A stretch of DNA of 64,000 nt from an uncultured Opitutia bacterium (GTDB lineage Bacteria > Verrucomicrobiota > Verrucomicrobiia > Opitutales > UBA953): assembly GCA_945957395.1 (NCBI GenBank), contig CAMFKE010000004.1, forward strand, positions 124,001 to 188,000. Reading direction: 5' to 3'. Both the position numbers and the translations under genes were made by a program. This document shows, in pieces, positions 1-64,000 of the stretch. Numbering within the stretch: the first letter of the stretch is position 1; every line of letters starts with the position of its first letter. A model generated the notes under the pieces. That model made no database searches. It saw nothing but the letters and a program-made list of their open reading frames with translations, and was not told where the DNA came from.

Positions 1-1
1 G

Positions 2-451
2 TTGCCCATCCGGGCCGAGCACCTGCGCTCGGTGCCCGTCGCGGAAGATGCCCTGCTGGTGGCCGTGCCGTCGAATCATCCGGCCGCGAAAGCCGGCAAG
101 GTGACCTGGGATTCGTTGGCCGACGAGCACTGGCTCCTGCTGGAGGAGGCGCACTGCCTGGGCGCGCAGACGCGCGACCTGTGCCGGCGCGCCGGGCTGG
201 CGCCGCGCGTGGTGCTGCGCGGTGCGCAGCTGGCCACCGTGCTCGGACTCGTCGCGTGCGGGCAGGGCGTGGCCGTGGTGCCCGCGATGGCGGCGAAACA
301 ACTTCCCGCCGGCGTGGCGCTGGTGCCGTTCGCCGGGCGCGCGCCCGTGCGGCGCATTGCGCTCGTGATGCGCGAATCCTCCGGCAAGGCGCCGCCGCCC
401 CTGAAGGCGTTCGTGGATTTCCTCAAGGCCCGCTCGCGCGCCAAGGGGTGA
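2..451 (+). CDS. OxyR-like LysR-family regulator, C-terminal part (5' truncated by window edge)
   Basis: This is the effector-binding domain of a LysR-type transcriptional regulator. The DNA-binding helix-turn-helix lies upstream of the window. The visible 149 residues align in my memory with the second half of E. coli OxyR: an LLLEEAHC segment, then a second cysteine in DLCRRAG, then a glycine-rich stretch ending GVAVVPA. The two cysteines (fragment positions 52 and 61) are nine residues apart, the same spacing as the redox pair C199/C208 of OxyR. A peroxide-sensing role is therefore likely. The adjacent katG/ahpC-type target, if any, is not in view. The first in-frame TTG at the window edge is not the true start. 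Confidence 0.8.
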   Translation: MPIRAEHLRSVPVAEDALLVAVPSNHPAAKAGKVTWDSLADEHWLLLEEAHCLGAQTRDLCRRAGLAPRVVLRGAQLATVLGLVACGQGVAVVPAMAAKQLPAGVALVPFAGRAPVRRIALVMRESSGKAPPPLKAFVDFLKARSRAKG

Positions 452-471
452 TGGAAACCGCGAAGAAAAAA

Positions 472-497
472 CGGCCCGCGGATTGCTCCGCGGGCCG
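472..497 (-). terminator. Intrinsic terminator for the GH101 gene
   Basis: A perfect 11-bp stem (472-482 with 487-497) encloses a TTGC loop. On the minus strand the stem is followed by six T residues and then CTTC. It lies between two convergent genes and would end transcription of the GH101 gene. Confidence 0.85.
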
Positions 498-537
498 TGG
501 TTTGAAGGAGGTTCGCCGGGGTGTCCGGCGAGACGGG

Positions 538-3500
538 TCACTTCACCTCTTCGACAAGGAGATTGTCGATGATGATGACGCCTTCGTTGGCCTTGTCCTT
601 CTTGTTCTTGATGGTCGTGTCGGCGGCTTCGCCGGAGGCCTTTTCGTCCTGCACGATGTTCTTCACGCCGATCCACCAGTCGGGGCGGGAGTCGGTGATG
701 AAGGTCGTCTCGACGGAGAAGGTCTTCTTGGAGGCGTCCTCGATGAGCTTGGAGTGCGCGGGCTCGGCGCCGTCGGGGCCGGCGACGAAGGCGAAGATGC
801 CGGCGGTGTCGCACATGGCGTCAAACTTCACGCGGTAGGTGGTGCCGGGCTTGAGCTTGAGCGTGGCGGGCACGGTGCGGTAGAGCATGTTGCCTGCGGG
901 TTCCTTGCGGCTCTTGAGGGAGTACTTGCCGCCGATGGTGTCGTCGGTGTAGGGCGGGTTGGCCTCGGAGAGGTGGGTGCGCATGTCACCGCCGAAACCG
1001 TACATGAAGGGACCCCAGCCTTCGTCGACATTCTCGAAGTCCTCGAAGAGCACGACGTTGGTCGCGCCGGCGGGAGCGGCGGAGACGCCGGTCTTCACGA
1101 GGCGAACATCGTCGAACTTGACCGTGGCGGCGGAGGGGTCGCCGGCGGTGCGAAGGGCGAGGGCGACGCGACCGGATTCGGGGGCGGTGAAGACGACCTT
1201 CAGGCGGTGCCAGTTGCGCTTATGCTTGGAGGAGGTGTCGGTGTTGTTGGCCAGCAGCGTGGTGGAGACCGCGTTGGAGACGGCCGTGAACGGCGCGTTC
1301 GGGTCGGCGGGCGGGGGCTGCGGGAGCTTGGAGCCGTTGGGGTCGACGAAGGGCTTGGCGATGCGCGAAGCCTGCTCGACGGCGAGGGAGGCGGGGCGCT
1401 TGCCGTCGATGTTGACCCAGACGGAGGCCGAGTAGGTCTGGCCGGCGACGAGGCCGGAGACATCCTGACGGACTTCGCCGGCGGTGGAGCCGCGCATGAC
1501 GAGCTCGGTCTGCCAGGTTTCGGCGTCGTTCTCGATGCTCACGCCGGAGGCGGAGGGGCCCTTCTTCCAGGAGCGGAAGGTGTGGCTGTCGAAGCCGGTG
1601 TCGGCCACGAGGGAGCCTTCGCTCCACTTGAGCTCGGGCATGGCGGGCGCCTCGCTGCGGTAGAGGACGAACGGCGTCTTGGCGGGGATGCCGGCGAGGG
1701 TGACTTCGCCGCCCTTCACGGAGATGTCGCGCTCGAAGACGCGGCCGGTGTCGGTGAGGCGGTAGAGCTTGGCGGTGGTCACGCCTGCCCAGCTCTTGGG
1801 CAGGGTCCAGGAGGAGTCGCCGCCCTTGTCGGTCCAGTGGTAGATCTTGTCTTCGGCGATGGGATCCCAGGGCACGAAGGTGAGGGACTCCTCGGGACGG
1901 CAGGCGAACTTGATGTCGGCGACGCTTTCGCCGTCCTTGCGCTCGGCGAGCTTGGGGTAGCGGCAGACGTTCACGAGCTGGCCGTCGGGGCCGTAGATGC
2001 GGGCGATGTCGCCGGTGACCTCGGTGCGCACGCCGCGGGAGAAGGTGGCGGCGGTGGCGGACTGCTTGAGCAGGTCGAAGTGCTGGAGGTAGGCGGTGGG
2101 GATGTTGACCGTGAAGGCGGACTCGACGGTGCGGGAGAGCTTGGTCTCGCCGTGCCAGCCCATGAAGCCGTCGCAGTTGGTGCCGCGCAGGAGGGGGTCG
2201 TGGCGGAAGGTGTTCTTGGCGGAGAAGTGGATGAAGCGGGCGATTTCGCTGCGGTCACCCTTGCCCCAGATCTGCTGGGTCCAGTCGTTGGCGACGTGGG
2301 TCCAGATGGCGGCGCGCTCCATGACGCCGGGGAACTCGGTGTGCTGGAGGAGGCCGAGGGAGTTGGTCTTGGAGTGCATGCGCCAGCCGGGCCAGCCGCG
2401 GCCGTAGTAGACATCCAGATACACGAAGTCGAGCCAGGGGAGGTCGGCGCGCATGGCGTCGAGGCGCTCGTAGAGGGTGCCGTAGGCGGAGTCGTAGCGG
2501 TAGTCGGTGGCGTAGGACTCGTCGAGCCAGCACCAGGCGACCTTCTTCTCGTCCACGAGGTCGGGGCGGAAGTACTTGGATTCCTTGTGGTACTCGTGGG
2601 CGTTGATGTGGATGCCGGAGAGCACGTTGAAGTCGTGACCGCGCAGCATGGCGAAGCAGAGTTCGTCGCGGCCGCCCTGGCGCACGCCGACGTTGCCGGC
2701 GTAGTCGGGGTGGGAGCTGTCGTGGCCTTCGCTTTCGAAGCCCTTGTACTGGATGCGCTGGCCGATGCCGTCGGTGTAGGCCCAGACCTTCTTGGCGTTG
2801 TCGAGGGCGCGCAGGAAGGGGTTGGTCGCCTGGCTGGCGAAGTTCATCGAGATGTGCGCGATGGGGAAGTTTTTGGTCTTCTCGGAACCATACGCGGCGG
2901 GGGTGGCCTTGCGGTAGGCGATGGCGGCGTCCTGCCAGTCGACGAGGCCGTCGGCGTTTTCATCGGCGGCGACGACGAGCTTGAGCTGGGGGGCGGGGAG
3001 GATCTCGGTGGGGATCTCGCGCACGGTCCACTTGCCCGGGGCGACGGAGAGGGGGGCGCCGTCCTTGGAGGGGGCGACGATCATGCGGAGGTTTTCCTCA
3101 AGCACGTTGGTCCAGAGGCCGGCGGCGACCTTGCCGTCGGAGACGAAGGCGTAGGAGGCGCCGGGGCGGCCGGATTCGTCGTGGTTGGCGTACTTGCGGG
3201 GCTTGCCCTTGGCGTCGAGCTTGAGCTCGGTGAAGGAGAGTTCGGCGGCCTTGCCGATGCGGTCCATGTCCTCGGGCTTTTCGGTGGCGTAGTAGGCGCC
3301 GGGGAAGTTGCCGAGGGCCACGCCGTCCTGCGGCTTGGCGGAGAGGAGGGTGAGCTCGGGGATCTCGACGGTCTTGACGACGAAGTCGCCGGTCTCGCGC
3401 AGGTCGTCGAGGGTGAGGGTGAGCGACTGTCCGGAGATCTCGGCGCGGGCGGTGAAGGCGACCTTGATGTCGGGGAAGCTCAGGCGGTACTCGGCGTGCG

Positions 3501-3777
3501 AGGTGGAGACGGGGCGGAAGGTGACCTCGGCCTTGTATCGGGTGCCGTTGATGACGACCTCGCGGGCGGCGTTGGCGTCGAGGGAGACGGTGTCGCCGGC
3601 GAAGGAATAGGAGAGCAGTCCGGGGAAATTGGGATCGAGACGGGCGGTGAAGGAGCCGGAAGAGATGGCGTAGCCCGGCAGGATGGTCTCGGTGCGGTCG
3701 AGGGGGGCGGTGGAACACGCGGAGAGCGCGACGCAGGCGAGAAGGAAGGCGGTGTTGGTGGACAGCGATGATTTCAT
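538..3777 (-). CDS. GH101 endo-alpha-N-acetylgalactosaminidase, lipoprotein
   Basis: A predicted secreted glycoside hydrolase that releases the disaccharide Gal-beta-1,3-GalNAc (core 1) from Ser/Thr of mucin-type O-glycoproteins. I chose the ATG at 3777, giving 1079 aa, because it begins a clean lipoprotein signal with lipobox LSAC (Cys21). An upstream in-frame start at 3843 would bury the signal. A calcium-loop-like ADENADGLVDWQD typical of the family lies near 271-283. The catalytic barrel contains FVYLDVYY with D455 as probable nucleophile, and E487 lies 32 residues later. That is the spacing I recall for nucleophile and acid/base in pneumococcal GH101. From about residue 750 there are two beta-sandwich, carbohydrate-binding-like domains. 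It follows a GH112 gene on the same strand, pointing to a shared pathway. Exact linkage specificity is inferred from the family. Confidence 0.88.
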   Translation of the reverse strand: MKSSLSTNTAFLLACVALSACSTAPLDRTETILPGYAISSGSFTARLDPNFPGLLSYSFAGDTVSLDANAAREVVINGTRYKAEVTFRPVSTSHAEYRLSFPDIKVAFTARAEISGQSLTLTLDDLRETGDFVVKTVEIPELTLLSAKPQDGVALGNFPGAYYATEKPEDMDRIGKAAELSFTELKLDAKGKPRKYANHDESGRPGASYAFVSDGKVAAGLWTNVLEENLRMIVAPSKDGAPLSVAPGKWTVREIPTEILPAPQLKLVVAADENADGLVDWQDAAIAYRKATPAAYGSEKTKNFPIAHISMNFASQATNPFLRALDNAKKVWAYTDGIGQRIQYKGFESEGHDSSHPDYAGNVGVRQGGRDELCFAMLRGHDFNVLSGIHINAHEYHKESKYFRPDLVDEKKVAWCWLDESYATDYRYDSAYGTLYERLDAMRADLPWLDFVYLDVYYGRGWPGWRMHSKTNSLGLLQHTEFPGVMERAAIWTHVANDWTQQIWGKGDRSEIARFIHFSAKNTFRHDPLLRGTNCDGFMGWHGETKLSRTVESAFTVNIPTAYLQHFDLLKQSATAATFSRGVRTEVTGDIARIYGPDGQLVNVCRYPKLAERKDGESVADIKFACRPEESLTFVPWDPIAEDKIYHWTDKGGDSSWTLPKSWAGVTTAKLYRLTDTGRVFERDISVKGGEVTLAGIPAKTPFVLYRSEAPAMPELKWSEGSLVADTGFDSHTFRSWKKGPSASGVSIENDAETWQTELVMRGSTAGEVRQDVSGLVAGQTYSASVWVNIDGKRPASLAVEQASRIAKPFVDPNGSKLPQPPPADPNAPFTAVSNAVSTTLLANNTDTSSKHKRNWHRLKVVFTAPESGRVALALRTAGDPSAATVKFDDVRLVKTGVSAAPAGATNVVLFEDFENVDEGWGPFMYGFGGDMRTHLSEANPPYTDDTIGGKYSLKSRKEPAGNMLYRTVPATLKLKPGTTYRVKFDAMCDTAGIFAFVAGPDGAEPAHSKLIEDASKKTFSVETTFITDSRPDWWIGVKNIVQDEKASGEAADTTIKNKKDKANEGVIIIDNLLVEEVK

Positions 3778-3825
3778 GGCGAGTTGGAGGTTCAATCGGG
3801 TCGAGGATGTGGGTTTGTTAAAAGC

Positions 3826-3861
3826 CGCGTTCCGGCGCGACACACGGACGGCCGGAACGCG
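3826..3861 (-). terminator. Inverted repeat between GH112 and GH101 genes
   Basis: An 11-bp perfect inverted repeat (3826-3836 with 3851-3861, loop 14 nt) lies in the 111-bp gap. On the minus strand it is followed by GGCTTTTAAC, a weak T-run. It may end or attenuate transcription between the phosphorylase and the downstream glycosidase, so the two may be expressed separately. Confidence 0.5.
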
Positions 3862-3888
3862 GTGACGGCAAAAGGCCCGAGGGGGCCC

Positions 3889-6120
3889 TTAAATCCAGCG
3901 GCTTTCGTAGGGCTTGAGCGAGACCGAGGTGGCCTTGCCCTGACCGTCGAAGACCTTGGTGGTCTGAGGTTTGTCGGAATTGTTCACGACGACAAGCTTC
4001 TTGGTCTTCGGGTAGTAGGCGCACTCGGTGGCCGGGTTTTCCGAGTACCACTTGGTGAGTTCGGCTTCCTTGCCGGCGGCCCAGAAGATGGCGCGGTGCA
4101 GGAGGCGCGAGTTGGTGAGGTCGTAGGGGAGGGCGCCGAGGAACACGGAGCGGCCCTTGCCGAAGGACTTGGCGGCGGCCATGACATGCAGGCCGTTGGC
4201 GGCCAGCAGCTTGGTCTCGCGATCGCACACGTACACGAAGGTCTCGTTGGTGCCGAAGTCCGGCTTGGCGCCGAGGCCCTCGGTGATGAAGTGCTTCTCC
4301 TCGACCTGCGCGAGCACGGTGGCGGACTGCAGGGTGCTGCCGACCTCCTTGTCCACGCCCATGACGTCGGCCAGCTGGAAGTAGCGGCCCTGGTGCATGT
4401 GGGCGGAGGGGCCGCGGCAACCGATGAAGCCGCCGCCGTTGCTGATGAACTTGCGCACCGCCTCGACGATCTTGGGGTTGGCCCACCAGCTGCCGCCGGA
4501 CCAGGCGGTCTCGGCGTCGCCGTCGTTGATGACGACCTGGACGTCCTTGGGGATGCCGCCCTTTTCAACTTCCTCGAAGCTGATGAACTGCACTTCGACG
4601 GGCAGGCCGGCGAGGCACTCGAGCAGGTTGGTGCCGGCGACCTGGATGACGTCGGGGCGCTTGACCAGGAACTTCTGGGGGGCGCCGAAGGAGTTGATCC
4701 AGGCCTTCCAGTTGCCCCAGCAGTTGAGCACGGCGACCTTGATGGGGGCCTTGAGCGACTCGCCGCCGTCGGCGTTGAGCTTGAAGGCGCGGAACTCGTT
4801 GCACAGCTCGGTCACGTGCTCGATGAAGTCCGGGTACTTGAGGGCCAGGCGCAGGTAGCCGCCGTAGCCGAGGCGGTCGACCGGCTTGCGCATGAGGGCG
4901 CGGCGGATCTTGATCCAGTTGGAGAGGGATTCGGCGGTGGGTTCGCCGGTGCCGTCCTCCTTGAACACATCGGGGAAGAAGTACGGGTAGAGGCGCAGCT
5001 CCTTGACGAGGCCGCCCGGGGTGTCGCTGATGCGGCGCAGGGCGACGCCGTCCTCGGCGGCGCCGACATGGATGTCGATGCCCATCTTGAGGAAGTCGGG
5101 CTTGTAGGGCTCGACGCCGATCCAGTGGTCGCCCCAGAAGATGGCGGTGCGCTTGCCGGCCTTGTTGGCGCGCTTCACGAGTTCCTTGCCGTACTTGACG
5201 ACGAACTTGTGGATGAACTTCATCCAGTCGAGGTAGCCCTTGGAGGGCACGCGGCAGGCGGCGTTGTAGTAGCCCTGGTCGACGAAGTCCTCGCCGCGCA
5301 GGCGGTAGCCGTACTGCTTGGCGAAGTCTTCCAGCGCGAGCACGCTGATGGTGTCCTGGTAGCCGGTCCAGTCGCGGAACTTGTCCACGGCGTCCTGGTC
5401 GGAGTCCACGGCGAAGTGGTAGGCGAGGGTGGTGAGGCGGACGACGTCGGTCTTGGGGTGGTCCTCAAGGTACTTGTCGTAGAACTTCATCAGGTGGTCC
5501 CAGCACTGCTTGTGGTAGGGGTCCACGCTGATGACATGGGGCTTGTTCCAATTGTTCGTCAGATGGTTGTACATCGAGGTCGTGTCCCAGATCTGGAACA
5601 CGAGGAAGTTCACGGTGTACACGTGGAAGGGGGTGATGCCCTTGACGGTCACCTTGCCGGTCTTGGTATCGAGCTTCCACTTGGAGGTGGGCACGACCTT
5701 GCCGGTGGTGCGGTCGATGACTTCCCAGTACTTCTTGGCGGAGTGCTTGGTGTCGATGACGTACTTTTCGCGGTAGAAACCGGCCATCGGGTCGATGACG
5801 ACGGTGGCCGACTGGGCGGTCACGGGGTCGGACATCAGGTACTTCTGCGGGAGCTGGTCCATGTGCTCGCGCGGGTACTTCTGCTCGGCGCGAACGAGGC
5901 AGGTGGTGGAGTAGATCTCCATGCCCATATCGAGGATCTCCTTGGAGAGCTCGGTGCCGTCGGAGTCGCGGATGGCGTCGGCGCCCCACTTCTTGGTGAG
6001 CTCGATGACCATCTTCTCCTCGCCCTTTTCGGCGGGCAGGGTGATGAATCCGCCCGTCGACTTGGCGGCGGACTTGGCGGAGGCCGGCTTCTGGGAGGCC
6101 GGGGACTTGGTGGGTTTCAT
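3889..6120 (-). CDS. GH112 1,3-beta-galactosyl-N-acetylhexosamine phosphorylase
   Basis: A cytoplasmic phosphorylase that cleaves galacto-N-biose or lacto-N-biose with phosphate to give alpha-galactose-1-phosphate and free GalNAc or GlcNAc. From the ATG at 6120 it is 743 aa, close to the usual size of about 720-750 aa. A 34-residue upstream extension from 6222 is rejected as non-homologous. The Lys/Ala/Ser-rich N-terminus has no export signal. The body shows the (beta/alpha)8 phosphorylase region (GDHWIGVEPYKPDF, GYGGYLRLALKYPDF), then a Rossmann-like domain (IKVAVLNCWGNWKAW; SNGGGFIGCRGPS) and a small C-terminal beta domain. It would consume the disaccharide made by the neighbouring GH101 enzyme. 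No disaccharide transporter, NahK or galT is in view. Gene symbol (lnpA/gnpA) left blank because substrate preference cannot be read from sequence. Confidence 0.9.
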   Translation of the reverse strand: MKPTKSPASQKPASAKSAAKSTGGFITLPAEKGEEKMVIELTKKWGADAIRDSDGTELSKEILDMGMEIYSTTCLVRAEQKYPREHMDQLPQKYLMSDPVTAQSATVVIDPMAGFYREKYVIDTKHSAKKYWEVIDRTTGKVVPTSKWKLDTKTGKVTVKGITPFHVYTVNFLVFQIWDTTSMYNHLTNNWNKPHVISVDPYHKQCWDHLMKFYDKYLEDHPKTDVVRLTTLAYHFAVDSDQDAVDKFRDWTGYQDTISVLALEDFAKQYGYRLRGEDFVDQGYYNAACRVPSKGYLDWMKFIHKFVVKYGKELVKRANKAGKRTAIFWGDHWIGVEPYKPDFLKMGIDIHVGAAEDGVALRRISDTPGGLVKELRLYPYFFPDVFKEDGTGEPTAESLSNWIKIRRALMRKPVDRLGYGGYLRLALKYPDFIEHVTELCNEFRAFKLNADGGESLKAPIKVAVLNCWGNWKAWINSFGAPQKFLVKRPDVIQVAGTNLLECLAGLPVEVQFISFEEVEKGGIPKDVQVVINDGDAETAWSGGSWWANPKIVEAVRKFISNGGGFIGCRGPSAHMHQGRYFQLADVMGVDKEVGSTLQSATVLAQVEEKHFITEGLGAKPDFGTNETFVYVCDRETKLLAANGLHVMAAAKSFGKGRSVFLGALPYDLTNSRLLHRAIFWAAGKEAELTKWYSENPATECAYYPKTKKLVVVNNSDKPQTTKVFDGQGKATSVSLKPYESRWI

Positions 6121-6279
6121 GCGGGTGGGTTTGGGTGGAAGCGGGAAAGGGCTTGCGTCGCGAGAGAGAGGAAATGCGACGGCGAGAGGCCACCGAAAAA
6201 GCGCTTCTTCGGGCGAAAACAAGAGGATGTGAAATGAGTTCCCGTTTCCCTAATCGGCCCGGGCGCGCCGGGCGGGGCG

Positions 6280-6942
6280 TCAGTCGTCCTTTTCGCCGGG
6301 GAAACGCACCACGACCTCGCGTATGCCGGAGTGTCCGCCCCAGTCGCCGCCCTTGTCGATCCAGCGCTCCACGAAACCGGCGAGGCGCAGGCGGGCCTTG
6401 TCGCGGGCCAGCTCGGCTTTGCGCGGGGCGCGCAGCACGAGTTCGGCGCTCAGGTTGCGCTCCAGCGCGGCCAGGTTCTCTCCGGCGTTGAAGCGCGCCC
6501 AGCCGTTTTCGGCGCGCTTTTGCATGCCTTCGGTGCGGATGGCCGGGGGCAGCGTGGCTTTCAGCGCCGGCGCGTTCACCACGCAGCGCAGCAGGTCGCC
6601 GTGCCGGGTGACGCGCACCTTGAGGCCCTCGGCCAGCGCGACATGGAAGCGGTAAACGACGGGCACGCGGATCTCGGTGGTGGTGGTGCCCAGGTGCAGC
6701 CAGCCCAGGTCCAGCGAGTCGCTCTCGGAAAAGGTCTCGACGGTCTCGACGGAGGCCAGTTCCAGCCTGTCGCCCTGCACCTCGGCGATGCGCACGATCT
6801 CCTCGCTCACCGTGCGGCTGACGCGTTTCTCCAGCTCCAGCCAGGAGGAGGGCGAGAGCGTGCGCACGAGGAAGGCCAGCGCCGCGAGGAAGAGCGCGGC
6901 GGCGATGAGCAGCAACGAGACGGTCGTGAGAGGGCGGCGCAT
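6280..6942 (-). CDS. Membrane-anchored protein of unknown function (possibly DUF4230-like)
   Basis: A 220-aa protein starting at the ATG at 6942. One N-terminal hydrophobic segment (about residues 7-28) is followed by an extra-cytoplasmic alpha/beta-looking domain. The features IRVPVVYRFHV, then a short LLRCVV strand, then ATLPPAI recall the DUF4230 family, but I cannot verify this. The remainder is rich in Arg, Glu and Ala with helical character. It is divergent from the next gene, with a 99-bp shared promoter region. The much longer open frame that reaches 9621 is a GC-driven artefact across other genes. Function unknown. Confidence 0.7.
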   Translation of the reverse strand: MRRPLTTVSLLLIAAALFLAALAFLVRTLSPSSWLELEKRVSRTVSEEIVRIAEVQGDRLELASVETVETFSESDSLDLGWLHLGTTTTEIRVPVVYRFHVALAEGLKVRVTRHGDLLRCVVNAPALKATLPPAIRTEGMQKRAENGWARFNAGENLAALERNLSAELVLRAPRKAELARDKARLRLAGFVERWIDKGGDWGGHSGIREVVVRFPGEKDD

Positions 6943-7041
6943 GGGCGGCACTATGCGCGCCGGCGGGCGCGACCAAAGGCAAAAGCGCCGGCGATGTTTT
7001 CGCGCTTCCCACGCGGGGCGTCCCGCATTGCCTCGCCGCCG

Positions 7042-8394
7042 ATGAATCATAAGACCTCGGCGCTGGCGGCTTCGCTGCTGCTCGTATTCCTCTTCCTGGC
7101 GGTGTTTTTCCATTTCCGCGACTCCGCGCCGCCCGACCTGTCCCGCTTTGCCCCCGTCGCGCACGACCCGGTCGTCTACGCCGAGGTGCGCAGGCATGTC
7201 GACGCCTTCGCCGTCGCCCGGCGCGAATACGCACCGGTCGAGCCCGGCGACCCCGACGACGAGGCCGCGGAAGACGACGCCCATACGCTCAACGCTCTGG
7301 CGCGTGCGGGTGACGCCGCCGCGTTGCGCGCGCTGCGCCGGTATGTGAAGGAGAACGAGGCGGCGCTGGCCGCCGCGCATGCGCTGGTGCGGCTCAAGGC
7401 GTTTTCCTGGGATCCGATTTCCCCCGGAGTCGGCTTCGCCTCTCCGATGCCGACGCTGGGCATTAGTGCGGCGCACCGGATGCTGGAGCGCGAGGCGCTG
7501 CTCGCCGCTATAGACGGAAACACCGACGCCGCGTGGGCGACGCTCGCCGATTGCCTCGAATCGGCGCGGGTGCGGGAGCGGAGCTCCGGCGCCTTTGTCA
7601 CTTGCCTCACGAGCCTTGCGTGCGAGGGGCTGGCGCTGAACGCGGTGAATGAGCTCGCCGACAGGGAAAAGGACCCGGCGAAGCTGCGCGCCTTTCTGGG
7701 CCGCATGAATCTCCAGTCTCCCGACCCGCTGGCTTATCGGCGCACCGTCGCCGCAGAGCTCTTGTTTATGGCGGATCTTCTTATGCCCTCGCGCGGCGGA
7801 ACTCTTTTGAAGCGGAAACCGGTTGTGGGGGCCTTGGGCTTTGGCGGAGGGAGCGCGTCCACGACTTTCTGGGCTGAGGTGCGCGTGTGGCCCGACAGGG
7901 CCAAGGAGTACTGGCTTTGGTGCAACACCCTGCCCAACGCCACCGTCGCCGAGTACGCCGCTTTCGCCGACCGGGAGCTGGCGGACAGTTCCCCCGCCGG
8001 GCCGCCCCGGTTGCCGCCGCGCTCCGGCGGCTGGCGCATCCTGCTGCGCAATTCGGGCGGCGCGGAGTTCCTTGATGTTGTAGAGCCCTGCTATCCCGTG
8101 GTTCGCGGGAAACACTTCCGCCTGCGCGCGCATCACGACCTCACCCGGGTCGCGCTCGCTTTGCACATTTATCGTCTCGAGCATGACGGGCGCCTCCCGG
8201 CTTCCTTGGCTGAGCTCTCGCCCGACCTGCTTTCGGCTCTTCCTGTCGACCCCTTCGACGGCGCCCCGCTTCGCTATGACTCCGCCGACGGCCGCATCTG
8301 GTCGGTCGGTGAGGATTTTAAGGACGACTCGGGCTTCGTGGACGCCGAGGGTGAGTCCAAGGATGTCGTGGTGCGGCTCGGCTGGGCCACATAA
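7042..8394 (+). CDS. Membrane-anchored hypothetical protein with pseudopilin-like C-terminus
   Basis: A 450-aa protein from the ATG at 7042, with one N-terminal membrane helix (about residues 7-22) and otherwise soluble. The middle is mostly alpha-helical and Ala-rich. The last 80 residues contain a conserved-looking block: ALHIYRLEHDGRLPASLAEL, then LPVDPFDGAPLRYD, then an acidic end. That block resembles the C-terminal part of secretion-type pseudopilins and of planctomycete/verrucomicrobial proteins with the same ending. No prepilin cleavage motif is present, so it is not itself a pilin. It stands alone between a divergent gene and the PepSY/TonB operon. Function unknown. Confidence 0.75.
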   Translation: MNHKTSALAASLLLVFLFLAVFFHFRDSAPPDLSRFAPVAHDPVVYAEVRRHVDAFAVARREYAPVEPGDPDDEAAEDDAHTLNALARAGDAAALRALRRYVKENEAALAAAHALVRLKAFSWDPISPGVGFASPMPTLGISAAHRMLEREALLAAIDGNTDAAWATLADCLESARVRERSSGAFVTCLTSLACEGLALNAVNELADREKDPAKLRAFLGRMNLQSPDPLAYRRTVAAELLFMADLLMPSRGGTLLKRKPVVGALGFGGGSASTTFWAEVRVWPDRAKEYWLWCNTLPNATVAEYAAFADRELADSSPAGPPRLPPRSGGWRILLRNSGGAEFLDVVEPCYPVVRGKHFRLRAHHDLTRVALALHIYRLEHDGRLPASLAELSPDLLSALPVDPFDGAPLRYDSADGRIWSVGEDFKDDSGFVDAEGESKDVVVRLGWAT

Positions 8395-8485
8395 GTCGGC
8401 TGCCGCCCCGCTTGAAGACAGCGGCTTGGCGCGGAATTGCTTTTGTGGTTGTAAAATGAGAACGCGTCCCAATAGCCGTGTGTCG

Positions 8486-8566
8486 TGAAACTGAGACTTT
8501 GTTTCAAGTTCATGCCGGGTGGCGACGACAGGCGCGCCAGCCGGTAGCCCCAAGGCGGGCGCGCCT
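8486..8566 (+). promoter_or_regulatory. Leader inverted repeats upstream of the PepSY-TonB operon
   Basis: Two inverted repeats lie in the 204-bp gap before the PepSY gene. The first is TGAAAC (8486-8491) with GTTTCA (8501-8506), nine bases apart, an operator-like dyad. The second is a 9-bp hairpin, AGGCGCGCC (8530-8538) with GGCGCGCCT (8558-8566), ending 32 bp before the start codon. The regulator is unknown. Neither is a clear Fur box. Confidence 0.35.
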
Positions 8567-8598
8567 GAGCCACACTTTCGTTTCCCAAACCGTTTTTC

Positions 8599-9774
8599 AT
8601 GACCCTCCGACGCTCGATCTTCTGGCTGCACCTCGTCTTGGGCGTGGTGTGCGGCGCCGTCATCGCGCTGATGGCGACGACCGGGATGCTCATGGCGTTC
8701 CAGGCCGAGATTTTGGATTTCGCGCGGGGCGACACCGACCGCGTGGAGGTGCCGGCCGCCCCGGCCGCCCGCATCCCGGTGGACACGCTGGTGGAGTCGG
8801 CGCGGGCGCGCAGACCCGGCGAGCAGGTCTCGACGGTCACCGTGGACGCCGACCCGCGCGCGGCGGTCATCGTGGCGTTCGGTCGCGGCAAACCCGCCGA
8901 ATGCGCGAACCCGTACACGGGCGAGGTGCGCGAGCAGGGCGGCGCCCGGCTGGCGGCGGCCTTTAAGTTTATCGAAGGCGTGCACCGCTGGCTGGCGCTC
9001 GGGGGCGACGGTCGCGAGGTGGGCAAGGCGATCACCGGGGCCTGCGCGCTGGCCTTCCTGGCGCTCTCCGTGAGCGGACTTTTCCTGTGGTGGCCCCGCG
9101 CCTGGAATGCGCGCACCCTGCGCCCCTCGCTGATGCTGCGTCGCGGCGCGCGAGGCCGGGCGCGCGACTGGAACCTGCACCTGGTTTTGGGCTTCTGGGC
9201 CTTGCCGCTGCTGGTACTCACCAGCTCCACCGGCGTCATCATTTCCTACCGTTGGGCCACCAACCTCCTGTACCACGCCGTGGGTGAGACGCCTCCGCCG
9301 CCGCGTCGGGGCCCCGGCGCCGAGCGCGAGAAGCCCTCGCGCGAGGCCCGCCCGGAGGCCGACGACGCCGATAGGCTCACGCTCGACGAGCTGGTCGCTT
9401 GCGCCGAACTGGAGGTGCCCGACTGGTCCCGCATATCCGTGCTCATCGGCGAGCGCTCCGGCCCCGCCGCTTCCGCCCTCGTGACCCGTGCTCGCACCCT
9501 GCCGCTGCTGGCGTCCGTCACGCTGTCGCTGGACGCCTCCACGGGGGCGGTGCTGCGCCGCGAGGGGTTTTTTGACAAAAGCCTCGGGGCGCGGTTGCGC
9601 GCGTCGGCGCGATACATGCACACGGGCGAGGCGTTCGGCTGGCCGGGCAAGCTGCTCGCCTTGGGCGGCGCCGCCGTGGCGCTCGTGCTCGTCTGGACCG
9701 GCTTCGCCCTGGCCGTGCGCCGCTTCCTGCCGGGGCGCTTCCGGGACAAATCAGAAAACGAATCCGTCCGATGA
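8599..9774 (+). CDS. PepSY-associated membrane protein
   Basis: A 391-aa inner-membrane protein of the PepSY_TM type. The N-terminal helix (about 13-37, in RSIFWLHLVLGVVCG) is followed by an extracytoplasmic domain. There are then membrane helices near 160, near 200 (LHLVLGFWALPLLVLTSSTG) and near the C-terminus (about 352-378). Family members commonly sit beside siderophore receptors and are thought to assist iron release or reduction at the membrane. Here the gene overlaps tonB by 4 bp (ATGA) and heads an operon with exbB and exbD. This supports a role in TonB-dependent metal uptake, although no receptor is in the window. Confidence 0.85.
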   Translation: MTLRRSIFWLHLVLGVVCGAVIALMATTGMLMAFQAEILDFARGDTDRVEVPAAPAARIPVDTLVESARARRPGEQVSTVTVDADPRAAVIVAFGRGKPAECANPYTGEVREQGGARLAAAFKFIEGVHRWLALGGDGREVGKAITGACALAFLALSVSGLFLWWPRAWNARTLRPSLMLRRGARGRARDWNLHLVLGFWALPLLVLTSSTGVIISYRWATNLLYHAVGETPPPPRRGPGAEREKPSREARPEADDADRLTLDELVACAELEVPDWSRISVLIGERSGPAASALVTRARTLPLLASVTLSLDASTGAVLRREGFFDKSLGARLRASARYMHTGEAFGWPGKLLALGGAAVALVLVWTGFALAVRRFLPGRFRDKSENESVR

Positions 9775-10454
9775 GCACCCTGCCGTTTATGCCGCTGATC
9801 ACCGCGGTCTCCTGGGCCACCATCGCCGGCGTGGGAGCGAGCGGACTCGCGCTCGCCCCTCAGGAGCCCCTTCGCCGCGTTGCGCCTCCCGCGGCGCCGG
9901 CATCGGCCACGCGCATCGAGGTTCCCCTTTCGGACAACCCCGAATCCGCCGCCCCGCAGGCGCCCGCGCCCGAGCTATCCTCCGAGGCCGCCGCCGCCGC
10001 GGTGATGGAGGATGCGCCTCCCGCCGCGCCCGGGCTCGCCGCGCTCGCGGACGCCGCGGGTGTGGCGTTCGCCGTGCCGGTGGCCGCCCCCGCGCGCACG
10101 GTGGCTTCGAAAGCCGACGCCGGCTCGCTCACCACGCCGGTCACGCTCGCCGGCGCGCTTGGCGCAGCCCGCGGGGTGCCCGTCACCCAAGTCAATCCGG
10201 GTTCGGGCTTCGGCACGGGGCTGGCGCGTCCGCGATACCCGGAGTCGGCGCGGCTCGACGGACGCCAGGGCTCGGTGACGGTGCGCTTCGCGCTCGACAG
10301 GTCCGGGCGCGTGATGGTCGCCAAGGTGGTGACGGGCTCGGGGCATGCGGACCTGGACCGCGAGGCGCTGGAAACGGTGCGGCGCCGGTGGGCGTTTCCG
10401 GCGGGAACGCCGCCCGGGCCGTTCGAGTGGACCGCGCACTTCGTGCTGCAATAA
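9771..10454 (+). CDS. tonB: TonB energy transducer
   Basis: A 227-aa periplasm-spanning protein that couples the proton-motive force to outer-membrane receptors. An N-terminal membrane segment (about 5-25) leads into a Pro/Ala-rich linker and a C-terminal TonB fold. That fold contains RPRYPESARLDGRQGSVTVR and ends WTAHFVLQ; the P-x-YP-x-x-A core is diagnostic. The linker lacks the classic Glu-Pro/Lys-Pro repeats and is Ala-rich. The start codon overlaps the PepSY stop (ATGA), so the two are probably translationally coupled. ExbB and ExbD follow at once. Confidence 0.9.
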   Translation: MSTLPFMPLITAVSWATIAGVGASGLALAPQEPLRRVAPPAAPASATRIEVPLSDNPESAAPQAPAPELSSEAAAAAVMEDAPPAAPGLAALADAAGVAFAVPVAAPARTVASKADAGSLTTPVTLAGALGAARGVPVTQVNPGSGFGTGLARPRYPESARLDGRQGSVTVRFALDRSGRVMVAKVVTGSGHADLDREALETVRRRWAFPAGTPPGPFEWTAHFVLQ

Positions 10455-10575
10455 CCCGCTCGGCATCCCCCCTCGTTTCCTTTTAAAGCCTCTTCCGGCA
10501 GACTTCCCGTTCGACACCGTTTTCCTTCGCGCCCGGTCGCCAATCGCCACGCAATCCCTTTCCTCTTTTTCGCCC

Positions 10576-11217
10576 ATGCTCCTCGCCAACGTCATTCTGG
10601 ACTACTTTGAAAAGGGCGGCCCCATCATGTGGCCGCTGCTCGTCGTCATGCTTGCCGGCATCTTCGCCATCCTCGAGCGCGCCCTGTGGTGGCTGCGCAT
10701 CGAGCGTTCCTGGGATTCGCCCAAGCTGGAGCAGGCCATCGACGCCTTGCGCGCCGGCGACAACGCCGGAGCCGCTTCGCTCGCGCAAGGCGAGGCCTGC
10801 CCCGGGCTCGCCCTGGTGGCGGAGGCGGCCTCGCACCCGCGCGAGGTCGTGGTCAACGCGCTTCAGCTGGCCGCCGCGCGCCAGCTCGCGCAGGCCGACC
10901 GGCTGGTGTGGCTGCTGGGCACCGTCATCACCATCGCTCCGCTCTTCGGCCTGCTCGGCACGGTGACCGGCATCATGACCTCCTTCAACTTCGTCGGCGA
11001 CGCCGAGCTGGCCGCCGCGAAGGTTTCCGGAGGCATCGCCGAGGCGCTCATCGCCACCGCCTACGGCCTGGGCATCGCCATCGTGGCGGTGATTCCCTTC
11101 AACCTGTTCCGCCGCCGGCTCAGCGCGATGCGCCACCGGCTCGAGTTCACCGCCAACCGCATCGAGCTGGCCGTCGCGCTGGCCGGGAAAAATCCGAAGG
11201 AAGACGGGAATAAATAA
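10576..11217 (+). CDS. exbB: ExbB/TolQ-family proton channel
   Basis: A 213-aa MotA/TolQ/ExbB proton-channel subunit. I chose the ATG at 10576 (MLLANVILDYFEKGGPIMWP), which is the family's usual N-terminus. An in-frame start at 10345 would overlap tonB and is rejected. Three membrane helices are visible: about 15-36, about 105-130 (LLGTVITIAPLFGLLGTVTG) and about 150-180. The GLLGTV motif is typical. It works with ExbD and TonB encoded on either side. Confidence 0.92.
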   Translation: MLLANVILDYFEKGGPIMWPLLVVMLAGIFAILERALWWLRIERSWDSPKLEQAIDALRAGDNAGAASLAQGEACPGLALVAEAASHPREVVVNALQLAAARQLAQADRLVWLLGTVITIAPLFGLLGTVTGIMTSFNFVGDAELAAAKVSGGIAEALIATAYGLGIAIVAVIPFNLFRRRLSAMRHRLEFTANRIELAVALAGKNPKEDGNK

Positions 11218-11280
11218 AGTGCACCCGGTTCCTCGGAGCGCCTTTCGGTTCCTTCCCTTTAATTTTTAATTTCCCCGACC

Positions 11281-11703
11281 ATGCCGATCAAACTCAACGC
11301 CCACACCGGCGGCGATGACGACGAGGCGCGCATCGAGATCGTGCCTCTCATCGACATCATGTTCTTCCTGCTGGCCGCCATGATGCTTGTCTCGCTCGGC
11401 GCCGTGCGGCTCAAGCTGCTCAAGGCCGACCTGCCCGTCGCCGTGGCCGGCAATCCCGCCAAGTCCTCGCCCCCGCTGGCGTTGTCCGTGGACAGGGAGG
11501 GCTTTCTTCGCCTCGACGGGCGACCGCTCTCCCTGGACGAGGCTCCCGGCGCTCTTCGGCGCGCGGTCGAGGTGAATCCCGAGGTGCGTCTCGTGGTGGC
11601 CGCCGACCGCGCCACGCGACACGAGCATGTGTTGCGCGCCGTGGACCTCGCGCGCGCCGCCGGCATCGACCGCGTGGCGTTCGCCGCCAAGGCCGCCGAG
11701 TGA
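11281..11703 (+). CDS. exbD: ExbD/TolR biopolymer transport protein
   Basis: A 140-aa single-pass inner-membrane protein. A short cytoplasmic N-terminus leads to IEIVPLIDIMFFLLAAMMLV, where the Asp in PLIDIMF is the protonatable residue of ExbD/TolR proteins. The remainder is the periplasmic domain with the family's VVAADRATRHEHVLRAVDLA ending. It lies 63 bp after exbB. Confidence 0.93.
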   Translation: MPIKLNAHTGGDDDEARIEIVPLIDIMFFLLAAMMLVSLGAVRLKLLKADLPVAVAGNPAKSSPPLALSVDREGFLRLDGRPLSLDEAPGALRRAVEVNPEVRLVVAADRATRHEHVLRAVDLARAAGIDRVAFAAKAAE

Positions 11704-11781
11704 CCCCGGGGCTTCCGAAAGAATCCATCCCGCGCGGCGCCACCCTCCGCTTCATCAGAGTCACCCCCGAAATTTCATCCC

Positions 11782-12336
11782 GTGAAGTCCGCCCTCACCG
11801 TCGTCAACGCCGTCGGCGTATCCGTGCTCGCCATTGTATCCGTTTTTCAATGGCGCGAGGCGTCCTCGCTGCGCCATCGGCGGGACGAGCTCGTCGTGCG
11901 CACCGAGGCGCTTTCGAAGAGGCTGGCCGAGACGGAGACCTCCCTCGCCGCCGTCTCCTCGACGGCCGAGGAGTTCCGCCGGCGCATCGAGGCGCTCGAC
12001 GCCGACAACGCGCGTCTCACCAAGGCGCTTCGCGAGTGCGAGTCGCGCGCGACCCGACTCGCCGCCGAGGTGGCCCGGCTGGAGAAAGCCGTGGGCGCGT
12101 GGAAGGCCGCCGTGGCCGAGCGAGACAAGTCCATAGGTGAGCTCAACGCCCAGGCCGAGCGCCTCATCGGCGATCGCAACGAGGCGGTGCAGCGTCACAA
12201 CGACCTCGTGAAGCGGCACAACGAGCTGGCCGCCCGGGTGGTGGCCGCCGAGAAGGCGGAATCCGACGCCCGCGCCCGCCTTGCCGAGTCGGAGGCAGCA
12301 CTTCGCGCCGCACTCGCCGTGACCGGCGCCGACTGA
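11782..12336 (+). CDS. Membrane-anchored coiled-coil protein
   Basis: A 184-aa protein with one N-terminal hydrophobic segment (about residues 4-22). A continuous heptad-rich coiled coil runs from about 30 to 175, rich in Glu, Arg and Ala. It has no recognisable enzymatic domain. It lies 78 bp after exbD on the same strand and is probably co-transcribed, so it may be an accessory scaffold of this TonB system. That role is inference from position only. Confidence 0.72.
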   Translation: MKSALTVVNAVGVSVLAIVSVFQWREASSLRHRRDELVVRTEALSKRLAETETSLAAVSSTAEEFRRRIEALDADNARLTKALRECESRATRLAAEVARLEKAVGAWKAAVAERDKSIGELNAQAERLIGDRNEAVQRHNDLVKRHNELAARVVAAEKAESDARARLAESEAALRAALAVTGAD

Positions 12337-12473
12337 GGGCCGCTCTTTGTTCAGTCGAGCCGGGCGTGCGGTGGCGTCCGCTTCAAGCCTTGCATTCCGA
12401 GAGGGGATCGGGTGGTGCGAATTCATGCCGATTCCACTTTGACCGCCGCGGTTCCGTGTCTCAGAATCGGGAC

Positions 12474-12929
12474 ATGAATTTCCGCCGATACATTCCCGTC
12501 CTGATTGCCGCCCTGACGCTGTCTTTTTTCGCCGGGTGCAACTCCGAGCCCGAGTCCGGGGCGAACCCGCCGGCGCCGCCACCCGAACCGCCCGTGGTCA
12601 TCCGGGATTCGCTGGCGCGGATGTCCGCCACCCTGGATGTCGGCGGGCGCAAGGTGGAGGTGCAGAAAATCTATGTGCAGCACCGCCTGATTTTCGCCGC
12701 GTGCCCGCCCGGGGGACGCCCTTACGAGTTGCTCGACAACAATGTGTTGCTCGTAGGTCGACTGGAGGTGCATGTGGCCCGTCTGGCGCCCGGCGTGTAT
12801 CGTCTCGATGGTGACGGGATCATTGTGAGAATCGCCGACGGCGCTCCCGCCGCGCTGGTGGCGTGGAATGACGACACCGCCTGGGTGGCTCCGCGACCGG
12901 CCAAGTTCATTCCGGCCTCGCGCGAGTGA
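12474..12929 (+). CDS. Putative lipoprotein
   Basis: A 151-aa protein with an N-terminal signal (MNFRRYIPVLIAALTLSFF) followed by AGC, a plausible lipobox near residue 22. A Pro/Glu-rich spacer of about 20 residues is followed by a compact beta-rich domain (KVEVQKIYVQHRLIFAACPP). I recognise no family. It is flanked by the TonB operon and a flavin reductase, each separated by 75-140 bp, so it may be independently expressed. Confidence 0.7.
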   Translation: MNFRRYIPVLIAALTLSFFAGCNSEPESGANPPAPPPEPPVVIRDSLARMSATLDVGGRKVEVQKIYVQHRLIFAACPPGGRPYELLDNNVLLVGRLEVHVARLAPGVYRLDGDGIIVRIADGAPAALVAWNDDTAWVAPRPAKFIPASRE

Positions 12930-13004
12930 CCCGGGAGGCGGATCGCTCCTCTCGCATGCGCTTCGGGCTTTCTTCCCGACGCAAGCCCTGCATGGTGACC
13001 GCGC

Positions 13005-13610
13005 ATGGATTACTTCGACCTGTCCGGCTGCGACACCGACCGCGTCTACGCCCTGCTTGCCGGGCTTGTGACTCCGCGTCCCATCGCCTGGGTGACGAGC
13101 GTCGATGCCGAGGGGCGCGTGAACGCTGCGCCCTTCAGCTTCTTCAATCTGCTGGGCGTTTCGCCACCGGTGGTGGCGCTGGGAGTGGGCGATCGCGAGG
13201 ACGGCACGCCCAAGGACACGGCGCTCAATATCGCCGAAACGGGCGAGTTTGTCGTCAATTTGGTGGATGAGGCGCTGTGCGCCGCCATGGTGTCGACCGC
13301 ACGCGAGGTGCCGCGTGGCGTCTCCGAACTGGAGCAGGCCGGCCTTTCGGCCGCGCCTTCCCGCCAGGTTCGCGCCCCGCGCGTGGAACAGGCGCCGGCG
13401 TCGCTGGAGTGCCGTCTGTTGCAAACCCTCAGCGTGGGCGAAAACCGGATTTTCCTGGCCCGCGTGCTAGCTGCGCATGTGCGCGACGGGGTTGTGGATG
13501 TCGCTCGAATGCGGGTTCGGGCCGGCGCCCACGCGCCTGTCGGGCGACTGCACTCGCCCGACGGCTACTGCAGGACTGTCGACCGGTTCAGCGTGGCCTG
13601 GCCCGAGTAA
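13005..13610 (+). CDS. Flavin reductase-like FMN-binding protein
   Basis: A 201-aa cytoplasmic protein of the flavoredoxin/DIM6-NTAB family, which binds FMN and usually reduces flavins with NAD(P)H. Diagnostic segments are TPRPIAWVTSVDAEGRVNAA followed by PFSFFNLLGVSPP, and later KDTALNIAETGEFVVNL. Length matches the family. No partner monooxygenase is next to it, so the physiological substrate is open. Confidence 0.88.
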   Translation: MDYFDLSGCDTDRVYALLAGLVTPRPIAWVTSVDAEGRVNAAPFSFFNLLGVSPPVVALGVGDREDGTPKDTALNIAETGEFVVNLVDEALCAAMVSTAREVPRGVSELEQAGLSAAPSRQVRAPRVEQAPASLECRLLQTLSVGENRIFLARVLAAHVRDGVVDVARMRVRAGAHAPVGRLHSPDGYCRTVDRFSVAWPE

Positions 13611-13697
13611 ACCGCCCCTTCCCCTGCTTTTCAAAGATGCCTTCCACAGACTTGCCTTGGCGTCGAACGGCGAGTCATTGCCCCTTTCAAACTCACC

Positions 13698-14774
13698 ATG
13701 CCCATCGTCCGCTTTCAGGAGTGCCGGTCTTGTCATAAACTCTCCGAAATGAACGCGTTTCATGGCGTAGAAGTCGCGTCGTTCCTGCCCATCCGCAGGG
13801 GGCTTTTGAGTTATCGTTTCAGCCTTTTCATCCGCTCCATGCTCGGTGCCGCCGGTCTGTTAGGCGGCTCGCTCCACGCCATCGGATTGTCCACCGTCGA
13901 TGAGGCTTCCCCGTTTCAGCCGCATGTCCCAACTCCTGCGCATCAGCAGCTGTGGCGTCTAGCCACCGGCATCGTGCTGGGCTCCAATTATGTGTCCTAC
14001 TCGGGCGCCCAGCAGACGAAGGAGGACGACGGCCGTGTGGCTTTCACCAATTGGGTGAACAACGGCGAGTTTGCATATGCCGACATGGGGGGCGACTGGT
14101 CCTACAAGGGCGCGCTGGTCCAGCGTAATTCCTGGGTTTCCGTGCATGGGGATAACCGCTTCCCGTCGTATGTCGGTCTGACCTCCATCTGGATTGACAA
14201 CACCTTCCGATACCATCGGAAGGATTCTCCATGGACTCATGCGATTGTCCTTTCGCCAGGACTTTCATCCGACTTCAAAGTTTTCCATGGAGAGTCCCTT
14301 CGGCTGCCCGTCTACGCCGGAAGCCGTTATCGCCTTTCCTCCTCACTGGAGTTGGAATTGGGAATCACATATGCCGAGGACTTTGTGCAGGCCCCGGTTT
14401 TGCCGGTTTTGGGATTCACCTTCACGCCGTCCGAAAATTGGGAGCTGCGCTACCGCTTCACCACGGTCGAGATTTCTCGGCTTCTTGCGCCTCGCACCCG
14501 ATTTGGCGCGTTCGTCTCGTACGATTCGGCATCCTGGGTTGTCGGCAAGGAGGACGAGCATGGGTTGCTGGCCTATTCCGCCGCGACGGCGGGCCTTGAG
14601 CTCACCCATGGGTTTGATTTGTCTGAAACCTTGCCCGCTTGGGTTTCCTTTGCGGCGGGGTCTTCCTGGGGCGGCTCCGTGCGGCGCTACGACATCGATG
14701 GCTCCAAGCTCCTCGACAGCCTTCAGCTTGATCCCGGGTATTTTTTGCGTTTCGGCCTGGTCATCCGATTCTGA
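13698..14774 (+). CDS. Outer-membrane beta-barrel protein (DUF6268-like)
   Basis: A protein of up to 358 aa. The first 50 residues look non-native. A more plausible start is an internal ATG at 13749 or 13839, which begins a hydrophobic signal (GAAGLLGGSLHA). The mature part is alternating beta strand with many aromatic residues, for example YVGLTSIWIDNTFRYH and GFTFTPSENWELRYRF. It ends in a terminal Phe (RFGLVIRF), the outer-membrane insertion signature. This pattern fits the DUF6268 class of barrels seen in Bacteroidota and Verrucomicrobiota. Function unknown. Confidence 0.72.
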   Translation: MPIVRFQECRSCHKLSEMNAFHGVEVASFLPIRRGLLSYRFSLFIRSMLGAAGLLGGSLHAIGLSTVDEASPFQPHVPTPAHQQLWRLATGIVLGSNYVSYSGAQQTKEDDGRVAFTNWVNNGEFAYADMGGDWSYKGALVQRNSWVSVHGDNRFPSYVGLTSIWIDNTFRYHRKDSPWTHAIVLSPGLSSDFKVFHGESLRLPVYAGSRYRLSSSLELELGITYAEDFVQAPVLPVLGFTFTPSENWELRYRFTTVEISRLLAPRTRFGAFVSYDSASWVVGKEDEHGLLAYSAATAGLELTHGFDLSETLPAWVSFAAGSSWGGSVRRYDIDGSKLLDSLQLDPGYFLRFGLVIRF

Positions 14775-14804
14775 TTCGCTCCGAGCTTGGGCGTATGAAA
14801 CAAA

Positions 14805-14830
14805 GAAGAGGGCCTTTGCGGGCCCTCTTC
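14805..14830. terminator. Bidirectional terminator
   Basis: A 10-bp perfect stem (14805-14814 with 14821-14830) with a 6-nt loop lies between the convergent barrel-protein and TerC genes. It can serve both strands, though flanking T-runs are weak. Confidence 0.65.
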
Positions 14831-14861
14831 GTAAAGGTACGGTCGACAAAGTTCAGGAGTT

Positions 14862-15875
14862 TTAGGCTTCGGTCTTTTTGTCCTTTTCCGGAATCAGCAG
14901 AGACGCCGCCACGGCCACGCCCACGCAGGTGCCGATGATGACGAGCGACCAAAGGATGGGGAATTTTCCATCGAAGGCCTCGTTTAGCCAGGCCATCTTC
15001 AGGCCGACGAATACGAGCACGGCGCCCAGTCCGTATTTGAGGAATCGGAATTTATGCACCACCCCGGACAGCATGAAGTACATCGCGCGCAGACCCAGTA
15101 TCGCGAAGACATTGGAGGTGAAAACAATCAGCGGCTCCTTGGTCAGGGCGAAGATGGCGGGCACCGAGTCCACGGCGAATACGATGTCGCACAGTTCAAT
15201 GAACACCAAGGCGACGAACAGGGGCGTCACATAAAGCAGCCCGTTGTGTTTCACGAAAAGTGCCTGACCTTCGATCGTTTTGGTAACTCGTAGGTGCGAG
15301 TTCAAAAAACGGATCACTGGATTGGTTGAGGGGTCGAGCGGCTTGTCCTTGGACAGGAAAATTTTCAGGCCGGTAAGGATGAGGAAGATACCGAAGCCGA
15401 TGACCACCCATTCGTATTGCATGAGCACGGCGCCGAGCGCTATGAAGATGATGCGAAATACCAAGGCGCCGATGATTCCATAAAAAAGAACTCGGTGTTG
15501 ATAGTGCTGCGGGATTCCAAAGAAGTTGAAGATGACAACGAAGACGAACAGGTTGTCGACCGCCAGGGATTTCTCGACCACAAAACCTGTCAGGTATTCT
15601 AATGCCGCATTCTTTGCCATGACGGGGTGGTCAAGCCCGGCTAGTCGCGGGTCGAGCGGCAGCGCATACTGGGCGTACTGATAAAAGCCCCAGCCAAAGG
15701 CCAACGCCAGCCCCACCCAGAAGATGCTCCAACCAAGGGCCTCCTTGAACTTCACCACATGCGCGTGTCGATGAAACACGCCAAGGTCGAGGGCCAGTAC
15801 GCTTAAGATGAATGCCGTGAAGCTGGCGTAGAACCACCAGTAATCCGCGAATGGAAAGAGTAGGGGGGTGTTCAT
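14862..15875 (-). CDS. TerC/Alx-family integral membrane protein
   Basis: A 337-aa polytopic protein with nine or so hydrophobic segments. The family signatures are YLTGFVVEKSLAVDNLFVF and FIELCDIVFAVDSVPAIFAL, with conserved intramembrane Glu/Asp pairs proposed to coordinate metal. TerC/Alx proteins are implicated in manganese export or in metallation of exported proteins. I looked for the yybP-ykoY manganese riboswitch that often precedes alx and see none. It is transcribed alone. Confidence 0.92.
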   Translation of the reverse strand: MNTPLLFPFADYWWFYASFTAFILSVLALDLGVFHRHAHVVKFKEALGWSIFWVGLALAFGWGFYQYAQYALPLDPRLAGLDHPVMAKNAALEYLTGFVVEKSLAVDNLFVFVVIFNFFGIPQHYQHRVLFYGIIGALVFRIIFIALGAVLMQYEWVVIGFGIFLILTGLKIFLSKDKPLDPSTNPVIRFLNSHLRVTKTIEGQALFVKHNGLLYVTPLFVALVFIELCDIVFAVDSVPAIFALTKEPLIVFTSNVFAILGLRAMYFMLSGVVHKFRFLKYGLGAVLVFVGLKMAWLNEAFDGKFPILWSLVIIGTCVGVAVAASLLIPEKDKKTEA

Positions 15876-15931
15876 GGTCGGTTTACGTGTCTTTTAGGGT
15901 GTTTGAATTGTGTGTTTTTGCCGTCCCATAT

Positions 15932-15971
15932 GCCAAAAGGTAACTCGCTTGAAGACGAATTACCTTTTGGC
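15932..15971 (-). terminator. Perfect 12-bp hairpin downstream of pilin cassette 1
   Basis: GCCAAAAGGTAA (15932-15943) pairs perfectly with 15960-15971 across a 16-nt loop. It lies between the end of the 532-aa pilin-cassette gene and the start of terC, both on the minus strand. There is no strong T-run after it. It could be a factor-assisted terminator, an operator for terC, or a small repeat. Confidence 0.5.
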
Positions 15972-16004
15972 GTTTGTGTTGTTTTGAATTTTGTTTATTT
16001 AGCT

Positions 16005-17603
16005 TTAGGGGATGCTGCTTAAGGAGATTTTTTTGTCGCCTCTTAGCTCTGCCATGTATCCCATTTTGAAATCAGGTGTATATGCTTCTGTGAGGTTTAT
16101 GTCATAATGGAAATTTGCGTTTCCAGTTGCACTTACATTCCATGCCACGATGGATCCCGTCAGCGTTCCAGAGCTGCCGCCGCCTCTTAGTTCAAGCGCG
16201 GCAGCCGGGGCGTAAATGACGCCGCTAAACTGACCGTTGCCGGCTACTTTTATGCTCTGAGTTGGGGTTGCTCCTTTGGCCAGCGGAGCTCCAAGCCCAG
16301 ATAGGTATATCATCTCAGGGGTGGGTTGAGTAGGGGTTGTGCTTGTTCCGCTCATGATTCCATTGCCGGTAATGTCCACATTTCCCGAGGTGTATAGGTT
16401 AAGGGAGCTCTTGGTCGGGCTTGTGGATTCTACAATGAATCCACCCTGACCTGATATTTTTAATTCAGGTCCCCCTGCCAAGAGCGGCTTTCCTGTTGCA
16501 TCGGATCCCATTATTAGGCTGACGCTTCCGTTGATTTTCAGGGTACTTCCCGATTTTCCTGTCAGTGTGAGGGGGGTGTCCATGTAGTAAATTCCTGAGG
16601 TCAGCCCCGTTATGGTCTTGCCCCCCATGGTTATCGCTCCGCTCTTGCTGATGGTGATGGTGTTGGCGGTGGTTTTCGCCGGCAGAGAGGTCACTCCGGC
16701 GCGTTTAAGGATTTCTTGAATGCCGTCTGGCGGATAGTCTGAAATCGACTTGTCGAAGGTTTGGGAAAGGTTGGTAGGGTCTACTCCCGCTGTGATATAC
16801 ATCGGGTCTGTTAGGGCGCTTAGGGCGTCCCAGACATGGGCTCCTTTTTTGAAACTAATCCCAGCCCCCCCTGGCGCCACGGAGACGAAGCCATATATGC
16901 TGACGGAGGCTATGTCCAAGGTCGTAAGGGGCGATCCTACAGTTACTTGGTCGGATATGTTGGTGCTGGCTGGGGCGCCCTTCAGCGAGTCGTATCCATT
17001 TATGATTACATTTCCCCCGGAGAAACTTAACGAGTTCAAGGCAATTAATCCGCTTCCAGTTGAGTTCTCTGGCCTCATGATGGCCAAAAATTGCCTAGAG
17101 TACTTGCTTGGAGAACCGGTTGTGCTGTTTAGCGCGACATCTGAGATTACATAGGGTAATGCGGTTGGGTTTGCTGCCGTTGGTACATTGGCAACAATTA
17201 CCTTAAGGATAGCCCTTCGTCCGTCACCCAAGTCTTTTTCTCCGAAGTTCTTGGCGAACGCCAGGGTTCCTGGATGGATCACAAGTCCTGTAATTGAAGC
17301 TATTTGGGACCATCCGTCACCGGGGTTTCCCGTGAATGAACCCTCGTGGTTTGCTCCCGAAATCGGCCCTGTTCCTGCTCCTGTATTCAGGTGCACATAT
17401 CTATCAATTACCTTCATCGCGCTGTCGACTCCGCCTTCGGCAATCGGTTGCATGGCGTGAAAGGTGAAGCTGGCGTCGGTCACCTTGCGGTTTGTACTGG
17501 TAATATTGAGGCATACGCCTGCTATGGCCGCCAATAGAAATGCCATGAGGAGGGATATCGCCAGCGCCCATCCTCCGCGGCGTTTTGTTGATTTATTTTT
17601 CAT
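16005..17603 (-). CDS. PilX/GspK-like large minor-pilin cassette protein (cassette 1)
   Basis: A 532-aa protein starting at the ATG at 17603. The N-terminus has a basic KRRGGWALAISLL segment running into a membrane helix of about 20 residues, as in PilX/GspK-type minor pilins. No canonical Gly-Phe-Thr cleavage site is present. The remainder is Gly/Ser/Thr-rich and beta-repetitive (TITISKSGAITMGGKTITG, LYTSGNVDITGNGIM), suggesting an extracellular beta-helix or adhesin-like domain. It is the last gene of a three-gene unit after two prepilin-like genes (42-bp gap). The likely role is in a type IV pilus or pseudopilus tip complex. Base composition is more AT-rich than in the neighbouring genes. 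Confidence 0.7.
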   Translation of the reverse strand: MKNKSTKRRGGWALAISLLMAFLLAAIAGVCLNITSTNRKVTDASFTFHAMQPIAEGGVDSAMKVIDRYVHLNTGAGTGPISGANHEGSFTGNPGDGWSQIASITGLVIHPGTLAFAKNFGEKDLGDGRRAILKVIVANVPTAANPTALPYVISDVALNSTTGSPSKYSRQFLAIMRPENSTGSGLIALNSLSFSGGNVIINGYDSLKGAPASTNISDQVTVGSPLTTLDIASVSIYGFVSVAPGGAGISFKKGAHVWDALSALTDPMYITAGVDPTNLSQTFDKSISDYPPDGIQEILKRAGVTSLPAKTTANTITISKSGAITMGGKTITGLTSGIYYMDTPLTLTGKSGSTLKINGSVSLIMGSDATGKPLLAGGPELKISGQGGFIVESTSPTKSSLNLYTSGNVDITGNGIMSGTSTTPTQPTPEMIYLSGLGAPLAKGATPTQSIKVAGNGQFSGVIYAPAAALELRGGGSSGTLTGSIVAWNVSATGNANFHYDINLTEAYTPDFKMGYMAELRGDKKISLSSIP

Positions 17604-17645
17604 GGCTGAATTTTTTTATTGATGTGTTTTTGTGCCTGAAGGCAT

Positions 17646-18225
17646 CTACTTGTTGTTCCTGCATCGCATTGTGACAACAGAGGATACCAGATAGTCTGTG
17701 TTTGCGATGTTGGCGAATGCCCGTCGCATGGTTGCCGCCAAGAGAACCTTCTTGATGTCTGCTGTTCCTGCCGGGTCGGGAGTGTCGTTTTTGTCAAAGT
17801 ATATGAATTTGCATGCAATCAGGTTTTCCATTGCGAATTCTGTTGAGAGCACTTTTCCAGAGCTGTCATACTCGGTTCTTTTGAGCTTTCCGCCAGAAGG
17901 GGATGGTTCGTAAGTGTAGGTTATTTTAGTTACGATCATGGGCCCGTTGACCATGTTTTCTACGCTTGCCTGGGATGCTTTGTTGATTGAGACTTGGGTG
18001 CTCGAAAAATCGGTTTCTACACTGATTGCGTGACGCATGTCATTTTCGAATTTATATACGGCCTTTCGGCTGTATTCATTCATGTCTGCGTAATTTCCGA
18101 GGGATACTCCGAATCGTGATTGCATGATCACCATTCCAAGTACAAGAGTCATCATGATGGTGAAGATGCCTGATGATATTGCGAGGTCCACCAACGTGAA
18201 TGCTTTCCTTTTTTGGGGGGGGCAT
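17646..18225 (-). CDS. PilW/GspJ-like prepilin with apparent frameshift at a G8 tract
   Basis: A minor prepilin of about 190 aa. The only good start, the ATG at 18225, is out of frame with the pilin body by one base. The two are separated by a run of eight G (18215-18222) and six T (18209-18214) as read on the plus strand. Removing one G gives MPPQKRKAFTLVDLAISSG, a normal prepilin leader with basic residues before AFTLVD. As written, the body frame has an upstream TAG and no ATG, GTG or TTG until an internal TTG at 18194, which would remove the leader. The protein has a hydrophobic helix followed by a GspJ/PilW-like globular domain. The cause may be phase variation or a homopolymer sequencing error. 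It sits between the two other cassette genes. Confidence 0.7.
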
Positions 18226-18241
18226 GTCGGTTTTTTCTACC

Positions 18242-18871
18242 CTATATATTTGCTGGATCATAAAGGCGTTTGTTCAGACCGTTTTCGGCCATGGTTGAAT
18301 GCATGCTTCGAGAGTGGGTTAGGCCTCTTTTATCCACCCAGGTGACCTTGAGGGTGACTTCGGCGTATTTTTCACCGCATCCGTCGGCTTTCAGGGTAAT
18401 GATTCGTTTGCATACAAAGCCTGCCGCATTTCCTCCAGCATTACGGTATTGAGCCTGTAGCAGATTGTTCCCGAACGATACATCGTTGGGGTCGGAACCT
18501 CCGAGCACCGCCGGTGATATGCCATCGGTTCGCAGTGGGGCTCCGTAGACCGCATACGGCGTAAATTCGCTTTCCGCAGTGAAGGGGAATGATGCGGGTG
18601 CCCCGCCCAGCGTGAAGAGCCCTTTGATTGCTGGGCTTGTTCCGAAGGGCGGTCGGTCGTTCCATTCCCTCATCCGCATGGCTTCCATCTCATGGTTGAG
18701 AATCTGCGTCACTTGGGTGAATGAGCGGGAGTCTTCGACGGTTCTGAGCGCGAAGAGGAATACGCCCACGGTTCCTAGGATGGCCACGGAGAACACGACC
18801 AAGGAAATCATTACTTCGACGAGGGTCATTGCGCGTCGTCGTGGGGTGTTGGATGCAGGCTTAAATCTCAT
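18242..18871 (-). CDS. PilV/GspI-like prepilin (cassette 1)
   Basis: A 209-aa minor prepilin with the class III leader RRRAMTLVEVMISLVVFSV. Cleavage is expected before Met-Thr-Leu-Val-Glu, with Glu at position +5. The helix and the following NHEMEAMRMREW segment match PilV/GspI-type minor pilins. It is the first gene of the three-gene unit, and its stop is 16 bp before the ATG of the next prepilin. The prepilin peptidase and assembly ATPase are not in the window. Confidence 0.8.
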   Translation of the reverse strand: MRFKPASNTPRRRAMTLVEVMISLVVFSVAILGTVGVFLFALRTVEDSRSFTQVTQILNHEMEAMRMREWNDRPPFGTSPAIKGLFTLGGAPASFPFTAESEFTPYAVYGAPLRTDGISPAVLGGSDPNDVSFGNNLLQAQYRNAGGNAAGFVCKRIITLKADGCGEKYAEVTLKVTWVDKRGLTHSRSMHSTMAENGLNKRLYDPANI

Positions 18872-19095
18872 GGCGAATCGTATGGATGGTTTTTGTGGGC
18901 TAGTGCCCCTGCGGGGCGGCTTTTCCTGCCGCTAATCGTCGCAGATTAACCGATGTGCGGATATCCCCGCGCGGCAAATCGGGCGCGGTACGATATGCAT
19001 ATGTGGCAAAATTTTACCTGATTGAGCGGCTGTCGGTTGGCGCGATCTCATTCAGGGTCGCCCTTCCCGCGGGGCGTCGGTGGTATTTGACGGGA

Positions 19096-20907
19096 CTAGA
19101 ACGGCCAGAACACGGGGATCAGGAGGATGGCGAGCAGCCAGAAGAGCAGGTTGAGCGGGATGCCTGCGCGCAGGAAGTCTGCGAATTTGTATCCGCCCGG
19201 AGCGTAGACCATGGCGTTGGTCTGGTAGCCCACCGGGGTCGCGAAGCTCGTCGAGGCTGCGAAGGCCACGGCGACGATGAAGGGGCGCGGGTCGGCGCCC
19301 AGTTTTGTGGCGGCCGTTATGGCGACGGGTGTGAGAAGCACCGCCGTGGCGTTGTTGCTCATGAATTCCGTGAGCACGGCGGTGAGCAGGTAGACCGCGG
19401 CCAGCAGTGCGAGGGGGCCAAGGGGCTCCATGAGCGAGGCCACGTTGTCGGCGAGCAGTGCGGCCGCTCCGGATTTTTCCAGGCAAAGGCCCAGCGGCAG
19501 AAGGCCCGCGAGCATGAGCAGGACCTGCCAGTCGACGGCCCTGATGGCCTGATCCATGCGCAGGCAGCCGACGGCCACCATCGCGACCGCTCCCGCGAGC
19601 GCGCATAGGGCGATGGGGGTGCCGGTGATGAGGGTGGCCGCCACGACGGCGACGAAGATGCCCACGGCCACGGCCGTGCGCAGGCCGGCTTTGGTTCGTG
19701 CCTCCTTCTCCTCCAGTACGATCAGGTCGGCGTGTTCACGGATGGCGCCCAGGCGGCTTTTGCGGGTGAGCAGCAGAAGCTCATCGCCGAACATGAGGGG
19801 GGATTCTGTGAGGATGATTTCTCCGGGGTGCGGTGCGTGCCGACGGATGCCCAGCAGTGCGGACTCCAGCGAGTCATGCAGTCCCGATTCGACGGGTGAG
19901 CGGCCGGCGTGGCGGGAGCCCGGCGAGACGATCGCCTGCACGAGGGTCAGGGGGTCTTCATCGGGCTTCCCTGCCGGGGCGGGCGGGGCTCCGTGCGGGA
20001 AGGTGAGCGATTTCATGCGCCGCAGGTATTCCACCGCGTCGAGGTCGGCGCGCAGCCGCAGCAGGTCGCCGTGGCTTACGGTTTGTCCTTCGGATGTGAG
20101 TGCAGTTTCCCGGCGGACGATGGCGGCGACGCGGGCTTTGCCGCAGGCTTCGGGGAGCAGGTTGGCGGCGTCGGCCTTCTGTCCTGAGAGGGGGCAGTCC
20201 TGGCCGGGAATCACTTCGATAAGGAAATCGCCTCGCGCTCGCGTGGTGCCTGAGGTGTCTGATTCACGCAGGGGCAGCAGGGTTCGCCCAAGGGTGAGGA
20301 TGAACACCATGCCGACGCCCACCATGCACATGCCCAGCGGCGAGAATTCAAAGAAGCCGAAGGCCGGTTGCCCTGCGTTCACCGCGACACTGTTCACCAG
20401 CAGGTTCGTGGAGGTGCCGATGAGCGTGCAAACCCCGCCGAACTGGGAGGCGTAGGAGAGCGGAATGAGGAATCTCGACGGCGCGTAGCCGTTTCGGGCG
20501 CAGAGCGTGACGATGGCGGGCATCAGCGCCGCCACGGCGGCCGTGTTGTTCACGAACGCCGATAGTCCGGCGGTGAGCGCCATGACGGCGCCCAGCAGCA
20601 GGGTGGGGCGCTTGGCGGTGAGTCCCAGCAGCCTCACGGCGGCGTCCAGAACGCCGGATTTCTCAAGTCCGGCGCTGAGCACGAACATGCCGGCCACCGC
20701 GATGACCGCAGGGTTGCGAAAGCTGGCGAGGGCTTCGTCCACGCTCACCCATTTCGAGGGGGAAATAATCCCGGCGCCCACGCCGATGAGACCGGCGATG
20801 GCCACCGTGCACAGTACCAGGAGGGACACCAGGGCCGGAGGCAGCTTCTCGGTGACGAAAAGCCACAGGGCGCCGGTGAGTATGAGCAGGATGAGGAGAA
20901 TTTCCAT
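19096..20907 (-). CDS. SLC13/DASS-family permease with TrkA-C domains
   Basis: A 603-aa transporter starting at the ATG at 20907 (MEILLILLILTGALW); longer upstream starts are unsupported. Membrane helices fill residues 1-190 and 395-603. The family signature SAFVNNTAAVAALMP near 120 has the SNT-like substrate/sodium motif, and a second copy, TEFMSNNATAVLLTP, lies near 515. Between them is a soluble section of about 190 residues with two TrkA-C/RCK_C-like domains. This architecture occurs in transporters annotated for sulfate, dicarboxylate or other anions, so the substrate is not determined. Confidence 0.87.
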   Translation of the reverse strand: MEILLILLILTGALWLFVTEKLPPALVSLLVLCTVAIAGLIGVGAGIISPSKWVSVDEALASFRNPAVIAVAGMFVLSAGLEKSGVLDAAVRLLGLTAKRPTLLLGAVMALTAGLSAFVNNTAAVAALMPAIVTLCARNGYAPSRFLIPLSYASQFGGVCTLIGTSTNLLVNSVAVNAGQPAFGFFEFSPLGMCMVGVGMVFILTLGRTLLPLRESDTSGTTRARGDFLIEVIPGQDCPLSGQKADAANLLPEACGKARVAAIVRRETALTSEGQTVSHGDLLRLRADLDAVEYLRRMKSLTFPHGAPPAPAGKPDEDPLTLVQAIVSPGSRHAGRSPVESGLHDSLESALLGIRRHAPHPGEIILTESPLMFGDELLLLTRKSRLGAIREHADLIVLEEKEARTKAGLRTAVAVGIFVAVVAATLITGTPIALCALAGAVAMVAVGCLRMDQAIRAVDWQVLLMLAGLLPLGLCLEKSGAAALLADNVASLMEPLGPLALLAAVYLLTAVLTEFMSNNATAVLLTPVAITAATKLGADPRPFIVAVAFAASTSFATPVGYQTNAMVYAPGGYKFADFLRAGIPLNLLFWLLAILLIPVFWPF

Positions 20908-21045
20908 GCGGACAGCGCAGTATCGAACGCTTTGCGGGTCTCTCCCGCAAGAGTAGGCTGCGAAATCGGTGTCCGTGTCATCGGTCCTTCGTCGCGTTGC
21001 ATCAGGCCTGCGGTGCGGCTGAGGTCCTTCCGAGGAAAACAAAAA

Positions 21046-21070
21046 CCCCGCCGGAGGTCGTCCGGCGGGG
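21046..21070 (-). terminator. Terminator downstream of tRNA-Tyr
   Basis: A 10-bp perfect GC stem (21046-21055 with 21061-21070) with a 5-nt loop is flanked by A5 on one side and T6 on the other. It works in both directions and lies 10 bp beyond the tRNA 3' end. Confidence 0.88.
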
Positions 21071-21080
21071 TTTTTTAGAG

Positions 21081-21166
21081 TGGTGGTAAGAGAGGGATTC
21101 GAACCCCCGAAACGCGAACGTAACAGATTTACAGTCTGCCTCCTTTAGCCACTTGGATATCTTACC
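21081..21166 (-). tRNA. tRNA-Tyr (GTA anticodon)
   Basis: An 86-nt tRNA read on the minus strand with CCA encoded. The acceptor stem pairs GGTAAGA with TCTTACC. The anticodon loop is CTGTAAA (anticodon GTA), and the T-arm contains GGTTCGAATCC. A long variable arm is present, as expected for bacterial tRNA-Tyr. Confidence 0.96.
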
Positions 21167-21269
21167 GTTTTCGTCCTTACGAGTGCCGTTGGGCCCTCGA
21201 AAATCGGAGCGCCGTATGTGGCGGCGCCCGGTGTTTTTGCCAAGCCTTTTTTTGAAAAATTTTCAAAGC

Positions 21270-22184
21270 TTAGGCGCCGGGCTTGCGCGGAGGCGGGGCG
21301 ACCGGGGGGCGGGGCGGCTGCGGCCGGGGCGGCTGCGGCGCCTGAGGAGCCTGCGGCGCGCCGGGCGGGGGCGGAGGGGGAAGCCCGCCGGGCGGGGGCG
21401 GGGGCACCGCGGTGGTCGGGACCGGGGCGGGCTCGACTTTCTTGGGCTTCACCGGCTTGGGGAAGTCGGAGGGCTTTCCGGCGACGGCGAGCACACCCAT
21501 GAGCATGAAGAGCGAGAAGCTGGCCACGCCGATCACGAGGGCCAGGGTGCCCTTGTCGACGCCTGCGTTCGTGCGCGTGAGCGCCGCGCCGACGGCAGTC
21601 AGCACGCCCAGCGCCAGGAAGGCGATGGAGGAGGAGGCGCCGAGGCGTTCCTGCGGGTTGTTGCCCGTGCCGGACTTGTCCACCAGGAGCAGGGCTCCGG
21701 CGCTCGCGGTGAGGAGGCCGCCGGTCGCGCCCAGCGCGATGCCCGCATTGGCGCCGACGGACGGGAGGTTGCCGATGCCGGCGAGCGCGAAGCCCATCGC
21801 GGGGAGCGCGGGCAGGGCGAACTTGAGCCAGCCGAAGCGCTTGGGCTTGAAGCCCGGCACCATCGTCACGCCGGCGGCGATCAGGCCGGTGGCGCCGGCC
21901 AGCAGGAACAGCCCGGTCGAAGTCGCGGGGTGGGCCGATTCCTGATAGATGAAGTTGTTGTAGAGATTTTCTCCGGCGAACACCGCGCCGGCCGTGAGGC
22001 CCAGCCCCGCGCCCAAGGTGGCGTGAGAGGCGACGCCTTTCAGCTTGCTGCGGGCCAGTGTGGTGCCGGCGGCCGCGGCGGCGAGCACAAGGGCCGCCCA
22101 GTGGGAAAAGATGGCCACCGTCTGAATCGGGGGCGCGCCGTCGGGCGGGAGGCAGAACAGGGTGGGTTCGGGGATGTACGCCAT
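21270..22184 (-). CDS. Polytopic membrane protein with proline-rich C-terminal tail
   Basis: A 304-aa protein from the ATG at 22184 (MAYIPEPTLF). It has about seven Ala/Gly-rich membrane helices up to residue 245 or so. It then carries a cytoplasmic or periplasmic tail of about 60 residues built from Pro, Gly, Ala, Gln and Arg, with several runs of four to six prolines. I recognise no family. The gene is divergent from rpsT and convergent with nothing nearby. A translation of the tail will need EF-P because of its polyproline runs (established general knowledge). Function unknown. Confidence 0.7.
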   Translation of the reverse strand: MAYIPEPTLFCLPPDGAPPIQTVAIFSHWAALVLAAAAAGTTLARSKLKGVASHATLGAGLGLTAGAVFAGENLYNNFIYQESAHPATSTGLFLLAGATGLIAAGVTMVPGFKPKRFGWLKFALPALPAMGFALAGIGNLPSVGANAGIALGATGGLLTASAGALLLVDKSGTGNNPQERLGASSSIAFLALGVLTAVGAALTRTNAGVDKGTLALVIGVASFSLFMLMGVLAVAGKPSDFPKPVKPKKVEPAPVPTTAVPPPPPGGLPPPPPPGAPQAPQAPQPPRPQPPRPPVAPPPRKPGA

Positions 22185-22306
22185 GGGGGAAATTGCAGGC
22201 GCGGAGTGTCCTGCGGCGCGAACCTCCCGCAAGCCGTTTTTTTCTCCGTTGACAGAGGCCGGCGACGCCCCATCCACGGGGGCCTCATAACAAAGACCAG
22301 CTTTCC

Positions 22307-22576
22307 ATGGCCAACACCAAGTCCGCCCAGAAGAACATCCGTAAGTCGGCTGTCCGCACCGAAGCCAATCGCAAGGTGAAGAGCCGTCTCAAGACCGTCG
22401 CCAAGGCCGCCCGCGCCTCCGTCGAGTCCAAGGACGCCGCCAAGATTACCGCCGCCTCCGAGAAGGCCGTTTCCGCCTTCGACAAGGCCGCCAAGACCGG
22501 CGTGATCCACAAGAACAAGGCCAACCGCCTGAAGTCTCGTCTCGCCAAGGCCGCCAAGGCCGCGGTCGCCAAGTAA
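22307..22576 (+). CDS. rpsT: 30S ribosomal protein S20
   Basis: An 89-aa basic protein that binds 16S rRNA in the small subunit. It begins MANTKSAQKNIRKSAVRTEA, the standard S20 N-terminus, and has the family's Ala/Lys-rich helical body ending AKAAKAAVAK. It is monocistronic and followed by a strong terminator. Confidence 0.97.
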   Translation: MANTKSAQKNIRKSAVRTEANRKVKSRLKTVAKAARASVESKDAAKITAASEKAVSAFDKAAKTGVIHKNKANRLKSRLAKAAKAAVAK

Positions 22577-22592
22577 TCCTTCGGGATTTCCG

Positions 22593-22632
22593 AAAACACC
22601 CCCGCCGCCCGACAACGGGTCGGGGGTGTTTT
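22593..22632 (+). terminator. rpsT terminator
   Basis: A 12-bp outer stem (22593-22604 with 22621-22632) ends in TTTT. A nested 4-bp stem (22608-22611 with 22616-22619) lies in the loop. It follows the rpsT stop by 17 bp. Confidence 0.88.
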
Positions 22633-22643
22633 CATTTCCGCCC

Positions 22644-23447
22644 ATGACGACGCCCGAAGCCATCGGATTCCCTTCGCCTCTCCTTGGCGACAAGCCCCTG
22701 CGTATGCCCGTTCTGCGCGTCGCCCCGGGGTTCGCCGCGCTGCTCAAGCCGCCGGGCGTGGCCTGGGACGACCATCCGTGGAACGCCGGGCGCCCGCATG
22801 TCATGGGCGCCATGCGCGAGCAGCTCGCCGCCGGCAAGCCCGAGCTCGTCGCCCTGGGCATCGCGAAGCCCGCCTCCGTCCATTATATCGAGCCGGAGGT
22901 CGGCGGCGTCGCGCTGCTCGCCGATCGCGAGGGGGGCGCGCTCGACAAGTGGCGCAATGCGTTCGGCTCCGAGTTCATCACTTTCACCTTCCATCTGCTC
23001 GCCCTCACCGCCGACGCGCCGGAGGAGGGCGGCGAGTGCCCGCTGCCGGTTTCCATGCACCGCGACGAGCCCCGCGCCCTTGTCTCGCACAGCACGGGAA
23101 AAAAATCCCTGACGCGCTTCAAGGTCATCGAACGCATCGACCGCTGGACGCTGTGGGAGGCGACCACCTCGCTGCCCAGGCCGCACCAGGTGCGTCTGCA
23201 CGCAGCCGAGGCCGGCATCCGCATCGTCGGCGAAACCCTGTATTCGCAGGGTGGAGACATCCGCCTTTCGCAGACCCGCCGCAAGGGCCGACTGAACAAG
23301 GGGGAGGACAAGGTGATCAACGACGGTCTCGCCCTGCGCCTGGTCTCGGTCGACTGCTCCCGCGTGGACGCCGATATCGGCGTCATCGCCGCCGAGGACG
23401 AGGCTTGGACCGGTCTGCTTACACGCCTGCGCAAGTCGGTTAAGTGA
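22644..23447 (+). CDS. RluA-like pseudouridine synthase homologue with altered active site
   Basis: A 267-aa protein from the ATG at 22644. The fold segments match RluA-family RNA pseudouridine synthases: VAPGFAALLKPPGVAWDDHP corresponds to the usual KPaGvxVhp region. TRFKVIERIDRWTLWEATTS followed by PRPHQVRLHAAEAGIRIVGE corresponds to the TGRtHQIRvHl region. The catalytic HRLD motif is replaced by HYIE (H80-E83), so the invariant Asp is Glu here. The Arg that normally follows His is Tyr. The enzyme may be inactive, may act differently, or may represent a divergent subgroup. The RNA target is unknown. Confidence 0.75.
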   Translation: MTTPEAIGFPSPLLGDKPLRMPVLRVAPGFAALLKPPGVAWDDHPWNAGRPHVMGAMREQLAAGKPELVALGIAKPASVHYIEPEVGGVALLADREGGALDKWRNAFGSEFITFTFHLLALTADAPEEGGECPLPVSMHRDEPRALVSHSTGKKSLTRFKVIERIDRWTLWEATTSLPRPHQVRLHAAEAGIRIVGETLYSQGGDIRLSQTRRKGRLNKGEDKVINDGLALRLVSVDCSRVDADIGVIAAEDEAWTGLLTRLRKSVK

Positions 23448-23510
23448 TCGCCGGCTCGGACGCGCTTCCGGTTCCAGCCCTAGTGTGGAATCACGCGAGG
23501 GCGGCTCGCG

Positions 23511-24704
23511 TCACTTCAGCATCATCAGGAATCCCTGAATCACGCCGGCGTTGGCGTAGTCGATGAAGAAGGACACCGCCAGCGTCACCATGAGCATGGC
23601 CAGCGGCGCCTGGCCGAAGCGTTGCTCCAAGCGTTTGAGCGTGCCCATGGCCACGGGCGTGGCGCCCAACCCGAATCCGATGGTGGCTCCGGCCAGAGCG
23701 GCGCCTTCGCGGCTGCGTCCGCCCAAGGGGAACACCACCAGGCAGGCGATGCTCACGATGACGAAAATCTGAAGGACCACGGCGCTCAGGATGAATCCGG
23801 CCTGTCCCGCCAGTTCCCAGAGCCGCAGCCCCATCAGGCTCATGGCCAGGAAGATGCGCAGGCAGATGGTGCCGCAGGTGTCGATGGTCCCGCGGTCCAG
23901 CGGGTTTCCGGTGGCGTCTGCCGCGGAGGTCAGCAGCACGCCGGAGAGCATGGCGCAAAGGAAGGACGGCAGCGTCAGGTCCCACTGTTTTTGAAGGAAG
24001 TGGCTGACCACCGAGCCCAGCACCACGCATGCCGTCAGCGCCAGGATGGCCACCAGGTAGCGGTCCGTCGGCTGCTCCTCGATATGCGGCTCGCCATCCT
24101 TCGCCGCGACTTCAGGGGGCAGGACCGAGGCGGCGTCGGGCTTCGCCAGTTTCATCAGGAGCGTGGCGACGGGGCCGCCCACCAGTCCACCCATGATGAG
24201 GCCAAAGGTGGCGCAGGTCATGCCGACGCCGAGGGCGCCTTCCAGGGCCCGCCCGGACTCGGTTTGCGCCCAGGCGCCCACGGTGCCGTGCCCCCCGATG
24301 AAAGAGATGCTGCCCGTGAACAGCCCCATGGCGGCCGGTTGCCCGAAGAGTTTCGCCAGGCTCATGCCGGCCAGGTTTTGGCAAATCATCAGCAGCAGGA
24401 TGGCCGCGCAAAAGGCCGCCAGCCGCCAGCCGCCGCGCACCAGGTGGTTGAGCCGGGCCGACAGGCCGATGGCGCTGAAGAAGGCCAGAAGCAGGACGCC
24501 CTTGGCTTCGGTGCCCAGGGTGACCTGCCACCCCAGCGCCCACCACAGCAGCGCCATCACGATGCACACGAGAAAGCCGCCGGTGATGGCCGGCGGGATG
24601 TTCGCCTTTCGCAGGAAGCTCACCCAGCCGTTCACCGCACGGCCCAGGAAAATCGTGGATATGGCGGCGATAAGGGTCTGAGCTTCATCGAGGGCGTAGG
24701 GCAT
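23511..24704 (-). CDS. gltS: Sodium/glutamate symporter
   Basis: A 397-aa inner-membrane transporter of the ESS family; E. coli GltS is about 400 aa. I chose the ATG at 24704 (MPYALDEAQTLIAAI). Two inverted halves are visible, each with a family hallmark: SFIGGHGTVGAWA in the first half and GATIGFGLGATPVAMGT in the second. It imports L-glutamate with Na+. The gene is convergent with the RluA-like gene, and no strong terminator is seen in the 63-bp gap. Confidence 0.93.
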   Translation of the reverse strand: MPYALDEAQTLIAAISTIFLGRAVNGWVSFLRKANIPPAITGGFLVCIVMALLWWALGWQVTLGTEAKGVLLLAFFSAIGLSARLNHLVRGGWRLAAFCAAILLLMICQNLAGMSLAKLFGQPAAMGLFTGSISFIGGHGTVGAWAQTESGRALEGALGVGMTCATFGLIMGGLVGGPVATLLMKLAKPDAASVLPPEVAAKDGEPHIEEQPTDRYLVAILALTACVVLGSVVSHFLQKQWDLTLPSFLCAMLSGVLLTSAADATGNPLDRGTIDTCGTICLRIFLAMSLMGLRLWELAGQAGFILSAVVLQIFVIVSIACLVVFPLGGRSREGAALAGATIGFGLGATPVAMGTLKRLEQRFGQAPLAMLMVTLAVSFFIDYANAGVIQGFLMMLK

Positions 24705-24835
24705 GGGGGCCTGTTTTGCCGACTCCGCCGGGGGACACAAGGTCAGCGATGTGTCATATTGGCCACGGAGTCGGCAGGCCCGCTCCGGCCAAGTCCGCGC
24801 CTTGCCTTCGCTTTGAGCCGGTTTTTCCTCGCGGC

Positions 24836-25114
24836 ATGAGCGATGAGAATCGGGGCGGGGAAAAATGGGAATCGGGCGGCGGCCATGTCGTCCTCGTCCT
24901 TCCCCTGGTGTTCCTCGGCGCCAACGCCGTGCTGATTTCGCTGATGCAGCGGCCCGGCGCCATGGCCTTGTGGCTCGCGCCTGTCGCGCTCTTCGCGTTG
25001 GGCGCGCTGGTGGCGAGGCGCCGGCGCCACCGGCCGCTTTATCTCGCCTGCGTGTTTCTCTCCGCCATGGCGGCCCTGTTCGCCGTCTGCGCGGCATTGA
25101 TACCGTCGGCGTGA
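24836..25114 (+). CDS. Small membrane protein
   Basis: A 92-aa protein from the ATG at 24836. An acidic/Gly-rich N-terminus of about 16 residues is followed by three hydrophobic segments: VVLVLPLVFLGANAVLI, then LWLAPVALFALGALVA, then LACVFLSAMAALFAVCAAL. An Arg/His-rich loop separates the second and third. I recognise no family. It lies 79 bp upstream of dnaE on the same strand and may share its transcript. Confidence 0.55.
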   Translation: MSDENRGGEKWESGGGHVVLVLPLVFLGANAVLISLMQRPGAMALWLAPVALFALGALVARRRRHRPLYLACVFLSAMAALFAVCAALIPSA

Positions 25115-25193
25115 GCGGGCGATGTGAACAACTCGGAGGGCGCGGGCGCACCCCGGGCTTGCCCATGCGGGGTGGGGGCTAAGCTGCCCGGGC

Positions 25194-28100
25194 ATGGCCG
25201 ACAGCAAACTCGCCCCCCGTGAGCCCGAGCACGACTCTCCCGACTTCGTGCACCTGCATGTGCACACGGACTACAGCCTGCTCGACGGTTGCAGCCGCAT
25301 CGACCGCATCTTCGACCGCGTGTCGTCGATGAAGATGCGCGCGGTGGCCATCACGGATCACGGCAACCTCTACGGGCTTTTCGACTTCTGGAACGATTCG
25401 AAGAAGGCGAAAATCAAGCCTCTGCTGGGCTGCGAGGTCTACCTCGTCTACGATTGCAAACTGACCGACCGCCCGGAGCGCGCGAAGAACAAGCGCTACC
25501 ACATGGGCCTGCTCGCGAAGAACTTCAAGGGGTACCAGAACCTCACGAAGCTCGTGTCCGACGCGCACACCAAGGGCTTCTATACGCGCCCGCGCACCGA
25601 CATGGAGCAGCTCGCGCTGCACGCCGAGGGGCTCATCGGTTTCACCGGGTGCATGCAGGGTGTCGTGCCCCAGTTCATCCTGGCCGGCGAGATGGACAAG
25701 GCGCGCGAGGCGTTGGGCCGCTTCGTGGACATCTTCGGCAAGGAGAACTATTTCGTGGAGATCATGGACCACGGACTGCCGGAGCAGCAGCAGCTCATCC
25801 CTCCGCTGCTCAAGCTCGCCGAGGAATTCGGGCTCAAGGTGGTCGCCACGAACGACGTGCACTATGTGGACCAGTGCCACAACACCGCGCACGACGCCAT
25901 GGTGTGCATCCAGACCGGCGCGAAGCTGGCGGACGAGAAGCGCATGCGCTACACCTCGCGCCAGTTCTACCTCAAGAGCCAGGCCGAGATGATGCGCATC
26001 TTCGGCGAGCGCCCCGACACGCTGCTCAACACCGTCGCCGTCGCCGAGATGTGCGATGTGAAGCTGCCCGTGGGTGCCAACAATTACCCCGTCTACCGCC
26101 TCGACGCCGCCATCGAGGTCTCCCTTCGCCCGAAGTTCGACGCCATCCTCGACGCGTACGCCGACCTGAAGAACAAGCTCAATGTGGTCGCCGGAAAGCC
26201 CGCCGACTTCTCGTTCTCCGAGGAGAAGCGCGCCGGGATGCGCAAGAACGGCTCGTACCTGCTCGACCTGTGCAAGCAAGGCCTGCTGGAGCGTTACGGC
26301 GTCGACTACGATTCGCCCGAGGCCTGGGCGGACGACGCCCCGCGCGGCGAGGGCAAGGCTTCTCCGGCCGAACTGTGCCGACGCGTCGACTACGAGCTTT
26401 CCGTCATCGCGGGCACCGGCTTCGTCGACTACTTCCTCATCGTCTGGGACTTCATCAACTGGGCGCGCGTGAACGGCGTTCCGGTCGGCCCGGGCCGCGG
26501 TTCGGGCGCAGGTTCGCTCGTCGCGTACATCCTGAAGATCACGGACATCGACCCCATCCGTTTCGGCCTCCTCTTCGAGCGCTTCCTCAACCCCGAGCGC
26601 GTGTCGGCGCCCGACTTCGACATCGACTTCTGCATGCGCCGCCGCGACCAGGTCGTGGACTATGTGCGCCGCAAGTACGGCGAGGACCGCGTGTCGAACA
26701 TCATCACCTTCGGCACGCTCGGCGCGAAGATGGTCGTGCGCGACCTGGCCCGCGTGCACGACGTGCCGTTCGCCGAGTCCAACAAGCTCGCCAAGCTCAT
26801 CCCCGAGGAGCTCGACATCACGCTGGAGAAGGCGCTCAAGGATTCCCCGGACCTGCGCGCCGAGGTGAACCGCAACCCCATCGCCGCGAAGATCATGGAG
26901 GAGGGCGAGGTGTTGGAAGGCATGGTGCGCAACACCGGCAAGCACGCCTGCGGCATGATCATCGCCGACCGCCCGCTCACCGACATCGTGCCCGTGACGC
27001 TCCAGGAAGGCGCGCTCACCACGCAGTACCCGAAGGACCCGGTCGACAAGCTCGGCCTGCTCAAGATGGACTTCCTCGGGCTCAAGACGCTCACCGTCAT
27101 CGACGACGCCGTGCAATTCGTGCGCCGCAAGAAGGGCCTGGAGAACTTCGACATCGAGAAGGTGCCCCTGGACGACAAGCCCACGCTGGACCTGCTCAAC
27201 GCCGGCAAGACCGTGGCGGTGTTCCAGCTCGAATCCGAAGGCATGCAGGCTCTTTGCCGCCAGTTCTCCATCTCCAGCATCGACGAGATCATCGCGCTCA
27301 TCGCGCTGTACCGACCCGGCCCGATGCAGTTCATCCCGCAGTATGTGGCGGGCAAGAAGGACCCGCGCACCATCAAGTACGCGCACGAGCTGATGATCCC
27401 CATCGCCAAGGAGACCTACGGCATCCTGGTGTATCAGGAGCAGGTCATGGAGGTCGCCAAGGTGGTCGGCGGATATACGCTGGGCGGCGCCGACATGCTG
27501 CGCCGCGCGATGGGCAAGAAGATCGCCGAAGAGATGGCCAAGCAGAAGAGCGTGTTCGTCGAGGGCGCCGCCAAGGCCAACGGGCTCAAGCCCGAGAAGG
27601 CCGGCGAAATCTTCGATGTGCTCGCGAAGTTCGCCGAGTACGGCTTCAACAAGTCGCACTCCGCCGCGTATGGATTCCTTTCTTACAGAACGGCCTACCT
27701 GAAGGCCAACCATCCGGTCGAGTTCATGGCCGGCGTGCTCACCAACGAAATCGGAAACTCCGAGAAGGTCGCCTTCTTCGTGGGCGAGTGCGAGAACATG
27801 GATGTGCGCGTCATGGGTCCGCATGTGAACATCTCCGAGAATGTCTTCACCCCCGTGCCCGGCGGCGAGCGCGGCATCCGCTTCGGCCTCGGCGCCGTGA
27901 AGGGCGTGGGCGAACAGGCCGCCGCCGCCATCGTGGCCGAACGCACCTCCGGCGGCCCCTTCAGGAACTTCGTGGACTTCATGGAGCGCATGCCGGACAA
28001 CACCGTGAACTCGCGCGTGCTCGAGTGCCTCATCAAGTCCGGCGCCTTCGACTTCGCCGGCGACGACCGCCGCCACCTGCTCGATTCCGTCGAGGCCGTG

Positions 28101-29003
28101 AAGAGCCATGTGAGCTCCATGCGCAAGGACAAGGCCGGAGGCCAGGGCAACCTCTTCGACCTGCTCGGCGACGACGCCGGCGCCGGCGGCACCGGCTCCG
28201 ACCTGCTCAACCGCAAGGCGCCCCCCATGGGCGACGCCGAAAAGCTCCAATACGAGAAGGAGCTGCTCGGCTTCTACCTCTCCGGGCACCCGCTCGACGC
28301 CTACGCCGGCCTCGACACCGCCGCCGCCACCATCTCGGGCCCGGTCGCCGCTGTTACCTTCTCCAAGCACGACCGCTGGCCCCTGCGCTTCTGCGGCATC
28401 GTCACCGGGCTCAAGAAGATGTTCACCAAGGAGAAGACCGTGGAGCGCAAGGACGGCACGAAGGTCGTGGAGCCCCCGCGCGCCTGGGCCGCGTTCACCC
28501 TCTCCACGCGCGACCAGTCCTACGAAATCAATGTCTTCCCGGACGCCTTCGAGACCATCAAGGACGCCGCCGGACTCGACGGCAAACCGCTTCTCGCCGA
28601 GGGCGCCCATGTCATCGTGGACACCGAGATCTCGTGGCGGCCCGACCGCGAAAGCTGGAGCGTGCAGGCTTTTCGCATGCATTCTCTGCCCACCGGTCTG
28701 CCCGGCCTCATCCGCTCCGTGCTGTTCATCCTTCACCCCGTGGCCGAGTCCGAGGATTTCCTCGAGCGTCTCGCCGACTACCTGCACAGCGAGAAGGGCA
28801 CCGGACGCACCAAGGTGCGCCTCGGCTTCCGCCAGCCCGACGGGCGCGTGTTGAAGGCCGATGTGAACGGCGCCCTCGCCGGGCACATCTCGCCCGACAT
28901 TGTGCGCGAGCTCTCCCGCCATCCCGCCTGCGCCGGTCTCCTGTTCGAGTCCGCCCCCCCGGCCGAGAAGCCCCCGCGCGAGTGGGGCGGCAAGCGCCGC
29001 TGA
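25194..29003 (+). CDS. dnaE: DNA polymerase III alpha subunit
   Basis: A 1269-aa replicative polymerase catalytic subunit. The PHP domain begins near residue 20 ([13 protein letters not shown]). The C-family palm carries PDFDIDF at 473-479, where D476 and D478 correspond to the E. coli catalytic aspartates. The motifs [12 protein letters not shown] and [20 protein letters not shown] are intact. Tandem helix-hairpin-helix ([18 protein letters not shown]) and OB-fold regions follow. Length is slightly above the 1160 aa of E. coli DnaE. No 3'-5' exonuclease domain is inserted, so this is DnaE1-type rather than PolC. Codon usage is strongly C-ending except before Val codons. Confidence 0.98.
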
Positions 29004-29183
29004 GTCCGGCCCGGCTCGCTCGCGCCCCGTCCGGCGCGCCCGGATAAGCGCGCGTCACGAGCCACCCCCGTCGCGCTTCTGCCTTGGCTCCCGGGCCCGG
29101 CGCGCGGGTTCGGCGGCAAAATGAGGATTGCGGGCGTCCGGCCCGAATTCCTTATTCCGCGCGCACCTTTCACACCCACCACC

Positions 29184-30425
29184 ATGAGCACGACCAAGCC
29201 CAAGAAAGTCGCCATCCTCACCGCCGGCGGCCTCGCCCCCTGCCTCAGCTCCGCCGTCGGCGGCCTGATCGAGCGCTACACCGAAATCGATCCCACCATC
29301 GAGATCATCGCCTACCGCGGCGGCTACAAGGGCCTCCTCCTCGGCGACAGCTTCAAGGTCACCCCCGAAATCCGCGAGAAGGCCCACCTCCTCCACGGCT
29401 TCGGCGGCTCGCCCATCGGCAACTCCCGCGTGAAGCTCACCAATGTGAAGGACTGCGTGAAGCGCGGCCTCGTCAAGGAAGGCCAGGACCCCCAGAAGGT
29501 CGCCGCCGACCAGCTCGTGAAGGACGGCGTGGATGTTCTCCACACCATCGGTGGAGACGACACCAACACCGCCGCCGCCGACCTCGCCGCCTTCCTCGGC
29601 AAGAACAACTACCCGCTGCGCGTGATCGGCCTGCCGAAGACCATCGACAACGATGTCTTCCCCATCCGCCAGTCCCTCGGCGCCTACACCGCCGCCGAGC
29701 ACGGCGCCAACTACTTCGCCAACATCGTGAACGAGTGCGGCGCCAACCCGCGCATGCTCATCGTCCACGAAGTGATGGGCCGCTCCTGCGGCTGGCTCAC
29801 CGCCGCCACCGCCGTCGAATACCGCAAGGGCCTCAACGCCCGCGAGTTCGTCCCCGGCATCGGCGCCGCCAAGAGCCGCTACGACGTGCACGCGCTCTAC
29901 ATCCCCGAGATGGTCATCGACATCGCCGCCGAGGCCAAGCGCCTCAAGGCCGTCATGGACACCAATGACTGCGTGAACATCTTCATCTCCGAAGGCGCCG
30001 GCGTGGAAGCCATCGTCGCCGAGATGGAAGCCAAGGGCGAGGTCGTCCCCCGCGACGCCTTCGGCCATGTGAAGCTCGACGCCGTGAACCCCGGCAAGTG
30101 GTTCGGCTCGCAGTTCGCCGCCCTCCTGGGCGCCGAAAAGGTGATGGTGCAGAAGTCCGGTTACTACGCGCGCGCCGCCGCCGCCAACCAGGCCGACCTC
30201 TCCCTCATCAAGTCCTGCACCACCCTCGCCGTCGAGTGCGCCCTGCGCGGCGAATCCGGCGTGATCGGCCACGACGAGGACAACGGTAACCGCCTGCGCG
30301 CCATCGAGTTCCCCCGCATCAAGGGCGGCAAGCCCTTCAACATCGACGAGTGCTGGTTCAAGCAGCTCATCAAGGACATCGGCCAGCCCGCTCCCGTGAA
30401 GGCCGCCGCCGCCGCCCACCACTAA
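29184..30425 (+). CDS. pfp: Pyrophosphate-dependent 6-phosphofructokinase
   Basis: A 413-aa glycolytic enzyme that phosphorylates fructose-6-phosphate, here probably with PPi as donor and reversibly. GGDDT at 123-127 carries Asp where ATP-PFK has Gly, and PKTIDND at 151-157 carries Lys where ATP-PFK has Gly. This pair is the established signature of PPi use. I chose the ATG at 29184; an in-frame upstream start at 29121 adds no conserved sequence. The C-terminus ends in an Ala-rich tail. It lies 180 bp after dnaE and is followed by a hairpin. Confidence 0.93.
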   Translation: MSTTKPKKVAILTAGGLAPCLSSAVGGLIERYTEIDPTIEIIAYRGGYKGLLLGDSFKVTPEIREKAHLLHGFGGSPIGNSRVKLTNVKDCVKRGLVKEGQDPQKVAADQLVKDGVDVLHTIGGDDTNTAAADLAAFLGKNNYPLRVIGLPKTIDNDVFPIRQSLGAYTAAEHGANYFANIVNECGANPRMLIVHEVMGRSCGWLTAATAVEYRKGLNAREFVPGIGAAKSRYDVHALYIPEMVIDIAAEAKRLKAVMDTNDCVNIFISEGAGVEAIVAEMEAKGEVVPRDAFGHVKLDAVNPGKWFGSQFAALLGAEKVMVQKSGYYARAAAANQADLSLIKSCTTLAVECALRGESGVIGHDEDNGNRLRAIEFPRIKGGKPFNIDECWFKQLIKDIGQPAPVKAAAAAHH

Positions 30426-30490
30426 GCCCGTGGGTTGTTTCCGGAGCGCGGGCTCACCCGTTCGCATCCGGATTCTAACGACAAACGAAC

Positions 30491-30522
30491 AAGGCCCGCC
30501 CGGCTGAACGCCGGCGGGCCTT
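30491..30522 (+). terminator. Terminator after phosphofructokinase
   Basis: A 10-bp stem (30491-30500 with 30513-30522) closes a 12-nt loop that can pair further. Only two T follow directly, so it may be weak. Confidence 0.6.
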
Positions 30523-30750
30523 GCTGCGTCACGGCATCCTCGGGCATGGTTCATTCCCGACGCGGCAAGGTGAATCGGGGCGCGTGGTTGTCGGGGCGGA
30601 GCCGATGTGTTCGCCGGCGTCGAAGGGCGTGCGCGGGCGAATGCCGGGGTCCTCGGTGACACCGGCACGCGCAAGCGAGCGCCCTACGGGACGGTTTGCT
30701 CAAACACCGGGCGATGCCGCGGCCGACGAAGATAGGCTCGGGATGGAAAA

Positions 30751-30778
30751 AGACCCCGTCTCGGCCGAGACGGGGGCT
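30751..30778 (-). terminator. Terminator after PEP-CTERM gene
   Basis: The near-palindrome CCCCGTCTCGG (30754-30764) with its complement (30765-30775) is followed on the minus strand by a short base pair extension and TCTTTTTCC. It would end the minus-strand PEP-CTERM transcript. Confidence 0.75.
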
Positions 30779-30807
30779 TTGTCGAATCCTAATCCCAATG
30801 GAATCTC

Positions 30808-31614
30808 TTAGGCGGCCTTCTTTGCGGCGCCCGCGGCCTTGCGGCGGCGGCGCACATAGGAGGCGGCGGCGAGGGCGCCGGCGCCCATCAGGCCGTAGGT
30901 GGACGGCTCGGGCACGGCGGACGCGTTCACGCCGATGTTGCCGGCGCTGTCCAAGAAGTAGGAGACCGAGTTCACATTGTTCACCCAGGCGGTCTGGCCC
31001 TGCGTGTAGGTCGAGATGCTGAACGACTTCTTGGTCACCACGCTGAAGTCGGTGTCCGTTTCGAACTCGCTGAGCGGCATCGTGGTGTTGTTGAACGCAG
31101 AGGGGCCGGTTGTGAGCTTGGAGGACCAACCTGAGGCATTGGTGTCATCTTGGATGGACACCAGGGTGTTCACGCCCGACACGCCTTTGTTGGACTGAAT
31201 TCCGTTGGTCGAGTTCCAGAGAACCTGGTCGATGACGCTGATGGCCCCGGTTGTGCTGTTAAGTACAGAGAGTGTATTGCTTCCCGTGTACCCGTCTACG
31301 AAGTTCGAGGCGTATACCGTGCGGAAGCCTGAAATCGTGTTGGAACCTGCGGCGCCGAAGAAGAGATCGGTGCGGGTGTTCCAGTTGGCGCCGAAGGTGG
31401 CCACCAGGTCGGCGTTGATATTGGTGATGATGGTGCCCGGGGTGCGCGTGGTCAGCGACGAGAACAGGCCGAGGTTCACCACCAGGTCTTTGTCCGGGGT
31501 GACGTCGGCGGAGCGGAAGCCCAGGTAGATTTCGTTGTTGGCGGCGGAGGCTCGGGGCGCGAGGGCGGCGAGGGCCAGTGCGGCGAGGGCGCCGAGGGCG
31601 AGAGTTTTACGCAT
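30808..31614 (-). CDS. PEP-CTERM sorting-domain protein
   Basis: A 268-aa exported protein. A signal peptide (MRKTLALGALAALALAALAP then RASA) is followed by a Thr/Ser/Asn-rich beta domain. The C-terminus is the PEP-CTERM signal VPEPSTYGLMGAGALAAAS with an Arg-rich end (YVRRRRK). PEP-CTERM proteins are sorted and probably cleaved by an exosortase and then displayed at the surface or in exopolysaccharide; no exosortase is in this window. It lies 39 bp downstream of a PstS-like gene on the same strand and is probably co-transcribed with it. Confidence 0.9.
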   Translation of the reverse strand: MRKTLALGALAALALAALAPRASAANNEIYLGFRSADVTPDKDLVVNLGLFSSLTTRTPGTIITNINADLVATFGANWNTRTDLFFGAAGSNTISGFRTVYASNFVDGYTGSNTLSVLNSTTGAISVIDQVLWNSTNGIQSNKGVSGVNTLVSIQDDTNASGWSSKLTTGPSAFNNTTMPLSEFETDTDFSVVTKKSFSISTYTQGQTAWVNNVNSVSYFLDSAGNIGVNASAVPEPSTYGLMGAGALAAASYVRRRRKAAGAAKKAA

Positions 31615-31653
31615 GATTCTGTCCGTAGTAAGGTTAGGAGGGTGGTCCGAAGA

Positions 31654-32955
31654 TTACTGGGGCAGGATAATCTTACCCATGCCGGCGCGCGTCACATTCA
31701 TGGTGTTGAGCTTGATGCCGCCCACCGCCGCGTCGGCGTTGATGATCTGGTTCTTGATGGAGTTCACCGCGTTCAGCTTGTCGCCGGAGAGGGTGTTGCG
31801 GTGCATGAGCACCTGGTAGTTCCAGAACGGGTAGGCGCCGTTGCGCACGGCGTCGTGCGAGTAGGGCACGCCGTTGTAGCTGAGCACCTGGCCGGCGGCG
31901 GTGCCGCCGAAGGTGCCGGTCACATTGTCGAAGGTCATGCCGGAGACTGCGGAGGCGTCGGAGATGCCCATGTAGGAGAAGACGACATCGAGGTCGGCTG
32001 CGGTGGGCGTGCCCACGGCGGTGCGCAGGTTGCTCCCGCTGGAATAGCCGCCCAAGGGGTCGGCGTTCTCGGTGAGGGCGGTGATTACACCCGAGGTTAC
32101 GGTGTAGGTGTACTGCAGGGGCGGGTTGTCGCGGCCGAAACCGGATTCGAGGAAGGTATCGAGGCGGGTGCCGGAGCCGTAGTCGCGGCCGCACACGGCC
32201 ACATAGGTGAAGGCGTCGGCCTGGCTCTTGGTGAACAGCGAGAGGGGAGCGAAGCCGGAGAGAATGGCCTGGGCCTGCAGGGCGGAGATGTTGGTCACGC
32301 TGTTGAGGGCGGCCTGCTTGACGGCGTCGTTGGACTTGCCCTTCACCCACACGAAGGGAATCACGCCCACCGGGGTTTCCACCAGCTTGGCGTAGGCGGG
32401 GGCGCGGTTGTAGCCGGTCTCGACTTGGAAGCTGTCACCCATGGCCACATCCGCCACGGCGGATTCCACATTGCCGGAGGTGGCGATGTTGGCGTGGCCG
32501 GCGTCGCCGGCGGTGGTGTCGGCGGCGAGCGAGGCTTCGGTGAGGAAGTTGCTCACGAGGGGGTTGGTGGTGTCGGCCACCACGCGCACGCCTTCCATGG
32601 CGCCGGACCAGGAGCACTGCACCATGACGGACTTGCCGCCGACGGTGCCGCGGAAGGTGGCCTGGTTGGCGCTGTTGAGGCTGGCGTTGGTGGCGACGAT
32701 CTTGAGGTCGGTGGCGCCGGCGTAGTAGTTCCGGATGCCGGTCATGGTCGAGGCGCGGAAGGCGGTCGAACCGGTGAAGCGGATGGTGACGTCCGCGGCG
32801 AAGGCGGAGACGGAGGAGACGCCGAGGGCGCCGACGAGGAGGAGCTTGCTGAGTTTTATGGCTGGTTGTCTTGCTGGAGGTGGATCGGTTTTCGGTGCGT
32901 GCCGCCAAGGAGCCTGCGGCGTGAGTGAAAATCCGTCCGGGGTGCGTGTGTACAA
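31654..32955 (-). CDS. PstS-like periplasmic substrate-binding protein (start uncertain)
   Basis: An exported protein of the PstS/type 2 periplasmic-binding class. The mature part starts DVTIRFTGSTAFRASTM, and GSTAFR resembles the phosphate-binding GST loop. GSGTRLDTFLESGFG matches the family's SGTR loop. The natural signal peptide, KLSKLLLVGALGVSSVSAFA, directly follows an ATA codon at 32859. The only conventional in-frame start upstream is a TTG at 32955, which adds a 32-residue hydrophilic leader. A non-canonical ATA start is plausible. No pstCAB transport genes are adjacent, so it may act in a surface or phosphate-scavenging role with the PEP-CTERM neighbour. Confidence 0.75.
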   Translation of the reverse strand: MYTRTPDGFSLTPQAPWRHAPKTDPPPARQPAIKLSKLLLVGALGVSSVSAFAADVTIRFTGSTAFRASTMTGIRNYYAGATDLKIVATNASLNSANQATFRGTVGGKSVMVQCSWSGAMEGVRVVADTTNPLVSNFLTEASLAADTTAGDAGHANIATSGNVESAVADVAMGDSFQVETGYNRAPAYAKLVETPVGVIPFVWVKGKSNDAVKQAALNSVTNISALQAQAILSGFAPLSLFTKSQADAFTYVAVCGRDYGSGTRLDTFLESGFGRDNPPLQYTYTVTSGVITALTENADPLGGYSSGSNLRTAVGTPTAADLDVVFSYMGISDASAVSGMTFDNVTGTFGGTAAGQVLSYNGVPYSHDAVRNGAYPFWNYQVLMHRNTLSGDKLNAVNSIKNQIINADAAVGGIKLNTMNVTRAGMGKIILPQ

Positions 32956-33127
32956 GCCGCCAAGAGTTACTTTTCGGATACGCGTTCGGAGTCGCCCGTG
33001 TTACGCCACGGGGTTCTGTGGCGATGCGGTGACGCTGCCGGAGCGCGTTCGTTCCGGCGGCGATTCGGACCGGAAGTCGGGGCGTGCGTGCGGGGGCGAT
33101 TCACGCGGTCGCTCGTCGATGGCATGA

Positions 33128-33157
33128 AAAAAGCCCCGCGGCGAAGCGGGGCTTTTT
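33128..33157 (-). terminator. hldD terminator
   Basis: A 12-bp perfect stem (33128-33139 with 33146-33157) with a 6-nt loop and A/T runs on both sides lies 19 bp beyond the hldD stop codon. Confidence 0.9.
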
Positions 33158-33176
33158 GTAGGAGCGGATGCGGCGC

Positions 33177-34178
33177 TTAGTCGCCGAGGCGTTTTCCGGT
33201 CACGAGGTGGTTGCGCACATAGTCGGCGACGGCGTCCTCGAGGGACCACTGCGGGCGGTCGTAGCCGACCTCGCGAATCTTGGAGATGTCGGCCTCGGTG
33301 AAGTACTGGTACTTGGCTTTCAGTTCGGCGGGCATCTCGATGAACTCGATGTTCTCCCGCATCTCCAGCGCCTTGAAGATGGCACGCATGAGGTCCAGCC
33401 AGGTGCGCGCCTTGCCGGAGCCGACATTGTAGAGGCCGCCGGCCTTCGGGTTCTCGGCGAGGAACACGGCCATGGCCACGGCGTCCTTCACATAGACGAA
33501 GTCGCGCATCTGCTCGCCGTCGCGGTACTCGGGCCGGTCGCTCTTGAACAGCTTCACCTTGCCCTCGGAGCGGATCTGGTGGAAGGCGCGGTAGACCATG
33601 CTGACCATGCCGCCCTTGTGGTCTTCGTTGGGCCCGTAGACATTGAAGAACTTCAGGCCCACGATCTTGTCGAGGTATCCGTGGCGCTGCGCGTGCAGGT
33701 CGAACAGGTGCTTGGAGTAGCCGTACATGTTGAGCGGGCGCAGCCGGTGCAGCTCGTTGAGCTTGTCGTCCATGCCGTTGGCGCCGTCGCCGTAGGTGGC
33801 GGCGGAGGATGCGTAAACGAAGCGGGCGCCGCGCTGGATCGACCACTCGGCGAGGCGCTTGGTGTACTCGTAATTGTTGTGCACCAGGTAGCGCGCGTTC
33901 TTCTCGGTGGTCGCGGAGCAGGCGCCCAGGTGGAACACCGTCCGGATGTCCTCGAAGTCCGCGGGCTTGGCCTCCAGACGGGCGAGGAAGTCGTCTCCCT
34001 CCATGTAGTCGGCGTAGCGCAGCGGCACCAGGTTGCGGAACTTGTCGTCGGTGCCGAGGAAGTCGGTCACGAGGATGTTCTCGTGCCCCAGCCGGTTCAG
34101 GTGGTTGATCAGCGCGCTGCCGATGAAGCCGGCGCCGCCGGTGACGAGGATTTTGCCTTTGCCGAGGTCGTGGTGCAT
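33177..34178 (-). CDS. hldD: ADP-L-glycero-D-manno-heptose 6-epimerase
   Basis: A 333-aa NAD(P)-binding epimerase of the extended short-chain dehydrogenase family. It makes ADP-L-glycero-D-manno-heptose for LPS inner core. The Rossmann motif ILVTGGAGFIGSALINHL is near the N-terminus. YASSAATYGDG and YGYSKHLFD carry the catalytic Tyr-x-x-x-Lys. FFNVYGPNEDHKGGMVSMV is highly characteristic of HldD/RfaD. I chose the ATG at 34178; upstream in-frame extensions lack homology. It follows the acyltransferase-heptosyltransferase fusion on the same strand, consistent with LPS assembly. Confidence 0.95.
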   Translation of the reverse strand: MHHDLGKGKILVTGGAGFIGSALINHLNRLGHENILVTDFLGTDDKFRNLVPLRYADYMEGDDFLARLEAKPADFEDIRTVFHLGACSATTEKNARYLVHNNYEYTKRLAEWSIQRGARFVYASSAATYGDGANGMDDKLNELHRLRPLNMYGYSKHLFDLHAQRHGYLDKIVGLKFFNVYGPNEDHKGGMVSMVYRAFHQIRSEGKVKLFKSDRPEYRDGEQMRDFVYVKDAVAMAVFLAENPKAGGLYNVGSGKARTWLDLMRAIFKALEMRENIEFIEMPAELKAKYQYFTEADISKIREVGYDRPQWSLEDAVADYVRNHLVTGKRLGD

Positions 34179-34262
34179 GCGCGCATGCAAAGTGAGAAGG
34201 GCGAATGGTGAAGTGTGAAATGGCGCGCCCTCGAACAGGAACCGGAGCCGCTTGAAAACGCG

Positions 34263-34297
34263 AAGGCGCGAAACCGGACGGGCCGGCTTCGCGCCTT
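34263..34297 (-). terminator. Hairpin between LPS fusion gene and hldD
   Basis: AAGGCGCGAA (34263-34272) pairs with 34288-34297, with extra CCGG pairing in the loop. On the minus strand it is followed by a weak CGCGTTTTC. It may partly terminate the upstream LPS gene before hldD. Confidence 0.5.
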
Positions 34298-34355
34298 TCT
34301 TCCCACAAAACAGCTTGGCAACGGAAGACACGGATCCCCGGTCGCCGTCCCGCCG

Positions 34356-36269
34356 TCACAGTCGCTCGAGCACGGCGGCGGTGACGCGGTCGGGGGAGAC
34401 GCCGGCGATGTCGGCGCCGCCGGTGTCGGGGCAGCCCGGGGGGCGCAGGACGACGGCGCGGGCCTCGAATATGGGGCCGGTGCGCACGGGGTTGGTCGGG
34501 CCGAACACGGCGACGACGGGGACGCCGAGCATGTTCGCCAGGTGCATGCCGCCGGTGTCGTTGCAGGCGAGCACGGAGCAGCGGGTGAGTTCGCGGCAGT
34601 AGTCGGGCAGGCCGGTCTTGCCGGCGAGGTTGAGCACGCGGGCGGGGTCGAAACCTGCGGCGATCTCGTTGGTGATGGGCAGGTCGTTGGCGGTGCCGAA
34701 GAGGCGGATCTCCGCGCCCGGGCGGGCGGCGAGAAGCTTGGTGATGAGCTCGCGCCAGCGTTCCACGGGCCAGCGTTTGGCGGGGAAGTTCTCGGTGCCG
34801 CACACCAGGCCCACGCGGTTCGCCACCGGGCCTTCGCCGATGAGTGAGGCGGGCCGGAAGGGGGCGAGGTCGAGCGGGGCCTTCAGTCCGTGCGCCTCGC
34901 GCAGCCACTTTTCCCAGACGCGCGTCTGGTGTTCGCGTGTCTCATCGAGCGAGGCGGGCAGTTTCCAGCCGGAGGTGAGCAGGGGGCGGAATTTGCCCGG
35001 GCGCACCATGCCGAAGCGCTGGGGCGCGCCCATCCACCACGCCTCCAGGTCGCCCCGGAGCGAGTTGGTGAACAGCACATGCGTATCCGGATACTCGGTA
35101 CGCAGGTTGCGGAAGAACGCCCGGTAGGGTTCTCCCTTGCCGGGCAGCGCGATCACGCGCTCGGCCACGCCGAGAGACTCCAGCAGGGGGACGAACGCCT
35201 TCTTGGCCAGCAGCGTGACATGCGCGTCGGGTCGGCCGGCGCGGAGGGCGCGCACGAGGGGCAGCGCCATGACGACATCGCCGAGCCAGTTCGGCATGCG
35301 GATGACGAAGCGGTCGCCGGTGCGCGGCAGTCCGTCGAGGCCCAGCGTGGCGAAGTCGGCCGGGGTTATGTCGCGCTTGAAGTCGAGGTGAAGGCGCTGC
35401 TTGGGCCGGGTGTGCGTCTTCCAGCGGTTGTGCAGCCACAGCCACTGGGCGCAGAGCGCGTCTCCGGAGGAGAGTTCCTTTTCGAGCCAGCGGTTGGAGA
35501 GGGCCGTCACGGCGGCGGCGTCCTCGGCGCGTTCGGCGAGCTTGGTGGCGCGCAGGGTGGCGCGCCAGAAGCCGGTGCGCTCGGAGGCGAAGGCGACCAC
35601 GCGGGCGTTGAACTTTTCTGCGAGCATGCCTGCGAGTTCGCTGGTGGAGGCGATGCGGCCGAAGTGCAGGGACATGGAGCCGGGGGCGCCGGCGTTCTGG
35701 TCGAAGAGCACGGCCACGCGGCCGCCGCGGCGCAGGATGGCCATGGCGTCCTTGAAGCCCTCCTTGCGCGAGAGCAGTTTCATGCCGAAGCGTTCGCGCG
35801 CGGCTTTCACGGCGGCGTCCACCTTGGGGTTGTCGAGCGGGCGGAAGAAGGCGCCGATCTCCAGGTCGCGTGTTTCGGGCACCACGACGGAGGAGAGGGT
35901 GATGGCCTCCATGAGCGAGAAGTGCGGGGCGACGAAGATGAGGGGGCCGGGGCGGAAGATGCCGGTGTCGTCGTCGCGCACGGAGGGGTGCGCGGTGACC
36001 ATGCCGCGGATGCGGGCTTCGTCGAAGTAGGGGATGGCGATGGCGAAGAGGCCCATCTCCACGGTGCGCCGGCAGCTGGTGCGGCCGATGGCGCGGCGCC
36101 AAGCCTCGTCCTTGAGGGGGAAGGCGTGGTGGAGGTTGGCGAGCATCATGCGGCGGCGCCTGGCCATGCCGAACCAGATGATGTCGCCGAAGATTGCGCA
36201 AAGAGCCCGGGGGAGGAATTCCGGGGAGTGGGCGAGGAGACGGCCGAGCGCAGCCAGGACGAAAAGCAT
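34356..36269 (-). CDS. Fused lipid A acyltransferase - ADP-heptose:LPS heptosyltransferase
   Basis: A 637-aa protein that joins two LPS enzymes. Residues 1 to about 295 are an LpxL/HtrB-type late acyltransferase: an N-terminal hydrophobic anchor, the HX4E motif in VAPHFSLMEA, and GGRVAVLFDQNAG, then RWLEKELSSGDALCAQWLWLH cut here as two segments of one conserved tail. Residues from about 325 are a glycosyltransferase family 9 heptosyltransferase. It starts FVIRMPNWLGDVVMALPLVR and later has GTENFPAKRWP and CNDTGGMHLANMLGVP, the ADP-heptose-binding region. Each enzyme is usually encoded separately. The fusion would place lipid A acylation and core heptose addition at one inner-membrane site. 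It precedes hldD. Confidence 0.9.
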   Translation of the reverse strand: MLFVLAALGRLLAHSPEFLPRALCAIFGDIIWFGMARRRRMMLANLHHAFPLKDEAWRRAIGRTSCRRTVEMGLFAIAIPYFDEARIRGMVTAHPSVRDDDTGIFRPGPLIFVAPHFSLMEAITLSSVVVPETRDLEIGAFFRPLDNPKVDAAVKAARERFGMKLLSRKEGFKDAMAILRRGGRVAVLFDQNAGAPGSMSLHFGRIASTSELAGMLAEKFNARVVAFASERTGFWRATLRATKLAERAEDAAAVTALSNRWLEKELSSGDALCAQWLWLHNRWKTHTRPKQRLHLDFKRDITPADFATLGLDGLPRTGDRFVIRMPNWLGDVVMALPLVRALRAGRPDAHVTLLAKKAFVPLLESLGVAERVIALPGKGEPYRAFFRNLRTEYPDTHVLFTNSLRGDLEAWWMGAPQRFGMVRPGKFRPLLTSGWKLPASLDETREHQTRVWEKWLREAHGLKAPLDLAPFRPASLIGEGPVANRVGLVCGTENFPAKRWPVERWRELITKLLAARPGAEIRLFGTANDLPITNEIAAGFDPARVLNLAGKTGLPDYCRELTRCSVLACNDTGGMHLANMLGVPVVAVFGPTNPVRTGPIFEARAVVLRPPGCPDTGGADIAGVSPDRVTAAVLERL

Positions 36270-36330
36270 GCGCGGGATGAGAATCGGGATGCGGGTCGAG
36301 GAAAGTGAAAACGCAAAAGTCGGAAACGAA

Positions 36331-36362
36331 GAAGCGGGGCCGCCGGTGGGCGGCCCCGCTTC
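36331..36362 (-). terminator. Terminator after the ClpP-like gene pair
   Basis: A 14-bp perfect stem (36331-36344 with 36349-36362) with a 4-nt loop lies just past the active ClpP-like gene and before the LPS fusion gene. On the minus strand it is followed by TTCGTTTCC. Confidence 0.8.
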
Positions 36363-36384
36363 AGGGGCGGGCGTGTTGCGCGAA

Positions 36385-37788
36385 TCAGGGGCGGAAGACG
36401 CCTTCGGGGTCGTCGATGGCCCAGAAGTCGCCGGGCTCGGTGAGCGGGGGCAGCTGGTAGTAGACGCGGCCGGAGGCGTCGCGCTTCATCTCGCAGCCTT
36501 CGGCGAAGGCGGGAGTGAGGCCTTCGCCCGGGCGTTCCACGGGAAGTTCGTCGGCGCCGGTCTCGACCATGCGTTCGACGGTGAAGTCGACCCACTTGCG
36601 CTTGGCGGCTTCGTCGCCGAAGCAGACCCAGTCGCCGGTGGAGGCGTTCTTGTACATGTCCTTCTCGAAGGCGGCGGCGTCGGGGTAGCCGAGCTTGCTG
36701 ATGACCGGGGCGAAGGTGCGGTTGTAGAGCTCCTCGCCGAAGCGGAGGGATTCGCGCAGCTGGGTCATGTTGCCGCGCGAGCCGGTGCTCATCTGGTGGT
36801 GAAGGATGCGCGTGTGCGGGTAGCAGTAGGAGCGCGGGGCGAGCGTGGCGGTGATGGCCGCGCAGCTGGCGGCGGCCTGCTTCACGACCACGATGATGGG
36901 CGCCTTGCTGCTTTCGAAGGCGCGCAGGATGCGCAGTTCGGCGAAGACGGAGCCGCCGGGGGAGTTGTCGATGACGACGAAGATGGGCTTGGTCGCGTCC
37001 TTGTTGTTGAAGAAGGCGATGCGGCTGACCACGAGGTCGGCGAGGGCGTTGGTGACGACGCCGTTGAAGGGGATGCGACGGTCGCTGATGTGCAGTGTGC
37101 CGTCGATGAGCGGGACGAGCGGGTAGGCGTCGGGGGCGTCGGCGATGCGGTCGACTTCCTGGCGGGCCTTGCGCAAGGCGGAGTCGGCGACGGGCTTGGC
37201 GATGGCGAGCTCGGAGGCGGCCTTGATGGCGCGCGAGTCGGTCTCCAGGTCGCGCAGGGTGTTGTTGCGTTCGGCGAGCTTGAGCGAGGCGTCGGCGGAG
37301 AGGGCGGCGAGGCGGCGCTCAAGGCGGGCCTTTTCGGCGTCGATCTCGGCGGAGCGGGCGGCGGCGCGGGCGAGGCGAAGGCCGCGCTCGTACTCGAGCT
37401 TGGCGCGCTCCTCATTGAGCGGGGCGAGTTCGACGCGGCGCTTGGATTCGGCGAGGGCGAGCTCGGCTTCCAGCAGGGCTTTTTCCTGCCTGAGGGCCTC
37501 GATCGCCTTGCGGTCTTCGGCGAGCTCGGGGTCGCGGTTTTCCGCGGCGCGAGCGTCGAGCCAGGGGGCGCTGATGGGGGCCGGTCGGGCGGCGGGGGCC
37601 GAGGGGCCGGAGCCCGGCTGGGGCGAGGCGGGGGCGCCGGGCTGGGAGCCCTGTTGGGCGGCCTGGGCTGCGGCGGCCTGAGCCTGGGCTTGGGCGAGGA
37701 GTGCGGCGCGGGAGGGCGGCGTGGGTTTGGCGTGGGCGAGCGGCGTGAGCGCGAGGGCCAGAAGAAGGGCGGAACGGGAAAGGGTCAT
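36385..37788 (-). CDS. Exported ClpP-like serine protease with coiled-coil N-domain
   Basis: A 467-aa protein. A signal peptide (about 1-20, ending LAHA) is followed by a Pro/Ala/Gln-rich linker and a long charged coiled coil (about 85-215). A ClpP/crotonase-fold domain occupies about 230-415. The ClpP signatures are VVIDNSPGGSVFAELRILRA, then QAAASCAAITA with Ser308 at the nucleophile position, then RILHHQM with His331 at the catalytic His. This suggests an envelope ClpP-like peptidase rather than the cytoplasmic ClpAP/XP subunit, since it carries an export signal. The gene lies 110 bp downstream of a degenerate paralogue. Substrate and partner ATPase are unknown; none would be expected outside the cytoplasm. 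Confidence 0.85.
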   Translation of the reverse strand: MTLSRSALLLALALTPLAHAKPTPPSRAALLAQAQAQAAAAQAAQQGSQPGAPASPQPGSGPSAPAARPAPISAPWLDARAAENRDPELAEDRKAIEALRQEKALLEAELALAESKRRVELAPLNEERAKLEYERGLRLARAAARSAEIDAEKARLERRLAALSADASLKLAERNNTLRDLETDSRAIKAASELAIAKPVADSALRKARQEVDRIADAPDAYPLVPLIDGTLHISDRRIPFNGVVTNALADLVVSRIAFFNNKDATKPIFVVIDNSPGGSVFAELRILRAFESSKAPIIVVVKQAAASCAAITATLAPRSYCYPHTRILHHQMSTGSRGNMTQLRESLRFGEELYNRTFAPVISKLGYPDAAAFEKDMYKNASTGDWVCFGDEAAKRKWVDFTVERMVETGADELPVERPGEGLTPAFAEGCEMKRDASGRVYYQLPPLTEPGDFWAIDDPEGVFRP

Positions 37789-37898
37789 GGGAAAGGTGCG
37801 AGGTGCGTGGAGGGAGGGGCGAGGCCGTGTTTTCGTTTTCCGTGTTTCGGTGGCTTCACCGAAAACCGAATGCCGAAGAGCGAATCAGCGTGTCGGTT

Positions 37899-39221
37899 TT
37901 ATCGCGTGCCGTAGACGCCCTGCGGGTCGTGCAGCAGCCAGGAGTCGCCGGGGGAGAGCGGGGGCAGCTCGATGCGGGTTTTGCCGGAGGCGTCCTTGAA
38001 GGTGCGGAACTCCACGGCGTCGTCGGACGGGGTGCGCGGGGCGAGGTCGTCGATGGAGGTCTCGTGAGCGCGGGTGATGAGGTGGTCGACCCACTTGAGC
38101 TTCACGCTGTTCTCGCCGAACTCGTTCCACTGCGCGTCGGAGTTGTTCTCGTAGAGTTTTTTGAGGAAGGCGTCGGCGTCGGTCAGGCCCATCTTGATGG
38201 CGACCGGGGTGTAGAGTCGGCGGAAGAAGACGAGGGTCTGCTCCTGTCGTTCGCGCACCGAGGTCGTGTTGCCGCGGGCGGTGAGCTCGGGCTGCTCGTG
38301 GGAGAGCAGCGAGCTGGCGAAGGCGTAGGAGTGCGGGGCCTGGGCGACGATGGCGGCGGCGACACCGCCGGCGTTGCCCTTCACCACGACATGAACGGGG
38401 GCCTTGCTGGAGCGGATGGCCTGGATCACCTGGTAGGCCGCCATGAGCGAGCCGCCGGGGGAGTTGTCGATGACGATGAAGACGGGGGCCTTGGGATCGC
38501 GCAGGTTGAAGAAGGCGAGGCGGTCGATGATGCGGCGCGCGAGCGGGTCGGTGATCGGGCCGTTGAGGGGGATGCGGCGGTCGCTGAGGGTGAGCACGCC
38601 GTCGGCGAGCGGGTTGGCCGGGTAGTCGAGCTTTTCGCGGGCGACGATGGTGGCGGCCTCCTTTTCGCGGCGGTGACGCGCGGCTTGGGCGGTCAGGCGG
38701 CCGAGGGCGTTGTCGAGTTCGAGCTTGGCGATCTTGAGGTCGGTCTCGAGTTCGCGGGCGCGCACCGAGGATTCGAACGAGGCGAGCGTGGACTTGAGCG
38801 AGGCGATGGCGGCGGTGCGCTCGGCGTCGGCCTTGGCCTCGTCGGCGTCGGCGAACTCGAGGGCGAGCTTGGCGGAGCGCAGGGCGGCTTCGGTTTCAAG
38901 CCTGGAGCGTTCGGCGTCGTCGGCGGAGCGCTCGCGGCGGGCCTTGAGCGCGGCGATTTCCAGGGAGAGGTCGAGGCGGGCCTTTTCCATGGCGATGCGG
39001 TCGATCTTGAGGCGAGCGGCGCGCTTCTCCTCAGGCTCGGCGGGGGGCGCGGGGCGCTCGGCGGTCTTGGGCTGCTCCGGCTGGGCGGGAGCGGTCTTCG
39101 CGGGCTCTTCGGCGGGCTTGGGGGAGTCGGCGGCCGGGGTGGGGGCGGACTGTGCGAGAAGCGGGGAGGCGAACGCGGCGAGCGCGAGGGCGCAAAGGGT
39201 GGAGTGGAGGGGCAGGTTCAT
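37899..39221 (-). CDS. Exported ClpP-like pseudoprotease (paralogue of the downstream gene)
   Basis: A 440-aa protein with the same layout as its downstream neighbour: signal peptide (ending LLAQ, about 1-24), Pro/Glu/Ala-rich linker, coiled coil (about 65-190) and ClpP-like domain (about 205-385). The fold motif FIVIDNSPGGSLMAAYQVIQ is intact. When the two proteins are aligned from the shared VVVK, the nucleophile Ser is Gly286 and the catalytic His is Glu309 (SHEQPE). It has therefore lost two of three catalytic residues and is probably a regulatory or structural subunit of a mixed complex. Its coiled coil may mediate pairing with the active partner. Confidence 0.82.
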   Translation of the reverse strand: MNLPLHSTLCALALAAFASPLLAQSAPTPAADSPKPAEEPAKTAPAQPEQPKTAERPAPPAEPEEKRAARLKIDRIAMEKARLDLSLEIAALKARRERSADDAERSRLETEAALRSAKLALEFADADEAKADAERTAAIASLKSTLASFESSVRARELETDLKIAKLELDNALGRLTAQAARHRREKEAATIVAREKLDYPANPLADGVLTLSDRRIPLNGPITDPLARRIIDRLAFFNLRDPKAPVFIVIDNSPGGSLMAAYQVIQAIRSSKAPVHVVVKGNAGGVAAAIVAQAPHSYAFASSLLSHEQPELTARGNTTSVRERQEQTLVFFRRLYTPVAIKMGLTDADAFLKKLYENNSDAQWNEFGENSVKLKWVDHLITRAHETSIDDLAPRTPSDDAVEFRTFKDASGKTRIELPPLSPGDSWLLHDPQGVYGTR

Positions 39222-39289
39222 GGAGGGTTGTCGGGTATGGCCTTGATGCGCGGGACGGGTTGCGTCAACAAAGCGAAGTTTTTCCCATC

Positions 39290-40195
39290 GTGAGCGCCAC
39301 TCCCCCCGTCATCTATCTTAACCGTCACACCGGACGCGAAGAAACCGAAGAGATTTTCGGCGAGGGCGCGTTGCGCTGGGTGTACGAAACCAAACTCGGG
39401 CGACTTTCGCTGGCGGCGCTGGTGCGCCGGGCGTGGTTTTCGCACCTGTACGGGCGCTCGTCGGACCGGACGGCCTCGGCGGCGCGGATCCGTCCGTTCA
39501 TCGAGCGTTACCGGCTCGATGTTTCGGAGTTCGCCGACCCGGTGGAATCGTACCGCACCTTCAACGACTTCTTTTATCGCAAGCTGAAGCCCGGGGCGCG
39601 CCCGGTCTCCGGCGGGGAGTCCACGGCGGTGCTGCCGGCGGACGGCCGCCACATCGGTTTCCAAGACGCGTCGGAGACGCCCTTCGTTTACGCGAAGGGG
39701 CAGCGCTTCGACCTGGCCGCGCTGCTGGGCGACGCCGCGCTGGCGGAAAAGTACAAGCATGGGGCGCTGGTGTGCTCGCGCCTGTGCCCGGTGGATTACC
39801 ATCGCTTCCACTTCCCCGTCGCCGGCACGCCGTCGGCGCCGAGCCTGATCAACGGTTTCCTGTATTCGGTGAACCCCATCGCGCTGCGTCGCAACCTGGC
39901 GTACCTGTGGGAGAACAAGCGCAAGATCGTGCGCCTGAAGACGGAGCGCTTCGGCGAGGTGATTCTCATCCCGGTGGGCGCCACGAATGTCGGCGGCATC
40001 GTCGAGACCTATGCGCCCGGCGTACCGGTCGGGAAGGCCGGCGAGATGGGCTATTTCCGCTTCGGCGGCTCCTTCATCGTCACGCTCTTCGAGCCCGGGA
40101 AAATCCGGCTGGCGCAGGACCTGGTGGAAGCCACGAAGTCGGGCAAGGAGCTCTACGCGCGCGTCGGCACGCCGCTGGGCGAGTCGGTCGGCTGA
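39290..40195 (+). CDS. psd: Phosphatidylserine decarboxylase
   Basis: A 301-aa membrane-associated enzyme that converts phosphatidylserine to phosphatidylethanolamine. I chose the GTG at 39290 (VSATPPVIYLNRHTG), as it starts the recognisable PSD N-terminus; the open frame extends upstream but overlaps the divergent gene. Motifs are YRTFNDFFYRKLKPGARP, then PADGRHIGFQ, then CPVDYHRFHFPVAGTP. The self-cleavage site that yields the pyruvoyl cofactor is FGGSFIVTLFEPG with Ser261. This is a GGS variant of the common GST/GSS site. pssA is not in the window. Confidence 0.92.
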   Translation: MSATPPVIYLNRHTGREETEEIFGEGALRWVYETKLGRLSLAALVRRAWFSHLYGRSSDRTASAARIRPFIERYRLDVSEFADPVESYRTFNDFFYRKLKPGARPVSGGESTAVLPADGRHIGFQDASETPFVYAKGQRFDLAALLGDAALAEKYKHGALVCSRLCPVDYHRFHFPVAGTPSAPSLINGFLYSVNPIALRRNLAYLWENKRKIVRLKTERFGEVILIPVGATNVGGIVETYAPGVPVGKAGEMGYFRFGGSFIVTLFEPGKIRLAQDLVEATKSGKELYARVGTPLGESVG

Positions 40196-40261
40196 AGTTT
40201 TTTTTCACCCCGGTGCCCGCGCTGAAAACTGAAAAACAGAACACAGAAAACTTTCCTTCCG

Positions 40262-41062
40262 ATGATACCCGAGTCTTTCCGCAGTGAGTTGTGGGCGTTC
40301 GCCAACCACCTGGCCGATGTGGCCGGCGACATCGTGCGCGCCTACCACGACAAGCCCTACACCGAGATCGAGGTGAAGGAGGACGGCTCGCCCGTCACCG
40401 TGGCCGACAAGGAGTGCGAGCGGCGCCTGCGCGAACTGATTCGCGAAAAGTATCCGCAGCACGGCATCATCGGCGAGGAGTTCGGCAGCGAACGCGCCGA
40501 CGCCGAGTTCGTCTGGATACTCGACCCCATCGACGGCACCAAGTCGTTCATCCCGCGCGTGCCGCTCTACGGCATCCTCTTCGGCGTGCTGCACCGCGGG
40601 ATGCCCCTCATCGGCGTGATCGACCAGCCCGTGTTGCGCGAACGCGTCGTGGGCGACGGAGAGAAGACCCTGTTCAACGGCCGCCCGGTGCGCGTGAAGG
40701 AGGGCGTGGCGCTCAAGGACGCGCTGCTGCTGACCACCGACATCCGCAACATCTGGAAGCACCACGACGAGGGCGCGTTCCGCCGGCTCATCGACGCCAC
40801 GGGCGCCTTCCGCACCTGGGGCGACTGCTACGGGCACCTCATGGTCGCCGCCGGCCGCGGGGACATCATGGCCGACCCGATTCTCAACCCGTGGGACCTG
40901 CTGCCGCTACTGCCCATCCTCTCCGGCGCCGGCGCCAAGGTGACGGACTGGCAGGGGCGCGACCCGCTCGCGGGCACCCCCATGAACGGTTCGCGCGGCG
41001 TCATCGCCGCCGCGCCGGCGCTGCATGCCGAGGTGATGAAGTCGCTCGGCGCGGGCGCGTGA
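40262..41062 (+). CDS. hisN: Inositol-monophosphatase-family histidinol-phosphatase-like enzyme
   Basis: A 266-aa Mg2+-dependent phosphomonoesterase. Metal-binding motifs are GEEFGS (about 77-82), then ILDPIDGTKSFIPRVPLYG, with DPIDGTKSF being the form typical of HisN-type histidinol-phosphatases, and WGDCYGHLMVAAGR followed by a late NPWDLLPLLPIL. Inositol phosphatases of the SuhB type usually have GTTNF instead, so the histidine-biosynthesis role is favoured but not proven. It lies 66 bp after psd and may be co-transcribed. Confidence 0.82.
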   Translation: MIPESFRSELWAFANHLADVAGDIVRAYHDKPYTEIEVKEDGSPVTVADKECERRLRELIREKYPQHGIIGEEFGSERADAEFVWILDPIDGTKSFIPRVPLYGILFGVLHRGMPLIGVIDQPVLRERVVGDGEKTLFNGRPVRVKEGVALKDALLLTTDIRNIWKHHDEGAFRRLIDATGAFRTWGDCYGHLMVAAGRGDIMADPILNPWDLLPLLPILSGAGAKVTDWQGRDPLAGTPMNGSRGVIAAAPALHAEVMKSLGAGA

Positions 41063-41086
41063 GGTCGCGCTTGGTTCTTCCCTTGG

Positions 41087-41119
41087 AAGGCGGTCTCGCT
41101 GCGGCGGGCCGCCTTTTTT
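41087..41119 (+). terminator. Terminator after hisN-like gene
   Basis: AAGGCGG (41087-41093) pairs with CCGCCTT (41109-41115) and leads into six T residues ending at 41119. Confidence 0.8.
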
Positions 41120-41199
41120 GTGAAGTGCGGGTAATTGGCCGCAGCGTCCGGTGCGCGGCTTGACCGGTGGACGGCCGGAGTCATCAACGGCCGCCTTTT

Positions 41200-42078
41200 A
41201 TGAAGTATTATATTCTCCTTCCTCTTCTTTGCTCTTTTGCGTCCGTATCCCACGCCTCCGTCGTGTTTTCCGACGACTTCAACCGCACGCTGCTCGGCCC
41301 CACTTACCTGACCACGGTGTCGGCCGGCGATGGCGGCTCGCTCATCAAGGGTTCATCGTTCCTGGAATTGACGAACGACTCGACCGGCGCGGCGAACGCG
41401 AACGGACGCGTGAGCGTGGCGACGCCGTTTTCCAATTTCGACGCGCCGTTCACCGGGATTCTCTCGGCGAATGCCGGCACGGTGACCTGGGAGACGAATT
41501 TTCGCTATAACCGCACGCCACTCGCGGAGCCCTCGGGTTTCGGCGGCGGCAAGTATGCGGCGGCCGTCGTGCTTGCCGGTTCCCAGTTCGATTTCACGGG
41601 AGGCAAGGGGTACGCCGTGGTTTACGGCAGCGCCGGTGCGCCCGACCCGATCCGGTTGGTGAGCTACTCCGGCGGGCTTGTCGCGGACGCCAACCTCACC
41701 GATCTCATCGCTTCTCCGTCCAACAACCTGTCGGGCTATTCGAACTATGCGTCCCTGCGTGTCACTTATACGGCGTCCACCGGCCGATGGGAGCTGTTCG
41801 TGCGTGACGACGGCGCCACGGCCTGGGCGGATCCGGCGACACTGGACGCCGCAAGCCTTGTCGGTGTGTCATCGAATTCCGCTTACACTTCGGACTCCCT
41901 CACGCATGCCGGCTTCCTGTGGAACTCCGCCACCGCCGCCGGACAGACGGCGCAGTTCGACAACTTCCGAGTGAGCCTGGGTTCCGCGAGCGCGGTGCCG
42001 GAGCCCGCTTGGGGCGCTTCGCTCTTAGGCGCCTTGTGCCTGGCCGTCTCGGCAAGGCGTCGGCGCCTGCGGCGATAA
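41200..42078 (+). CDS. PEP-CTERM sorting-domain protein
   Basis: A 292-aa exported protein from the ATG at 41200, with a short signal peptide (MKYYILLPLLCSFASVSHA). The middle is a concanavalin-like beta-sandwich candidate: it starts VVFSDDFNRTLLG and has FVRDDGATAWADP and a final QFDNFRVSLG. The C-terminus is VPEPAWGASLLGALCLAVS followed by ARRRRLRR, a PEP-CTERM signal. It may be an extracellular polysaccharide-associated protein. A strong hairpin follows. No link to its neighbours is evident. Confidence 0.88.
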   Translation: MKYYILLPLLCSFASVSHASVVFSDDFNRTLLGPTYLTTVSAGDGGSLIKGSSFLELTNDSTGAANANGRVSVATPFSNFDAPFTGILSANAGTVTWETNFRYNRTPLAEPSGFGGGKYAAAVVLAGSQFDFTGGKGYAVVYGSAGAPDPIRLVSYSGGLVADANLTDLIASPSNNLSGYSNYASLRVTYTASTGRWELFVRDDGATAWADPATLDAASLVGVSSNSAYTSDSLTHAGFLWNSATAAGQTAQFDNFRVSLGSASAVPEPAWGASLLGALCLAVSARRRRLRR

Positions 42079-42128
42079 GCCCTTTTTTACGGCGCAGGGC
42101 AGCCTCAGGCCATTCGTGGTCACTCTAA

Positions 42129-42167
42129 ACAACAAGGGGCGCCCCGGTTGAGGGCGCCCCTTGTTGT
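42129..42167. terminator. Strong bidirectional terminator
   Basis: A 16-bp perfect stem (42129-42144 with 42152-42167) with a 7-nt loop lies between the convergent PEP-CTERM gene and pilin cassette 2. Confidence 0.9.
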
Positions 42168-42175
42168 CTTTGGGC

Positions 42176-44917
42176 TTACTCGGCCACTATGCCTGACGGC
42201 GCCTTACGCGTCGCGGACGGGAAGGTCGTGTCCGACTTGAAGTCGCTGTCGGCGATGACGGCGCAGTTGACGAGCACGCTGGTCATCGAGATTGGCACGC
42301 CTGGTGGGATGTATCCCATGGCGTAGGAACGGGCGTATCCGATGTCCATGGCGCGTGATTGCTGCGAGCCGTTACCGCCCGTCCACTTCTTGGAGTATTG
42401 GCTCTCGAAGAGGGTGACGAGCGAGCCGCGGTAGCGGATGTCGTTGGCATCCCAGCGCGCCGGCATGTAAACCTGCAGCGGGCGGCGCGACTGGTAGTTG
42501 GCGCTGGGGTTGGCGCCGCCGGCGATGGCGCCGAAGTTCAGCTCCGTGAACGATTCACGATAGTAGAGGTTGGAGGAGGCGTTCGTCTTGTTGGCGACAT
42601 TGTCGCCTTCGGTGAGGTTGTCGCCGAAGGTGGCGGAACCGGTGGGGTTCTTGTGCTTTTGAGACATCACCGTGATGGCGTCGGCGGCGATGGCGAAGGG
42701 GAATTGGTGTTTGTCCGCCTGCGTTCCCGAGGTGGGGTTGAGCGCGCTGTTGTTCTCGAAGTGCGAGGAGTTTTTGTCGTAGGTGCCGAAGTCCTGACCG
42801 GAGCTGGTGCCGTAGCTGGAGTCGGTGTCGGGGTTGCCGTCGGCGTTGATATTGCCGACGGTGTACACGGCGGTGTTGGTGGCGAAGGTGAAGCCTTCCT
42901 TTTCCTGCTTGTACCCGGGGGTGCCGGCGAGGTCGGGCAGCTTTTCGGCGTTGTGAATGCGCACGCCGGTCAGGTTCGCCGTGTCATAACCTTTGTTGTC
43001 CTTGAGCGGGGCGGCGGCGATGGCCGTTTCGGCGGCGACCATCTTGGGGGTCCCGTCAGAGTTGAAAATCAGTTTCCCATTCGAGTCGGTGTCTTGCTTT
43101 TGCGCGGCGGCGGGCGGGGTGTCGGCCGACCAGCCGGCGCCCTGAGGCTTGTCGACCTCCATGTACATGACGCCGTTCCATCCGGCGGTGGCGTTCCAGG
43201 CGCCGTTGTCAACAAGTGCGATGTTGCCGGCCGCGTCCTTGCCCACGGTCTGCGTACGGATGCTTTTGGACGTATCGGTGGGCGCGGGGGCGTCCTTGGA
43301 GCCGAGGGCTTCGCGGAGCTTGCCCATATCGATGTCCACCGCGCTCACGCGGGGAGTGGGGGTGTCGGATGCGTTTTGCTTCTGCTGAGTGTAGTCGACG
43401 AAGCGGCGCGAGGTCTCGACGATGCCGGCGGGCAGTTCGATGAGGGTGTCGGCCAGGTTCATTTTGGCGGCCGTAATGGCTGCGGGGCCGGCGATGGGCG
43501 TCGCCTTGTATTGGGCGACGGCCTGCGCGGCGGTGAGGGATTTTCCGGCAGCGTTCACGCCTGGTTTGAAAGCGAGTACGCGCGGCACGGTGTCGCCAGG
43601 GAATCGCTTCTCGGTCTCCACATACAGGTACACGCCCGCCTTGTTGGAGAACTTTTCCGCTTCGGCTGCAACCTGCTGGTCCGAGGCGCCGGCGGCGCTG
43701 AAGCTCGGGTTGGGAGGCTCGATGATGCTGCGCGGCGTGGTGGTGGCCAGCGAGGAGACTTCCACCTTCTGGAACCCCGTCTTGCTGTCCTTGTAGTTGT
43801 CTTTGAAGAGCGTGGCGAGGTTGCCGATGTTCGGGTTGTCCGAGTCGATGCGCGAGTTGGGCTTTGCTCGGGTGACTTTTCCTGTTTTCGGATCCGTGTC
43901 GCCGACATCCAGTGTCCAGTAGTTGTTGTATATGTCGGTTCTGCCTTGGTCCCAGTATGTCGGGTAGGCCGGTCGGTACTCGTCGGTCCAGGGGTTGAAC
44001 GAGTTTTGGGAGACAGTCTGGGAGCTTTTGCTTCCGACCGGGTTGTATGCGGAGATGATTTTATCGCCGTTGAGGTCGCCTCGGGAGATATACACCGCTT
44101 GTGAGTAGGTGCCGGCGGTGCCCCAGGCCGAGGGGGAGTTGGGAAGGGGGTTGCCGGAGGTGTCCAGGTCGCTCGGGCCGAAGTTGCGGAAGTAGATGGA
44201 AGGAGCGCTGATGCTCTCGATCTGGATGCGCGCTCCTACGCCTTGGCTGGCGTTGGTGGTCTTCGCCCAGATGTACATGGGGCTGTTGGAGTGGATGCCG
44301 CCTCGGTAGGTGTTGGCGCCGCCCGGCAGCCACGCGATGGTGTCGTTGAAGAACATCGCGACTTGGAAGAGCGACTTCACGCGGAACTGTAAAGCGGCCT
44401 CCATGGTGCAAGTGACCGGCCGGGTCATGACACCTTTGGGGGTGAGTGAAACCTGCACGCGGATGGGCTGGGCCCACAGTTGGTCCACAGAACTGCCCTT
44501 GCCGTCAGGGTCGCCGATGAATTCCGGACGCTCATAGGAGGACATTTTGAACTGCGAGCGGTTGAGCCTGACCGGGTCGCCCACGCGCACGGCACGCGCG
44601 AAAGAGGCCGCGAGGTCGTAGGTGTCGGCATCGACGCCGAGGCTGGCCAGAGGGATGTCCATCTGGGTCGCCAATGCGCTGATGGCGGACGGGGTGGGGG
44701 ATTCGGCCTTGGTCTTCAGCTGCGAGGCGGTGTAATGGATGGCCGATGTGGCGGTGCGCGCGGCATCACTTTGGACGCGCGCACGCAGGGTCATCTGCCG
44801 GTTGTGCGTACCGAGAGCGAGGGTGGTGACGGCGAGCACGCTGGCCAGCGCGCACAGAATCATGGTGATGCCCAGGGCGGAGCCGCGGCGGGCACGGCGG
44901 GAAAGGTGGTGGGTCAT
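42176..44917 (-). CDS. Very large PilX/GspK-like cassette protein (cassette 2)
   Basis: A 913-aa protein from the ATG at 44917. The N-terminus (RRARRGSALGITMILCALAS) is a basic segment followed by one membrane helix, as in PilX-type minor pilins. The remaining 870 residues are extracellular-looking, Thr/Asn/Ser-rich and mostly beta, with no catalytic motif that I can see. It recalls the roughly 1000-residue protein A of the Verru_Chthon cassettes known from Verrucomicrobium and Chthoniobacter. That assignment is from memory and unverified. It is the third gene after two prepilins (78-bp gap), the same order as cassette 1. It probably caps or decorates a pilus or pseudopilus. Confidence 0.75.
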   Translation of the reverse strand: MTHHLSRRARRGSALGITMILCALASVLAVTTLALGTHNRQMTLRARVQSDAARTATSAIHYTASQLKTKAESPTPSAISALATQMDIPLASLGVDADTYDLAASFARAVRVGDPVRLNRSQFKMSSYERPEFIGDPDGKGSSVDQLWAQPIRVQVSLTPKGVMTRPVTCTMEAALQFRVKSLFQVAMFFNDTIAWLPGGANTYRGGIHSNSPMYIWAKTTNASQGVGARIQIESISAPSIYFRNFGPSDLDTSGNPLPNSPSAWGTAGTYSQAVYISRGDLNGDKIISAYNPVGSKSSQTVSQNSFNPWTDEYRPAYPTYWDQGRTDIYNNYWTLDVGDTDPKTGKVTRAKPNSRIDSDNPNIGNLATLFKDNYKDSKTGFQKVEVSSLATTTPRSIIEPPNPSFSAAGASDQQVAAEAEKFSNKAGVYLYVETEKRFPGDTVPRVLAFKPGVNAAGKSLTAAQAVAQYKATPIAGPAAITAAKMNLADTLIELPAGIVETSRRFVDYTQQKQNASDTPTPRVSAVDIDMGKLREALGSKDAPAPTDTSKSIRTQTVGKDAAGNIALVDNGAWNATAGWNGVMYMEVDKPQGAGWSADTPPAAAQKQDTDSNGKLIFNSDGTPKMVAAETAIAAAPLKDNKGYDTANLTGVRIHNAEKLPDLAGTPGYKQEKEGFTFATNTAVYTVGNINADGNPDTDSSYGTSSGQDFGTYDKNSSHFENNSALNPTSGTQADKHQFPFAIAADAITVMSQKHKNPTGSATFGDNLTEGDNVANKTNASSNLYYRESFTELNFGAIAGGANPSANYQSRRPLQVYMPARWDANDIRYRGSLVTLFESQYSKKWTGGNGSQQSRAMDIGYARSYAMGYIPPGVPISMTSVLVNCAVIADSDFKSDTTFPSATRKAPSGIVAE

Positions 44918-44995
44918 GGCGGTGTGTGCTCGGGTGGAGGTTGTTCCGTGTGGTCCGGCGCGCCAAGTGGTGCGTCCGACGGTCTTTTAAAGGAG

Positions 44996-45697
44996 TCAGC
45001 GCACCACGGGTACGGTGAAGCGTACCGGGGCGATGAAGGATTCGTAGTCGTTGCCGTAGCGCAGCAGCGCGTTGAGTGTCACGCCCCCGGTGCGCGCGTA
45101 GAAGAGCTGGTATTTGTCGCTTGTCGCGTCGTTGCTTTGGCCGATGTGGATTTGGCCGATGGGCGCTCCGCTCGACATGGATGCTTGGGCGGGAAGAAGT
45201 GCCGCCAGTGAGCTGCCGGGCGGCAGTTGCAGCGGATTTTGGGCTAAATTTATCGGCCAAATCACGCCCGCTCGCGACTCGGCGGAATCGATGCGGCGCA
45301 GCGCTCGCACCGGGCTGCCGGCGGCACCGGAGGTGTCCCAATAGTAGCACACGACGCGGGTGATTTTGACATTGTTGATGTCGTTCGGGCCGGAGGGGAA
45401 GGTGATGTTGTTGAGATTATTAGTGTAGGCTAGGACCAAGCAGGAACCGGAGCTTTGGGCGCTGTTGCTGCGGTTGGTGAAGTTGTCCAAAATCTGCCAG
45501 TAGGTTGGGCCGGTGCAGTCGCGCATCAGCGCGATGTTGAGCTGGCGAGCCTGGTTGGCGAAATCGAAGCGGCGCAGTCCGGACTGGAACGAATCGGCCG
45601 TGATTTTGGTCAGGCTGAGGATGACCGCCATCGTGGCGGTGAGCAGCGTTAGAACGATAAGAACTTCGACGAGCGTGAAGGCTTTTTTGAGACGCAT
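44996..45697 (-). CDS. PilW/GspJ-like prepilin (cassette 2)
   Basis: A 233-aa minor prepilin. The leader is MRLKKAFTLVEVLIVLTLLT, with cleavage expected before Phe-Thr-Leu-Val-Glu. A globular domain with a long first helix (RRFDFANQARQLNIALMRD) matches PilW/GspJ-type minor pilins. It ends APVRFTVPVVR. It is 13 bp downstream of the previous prepilin gene, so translation may be coupled. It is the positional equivalent of the frameshifted prepilin in cassette 1. Confidence 0.82.
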   Translation of the reverse strand: MRLKKAFTLVEVLIVLTLLTATMAVILSLTKITADSFQSGLRRFDFANQARQLNIALMRDCTGPTYWQILDNFTNRSNSAQSSGSCLVLAYTNNLNNITFPSGPNDINNVKITRVVCYYWDTSGAAGSPVRALRRIDSAESRAGVIWPINLAQNPLQLPPGSSLAALLPAQASMSSGAPIGQIHIGQSNDATSDKYQLFYARTGGVTLNALLRYGNDYESFIAPVRFTVPVVR

Positions 45698-45710
45698 GGT
45701 GTGACGCAGG

Positions 45711-46367
45711 TCAGAAGTTGATGTAGCTGGATGAGGCGTTGATGCCGTCGGCGAGCACGGCGCTCACTCGCACCGGCTTGCGCGAGTCGCCGGCGAGCCA
45801 ACCCGGGAGGCCGGAATCGGTTTGGTTGGGCAGGGCGACTTCCACGGAAATGCGCACATAGCGCACGGTCACTCCGGATGGTGCGGTTTCGCTAATCAGC
45901 TCGTAGCTCGGCGTGACGGCGAATTCGTAGGTGCTGGTGCTCTTCGTGTAACTGGAGTTGTCGAGATCTCCGCGGGCTGTTCCTTTAATCGCATCGGTCT
46001 CGATGCGCACGAAATTGAGCTTATTGAGGATGAATACGCTCCGTGAGGGGGTGTCGGTGTAGGTGTCGCTTGACTGGATGGGGACGGTGGCATCGCCCTT
46101 GGCGGGGTCGAATCCCTGGAAGGTCCGGGTCGCCGGCTTGGCGGCGAAGGTGGCGTATCCGTCCATCTGCATTTGCCCGCAGAGGTCGGCGGCGAGGTTG
46201 TAGGCGGCCAAGTCCAGGTGCGCCGTTTTGGAGGTGCGGAAGCTCAGCACGAGCGTGGCGCAGATGGCCGCCGCCATGAAGATGAACAAGCTTATGGAGA
46301 TAATCATTTCGACCAAGGTCATCCCTCGGCGGGACGGGCGGGCGATGGGTCGAGCGTGGTTTTTCAT
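45711..46367 (-). CDS. PilV/GspI-like prepilin (cassette 2)
   Basis: A 218-aa minor prepilin with leader RPSRRGMTLVEMIISISLF, a textbook Gly-Met-Thr-Leu-Val-Glu site. The helix is followed by a soluble domain with LAADLCGQMQMDGYATFA and a beta-rich end. It is the first gene of cassette 2 and matches the position of the 209-aa prepilin in cassette 1. Confidence 0.85.
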   Translation of the reverse strand: MKNHARPIARPSRRGMTLVEMIISISLFIFMAAAICATLVLSFRTSKTAHLDLAAYNLAADLCGQMQMDGYATFAAKPATRTFQGFDPAKGDATVPIQSSDTYTDTPSRSVFILNKLNFVRIETDAIKGTARGDLDNSSYTKSTSTYEFAVTPSYELISETAPSGVTVRYVRISVEVALPNQTDSGLPGWLAGDSRKPVRVSAVLADGINASSSYINF

Positions 46368-46736
46368 GACGGCTTGGTGTGCGAGGGCGCCAAGATGCCG
46401 GCGCCGCAGGGTTTTCCGAGCGCGGAAGCTGTTTTTATTAAAAAAACTGCAATTTTTTACTCAAGCCGGGGTGTTGGCCCTCCCGTTCATTTCGGGTCCG
46501 TTCCGGCCCCGGGTTCTTTTGCTGTAGGTGGTTGTTGGAAAGCGGCTTGCGGATTGTGCTTGTTGGTAACTTTGTGTTCCCGGTTTGGGTGGGGTTTTTA
46601 CTTGTTTGCGACCATCGACGTGTGGTTTTTGCGGCCAGGTACAGGCGACGGGTGGGGCGTCGGGGGAGTCGGAGCGCCGAGGGGATTTGTCGATGAAACT
46701 TGTCGGCGGGCGCGGGCGTGCATGCTCGGGGGCGTC
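46368..46736. other. Intergenic region between cassette 2 and queE
   Basis: A 369-bp divergent intergenic region. Around 46430-46462 it is unusually AT-rich for this genome, with T and A runs that form an imperfect hairpin upstream of the cassette-2 prepilin, a likely promoter zone. I looked for a preQ1 riboswitch before queE and found only the A-rich tail without a convincing pseudoknot. Confidence 0.45.
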
Positions 46737-47426
46737 ATGACCGACGCGCGACGCTACCCGATCCACGAAACCTTCTACAGCTGGCAGGGCGAAGGCTGCC
46801 ACCTGGGCCGGGCCGCGTTTTTCATCCGCCTGTACGGTTGCCCGCTGAAGTGCCCCTGGTGCGACTCCGCCGGCACCTGGCACCCGCAGCACCGGCCCAA
46901 GAATGTGCCGCGTCGCACCCCTGAGGCTCTGGCGGAGGAGGCGGCGCAGGACCGGCCGGAGTTCGTGGTGATCACCGGTGGCGAGCCGTGCATCCACGAC
47001 CTGGCTCCGCTGACGAGCGCCCTGCGCGACGGTCGCGGGCTTCGCACGCACCTGGAAACGAGCGGGGCGTTCCCGATAAGCGGCGTGTTCGACTGGGTGA
47101 CGCTCAGCCCGAAGCGCGCGATGCTGCCGCACCCCTCGTGTGTGGCGGCCGCTTCCGAGTTCAAAATCGTCGTGGATTCGCCCGACGCCGTGGAATTCTG
47201 GGTGGGCGAACTGGAGAAACTGGGGCGTGCGCGCGACGACGCCAGGCCGGTCTGGCTGCACCCCGAGTGGTCGCGCCATGCCGACACGGCCATACTCGGG
47301 CTCATCACCGAAGCCGTGAAAACCCGCCGCGGCCCGTTCCGGGCGGGTTGGCAGATGCACAAGCTCTACCGCGCCGATTCGCTCGACGCGCGCGCCCGCC
47401 CCGACAGCTCACCGGTGCCGCTGTGA
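46737..47426 (+). CDS. queE: 7-carboxy-7-deazaguanine synthase
   Basis: A 229-aa radical SAM enzyme of queuosine biosynthesis, converting carboxytetrahydropterin to CDG. The cluster-binding motif is CX3CX2C (C35, C39, C42, in YGCPLKCPWCD). The following FVVITGGEPCIHDLAPL, then THLETSGAFPISGVFDWVTL, then the late PVWLHPEWSR match QueE. The N-terminal ETFYSWQGEG segment is typical. An alternative ATG at 46722 would add five residues. queC, queD and queF are not in the window. Confidence 0.93.
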   Translation: MTDARRYPIHETFYSWQGEGCHLGRAAFFIRLYGCPLKCPWCDSAGTWHPQHRPKNVPRRTPEALAEEAAQDRPEFVVITGGEPCIHDLAPLTSALRDGRGLRTHLETSGAFPISGVFDWVTLSPKRAMLPHPSCVAAASEFKIVVDSPDAVEFWVGELEKLGRARDDARPVWLHPEWSRHADTAILGLITEAVKTRRGPFRAGWQMHKLYRADSLDARARPDSSPVPL

Positions 47427-47477
47427 ACCGTAGGCCGGGCCGGTGCCGCTGACGGTTGCCTGCCTGTCGGGATTTTT

Positions 47478-47550
47478 CCACAGATGGGCACGGATGAGCG
47501 CAGCAGCCGGCGTTGACTGCCCGGATGGCGGGTTCTGTGCCAATCTGTGG
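47478..47550. repeat. Imperfect palindromic intergenic element
   Basis: A 17-nt arm (47478-47494) beginning CCACAGATGGGCACGGA is mirrored by 47534-47550 with about 14 of 17 matches, spanning 73 bp. The arm resembles a short motif that I recall recurring in verrucomicrobial and planctomycetal intergenic DNA, possibly a REP-like element. This is the only copy I noticed here. Confidence 0.5.
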
Positions 47551-47634
47551 ATAAGACCTCCTTGTGAAGCTGCACCGCACAATCTCGTTTGTTCGAGCGT
47601 ATCCCCGGCTGCTCACGCCTGTGAGGGGCAAGCC

Positions 47635-47669
47635 AAAGGGCGTCGCCGGTGAGACCGGGGACGCCCTTT
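47635..47669 (-). terminator. sucA terminator
   Basis: AAAGGGCGTC (47635-47644) pairs with 47660-47669, with an inner CCGGT/ACCGG pairing. It lies 29 bp past the sucA stop on the minus strand, but the T-run after it is short. Confidence 0.65.
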
Positions 47670-47697
47670 CGGTTTTTCGACGGATCGAGTGGCGGAC

Positions 47698-50466
47698 TCA
47701 GACGGAGAAGGCTTCGGCGAGGAGCTTGGCCTGCTCGATCTTGTGAACGGCGGTGTAGCCGGTGGCGGGCGAGGCGGAGGCGGGGCGTCCGGCGTACACG
47801 GGGCGCACGCCGAGAACGCGCTCGATTTCGGGGGCGATGTGGCTCCAGGCGCCGCCGTTGGCGGGCTCTTCCTGGCACCACACGACCTTCTTGGGCGAAC
47901 CGTGGCGCTTCCAGACTTCCAGCAATTGGGCGTCGTTGAGCGGGTAGATCTGCTCGACGCGGGCGATGGCGGTGCCGGCGTGTCCCTTGGCGGCGCGTTC
48001 GGCGTCGAGGTCGTAGAAGACCTTGCCGGAGCACAGGATGAGGCGGTCGCAGGAGGCGGGCGCGGCCTTGTCCTCGAGGATTTCGCGGAAGCCGCCTTGG
48101 GTGAAGTCGGCGGCGTCGGAAATGCAGCCCTTGTGGCGCAGGAGGCTCTTGGGGGTGAAGATGACGAGCGGCTTGCGGTCCTTGGCCTTGGCCTGGCGGC
48201 GCAGGGCGTGGAAGAGCTGGGCGGGCGTGGAGAGGTTGCACACCTGCAGGTTGTTTTCCGCGCACAGTTGCAGGAAGCGCTCGGGGCGGGCCGAGGAGTG
48301 CTCGGGGCCCTGGCCTTCGTAGCCGTGCGGGAGCAGCAGCACGAGGCCGGAGGTGTGGCCCCACTTGGATTCGCCGGCGGCGAGGAACTGGTCGATCACC
48401 ATCTGGGCGCCGTTGGCGAAGTCGCCGAACTGGGCCTCCCAGAGCACGAGCGCGTCCTGCTCCTCGAGGGTGTAGCCGTATTCGAAGGCCAGCACGGCGG
48501 CTTCGGACAGGGGAGAGTTGACGATGGCCAGTCGGCCCTGGGCGGGGTCGAGGTGCGCGAGCTGGCAGGACTCGGCGTTGGTGGAGTCGTCGTGCTGGAC
48601 GGCGTGGCGGTGCGAGAAGGTGCCGCGTTCGCAGTCCTGACCGCACAGGCGCAGGGTGCGACCTTCGATGAGGAGGGAGCCGAAGGCGAGCCCTTCGCCC
48701 ATGGCCCAGTCGAAGCCGACGCCGTCCTGTACGGACTTGGCGCGCGCGTCGAACTGGCGGCGGATCTTGGGGTTGATGGCGAAGCCGGGCGGCACGGCCA
48801 CGAGGGCGTCGCCCAGTCGGCGCAGCATCTCGGGGGAGATGGCGGTGTCGGCGGCGAACTCGTAGGGGGAGGCGAAGGGCGCGAGGGGGGCGCCGGGCAC
48901 GCGCGCGGCGGTCTCGGCGGCCTGGGCGGCCTTGGCGAGGGAGAGGGCGTCGTCGAGGCGGGTCTCGAACTGCTTGCGCAGGGAGGCGAGGTGGTCGGGG
49001 GCGATGGCGCCGTCGGCGACGAGGCGGCGGGAGTAGACTTCGGCGAGGCCGGGGTGGGCGCCGATTTCCTTGTAAAGGATGGGCTGGGTGAAGAGGGGCT
49101 CGTCGGTCTCGTTGTGGCCGTGGCGGCGGAAGCACACGAGGTCGACCACGGCGTCCTCGCCGAAGTGGTTGCGGTAGGCGAGGGCGTGTTCCATGGCGCG
49201 CACGACGGCGTCGGGATTGTCGCCGTTGACATGGAAGACGGGCACTTCGACGAACTTGGCCAGGTCGGTGCAGTAGGTGGAGGAGCGGGAGTCCTCGGGG
49301 TCGGTGGTGAAGCCGACCTGGTTGTTGGTGGCGATGTGCAGGGTGCCTCCGACGGTGAAGCCCTTGAGGCGCATCATGTTGAAGGTCTCGTGCACCACGC
49401 CCTGGCCGATGAAGGCGGCGTCGCCGTGCATGAGGATGGGCAGGACGCTGCGGCGCTCGCCCTTGCGTTCCTGCAGGGCGCGGGTCTTGCCGAGCACCAC
49501 CGGGTCGACGATCTCGAGGTGCGAAGGGTTGTAGGCGAGGCTGACGCGGACCTGGCGGCCGTCGGCGGTGTCGCGCAGGGAGGAGTAGCCGAGGTGGTAT
49601 TTCACATCGCCGGCACCGTGGGAGGTGTCGGGGATGTAGCCTTCGCCGACCTGGGCGAGGAGCGCCTGGTGGGGCTTTCCGGCGGTGTGCAGGAGGACAT
49701 TGAGGCGGCCGCGGTGGGCCATGCCCAGCTGGATGTCGGTGACGCCGGCGTCGGGGGCGTTTTCGATGGTCTCCCAGAGGGCGGAAAGGAGGGCTTCGCC
49801 GCCTTCGATGGAGAAGCGCTTGAGGCCGACGAAGCGGGTGTGCATGAAGCGCTCCCAGGCTTCGGCTTCGACGATTTTCTCCAGCATGCGGCGGCGCTTC
49901 TCGGGCGCGTAGGGGGCGACGGGGGCCTCCAGCCGGGCGGTGATCCAGGCGCGCTTGGAGGCGTCCTGGATGTGGATGAATTCGGTGGCGATGTCGCCGA
50001 CATAGATGCGGCGCAGTTCGGACAGGATGTTGCGCAGCGGCATCGAGCGCCCGCCGAGGAAGTCGCCGGTGTGGAAGACGGCGTCGGGAGACACGCCGGC
50101 GAGCCCGAGGGCGGCGAGGGAGAGCTCGGGGTGCGGGGCGGGCGCCGCATGCACCGGGGAGAGCTTGGCTTCGGTGTGGCCGAGGCGGCGGTAGGCCTCG
50201 ATGGCCAGGATCACTCGGGCCTGGGCTTGCGCGTCCGCGCAGGTCGCTCCGCACACCAGCGCCTTGGCCGCGGCGATGTCCACGGGCGTGGCGGTGGCCT
50301 TGGTCGCGGGTGCGGCCTTGGCGGCGGGGCTCGTGGAGGCGAGTTCGAAGCCTTCGAAGAAGGCGCGCCAGTGCGCGTCGAGGGATTCGGGGTTGCTGCG
50401 CCACTGGGCGTAGTTGGCGTCGATGAGGTCGGCGTTGGAGCGGTTGGCGAAAACGAGGCGGGACAT
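47698..50466 (-). CDS. sucA: 2-oxoglutarate dehydrogenase E1 component
   Basis: A 922-aa thiamine-diphosphate-dependent subunit that decarboxylates 2-oxoglutarate in the TCA cycle and passes succinyl to E2. The N-terminus YAQWRSNPESLDAHWRAFFE is the E2-binding segment. The TPP motif runs through GDAAFIGQGVVHETFN to TNNQVGFTT. The phosphate-binding FSHRHAVQHDDS and the C-terminal WCQEEPANGGAW are conserved. Length is normal for the family (E. coli 933). No sucB or lpd follows, as queE is convergent, so E2 and E3 must be encoded elsewhere. Confidence 0.96.
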   Translation of the reverse strand: MSRLVFANRSNADLIDANYAQWRSNPESLDAHWRAFFEGFELASTSPAAKAAPATKATATPVDIAAAKALVCGATCADAQAQARVILAIEAYRRLGHTEAKLSPVHAAPAPHPELSLAALGLAGVSPDAVFHTGDFLGGRSMPLRNILSELRRIYVGDIATEFIHIQDASKRAWITARLEAPVAPYAPEKRRRMLEKIVEAEAWERFMHTRFVGLKRFSIEGGEALLSALWETIENAPDAGVTDIQLGMAHRGRLNVLLHTAGKPHQALLAQVGEGYIPDTSHGAGDVKYHLGYSSLRDTADGRQVRVSLAYNPSHLEIVDPVVLGKTRALQERKGERRSVLPILMHGDAAFIGQGVVHETFNMMRLKGFTVGGTLHIATNNQVGFTTDPEDSRSSTYCTDLAKFVEVPVFHVNGDNPDAVVRAMEHALAYRNHFGEDAVVDLVCFRRHGHNETDEPLFTQPILYKEIGAHPGLAEVYSRRLVADGAIAPDHLASLRKQFETRLDDALSLAKAAQAAETAARVPGAPLAPFASPYEFAADTAISPEMLRRLGDALVAVPPGFAINPKIRRQFDARAKSVQDGVGFDWAMGEGLAFGSLLIEGRTLRLCGQDCERGTFSHRHAVQHDDSTNAESCQLAHLDPAQGRLAIVNSPLSEAAVLAFEYGYTLEEQDALVLWEAQFGDFANGAQMVIDQFLAAGESKWGHTSGLVLLLPHGYEGQGPEHSSARPERFLQLCAENNLQVCNLSTPAQLFHALRRQAKAKDRKPLVIFTPKSLLRHKGCISDAADFTQGGFREILEDKAAPASCDRLILCSGKVFYDLDAERAAKGHAGTAIARVEQIYPLNDAQLLEVWKRHGSPKKVVWCQEEPANGGAWSHIAPEIERVLGVRPVYAGRPASASPATGYTAVHKIEQAKLLAEAFSV

Positions 50467-50643
50467 GGAGGGGCCCTTGGGGTGATTTTGGGGAGAGAGG
50501 GCGAGGTAACTCAGAATCCTCGCGGTGCAAAGCGAGCAACGAAACGCGCTCGGCTTGACAACCCGGGGTCTCGTCCCGCCGCCGCGTTTGTCAGGATATC
50601 AGCCACCTTGCCAAGCGCACGGGGGCGCGCATCAGTAAACCTT

Positions 50644-51168
50644 ATGCAAGGCCAGGACCCCGGGGAACTCTTCGATGTGGTGGACGAACACGACCGGGTG
50701 GTCGGTCGCGCCACGAGGCGGGAGGTGCATGCGAAGCGCCTGTTGCACCGCGCCGTGCATGTGATGGTGTACGACGGCGCCGGTCGGATTTTCCTGCAGA
50801 AGCGCTCGCGGTATAAGGACACGCACCCCGGGGCGTGGAGCGCTGCGTGCGCGGGGCATGTGGACGCGGGCGAGGACTACGCGGACACCGTGCCGCGCGA
50901 GTTGAGCGAGGAGCTGGGTCTGCGGCCCGGGTCGTTCCCCGCGCCCGAGGAACTGTTCAGGCTGAGCCCGTGCCGGGAGACCGGATGGGAGTTCATCCGC
51001 GTGTATCGTCTGCTCCACGAGGGGCCTTTCACGCTGCCGCCAGCGGAAGTCGAGCGTGGCGACTGGTTCACGCCCGCCGAGATCGACGCGGCGGTGGCCG
51101 GGCGGCCGGCCGATTTCACGCCCTCCTTTTTGCTCATCTGGAACCGGATGGGGCAGGACGGGCGTTGA
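50644..51168 (+). CDS. Nudix hydrolase
   Basis: A 174-aa hydrolase from the ATG at 50644 (MQGQDPGELFDVVDE). The Nudix box GX5EX7REUXEEXGU is complete in GHVDAGEDYADTVPRELSEE followed by Leu-Gly-Leu. It resembles YfcD-type and isopentenyl-diphosphate-isomerase-like Nudix proteins: it starts VVDEHDRVVGRATRREVHAK and continues RAVHVMVYDGAGRIFLQKRS. The substrate is probably a nucleoside diphosphate derivative, but this is unproven. It is divergent from sucA. Confidence 0.9.
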   Translation: MQGQDPGELFDVVDEHDRVVGRATRREVHAKRLLHRAVHVMVYDGAGRIFLQKRSRYKDTHPGAWSAACAGHVDAGEDYADTVPRELSEELGLRPGSFPAPEELFRLSPCRETGWEFIRVYRLLHEGPFTLPPAEVERGDWFTPAEIDAAVAGRPADFTPSFLLIWNRMGQDGR

Positions 51169-51202
51169 CGCGCGGCGGGCGCCCCGCGAGATAGCCGCCG
51201 AC

Positions 51203-51928
51203 ATGTCCGCCGACTCCCCCTGCCAAGAGCCGACCTGCGCCGAACCGGGCGCCGCCGCCCGTGCGTCGAAGACGCGCGAGGTGAATCATGTGCCGTGGTG
51301 GACCTATGCGGCGCTCCTGCCCGTTTCCCTGCTCATGCGCCTTTGGCTGATGAGCCTTCGCATGAGGCTGGATTCCGCCACGCTCGCGGCGGTGAACGCC
51401 GAGCGCGGGCCGGTCATCGTGTGCTTCTGGCACAACCGGCTCTTCATCGCCGCCGAACTGCGCCGGCGCTTTCGCAGCTTCAAGCCCATGAACGGCCTCG
51501 TTTCCGCGTCCAAGGACGGCGCCTGGCTCGTGGCCTTCTTCAACCTGCTGGGTATCGGCGCGGTGCGCGGCTCGTCCAGCTGGCGCGGAGGACGCGCGCT
51601 CGTGGAGCTTGGTGACAGGCTGAGCGCCGGCGAGGACATCGCCATCACGCCCGACGGTCCGCGCGGCCCGTGCTATGACTTCAAGAAGGGGCCGGCCGCC
51701 CTGGCGCGTTCCGCCGCCTGTCCCGTGTTTCTGGTCGGCTCCAAGTTCTCGAAGGCCAAGCGCCTGAAGAGCTGGGACCGGTTCATCCTCCCGTTCCCGT
51801 TTTCCAAGGTCGAGCTGACGGTCGACATCGTGCGCCCCGAGGAAGGGGCCGCCGAACCCGACGACATCGCGCTCGCCGCGCGCCTGCGCGACCGCCTGCT
51901 CGCCATCACCGACGACGAACCGCTGTGA
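51203..51928 (+). CDS. Lysophospholipid acyltransferase-like protein (DUF374)
   Basis: A 241-aa inner-membrane protein. An N-terminal helix (WTYAALLPVSLLMRLWL) is followed by PVIVCFWHNRLFIAAELRRR, where His-x4-Phe replaces the usual HX4D. The later SKDGAWLVAFFNLLGIGAVR and ITPDGPRGPCYDFKKGPAAL are hallmarks of the DUF374 acyltransferase relatives. Such proteins occur in Gram-negative lipid A or glycerolipid pathways. It lies 35 bp after the Nudix gene and 110 bp before hemE, so the three may be one transcript. Confidence 0.85.
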   Translation: MSADSPCQEPTCAEPGAAARASKTREVNHVPWWTYAALLPVSLLMRLWLMSLRMRLDSATLAAVNAERGPVIVCFWHNRLFIAAELRRRFRSFKPMNGLVSASKDGAWLVAFFNLLGIGAVRGSSSWRGGRALVELGDRLSAGEDIAITPDGPRGPCYDFKKGPAALARSAACPVFLVGSKFSKAKRLKSWDRFILPFPFSKVELTVDIVRPEEGAAEPDDIALAARLRDRLLAITDDEPL

Positions 51929-52038
51929 TGCCGTTTTCGGTGATTCGGCTTTCGGGCGAGACGGGGGACGCCCGCTATCCGGAGGCCGCTCGCCGTGCAC
52001 GGAATCACTGAAAAAAGAACCCTCGAACACGCTTTATC

Positions 52039-53067
52039 ATGACTTCCCGCACCCGTTTCCTCGCCGCCGTCGCGCGCCAACCCGTGGACCGCACGCCGAT
52101 TTGGGTGATGCGCCAGGCCGGGCGCTACCTGCCGGAGTACCGGGAGCTTAAGGCCAAGCACGACTTCCTCACGATGGTGCGCACGCCCGAGCTGGCCACC
52201 GAGGTCACCCTGCAGCCGCTGCGCCGGTTCGACCTCGACGCAGCCATCCTGTTCTCGGACATCCTCGTCATCCCCGAGGCGCTCGGGCAGGGCTACCGTT
52301 TCCGCGAACAGGGCGGCATCGGCATGGAGTGGGCCATCACTTCGGCGTCCGACATCGACAGGCTGGACGCCACCCGGGTGCGCGAGAAGCTCGCGTATGT
52401 GCCGGCGGCGCTGCGCCTCATCCGCAAGGAGCTCGCCGACACGAAGGCGCTGCTGGGCTTCGCCGGTTCACCCTGGACGCTCGCCGCGTACATGGTGGAC
52501 GGCGGCAGCTCCGACGATTTCCCGAAGCTCAAGGCGCTCGCGCGCACCGAGCCGGCCGCGTTCGAGAAGCTCATGGAAAAGCTTTCCGACGCGGTGGCCG
52601 AGTACCTCAACATGCAGATCGAGGCCGGCGCCGACGCCGTGCAGCTCTTCGACAGCTGGGCCGCGCTGTGCCAGGGCGTGGAGTATGAGCGCAACTCGCT
52701 GCGCTGGATGCGCCGCATCATCGCCAAGCTGCCGAAGAATTTCCCGGTCATCGTGTACGCGAAGGGCATGGCGCACCACGCGCCCGCCATCGCCGACGCC
52801 GGCGCCGCCGTGATCGGCGTGGACTGGACCTACTCGCTCGCCCAAGTGCGCTCGCTCACCGGCGGTCGCGTGGCGTTGCAGGGCAATCTCGACCCGCAGG
52901 TCATGACCACGACGCCCGACCTCGTGCGCGCCGCCGCGCGCGCGGTGCTCGCGGACAATGCCGGCGCGTCGGGACACATCTTCAACCTCGGCCACGGCAT
53001 CACGCCCGACGCGAAAATCGAGTGCATGGCCGCGCTCGTGGACACGGTTCACGGCTTCGTTCCCTGA
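52039..53067 (+). CDS. hemE: Uroporphyrinogen decarboxylase
   Basis: A 342-aa cytoplasmic heme enzyme that removes four acetate carboxyls from uroporphyrinogen III. The signature RQAGRYLPEYRELKA carries the substrate-binding Arg. The other conserved blocks are AAILFSDILVIPEALG, then GFAGSPWTLAAYMVDG, then FNLGHGITPD with the catalytic-site His near the end. Length is typical. The start at 52039 follows a short gap from the upstream acyltransferase gene. A good terminator follows. Confidence 0.97.
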   Translation: MTSRTRFLAAVARQPVDRTPIWVMRQAGRYLPEYRELKAKHDFLTMVRTPELATEVTLQPLRRFDLDAAILFSDILVIPEALGQGYRFREQGGIGMEWAITSASDIDRLDATRVREKLAYVPAALRLIRKELADTKALLGFAGSPWTLAAYMVDGGSSDDFPKLKALARTEPAAFEKLMEKLSDAVAEYLNMQIEAGADAVQLFDSWAALCQGVEYERNSLRWMRRIIAKLPKNFPVIVYAKGMAHHAPAIADAGAAVIGVDWTYSLAQVRSLTGGRVALQGNLDPQVMTTTPDLVRAAARAVLADNAGASGHIFNLGHGITPDAKIECMAALVDTVHGFVP

Positions 53068-53107
53068 TTCCTGCCGGAAATCGTTCCGGTCGAAGGTTTT
53101 GCATGAA

Positions 53108-53141
53108 AAAAAACCCGCCGCCGGGAGGCTGCGGGTTTTTT
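53108..53141 (+). terminator. hemE terminator
   Basis: A stem of about 11 bp (53108-53118 with 53131-53141) is preceded by a run of A and ends in six T. It lies 40 bp after the hemE stop. Confidence 0.85.
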
Positions 53142-53161
53142 GCGGAATCGCGCCGCCCGGA

Positions 53162-53479
53162 TCAGTCGAGGTCGCCGGGGCGGATGGTGTCCGGCGCGGC
53201 GCCGTCGGTGCCGGCGGTCTTGTGATAGACGCCGGTGAGCTTGTCGCGCTCGTAGCGGGTGAAGCCTTGCTTCTCCAGGTAGGCCTTGTCGGTCACCTTG
53301 CGCTTGATCTCCCCTGCCGAGTACTTCGTGCCGAGGTTGGGCGCATGGAATTCGCGGCGCACGGGCAGCCCGCTCAGCGGGTGCCGGGTGAGCGCCGCAT
53401 CGCTCGCCGGCTGCTCGATTTCAAAAACATCCCCGTCCGAGCCGTCGGGATTGATCGTCCGGTAGGTGTAGGTCGGCAT
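53162..53479 (-). CDS. FmdB-like small protein lacking the zinc-binding cysteines
   Basis: A 105-aa protein from the ATG at 53479. The start MPTYTYRTINPDG and the middle EIEQPASDAALTRHPLSGLP then VRREFHA align by pattern with FmdB-family regulators (MPTYEYRC..CG, then PLTECPECG and VRRV). Every cysteine of the zinc ribbon is replaced, and the protein has no Cys at all. The C-terminal half (KRKVTDKAYLEKQGFTRYER) is charged and helical. It lies 22 bp downstream of a small lipoprotein gene. The ribbon probably lost zinc but kept its fold. Role unknown. Confidence 0.68.
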   Translation of the reverse strand: MPTYTYRTINPDGSDGDVFEIEQPASDAALTRHPLSGLPVRREFHAPNLGTKYSAGEIKRKVTDKAYLEKQGFTRYERDKLTGVYHKTAGTDGAAPDTIRPGDLD

Positions 53480-53501
53480 GCGACACGCCCTCCCTGGGAG
53501 G

Positions 53502-53828
53502 TTATTCGTCGATGGGCTCGCCGCGGGCGGCGGCCTCGCGCCGGCGGGCCGCCTCCACGCGCTGGCGCAGCTCGGCGGTGGAGGACTTGGGCGCGATTTC
53601 GGCGGTGCGTCCGTCGCCCATCTTGTCGCGCAGGGCGTCGTATTCGCCGGGGCGCAGCGAGCCGCTTTCACGGATGCGCGCCATGCGTTCCTCGTGGTCC
53701 TTGGCGCTCGTGCGCTCGACCGAGCCGTCGTTGATGTCGCCGGAGACGGCCAGCAGGGAGCATCCGGAGGTGGTCAGGGCCAGGGCGAAGAGTGCGGCGC
53801 AAGCCGCGAAAAGGCGGTGGTTTTTCAT
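53502..53828 (-). CDS. Small lipoprotein
   Basis: A 108-aa protein from the ATG at 53828 with a signal (MKNHRLFAACAALFALALT then TSGC), lipobox Cys near residue 24. The mature part is charged, predicted helical, with RTSAKDHEERMARIRESGSL and an Arg/Ala-rich end. No family recognised. It is the upstream gene of a pair with the FmdB-like gene. Confidence 0.68.
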   Translation of the reverse strand: MKNHRLFAACAALFALALTTSGCSLLAVSGDINDGSVERTSAKDHEERMARIRESGSLRPGEYDALRDKMGDGRTAEIAPKSSTAELRQRVEAARRREAAARGEPIDE

Positions 53829-54036
53829 GCTGAAGGCCGCGCAGGGTTGTCGCCCTGTCTTTTCACGCAAAACAAAAAACACCTCCGGGGCCTTGTGTTC
53901 ATCGGGCCTTGCCGGCGGGAGATGTTTTTTTTGAGCAATTTTTGAAAACGATGTTGACGAAATCGAAACATCCGGTTCGTTCGGCGACCTCGAAGGTTGA
54001 GACGCACAACACAGGGCGCTTCAAACAAAGACTTTC

Positions 54037-54112
<76 letters not shown>

Positions 54113-54115
54113 TTT

Positions 54116-54142
54116 AGGTCCGCAGGTAACCCCTGCGGACCT
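54116..54142 (+). terminator. tRNA-Ala terminator
   Basis: An 11-bp perfect stem (54116-54126 with 54132-54142) lies just after the tRNA 3' end and is followed by TCTTGTTTTTC. Confidence 0.85.
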
Positions 54143-54209
54143 TCTTGTTTTTCGATGATTCGTTCGGGCCGCCGGGCGGCTACGGCCTTTTGCCCGCCGT
54201 CCCCGGCGC

Positions 54210-54668
54210 TCAGATCAGGCCTTTGGCGCGGGCCACGACGAGCGCCGCCCAGAAGGCCAGGCCCATCAGGGAGAGCAGGGCGGCGAGCGTCGCCTGCGTG
54301 CGGGCGACGGCGTGTTCGCCGCGGCTGTCCATGCGCCGGGCCACGAGCAGCGCGCCGACTGTGGCGAGCCCGGGCAGCACGAAACACAGGCCGCACAGGA
54401 AGAATCCGGCCTTGGCCAGGCTGTCGACGGGCCTCTCGCCGCCGGGCTTCCCTTTCGGGGTGAATTGCGCGGGCTTGCCGGGGCGGGCTGCGCGGGCGCT
54501 CTCGGCGGCGCCGCTGAGGAAGTCACCGAGGCTCACCCATTTGCCGTCGACCTCGATGCGGTGAAGCAGGCTCAGTTCGCCGTCGGCGAGGCGGGTGCGG
54601 ATCTCTTCTCGGGAGAAAGGGCCGTCGGTGCGTCCTTTCCAGCGTATGCGATGCAGGCTCGGGGGCAT
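54210..54668 (-). CDS. GYF-like domain membrane protein
   Basis: A 152-aa protein. The first 55 residues (WKGRTDGPFSREEIRTRLAD, then ending VDGKWVSLGDF) match the GYF_2-type pattern of G-P-F-S, a leucine-rich turn, and a final Trp. A Pro/Lys-rich linker precedes two membrane helices (about 86-110 and 126-147). It lies 16 bp downstream of the large helical membrane protein on the same strand and is probably the last gene of the GTPase operon. GYF domains bind proline-rich partners, so it may dock another component. This last point is inference. Confidence 0.7.
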   Translation of the reverse strand: MPPSLHRIRWKGRTDGPFSREEIRTRLADGELSLLHRIEVDGKWVSLGDFLSGAAESARAARPGKPAQFTPKGKPGGERPVDSLAKAGFFLCGLCFVLPGLATVGALLVARRMDSRGEHAVARTQATLAALLSLMGLAFWAALVVARAKGLI

Positions 54669-54684
54669 TCGGGAGTGTGCGTTG

Positions 54685-57600
54685 TCAGGGCTTGGGCAGG
54701 AACCGGGTCAGCCAATCGTCATCCGGCGGCGTCGAGGCTTCGGGAGCCTTCGCGCCTTCCGGCGTCGGGAGAGCCACGCGAAGGAGGGGAGAGTAGGCGG
54801 CCGGGCGACGCGTCAGCGAGGCTGAACCGTCCCGGGCGATGGCGCCGAGCACGGCGGCCTTGCCCTCGGCGGTCAGGCCGATCAGCCGCTCTCCGGGCGT
54901 GCCGGCGACGGGGCCGGGCTTGGCGTCGGCGTCGGTGCGTCCCGCATAGGCGATGCGGGCGCTCGCCAGGGCTTTCGCCTGGGCGCCGCGTTGCGCGGCC
55001 GCCGGCAGGTATGGCGCCCGCTTCTCGGCGTAGAATTCGGACAGGCGTTTGCGCGGCTCCGCGAGGCCCTCCGCCTTCATCCAGGTCGACGCTTCCGGCG
55101 GGGCGATGGGCAGGGCGCGCAGCCGGGCCGCATCCGCCGCGGCTTCGGGAGAGAACGCCAGGCCCCACTCGCCGGGACGCTCGGCCATGACGGCCAGCAG
55201 CTCGCGGTGCAGCCACGCTTTCAGCAACGGGTCGGCCTTGGAGGCCACGACGCGGTCCAGCGCCGCCAGCGGGGCCTCGCCGAACGCCGACCTGTCGGTG
55301 TCGTAAAAGCTTTTCAGTGAGGCGAGCAATTCGCCCTCCCGCGAGGCCTGGGCGCTTTCCAGCGTTTCCCCGGTGGGTTGGCGCCCGTTGAACTGCCGCA
55401 TGATGAACAGCGCCTTCGACGAGGTGCCGTCCGTCGCGACCGTCTCGGCTTTCACTCTCGTCTCCGTGCCTCCGGCCAAGTCGAGCGATTCAAACTGCGG
55501 CTGCGCTTTGATCAGAATCGGGGTCAGGCTTTTGCCCGTCGTCGTGTAGGTGACTTTGACCGCGCGCCAGACGCCGGCGAACCGGGTGAGGGCCGCTATG
55601 CGTCCCGCCGCGGCGGTCTCTCCGGCGGTCGGCTCGGCCGCGACGAACGAGGGCGTTTCCGCGCTCGTTTTGGCCGCCGAGAGCATGGCTCTGCCTGCCG
55701 GCGTCGCCACTTTCGACAGGAGGTCGGACTGGAGTTCGGAGGCGGCGGCGCAAACCCGACGGGCCGCCGTCGTTTCGCGGGTGCCGTCCTCCAGCGCCGA
55801 CAGCGCTTCCATGGCGGCCAGATGGGTCGCGAGTGAATCCGCCAGCTCCAGCTTGCGGAACGCCTCCGTGCGGGCGCGTTGCAGGCCTGCTGCGGATTCC
55901 ACCAAGGCGAGTGTCGCGCGCGCCCGGTTGAGGCAGACCTGGCGGGCGCTGCCGGGCGCCTCCAGCGCGGCGCTCAGCGAGGCCTTCAGTTCGATGAATT
56001 CGGGTGATTCGAAAAGGTCGGCCGGGGCCGTCCTCATGAGGCTTTCAAGACGGTCTGCGGGCGCGTTCAGCGAGAGCTCGTCGACGGCGAGTCGCGCCGC
56101 GTCGCACTCGGGCCGCACCTCCGCGGCGAGGTCCGTGGGAAGCTGCTCCAGTGCCGCCGGCAGCGCCGCCACGCGCTCCCGCAGCGCATTGACCGCCGGC
56201 GATTTGCCGCTCGCCGCCTTGATGACGGCGGCGGCCTCTTCAGCCAGGCTTCGACGCAGGGCGTCGGCCCGGTCGGAGCGCGTTTTCAGCGCCGACACTC
56301 GGGCCGCGTTTTCCGCGGAGCGAGCCAGGTCGGGGTGACGGCGCGCGGGGCCCGCCAGGAACTCGAGCACGGGGCGCTGCGTCGGGGCCGCTTCGGCACG
56401 CTCCAGCCCGGTGCGGAACTCGCGTTCGGCCGCGGCGTTCTGCGACATGACCGCGCCGGTGATGACGATGCCCGCGGCGGACGCCGCGCAGAGCGTGGCG
56501 ATGGCGAGGGTGCGGTTGCGTCGGCGGTGCAGCTCGGCCTTGAGCTTGGAGCGCACATGGCGCGCCCGCACCAGCGGCGCGTGGAAATTCGCGGACTCCG
56601 GCAGGGCTTCCGCCTCCCCGATCCAGCTTTCGGCGGTGGCCAGGTCGGCGACGATGAACTCGCGCGAGCGGGCCTTCCCGGTCAGTCGCTTTTCCATCTC
56701 ATCCAGACGACGGTAAAGGTCCTCGGTCTTCTCCTCTTCGCGGCGCAGCTTTTCCACGACCGTCGAATGGCTTTCCACCCAGGCTTCGGTGTGCGCCAGG
56801 AGCTTGCCCTCCTCGGCCGGCCAGCGGAAACCGTAGCGCTTCTCCATCGCCCTGGCCTTGCCGAGCAGGGGGATCGCGCCCTCCCATTCGCCGGCGTCGC
56901 GCAGCACGATGATTTGCGGGATGAGCAGGATGGCTTCGCCCAGGGCGCGTTTGGCCTCCCATGCGTCGCGCATCCGGGACGCCTCGTTCCATTCCGAGCT
57001 GTCGGGGCAGGGGGCTAGTCCCGCATGCTCCATCTCGCTCATGATGCCGAACACCTCGTTGTCCTGTCCGTGTTCCCGGGCCGAGCGCAGGCGCGCCAGC
57101 ATCTCGCGGCGCAGTTTGCCCGAGAGCCGCTCGAACTCCTCCCGGGCGTTTTTGTCGGCGGAGTTCACGCGAGCGATGGAGCGCAGCACGCCGAGCGCCT
57201 TCAGGTCGTCGCGCTCGCGCATGGCCGCCCGGTAGTCGCGGTAAAGCGGATGGGATTCCCCGATCTCTTTGGAGTAAAGGGAGTTCACCTGCTCGATGAG
57301 CGTCTCCTCCAGCTTGTGCGCCAAGGGCAGCCTGTGCTCCTTGCAATACTCGCGCCACGCCGGAGAGCGTTCGAACGCCAGCGCGGCGGCGAGGTCCAGC
57401 ACCGGCGGCGGAGCCTCCGCGACCTGCAGCGCCGCGTTGTCGTTGCCCGCCTTGATGAGCGAGGCGCACTGGCGCATGCGGTCGCGCACGCTCTCGGCCA
57501 GCGCGGCGTATTCGGAAGCCAGCGCGCGGGCCTCGAAGCCCTCCGCCGCGCCATCCAGCACGGCGTTGATGCGCAAAAGGAGTCGGTCGATGTTCATCAT
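54685..57600 (-). CDS. Large helical single-pass membrane protein of the GTPase operon
   Basis: A 971-aa protein from the ATG at 57600. Its start overlaps the stop of the upstream GAP1-like gene by 4 bp (ATGA), so translation is coupled. Residues 1-360 are helical and charged, with EYCKEHRLPLAHKLEETLIE and a coiled coil near 275-312. One membrane helix lies at about 364-386 (LAIATLCAASAAGIVITGAV). The remaining 585 residues are Ala/Glu/Arg-rich and helical, presumably on the other side of the membrane, with a small beta section around 740-800. No enzyme motif is evident. The family is not one I know. Confidence 0.75.
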   Translation of the reverse strand: MMNIDRLLLRINAVLDGAAEGFEARALASEYAALAESVRDRMRQCASLIKAGNDNAALQVAEAPPPVLDLAAALAFERSPAWREYCKEHRLPLAHKLEETLIEQVNSLYSKEIGESHPLYRDYRAAMRERDDLKALGVLRSIARVNSADKNAREEFERLSGKLRREMLARLRSAREHGQDNEVFGIMSEMEHAGLAPCPDSSEWNEASRMRDAWEAKRALGEAILLIPQIIVLRDAGEWEGAIPLLGKARAMEKRYGFRWPAEEGKLLAHTEAWVESHSTVVEKLRREEEKTEDLYRRLDEMEKRLTGKARSREFIVADLATAESWIGEAEALPESANFHAPLVRARHVRSKLKAELHRRRNRTLAIATLCAASAAGIVITGAVMSQNAAAEREFRTGLERAEAAPTQRPVLEFLAGPARRHPDLARSAENAARVSALKTRSDRADALRRSLAEEAAAVIKAASGKSPAVNALRERVAALPAALEQLPTDLAAEVRPECDAARLAVDELSLNAPADRLESLMRTAPADLFESPEFIELKASLSAALEAPGSARQVCLNRARATLALVESAAGLQRARTEAFRKLELADSLATHLAAMEALSALEDGTRETTAARRVCAAASELQSDLLSKVATPAGRAMLSAAKTSAETPSFVAAEPTAGETAAAGRIAALTRFAGVWRAVKVTYTTTGKSLTPILIKAQPQFESLDLAGGTETRVKAETVATDGTSSKALFIMRQFNGRQPTGETLESAQASREGELLASLKSFYDTDRSAFGEAPLAALDRVVASKADPLLKAWLHRELLAVMAERPGEWGLAFSPEAAADAARLRALPIAPPEASTWMKAEGLAEPRKRLSEFYAEKRAPYLPAAAQRGAQAKALASARIAYAGRTDADAKPGPVAGTPGERLIGLTAEGKAAVLGAIARDGSASLTRRPAAYSPLLRVALPTPEGAKAPEASTPPDDDWLTRFLPKP

Positions 57601-59717
57601 GGTTTGTCGAATCGTACGAGTGTTAGGGTGACTCCTGCTCCCGGCGGAGCGAGGCAAATGGTCCAGGGCGCTCCGGCTTCGCGCAGGTTGCCCGGCAGGT
57701 TCGCCAGCGCCCTTTCAAGGGCGGGGATGTCTCCTGCGCCCGCGGCGGAGCGCCGGGCCTCTGCGAGACGGGCGCGCAGGGCCTGCTCCACGACCGCCCT
57801 TCCGGCCTCCAAACCCGGGTGGTCGCGCGGGACGCCGTTGAAACCGTGCGGAAGCAGGGCGGCTTGCGCCCCCTGGGCGCGCAGACGCATCACGAGGGTG
57901 TTCAGCCAGGCCGGCGGCGAGACTCCGCCCGGGCCTTCCCGGAGCAGGTCGGCGGAGAGGATGAGCGGAGTCGGCGCCACGCCGGACTCGGACAAGAGCA
58001 GCGAGGCGCGCTCGCCCGTGTCGTCGTCGCTCAGCGTGACCAGGCTCGCGCGTCCGACGGGAAGAGGGAGCGAGGCGGGGTCGGCGGCCTTGGGCCGGCG
58101 GCGCGTGAGGGTGATGCGTTTGCGCGAGTCGATTTCGAGCCCGAGCAGGCGATGGTGCTCGGGGTGCTCGACGACCAGCGCCTTGCCCGGCGAAAAGTCC
58201 TTGGGAGGAATCGTCGTGCTGAAGGCGGCCCGCGCCGGGGCGGAGAAACCGGTGAACGGCGCGACGGACAGGCTGACCCGGGCGCGCTTCGCGCCGAGGA
58301 ATTCGGCCGGCTCGGGCGCTTCGCCCAAGTCGGCGCACTCGCTCGTCGCCAGTCCGGTGTCGCCGAGGGGCGTCCATCGGGGAATCACGATGCGGCAGGC
58401 GGGCAGGGCGGCTTCGGCCCGCTCCATGGCGTCGAGCTCCCTTTCGAGGGAAGCCAATCGGGCGGCCTCGCCGGCGGGCACGGGCGTGCCCGTCCGGGAG
58501 CAGAGGTCCCGCAGTTTTGTAATGGAATCACGGATGCGCTTTCGCCCCGAGGCTTCCGGTGAAGCCGAGACGGCTTCCATGTCGCTTGTGATTTTGAAAA
58601 GGCCGTCGCTCACAAGTCCCGCCCGGATCTCCGGAAGAATGTCGGCCCTCCGCTCCAATGCCTCCGCGGGCGCCGCATCGCCGAGCGCGAGCCAGGCGGC
58701 CGCGGCCGCGGTGAGGTCGCCCGCCTTGATCGCCGCGAGCGCTTCGGTGGTCAGCGGGTGCGGCGTCTTCAGTGGCGTCGCGGGAGCCGGCGCTTCCGTC
58801 ACGGTCGAACTTGATGCGGCGTCGCCGGTCTCGGTTTCTCCGTTGTGCAGCATGACGAACACCGACGCCGTCGCCAGGGCGGCCGTCGCCGTCAGCGCGA
58901 CCAGGGCGATGTTTCGCGAGGAGGCGGGGGCGGTTTGCGTCGCGGTTGGAGCCGGCTCGGCGCCGAAGGAGCGGGGGACAGCCCGGTTGGCGTTCGGGGC
59001 CGGTCGGGCGCCGGGCATGACGCCGGCTCTGGCGAGCGTGGCGCGACGCGCGAGGCCGGGGTCGGGCAAGGTGCGCGGGTCGGCCAGGGGGGAGGTGCGC
59101 CAGAGGCATTCCTTGTCGGGAGCGTCGCGGCGCGTGGTGAACGGCGTGGTCCATCCCTTGTCTTCCAGCAGGAGCGAGGCTTCGGCGATCAGCGCCAGAG
59201 CGTCGGCACCTGCGGGCGCGGGCATCACGCCGGGTTTGGCTCTGCCCGAATCATCGCAGAAGAGCGCCGCTTTTCCGGCGTCGCCCGTGGCGCGCTTCCA
59301 CTCCGATGCGGGAAGCGATGCGGGTTTGCCCGCAAGCGCGAGGGTGGCGTCCCCGATAAACCGGGGTGGGCCTTCCCACCGGTCGAACCATCCGGCGAAC
59401 CTCCGCGCGATGTCGGCGGGCGGAGGCAGCTCGCCTATCTCGGACAGCGAAAAGACGAGGTGATGGGCGAGGGTGGAGTCGCGTCCCGTATAATCGGGGC
59501 CGGCGTCGGCGTAGCGGGTGAGCACCGCGCAGGTCTCGCCCGCCGAGCGCACGACCCTGAAGGCGTGGCAGGCGCCCTCGCCGGGCTCGTGCGCCCCCAG
59601 CGTTTCCAGTTCCCTCACGAGGCGCTCGCCCAAGTCGGCGGAGCGGGCGACCGTGCAGTATCCGGAGCGTCCTGGCGCCAGCCCCGAGGGCGCGGAGGCG
59701 AACAGCAGCTGTCGCAT
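57597..59717 (-). CDS. GAP1-like GTPase-associated membrane protein
   Basis: A 706-aa protein. Residues 1 to about 230 resemble the N-terminal module of GTPase-associated protein 1 (GAP1): the start MRQLLFASAPSGLAPGRSGY with CTVARS is very characteristic, as are YTGRDSTLAHHLVFSLSEIG and FCDDSGRAKPG. A Pro/Ala-rich linker leads to one membrane helix (about 269-291). An Ala-rich helical segment and a beta-rich domain follow, ending LTLVRFDKP. Such proteins are reported by comparative genomics next to P-loop GTPases in predicted conflict systems. The gene starts 4 bp after the GTPase stop and overlaps the next gene by 4 bp. Confidence 0.78.
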   Translation of the reverse strand: MRQLLFASAPSGLAPGRSGYCTVARSADLGERLVRELETLGAHEPGEGACHAFRVVRSAGETCAVLTRYADAGPDYTGRDSTLAHHLVFSLSEIGELPPPADIARRFAGWFDRWEGPPRFIGDATLALAGKPASLPASEWKRATGDAGKAALFCDDSGRAKPGVMPAPAGADALALIAEASLLLEDKGWTTPFTTRRDAPDKECLWRTSPLADPRTLPDPGLARRATLARAGVMPGARPAPNANRAVPRSFGAEPAPTATQTAPASSRNIALVALTATAALATASVFVMLHNGETETGDAASSSTVTEAPAPATPLKTPHPLTTEALAAIKAGDLTAAAAAWLALGDAAPAEALERRADILPEIRAGLVSDGLFKITSDMEAVSASPEASGRKRIRDSITKLRDLCSRTGTPVPAGEAARLASLERELDAMERAEAALPACRIVIPRWTPLGDTGLATSECADLGEAPEPAEFLGAKRARVSLSVAPFTGFSAPARAAFSTTIPPKDFSPGKALVVEHPEHHRLLGLEIDSRKRITLTRRRPKAADPASLPLPVGRASLVTLSDDDTGERASLLLSESGVAPTPLILSADLLREGPGGVSPPAWLNTLVMRLRAQGAQAALLPHGFNGVPRDHPGLEAGRAVVEQALRARLAEARRSAAGAGDIPALERALANLPGNLREAGAPWTICLAPPGAGVTLTLVRFDKP

Positions 59718-59721
59718 CGGT

Positions 59722-61503
59722 CTAGACGGTCGGGATGACTCCGGGGACGGCCTGCGAGATGAGCCAGTAGGCGGCCGTATTGACGCCGGCAGGCTTGAGT
59801 TTGGACGGGTTGGGCGCGAGCATGCCGGCCTTCGGTCCCTCGGTGATCTGCGTGGGCGAGTGACCCAGCGCGCTCACGGGGAAGTAGCGCACATTGTCGG
59901 AAATCGACTCGGCGCCCGACACGAGCGTGGGGCAAAGGTCCAGCAGCAGCGACCGCAGGTAGTCCGAGTTCTCCTTCACCCGGGCCAGGTTCAGGCGCCC
60001 CTGCGCCACCGGGGAGCGCAGCCCGACGGCGTTGAACACCGGCTCCCACACGTCGCATTTGCCGATGAGCACCGCCAGAGGGACCTTTATCCTGTCGGCG
60101 CGAGAGAGTCCGGCGATGCGTTTGATGCGCACCTCCATCTCGGCCAGGATGGTGTCCTGCTGGTCGATGACGCCGTTTCGTGTGAGTTGCGGGTCGTGGG
60201 AGAACCCTTCCAGCTCGGCGCGGAAGGCTGCGTTCGAGGTGGGGTCGAAGAGGAAGAAGATGCCTTCGGAGCGCGCCACATGCATGGCGCCGGGCGAGTT
60301 TTCAGGGTCCAGTCCGGGTTCGAAGTGTTCGCCCGCGTTGTCGTAGAAGATGAAGGAGTTGTCGGGCGCGCCTTCCTTGCGGATGGAGTAAACGAAGGGG
60401 CGCGGCAGGGCCACCGTGCGCCCGTGGCGGCGCAGCCTCTCGTAGAATGCCCCCTCCAGCGCCGTCTTCGACAGGATGGCCTCCTCCGGCGTGACCGCCG
60501 AGAACAGGCGGTTTCGCATCTGGTTGAGCATCAGGTTTCCGGTCGGGTCGTCGTCGCGCAGCGTCAGCCCGAAGTCGCGGAAGAGGCCCTCGTGCAGCAC
60601 CTTGGTCAGCACGGCCAGAAGGTAGGATTTGCCGGAGCCCGGTGCGCCCACGATCGACAGGATGTGATGGGTGCTGTCCAGGTAACCGTTGGGTAGCCTG
60701 CGCCGGCAGTGCGGGCAGGCCAGGTCCGGGGCGGGCAGCCCCATCGGGTCGAGCGCTATGCCGGCATCGTTGAAACGGGTCGGGTGGAATCTCAGCCGGT
60801 GGTCCGGTCCGAGCACGGGGTCGCCCGAAAGCTCCTCGTGCGTCGCGATGCTCAAGGCGTCTCCGGCGTCGAAGCGCTGCCAGCAGGCCGGGCAGAAGCG
60901 GCTTCCTTCGTCGCCCGCGAGCACGGCCGACGGCGGCGCCGTTTCCCCTGCGCCGCGCAGGGCCTTTGCGACACCTTCGGCGAGAAATCCCGTATCCAGA
61001 CCGTGGGGACACACGGCGCATTCCGCCGGGCTCGCACCGAGGCGGGCGAGCAGGTCGGGGATTTCGTTGGGCGGGCATTGGCCAAGCACCCGGCCGGTGG
61101 TCGTCTCGAAGACATTCCAGACCTTGGTGTCCAATCCCGGGGGCCAGTCCGCCTCGGCGCCCACGCGCAGGAAGCACAGCCGGTGTTCAAGCTGGAGCGT
61201 CACCGTCTCCCCGTTCGGGAGCGCCGCGCTCGCCAGCAGGGGCGCGCCGTTCACGATGGCGTCGCGCTCGCCGGAGGACGGCAGGATGTGCGGCGCGCCG
61301 TCTACCAGATCGAGCGTCACGCGCGCCGCCAACTGGCCGGATCCCTCTCCGCGTATCACGACGGGGAAGTCGACAATGGTTTCGACGTCGCCACCCAGCG
61401 CGTCCACGAGGGTCACCGCGACGCCGGGAGTCGCCGGGTTTTCGGCCGTTTTGCGCAGCGGGATGAATTTTCGCCAGCCGGTGGATGGGGTGTCGACGGA
61501 CAT
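59722..61503 (-). CDS. Zinc-ribbon P-loop GTPase with FHA-like N-terminus
   Basis: A 593-aa cytoplasmic protein from the ATG at 61503; an upstream TTG at 61545 would add 14 residues. Residues 40-115 look like a divergent FHA fold (DFPVVIRGEGSG, then IVNGAPLLASAALPNGETVT). Cys pairs C162/C165, C204/C207 and C263/C266 suggest zinc ribbons before the G domain. The Walker A motif GAPGSGKS is at 286-293. Asp388 in FYDNAGEH has the DxxG switch pattern, and GKCD at 481-484 stands where NKxD is expected, with Gly for Asn. This resembles the double-GTPase (DO-GTPase) group of TRAFAC GTPases. Nucleotide specificity is inferred. It heads the four-gene operon. Confidence 0.8.
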   Translation of the reverse strand: MSVDTPSTGWRKFIPLRKTAENPATPGVAVTLVDALGGDVETIVDFPVVIRGEGSGQLAARVTLDLVDGAPHILPSSGERDAIVNGAPLLASAALPNGETVTLQLEHRLCFLRVGAEADWPPGLDTKVWNVFETTTGRVLGQCPPNEIPDLLARLGASPAECAVCPHGLDTGFLAEGVAKALRGAGETAPPSAVLAGDEGSRFCPACWQRFDAGDALSIATHEELSGDPVLGPDHRLRFHPTRFNDAGIALDPMGLPAPDLACPHCRRRLPNGYLDSTHHILSIVGAPGSGKSYLLAVLTKVLHEGLFRDFGLTLRDDDPTGNLMLNQMRNRLFSAVTPEEAILSKTALEGAFYERLRRHGRTVALPRPFVYSIRKEGAPDNSFIFYDNAGEHFEPGLDPENSPGAMHVARSEGIFFLFDPTSNAAFRAELEGFSHDPQLTRNGVIDQQDTILAEMEVRIKRIAGLSRADRIKVPLAVLIGKCDVWEPVFNAVGLRSPVAQGRLNLARVKENSDYLRSLLLDLCPTLVSGAESISDNVRYFPVSALGHSPTQITEGPKAGMLAPNPSKLKPAGVNTAAYWLISQAVPGVIPTV

Positions 61504-61778
61504 GGGAATGCGGATAACCGGAGCCTCGTTTTCGAACAACGCCAAAAGCGCCTTGTACCAAGGTTTTATGCGTCTTCGGTGCGGGTTTTCGGGTGACTCT
61601 TTTTTTACGCGCGAGGGCGCTTTGATGGAAAAAGGAGCATGCGTTCTTGTCGATGCGGCCGTGGAATCCTATCGGGTGGGGCGCGCATGCCGCATTTCAT
61701 GCGGCGGCGAATTTCCTTCCTAAGGGATTTCGGCCCTGCGCGTCCTATCTGTCATCCAACCTTTCGCCGCCCGGTCCC

Positions 61779-64000
61779 ATGAATCCCTCCCGCACCGCAC
61801 TTCGCCTGCTCGCCCTCGCGCCGTTTTCCCCGCTCGCCCTTGTCGCCCAGGATTCGGACGCACCCGTCGGCGCGTTCCCGGAGTCCGAGGCTGCGGCGCA
61901 CGCCGCGGCGTATGACGAGGCTTTGGCCCGCTCCGCCTGGGACAAGGCGGTCGCCTCTCTGGTGTTGAAGATTCGCGCCGAAAACACCAAGCGCGACGAG
62001 GGCGAGGGGGACGCCTTGCGTGCCCTGGAGAAGGCCGCCGACTCGGCGCCCGAGCCCATGCGCGCCCCGCTTCGCGCGCTGCTGGCGCACCATTTCCGCG
62101 CCTACTACGACAACCACTCGCATGAGTTGTCCTCCCGTACTGCCGGCGGCTCGGGCGATAAAATCGAAGGGTGGGACGGCCCCCGTCTGTTGCGCGAGGT
62201 GGACGCGCGCTTCCGCTCGGCGCTCGCCGACGAGGCCGCCTTGCGCGCCGCCCCCATCGACTCGTATTCGGCGATCACCGACGGGAAATCCGGCGCCGAC
62301 GCCGCGCGCCCGACGCTGTTCGACTTCCTCGCCTACGACGCCTTCGCCTACTACACCGGCCGCTCCCGTTTCCGTTTCGCGCCCGATGAATCCCCGCTGT
62401 TCCCCGACGACTCGCCGCTTGTCGGCGACACCGACGAGTTTCTCGCGTGGCGACCCGCCGGGGACACCGCGCCGGTCCGCGCGGTCGCGCTGCTTCAGCG
62501 CCTGCTGCGCGCGCACCGCACGCATCCGGAAGCTTTTGCCGAAGCCGAGCTCACCCGCCTGCGTTGGGCCCGCGAGGCCTGCGCGGGCGAATCCGCCGCG
62601 CGCCGGGTTCGAGCGCAGTTGAAAAGGTTGATCGAGACGCACGGTGCGACCCGCGCCGCCGCCATGGCGCATGCCGAGATCGCCGAGAGCCTGCTGGCCT
62701 CCGGCGACCCCAAGGGCGCCCGTGCCGTGGCCGACAAGGGGCGCGGGCTTCTCGCCGGTTCTCCCGGCGCCGCGCGTTGCGAAAACATCCTTCGCGACAT
62801 CGAGGCCCCCGAGGTCACGCTGAAGACGGAGCGCGTGTGGAACGCCCCCTGGCCCCGGCTCACGGTGGTGCACAAGAACCTGGGCAAGCTGCACTTCCGC
62901 GCCGTGCGCTGGGATTGGAAGGAGTTTCTTGGCGCCAATCGCGGCCGGCCCGAGTGGCTCACCGACAAGGAAAAGGCGGCTGTGCTCGCCGCCGCGCCCG
63001 CAAAGACCTGGAGCGTCGAACTGCCCGCCTCGGGCGATTTCAAGTCGCGCACCGATCGGTTCGAGGTTCCCGAAGACCTCGCCCCCGGCTTCTACTTCCT
63101 CATCGCCGCCGGCGACGAGAACTTCTCCGACAAGGACAACCGAGTCTTCTACACCGACTTTTGGGTGAGCAAACTCGCCGTATTCGCCGAAGGCGAGTCC
63201 GGCGACAAGGTGACCGGGCGCGTGTGCGACGCCTCCACCGGCGAGCCCCTTTCGGGCGTCGCCGTCACAGGCTGGCAACTCTCGGGCCGTCGTGAGCGCG
63301 TGAGCGTGGGCGATTCCGTGACCGACGCCTCCGGCCGGTTCTCACTAAGCTCGCCCAATCGGCGAGGCCTGCTGCTGCTGGCCCGCAGCGCGGACGGTCA
63401 GGAGCTCGGCTCCATGCAGGAGTTCGCCGGAGTCCCGGAAATCAAGCCGGTCAATCCGCACAACCGCGTCGCGTTCTTCGCCGACCGCGGCGTGTACCGC
63501 CCGGGGCAGACCGTGCGCTTCAAGGGCGTCGTGCTGCGCGCCGAGCCCGAGTCGCTCAAGCACCGCCCGATTTCCGGCCGCAATGTGACCGTCGCGCTCG
63601 ACGACCCCAACGGCAAGGAGGTCTCGCGTCTGCGCGTCACCTCCAACGACTACGGCGCCTTCGAGGGCGCGTTCACCGTGCCCGCAGACCGCCTGCCCGG
63701 CAGGTACGCCCTGCACACCGTCGGCAACGAGAACGGACGCGACCATGTTCAGGTCGAGGAGTACAAACGCCCCACTTTCGAGGTGAAGCTGGACGCGCCC
63801 GCCGCGGCGTCGGGCCCGACGCCCGAGACCCGTCTTGTGACGGTGCGCGGTTCCGCCCTCAACTATACCGAAGCCCCGGCCGAAGGCGCCAAGGTCGTCT
63901 GGCGCGTGACGCGCGAGGTGCGCTGGCCCCTTTGGTGCTGGTGGCGCCCCGCCGAGCCTCCCGTCGAGATCGCTCACGGCGAGGCCGTCACGGACTCCTC
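61779..64000 (+). CDS. Alpha-2-macroglobulin-family protein (3' end outside window)
   Basis: At least 740 codons are open from the ATG at 61779 to the window edge. The signal peptide ends near LALVAQ (about residue 24), and no lipobox Cys is present. About 430 helical residues follow, then beta-sandwich MG-type domains. The MG2 hallmark FADRGVYRPGQTVRFKGVVL is at 567-586, and KVTGRVCDASTGEPLSGVAV is a carboxypeptidase-regulatory-like loop before it. Bacterial A2M proteins trap or block proteases in the periplasm. The thioester motif, if present, lies beyond the window. It is divergent from the GTPase operon, with a 275-bp intergenic region that has no clear gene. Confidence 0.85.
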   Translation, partial: MNPSRTALRLLALAPFSPLALVAQDSDAPVGAFPESEAAAHAAAYDEALARSAWDKAVASLVLKIRAENTKRDEGEGDALRALEKAADSAPEPMRAPLRALLAHHFRAYYDNHSHELSSRTAGGSGDKIEGWDGPRLLREVDARFRSALADEAALRAAPIDSYSAITDGKSGADAARPTLFDFLAYDAFAYYTGRSRFRFAPDESPLFPDDSPLVGDTDEFLAWRPAGDTAPVRAVALLQRLLRAHRTHPEAFAEAELTRLRWAREACAGESAARRVRAQLKRLIETHGATRAAAMAHAEIAESLLASGDPKGARAVADKGRGLLAGSPGAARCENILRDIEAPEVTLKTERVWNAPWPRLTVVHKNLGKLHFRAVRWDWKEFLGANRGRPEWLTDKEKAAVLAAAPAKTWSVELPASGDFKSRTDRFEVPEDLAPGFYFLIAAGDENFSDKDNRVFYTDFWVSKLAVFAEGESGDKVTGRVCDASTGEPLSGVAVTGWQLSGRRERVSVGDSVTDASGRFSLSSPNRRGLLLLARSADGQELGSMQEFAGVPEIKPVNPHNRVAFFADRGVYRPGQTVRFKGVVLRAEPESLKHRPISGRNVTVALDDPNGKEVSRLRVTSNDYGAFEGAFTVPADRLPGRYALHTVGNENGRDHVQVEEYKRPTFEVKLDAPAAASGPTPETRLVTVRGSALNYTEAPAEGAKVVWRVTREVRWPLWCWWRPAEPPVEIAHGEAVTDS

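Follow-up and report, generated by a model that had tools for sequence, protein, structure and literature searches.

The GAP1-N2 type of DO-GTPase system was predicted in 2020 to be a conflict system (Kaur et al., PMC7159879). The hallmark of the DO-GTPases is a glutamate in the Walker-B motif (PMC7159879). GAP1-N2 systems that include a GYF-TM gene have been reported in planctomycetes and the type is also listed for verrucomicrobia (PMC7159879), while a later paper cites the DO-GTPases as predicted to take part in membrane-related stress (PMC11237479). Both GAP1 and the DO-GTPases were named from sequence alone, as parts of predicted conflict systems, and we found no biochemical experiments on any DO-GTPase or GAP1 in the literature searched. 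Here we describe a related locus in a 64,000-nucleotide stretch of DNA from an uncultured Opitutia bacterium, referred to as the window, and compare it with its relatives across the Verrucomicrobiota.

A compact four-gene operon

Four adjacent open reading frames occupy positions 54210-61503 on the minus strand of the window, all of them at the positions given in an earlier note on this DNA (Table 1). The spacing described there also agrees with the ORF coordinates, with 4 nt between the GTPase and GAP1 genes, -4 nt between GAP1 and the gene for the 971-aa protein (P971), and 16 nt between P971 and the GYF gene. All four are real genes: other genera and families carry orthologs of each (20-54% identity), packed as tightly and in the same order. 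The GTPase is present as a single copy in the genome.

One flank of the operon carries a tRNA-Ala gene (+) together with a strong inverted repeat (54037-54142), terminator-like repeats being no more numerous in this region than in shuffled sequences. Further left, the genes look housekeeping by inspection (sucA, hemE). The other flank is a divergent alpha-2-macroglobulin-like gene starting from about 61707. This neighbor was considered and set aside, no homolog of it being seen at the other loci.

Table 1. Positions of the operon genes, their domains and the adjacent inverted repeat in the window.
Feature	Position	Strand	Details
Inverted repeat, terminator-like, 11-bp stem	54116..54142	.	Between tRNA-Ala (+) and operon end
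Protein with GYF-like domain and two predicted TM helices	54210..54668	-	152 aa; conserved fourth gene
P971	54685..57600	-	971 aa from ATG 57600, single-pass; 990 aa from upstream TTG
P971 predicted TM helix, aa 367-385	56446..56502	-	K/R-rich N-side; 19/19 orthologs with predicted TM
P971 conserved helical domain, predicted cytoplasmic, aa 1-220	56941..57600	-	Mean identity 55%
GAP1-N2 protein	57597..59717	-	706 aa, single TM; PF20013 1.7e-14, orthologs 22/22
GAP1 C-terminal helical and beta part, aa 295-706	57600..58835	-	Structure model
GAP1 TM helix, aa 270-288	58854..58910	-	Hydropathy in all 22 orthologs; predicted helix 269-291
GAP1-N2 region, presumed cytoplasmic, aa 1-232	59022..59717	-	Motif DYTxRxNxLAHH; R79 conserved in all
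DO-GTPase2-like GTPase	59722..61503	-	593 aa; an earlier start is possible
P-loop GTPase domain, aa 278-590	59734..60672	-	GAPxSGKS, YDNAGEH, GKCD
Zinc-ribbon cysteines C204-C207 ... C263-C266	60706..60894	-	Near-invariant in alignment
Degenerate FHA-like domain, GTPase N-terminus, approx. aa 30-125	61129..61416	-	Weak

A zinc-ribbon DO-GTPase2-like protein

The first gene encodes a P-loop GTPase whose motifs (GAPGSGKS, YDNAGEH and GKCD, with CxxC pairs ahead of the P-loop) confirm its earlier description as a zinc-ribbon GTPase. The G1 and YDNAGE motifs are found in 61-62 of 63 homologs, with YDNAGE and its Walker-B glutamate kept in the window protein and 61 of the 63, and the two CxxC pairs precede the P-loop phylum-wide. 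With the DO-GTPase2 profile of Pfam the window protein scores 24.7 bits, just below the cut-off of 27; all 21 of 21 orthologs match the same profile, the best at 1.9e-7.

The N-terminal region had been called FHA-like, a label that is weakly supported. FHA structures do appear among its marginal profile matches (EssC 0.007, KIF13B 0.083), but the Pfam FHA profile reaches 0.21 in a single ortholog and the signature residues G-R or S-x-x-H were not seen in an alignment of 12 GTPase N-termini. Its rate of evolution is double that of the GTPase, with a mean identity of 30% versus 61% for the zinc-ribbon and GTPase part. At best the region is degenerate, so the suggestion that an FHA module docks partners, in the sense of phospho-peptide docking, is not supported.

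The GAP1-N2 protein

The second gene product matches GAP1-N2 (PF20013) at 1.7e-14, with 54.5 bits against a Pfam cut-off of 24, and so do 22 of its 22 orthologs. Together with the one TM helix predicted, this upholds the earlier reading of a GAP1-like protein with one membrane helix. GAP1-N2 is the sole GAP1 domain matching the 706-aa protein at E values up to 1; neither GAP1-M nor GAP1-C was found in it, and GAP1-M (PF20014) is absent from the whole genome. The arginine of the DYTxRxNxLAHH motif is kept in 54 of 54 genuine GAP1s (52 retrieved by motif search and two with AQH in place of AHH) and, in the AlphaFold model (pLDDT 78), occupies a turn that connects strands 61-74 and 80-90.

Conservation is concentrated at the N-terminal end. 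All invariant positions of GAP1 fall within residues 1-206, and mean identity is 52% in the N part versus 32% in the C-terminal part. The latter gives weak matches to Ig-like beta-sandwiches (Z 5-6), and one ortholog carries an Ig domain. Charges flanking the TM helix are ambiguous as to topology. We place the GAP1-N2 region in the cytoplasm by inference from its presumed partner, and the C-terminal part, as modeled, would probably be periplasmic.

The nearest solved structure to the N-terminal domain is the longin domain of Lst4 (Z 8.1 over 113 residues) and the second-best is TagF (Z 6.9, 199 residues aligned). Both matches are marginal, lying in the range where the structure tool warns that a match may reflect a common arrangement, and no sequence similarity of GAP1-N2 to longin or TagF was found. 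TagF_N matched nothing in 289 Verrucomicrobiota genomes and equally nothing in the control plasmids (two rhizobial/Paraburkholderia, where type VI loci were expected), so the link to TagF consists of one marginal structural match. Binding of small GTPases is a property of longin domains, and in FLCN the catalytic residue is Arg164 (PMC7063858). On these grounds we hypothesize that GAP1-N2 may act as an arginine-finger GAP, a concrete proposal rather than a result.

P971 and the GYF protein

The third protein has no Pfam family, either in the window or among its orthologs. It was described beforehand as helical and single-pass, which agrees with the one TM helix predicted and with a model (pLDDT 82) that is helical with a TPR-like stretch (residues 112-216) and, in addition, a C-terminal beta part. 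Structure comparison returned no convincing overall fold match, and none of the four proteins, used as a profile against solved structures, found a usable relative. The TM helix lies near residue 350 in most distant copies, and the K/R-rich flank preceding it in 19 of 19 orthologs with a predicted TM indicates by its charge that the N-terminus is inside. All 17 of 17 invariant columns are at aa 28-191, and mean identity is 55% in the conserved N-terminal domain versus 28-41% in the C-terminal parts. Given the invariant positions and higher identity in the N parts of both P971 and GAP1, the two proteins share the conservation profile of putative docking domains on the cytoplasmic side combined with extracytoplasmic parts that diversify.

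The fourth protein had been described as GYF-like with two helices. Two TM helices are indeed predicted, but the window protein scores only 14 bits with the GYF_2 profile, below the cut-off of 25.8; the GYF assignment is carried by the same gene in a related genome (G037), which matches GYF_2 at 6.1e-12 and additionally has an RDD membrane domain. Both this protein and P971 were initially regarded as components unlike those of described systems. The system is not wholly unrecognized, however, a GYF-TM gene having been reported in planctomycete GAP1-N2 systems.

Separately, the GYF_2 plus RDD protein of G037 is close to a planctomycete GYF pair fused to a TM-rich region (PMC7159879).

The module is conserved and vertically inherited

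Orthologs of the GTPase were identified in 35 of 57 relatives; within the same family, genera g2, g4 and g5 have it in almost every genome. Two further families, along with g2 and g5, repeat the complete four-gene order in tight packing. A survey of 289 Verrucomicrobiota genomes gives P971 in 29 and GAP1-N2 in 50, with both in 25; GAP1-N2 is thus present in 25 of 29 genomes with P971 versus 25 of 260 genomes without it (Fisher p=2.8e-18). The four genes are co-conserved. With this and the GAP1-N2 match of the 706-aa protein, neither of the outcomes named in the earlier note as refuting its reading was observed. By profile search, 46 of 59 GAP1 loci have the arrangement GTPase>GAP1>P971, with or without GYF, and others are at contig ends or have a divergent third gene. 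At four loci missed by the profile (L151, L155, L156 and L161), GAP1 is followed by a protein of 996-1080 aa with one TM near residue 350. Taken together, the co-occurrence, the order and these proteins of about 1000 aa at the profile-missed loci establish P971 as the constant third component. A scan for P971 in the genomes of 85,000 species retrieved 71 loci, all titled as Opitutae/Verrucomicrobiota except for a few, probably mislabeled, MAG titles.

Two genera depart from this pattern. In genus g3 the system is dispersed: the GTPase is lost, an FHA-like module stands as an orphan next to an ECF gene, and an orphan GAP1 lies elsewhere. In g4 the GTPase occurs mostly without an adjacent GAP1, suggesting that it can function, or decay, without GAP1.

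Within the family, distances among the orthologs track those of sucA (Mantel r 0.94 for the GTPase, 0.95 for GAP1, 0.96 for P971 and 0.85 for GYF), and 0 of 5000 permutations reached the observed r. The g2 and g5 loci have flanking genes in common on both sides. No relatives were found among 2.9 million viral contigs (IMG/VR), and none of the four proteins has a PADLOC match. Based on these sucA-like distances, the common flanks and the absence from viral contigs and from PADLOC, the vertical inheritance and synteny of the module form the pattern of a core function and not that of a mobile defence island.

This pattern bears directly on the strongest alternative to an envelope role, an anti-phage or conflict function in which the single-pass proteins would sense envelope disturbance caused by phage and the GTPase would set the threshold, with either a motor or the GYF/TM protein as effector. 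The authors who described the GAP1-N2 systems favor conflict (PMC7159879), MotAB-like motors are core parts of Zorya defence (PMC11890865) while MotA/ExbD-like genes adjoin the module in relatives, and the presumed periplasmic parts evolve fast. Nonetheless, we consider an anti-phage function unlikely: the module is near-universal in three genera of the family at one syntenic locus and is inherited vertically, it lacks PADLOC matches and viral homologs, and its neighbors look housekeeping. Consistent with the earlier observation that no nuclease or killing domain is visible, we saw no nuclease, toxin or variable effector gene. The proposed kinship with GAP1/DO-GTPase conflict systems accordingly divides: the GAP1-N2 match and the DO-GTPase2 orthologs speak for the family, while the vertical and syntenic inheritance is unlike a patchy defence island.

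Sister lineages place motor, pilus and sigma-factor genes next to the module

In many other families the operon runs on into a channel protein of the MotA/TolQ/ExbB family (PF01618, 1.9e-10 and 3.6e-10) and two ExbD-like single-TM proteins with the motifs FQDIITxxxG and LLLDTxCNxFG. Nearly all copies of these two proteins carry an Asp where the TM helix starts, as ExbD/MotB also do. At other loci, mostly in family f48, the genes that come next encode PilM (PilM_2, PF11104, 7.5e-11) and a PilO/T2SSM-like protein (T2SSM 0.021, weak). The GTPase has a divergent ECF sigma factor as its neighbor at every g2/g5 locus and also in family f17; a 168-aa gene lies beside this sigma factor. At the window locus, the four genes stand alone, with no adjacent motor, pilus or ECF gene, and no MotA/ExbB gene of the associated subfamily was detected in the genome. 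An envelope role in this organism would therefore be by analogy with the sister families.

The ECF neighbors raise the alternative of envelope-stress signaling, whereby the GTPase complex would sense the periplasmic state and free the divergent ECF sigma factor, the output being transcription. In g3, which lost the GTPase, the ECF gene and the FHA-like module nevertheless remain together, in keeping with such a link. However, an adjacent ECF gene is missing from the window and from most distant loci, and the 168-aa gene looks more like the sigma factor's own regulator, making this explanation rather improbable. Least probable, in our judgment, is a role in the assembly or quality control of inner-membrane complexes (an ExbB/ExbD stator or a pilus/T2SS-like platform), in which the GTPase would time assembly instead of acting as a signaling switch, since the four-gene version persists without either complex adjacent, even though the module is associated with both PilM/PilO-like and MotA/ExbD-like complexes and P971 has a TPR-like cytoplasmic part.

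A proposed membrane-anchored switch for an envelope process

On balance, we lean toward a membrane-anchored GTPase switch that would control a cell-envelope process. In this model, the cytoplasmic DO-GTPase, as the switch, would be tethered at the inner membrane through the single-pass GAP1 and P971, an arrangement first suggested in the earlier note and fitting the predicted anatomy, in which GAP1 and P971 have a single TM helix apiece and the GYF protein has two. The conserved cytoplasmic domains of GAP1 and P971 would touch the GTPase and their faster-evolving C-terminal domains would extend into the periplasm. GAP1-N2, with its suggested longin-like fold and invariant arginine, would regulate GTP hydrolysis. 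P971 would couple the GTPase to a partner spanning the envelope, while the small GYF/TM protein would dock one that is proline-rich. The envelope partner would be encoded next door in sister lineages, as a MotA/ExbB channel with two ExbD-like proteins or as PilM with a PilO-like platform. In the window genome, the four-gene control module stands alone, so the partner would have to be encoded elsewhere or be different. Of this picture, the genes with their domains and order, the co-inheritance and the associations in relatives are observed; activity as a GAP, formation of a complex, location in the periplasm and an envelope role for this organism are inferred.

The output had been suggested to be membrane disruption or signaling. 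With MotA/ExbB-ExbD, PilM/PilO-like or ECF neighbors in sister lineages, an envelope process is the likely output and membrane disruption is disfavored. With P971 and the motor, pilus and sigma-factor neighbors, what was a vague prediction becomes open to test. Should the envelope reading hold, this branch's designation as a conflict system would need reconsidering.

Comparison with known systems

The window operon shares with the GAP1-N2-type systems (PMC7159879) a zinc-ribbon DO-GTPase with the Walker-B Glu, a GAP1-N2 protein downstream and TM components, and with some of them, in planctomycetes, a GYF-TM gene (PMC7159879). Unlike those systems, the window lacks GAP1-M, GAP1-C, an FNIII protein and a listed effector; fn3 has no match in the four proteins or their orthologs. 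Highly variable effector modules are likewise missing, the four genes being constant and co-inherited with sucA. Instead, the set has a conserved single-pass protein of about 1000 aa as a constant third gene. The main text of PMC7159879 contains no ExbB, MotA, TolQ, PilM, pilus, sigma factor, longin or TagF. Judging from its domains, the core pair belongs to the GAP1-N2/DO-GTPase kind, and the missing GAP1-M, GAP1-C, FNIII and variable effectors mark it as a distinct variant and not a standard member.

More distant systems resemble single aspects of the locus. Zorya, which combines ZorA/ZorB with defence effectors, differs in that PADLOC gives no match to the window proteins and the genome lacks the associated MotA-like subfamily. 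TagF binds an FHA protein in the TagF-Fha pair of type VI secretion (PMC5995506), and the window GTPase has an FHA-like N-terminus; for TagF and GAP1-N2, however, no sequence link was found and the structural likeness is marginal. The longin GAP complexes FLCN/FNIP (Lst7/Lst4) resemble GAP1-N2 in the longin-like fold suggested for the latter and in a conserved arginine (PMC4703059, PMC7063858), whereas they are eukaryotic and soluble, have no sequence similarity to it and match its structure marginally.

The MglA/MglB pair and the AglRQS gliding motor of Myxococcus (PMC9120999) differ from the window in that the GTPase there is MglA and here is DO-GTPase2-like, GAP1-N2 is by sequence no roadblock protein, and no motor genes adjoin the window operon. 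The likeness, which concerns a possible mode of action and not membership, is that of a cytoplasmic GTPase with a dedicated partner. AglRQS and the sister operons alike have one MotA-like and two MotB/ExbD-like proteins (PMC9120999), and a link to pilus machinery is found in other sister loci. We tentatively raise a wider possibility, of which we are doubtful in its full extent: DO-GTPase, GAP1-N2 and P971 might form an undescribed phylum-wide unit that switches MotA/ExbB-ExbD motors and pilus-like platforms. The unit would then be a counterpart of MglA/MglB-AglRQS that evolved independently, and GAP1-N2 its bacterial arginine-finger GAP with a longin fold. If true, the so-called conflict family would be a core envelope regulator in this phylum.

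Variation of the module among related genera

In genus g4 of the window bacterium's family (L034, L035, L037, L038 and L039), the GTPase has no adjoining GAP1 gene, and in one g4 genome (G023) it is present in several copies or pieces spread over different contigs. Genus g3 (L063, L064, L164 and L165) has lost the GTPase while keeping its FHA-like N-terminal module as a separate gene of ~156-177 aa close to an ECF sigma gene, with a GAP1-N2 protein (474-490 aa) retained at another place.

Upstream in L040-L056, a 151-175-aa gene adjoins the ECF sigma factor and is conserved in 13-14 loci. Its product has no Pfam match and may be the anti-sigma factor of its neighbor.

Two MAG contigs with this Opitutae operon (L166 and L167) bear the names Akkermansia muciniphila and Polynucleobacter meluiroseus in their titles, which are probably mislabelled.

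Surroundings of the operon

The alpha-2-macroglobulin-like neighbor of the GTPase was not found at the other loci of the operon. The low-GC stretch is possibly acquired DNA.

Features of the window outside the operon
Feature	Window position	Strand	Observation
Alpha-2-macroglobulin-like gene	61707-63998	+	MG2 domain, 6e-18; divergent from GTPase, ~200 bp from its start; continues past window end
Low-GC stretch	14001-18000		GC 0.50-0.55 vs ~0.67 in surrounding DNA

A motor-type triad beside and away from the module

Downstream of the GTPase module in L126, L127, L142, L144, L145, L151, L284 and L286 lie genes for MotA/ExbB and two ExbD-like single-TM proteins; at L151, the run ends with a vWA gene. 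Related MotA/ExbB-ExbD-ExbD triads are found at L281, in a genome (G054) with no GTPase match, and at L282, as a second copy in G037 apart from that genome's GTPase operon. The triad may constitute a wider, independent system.
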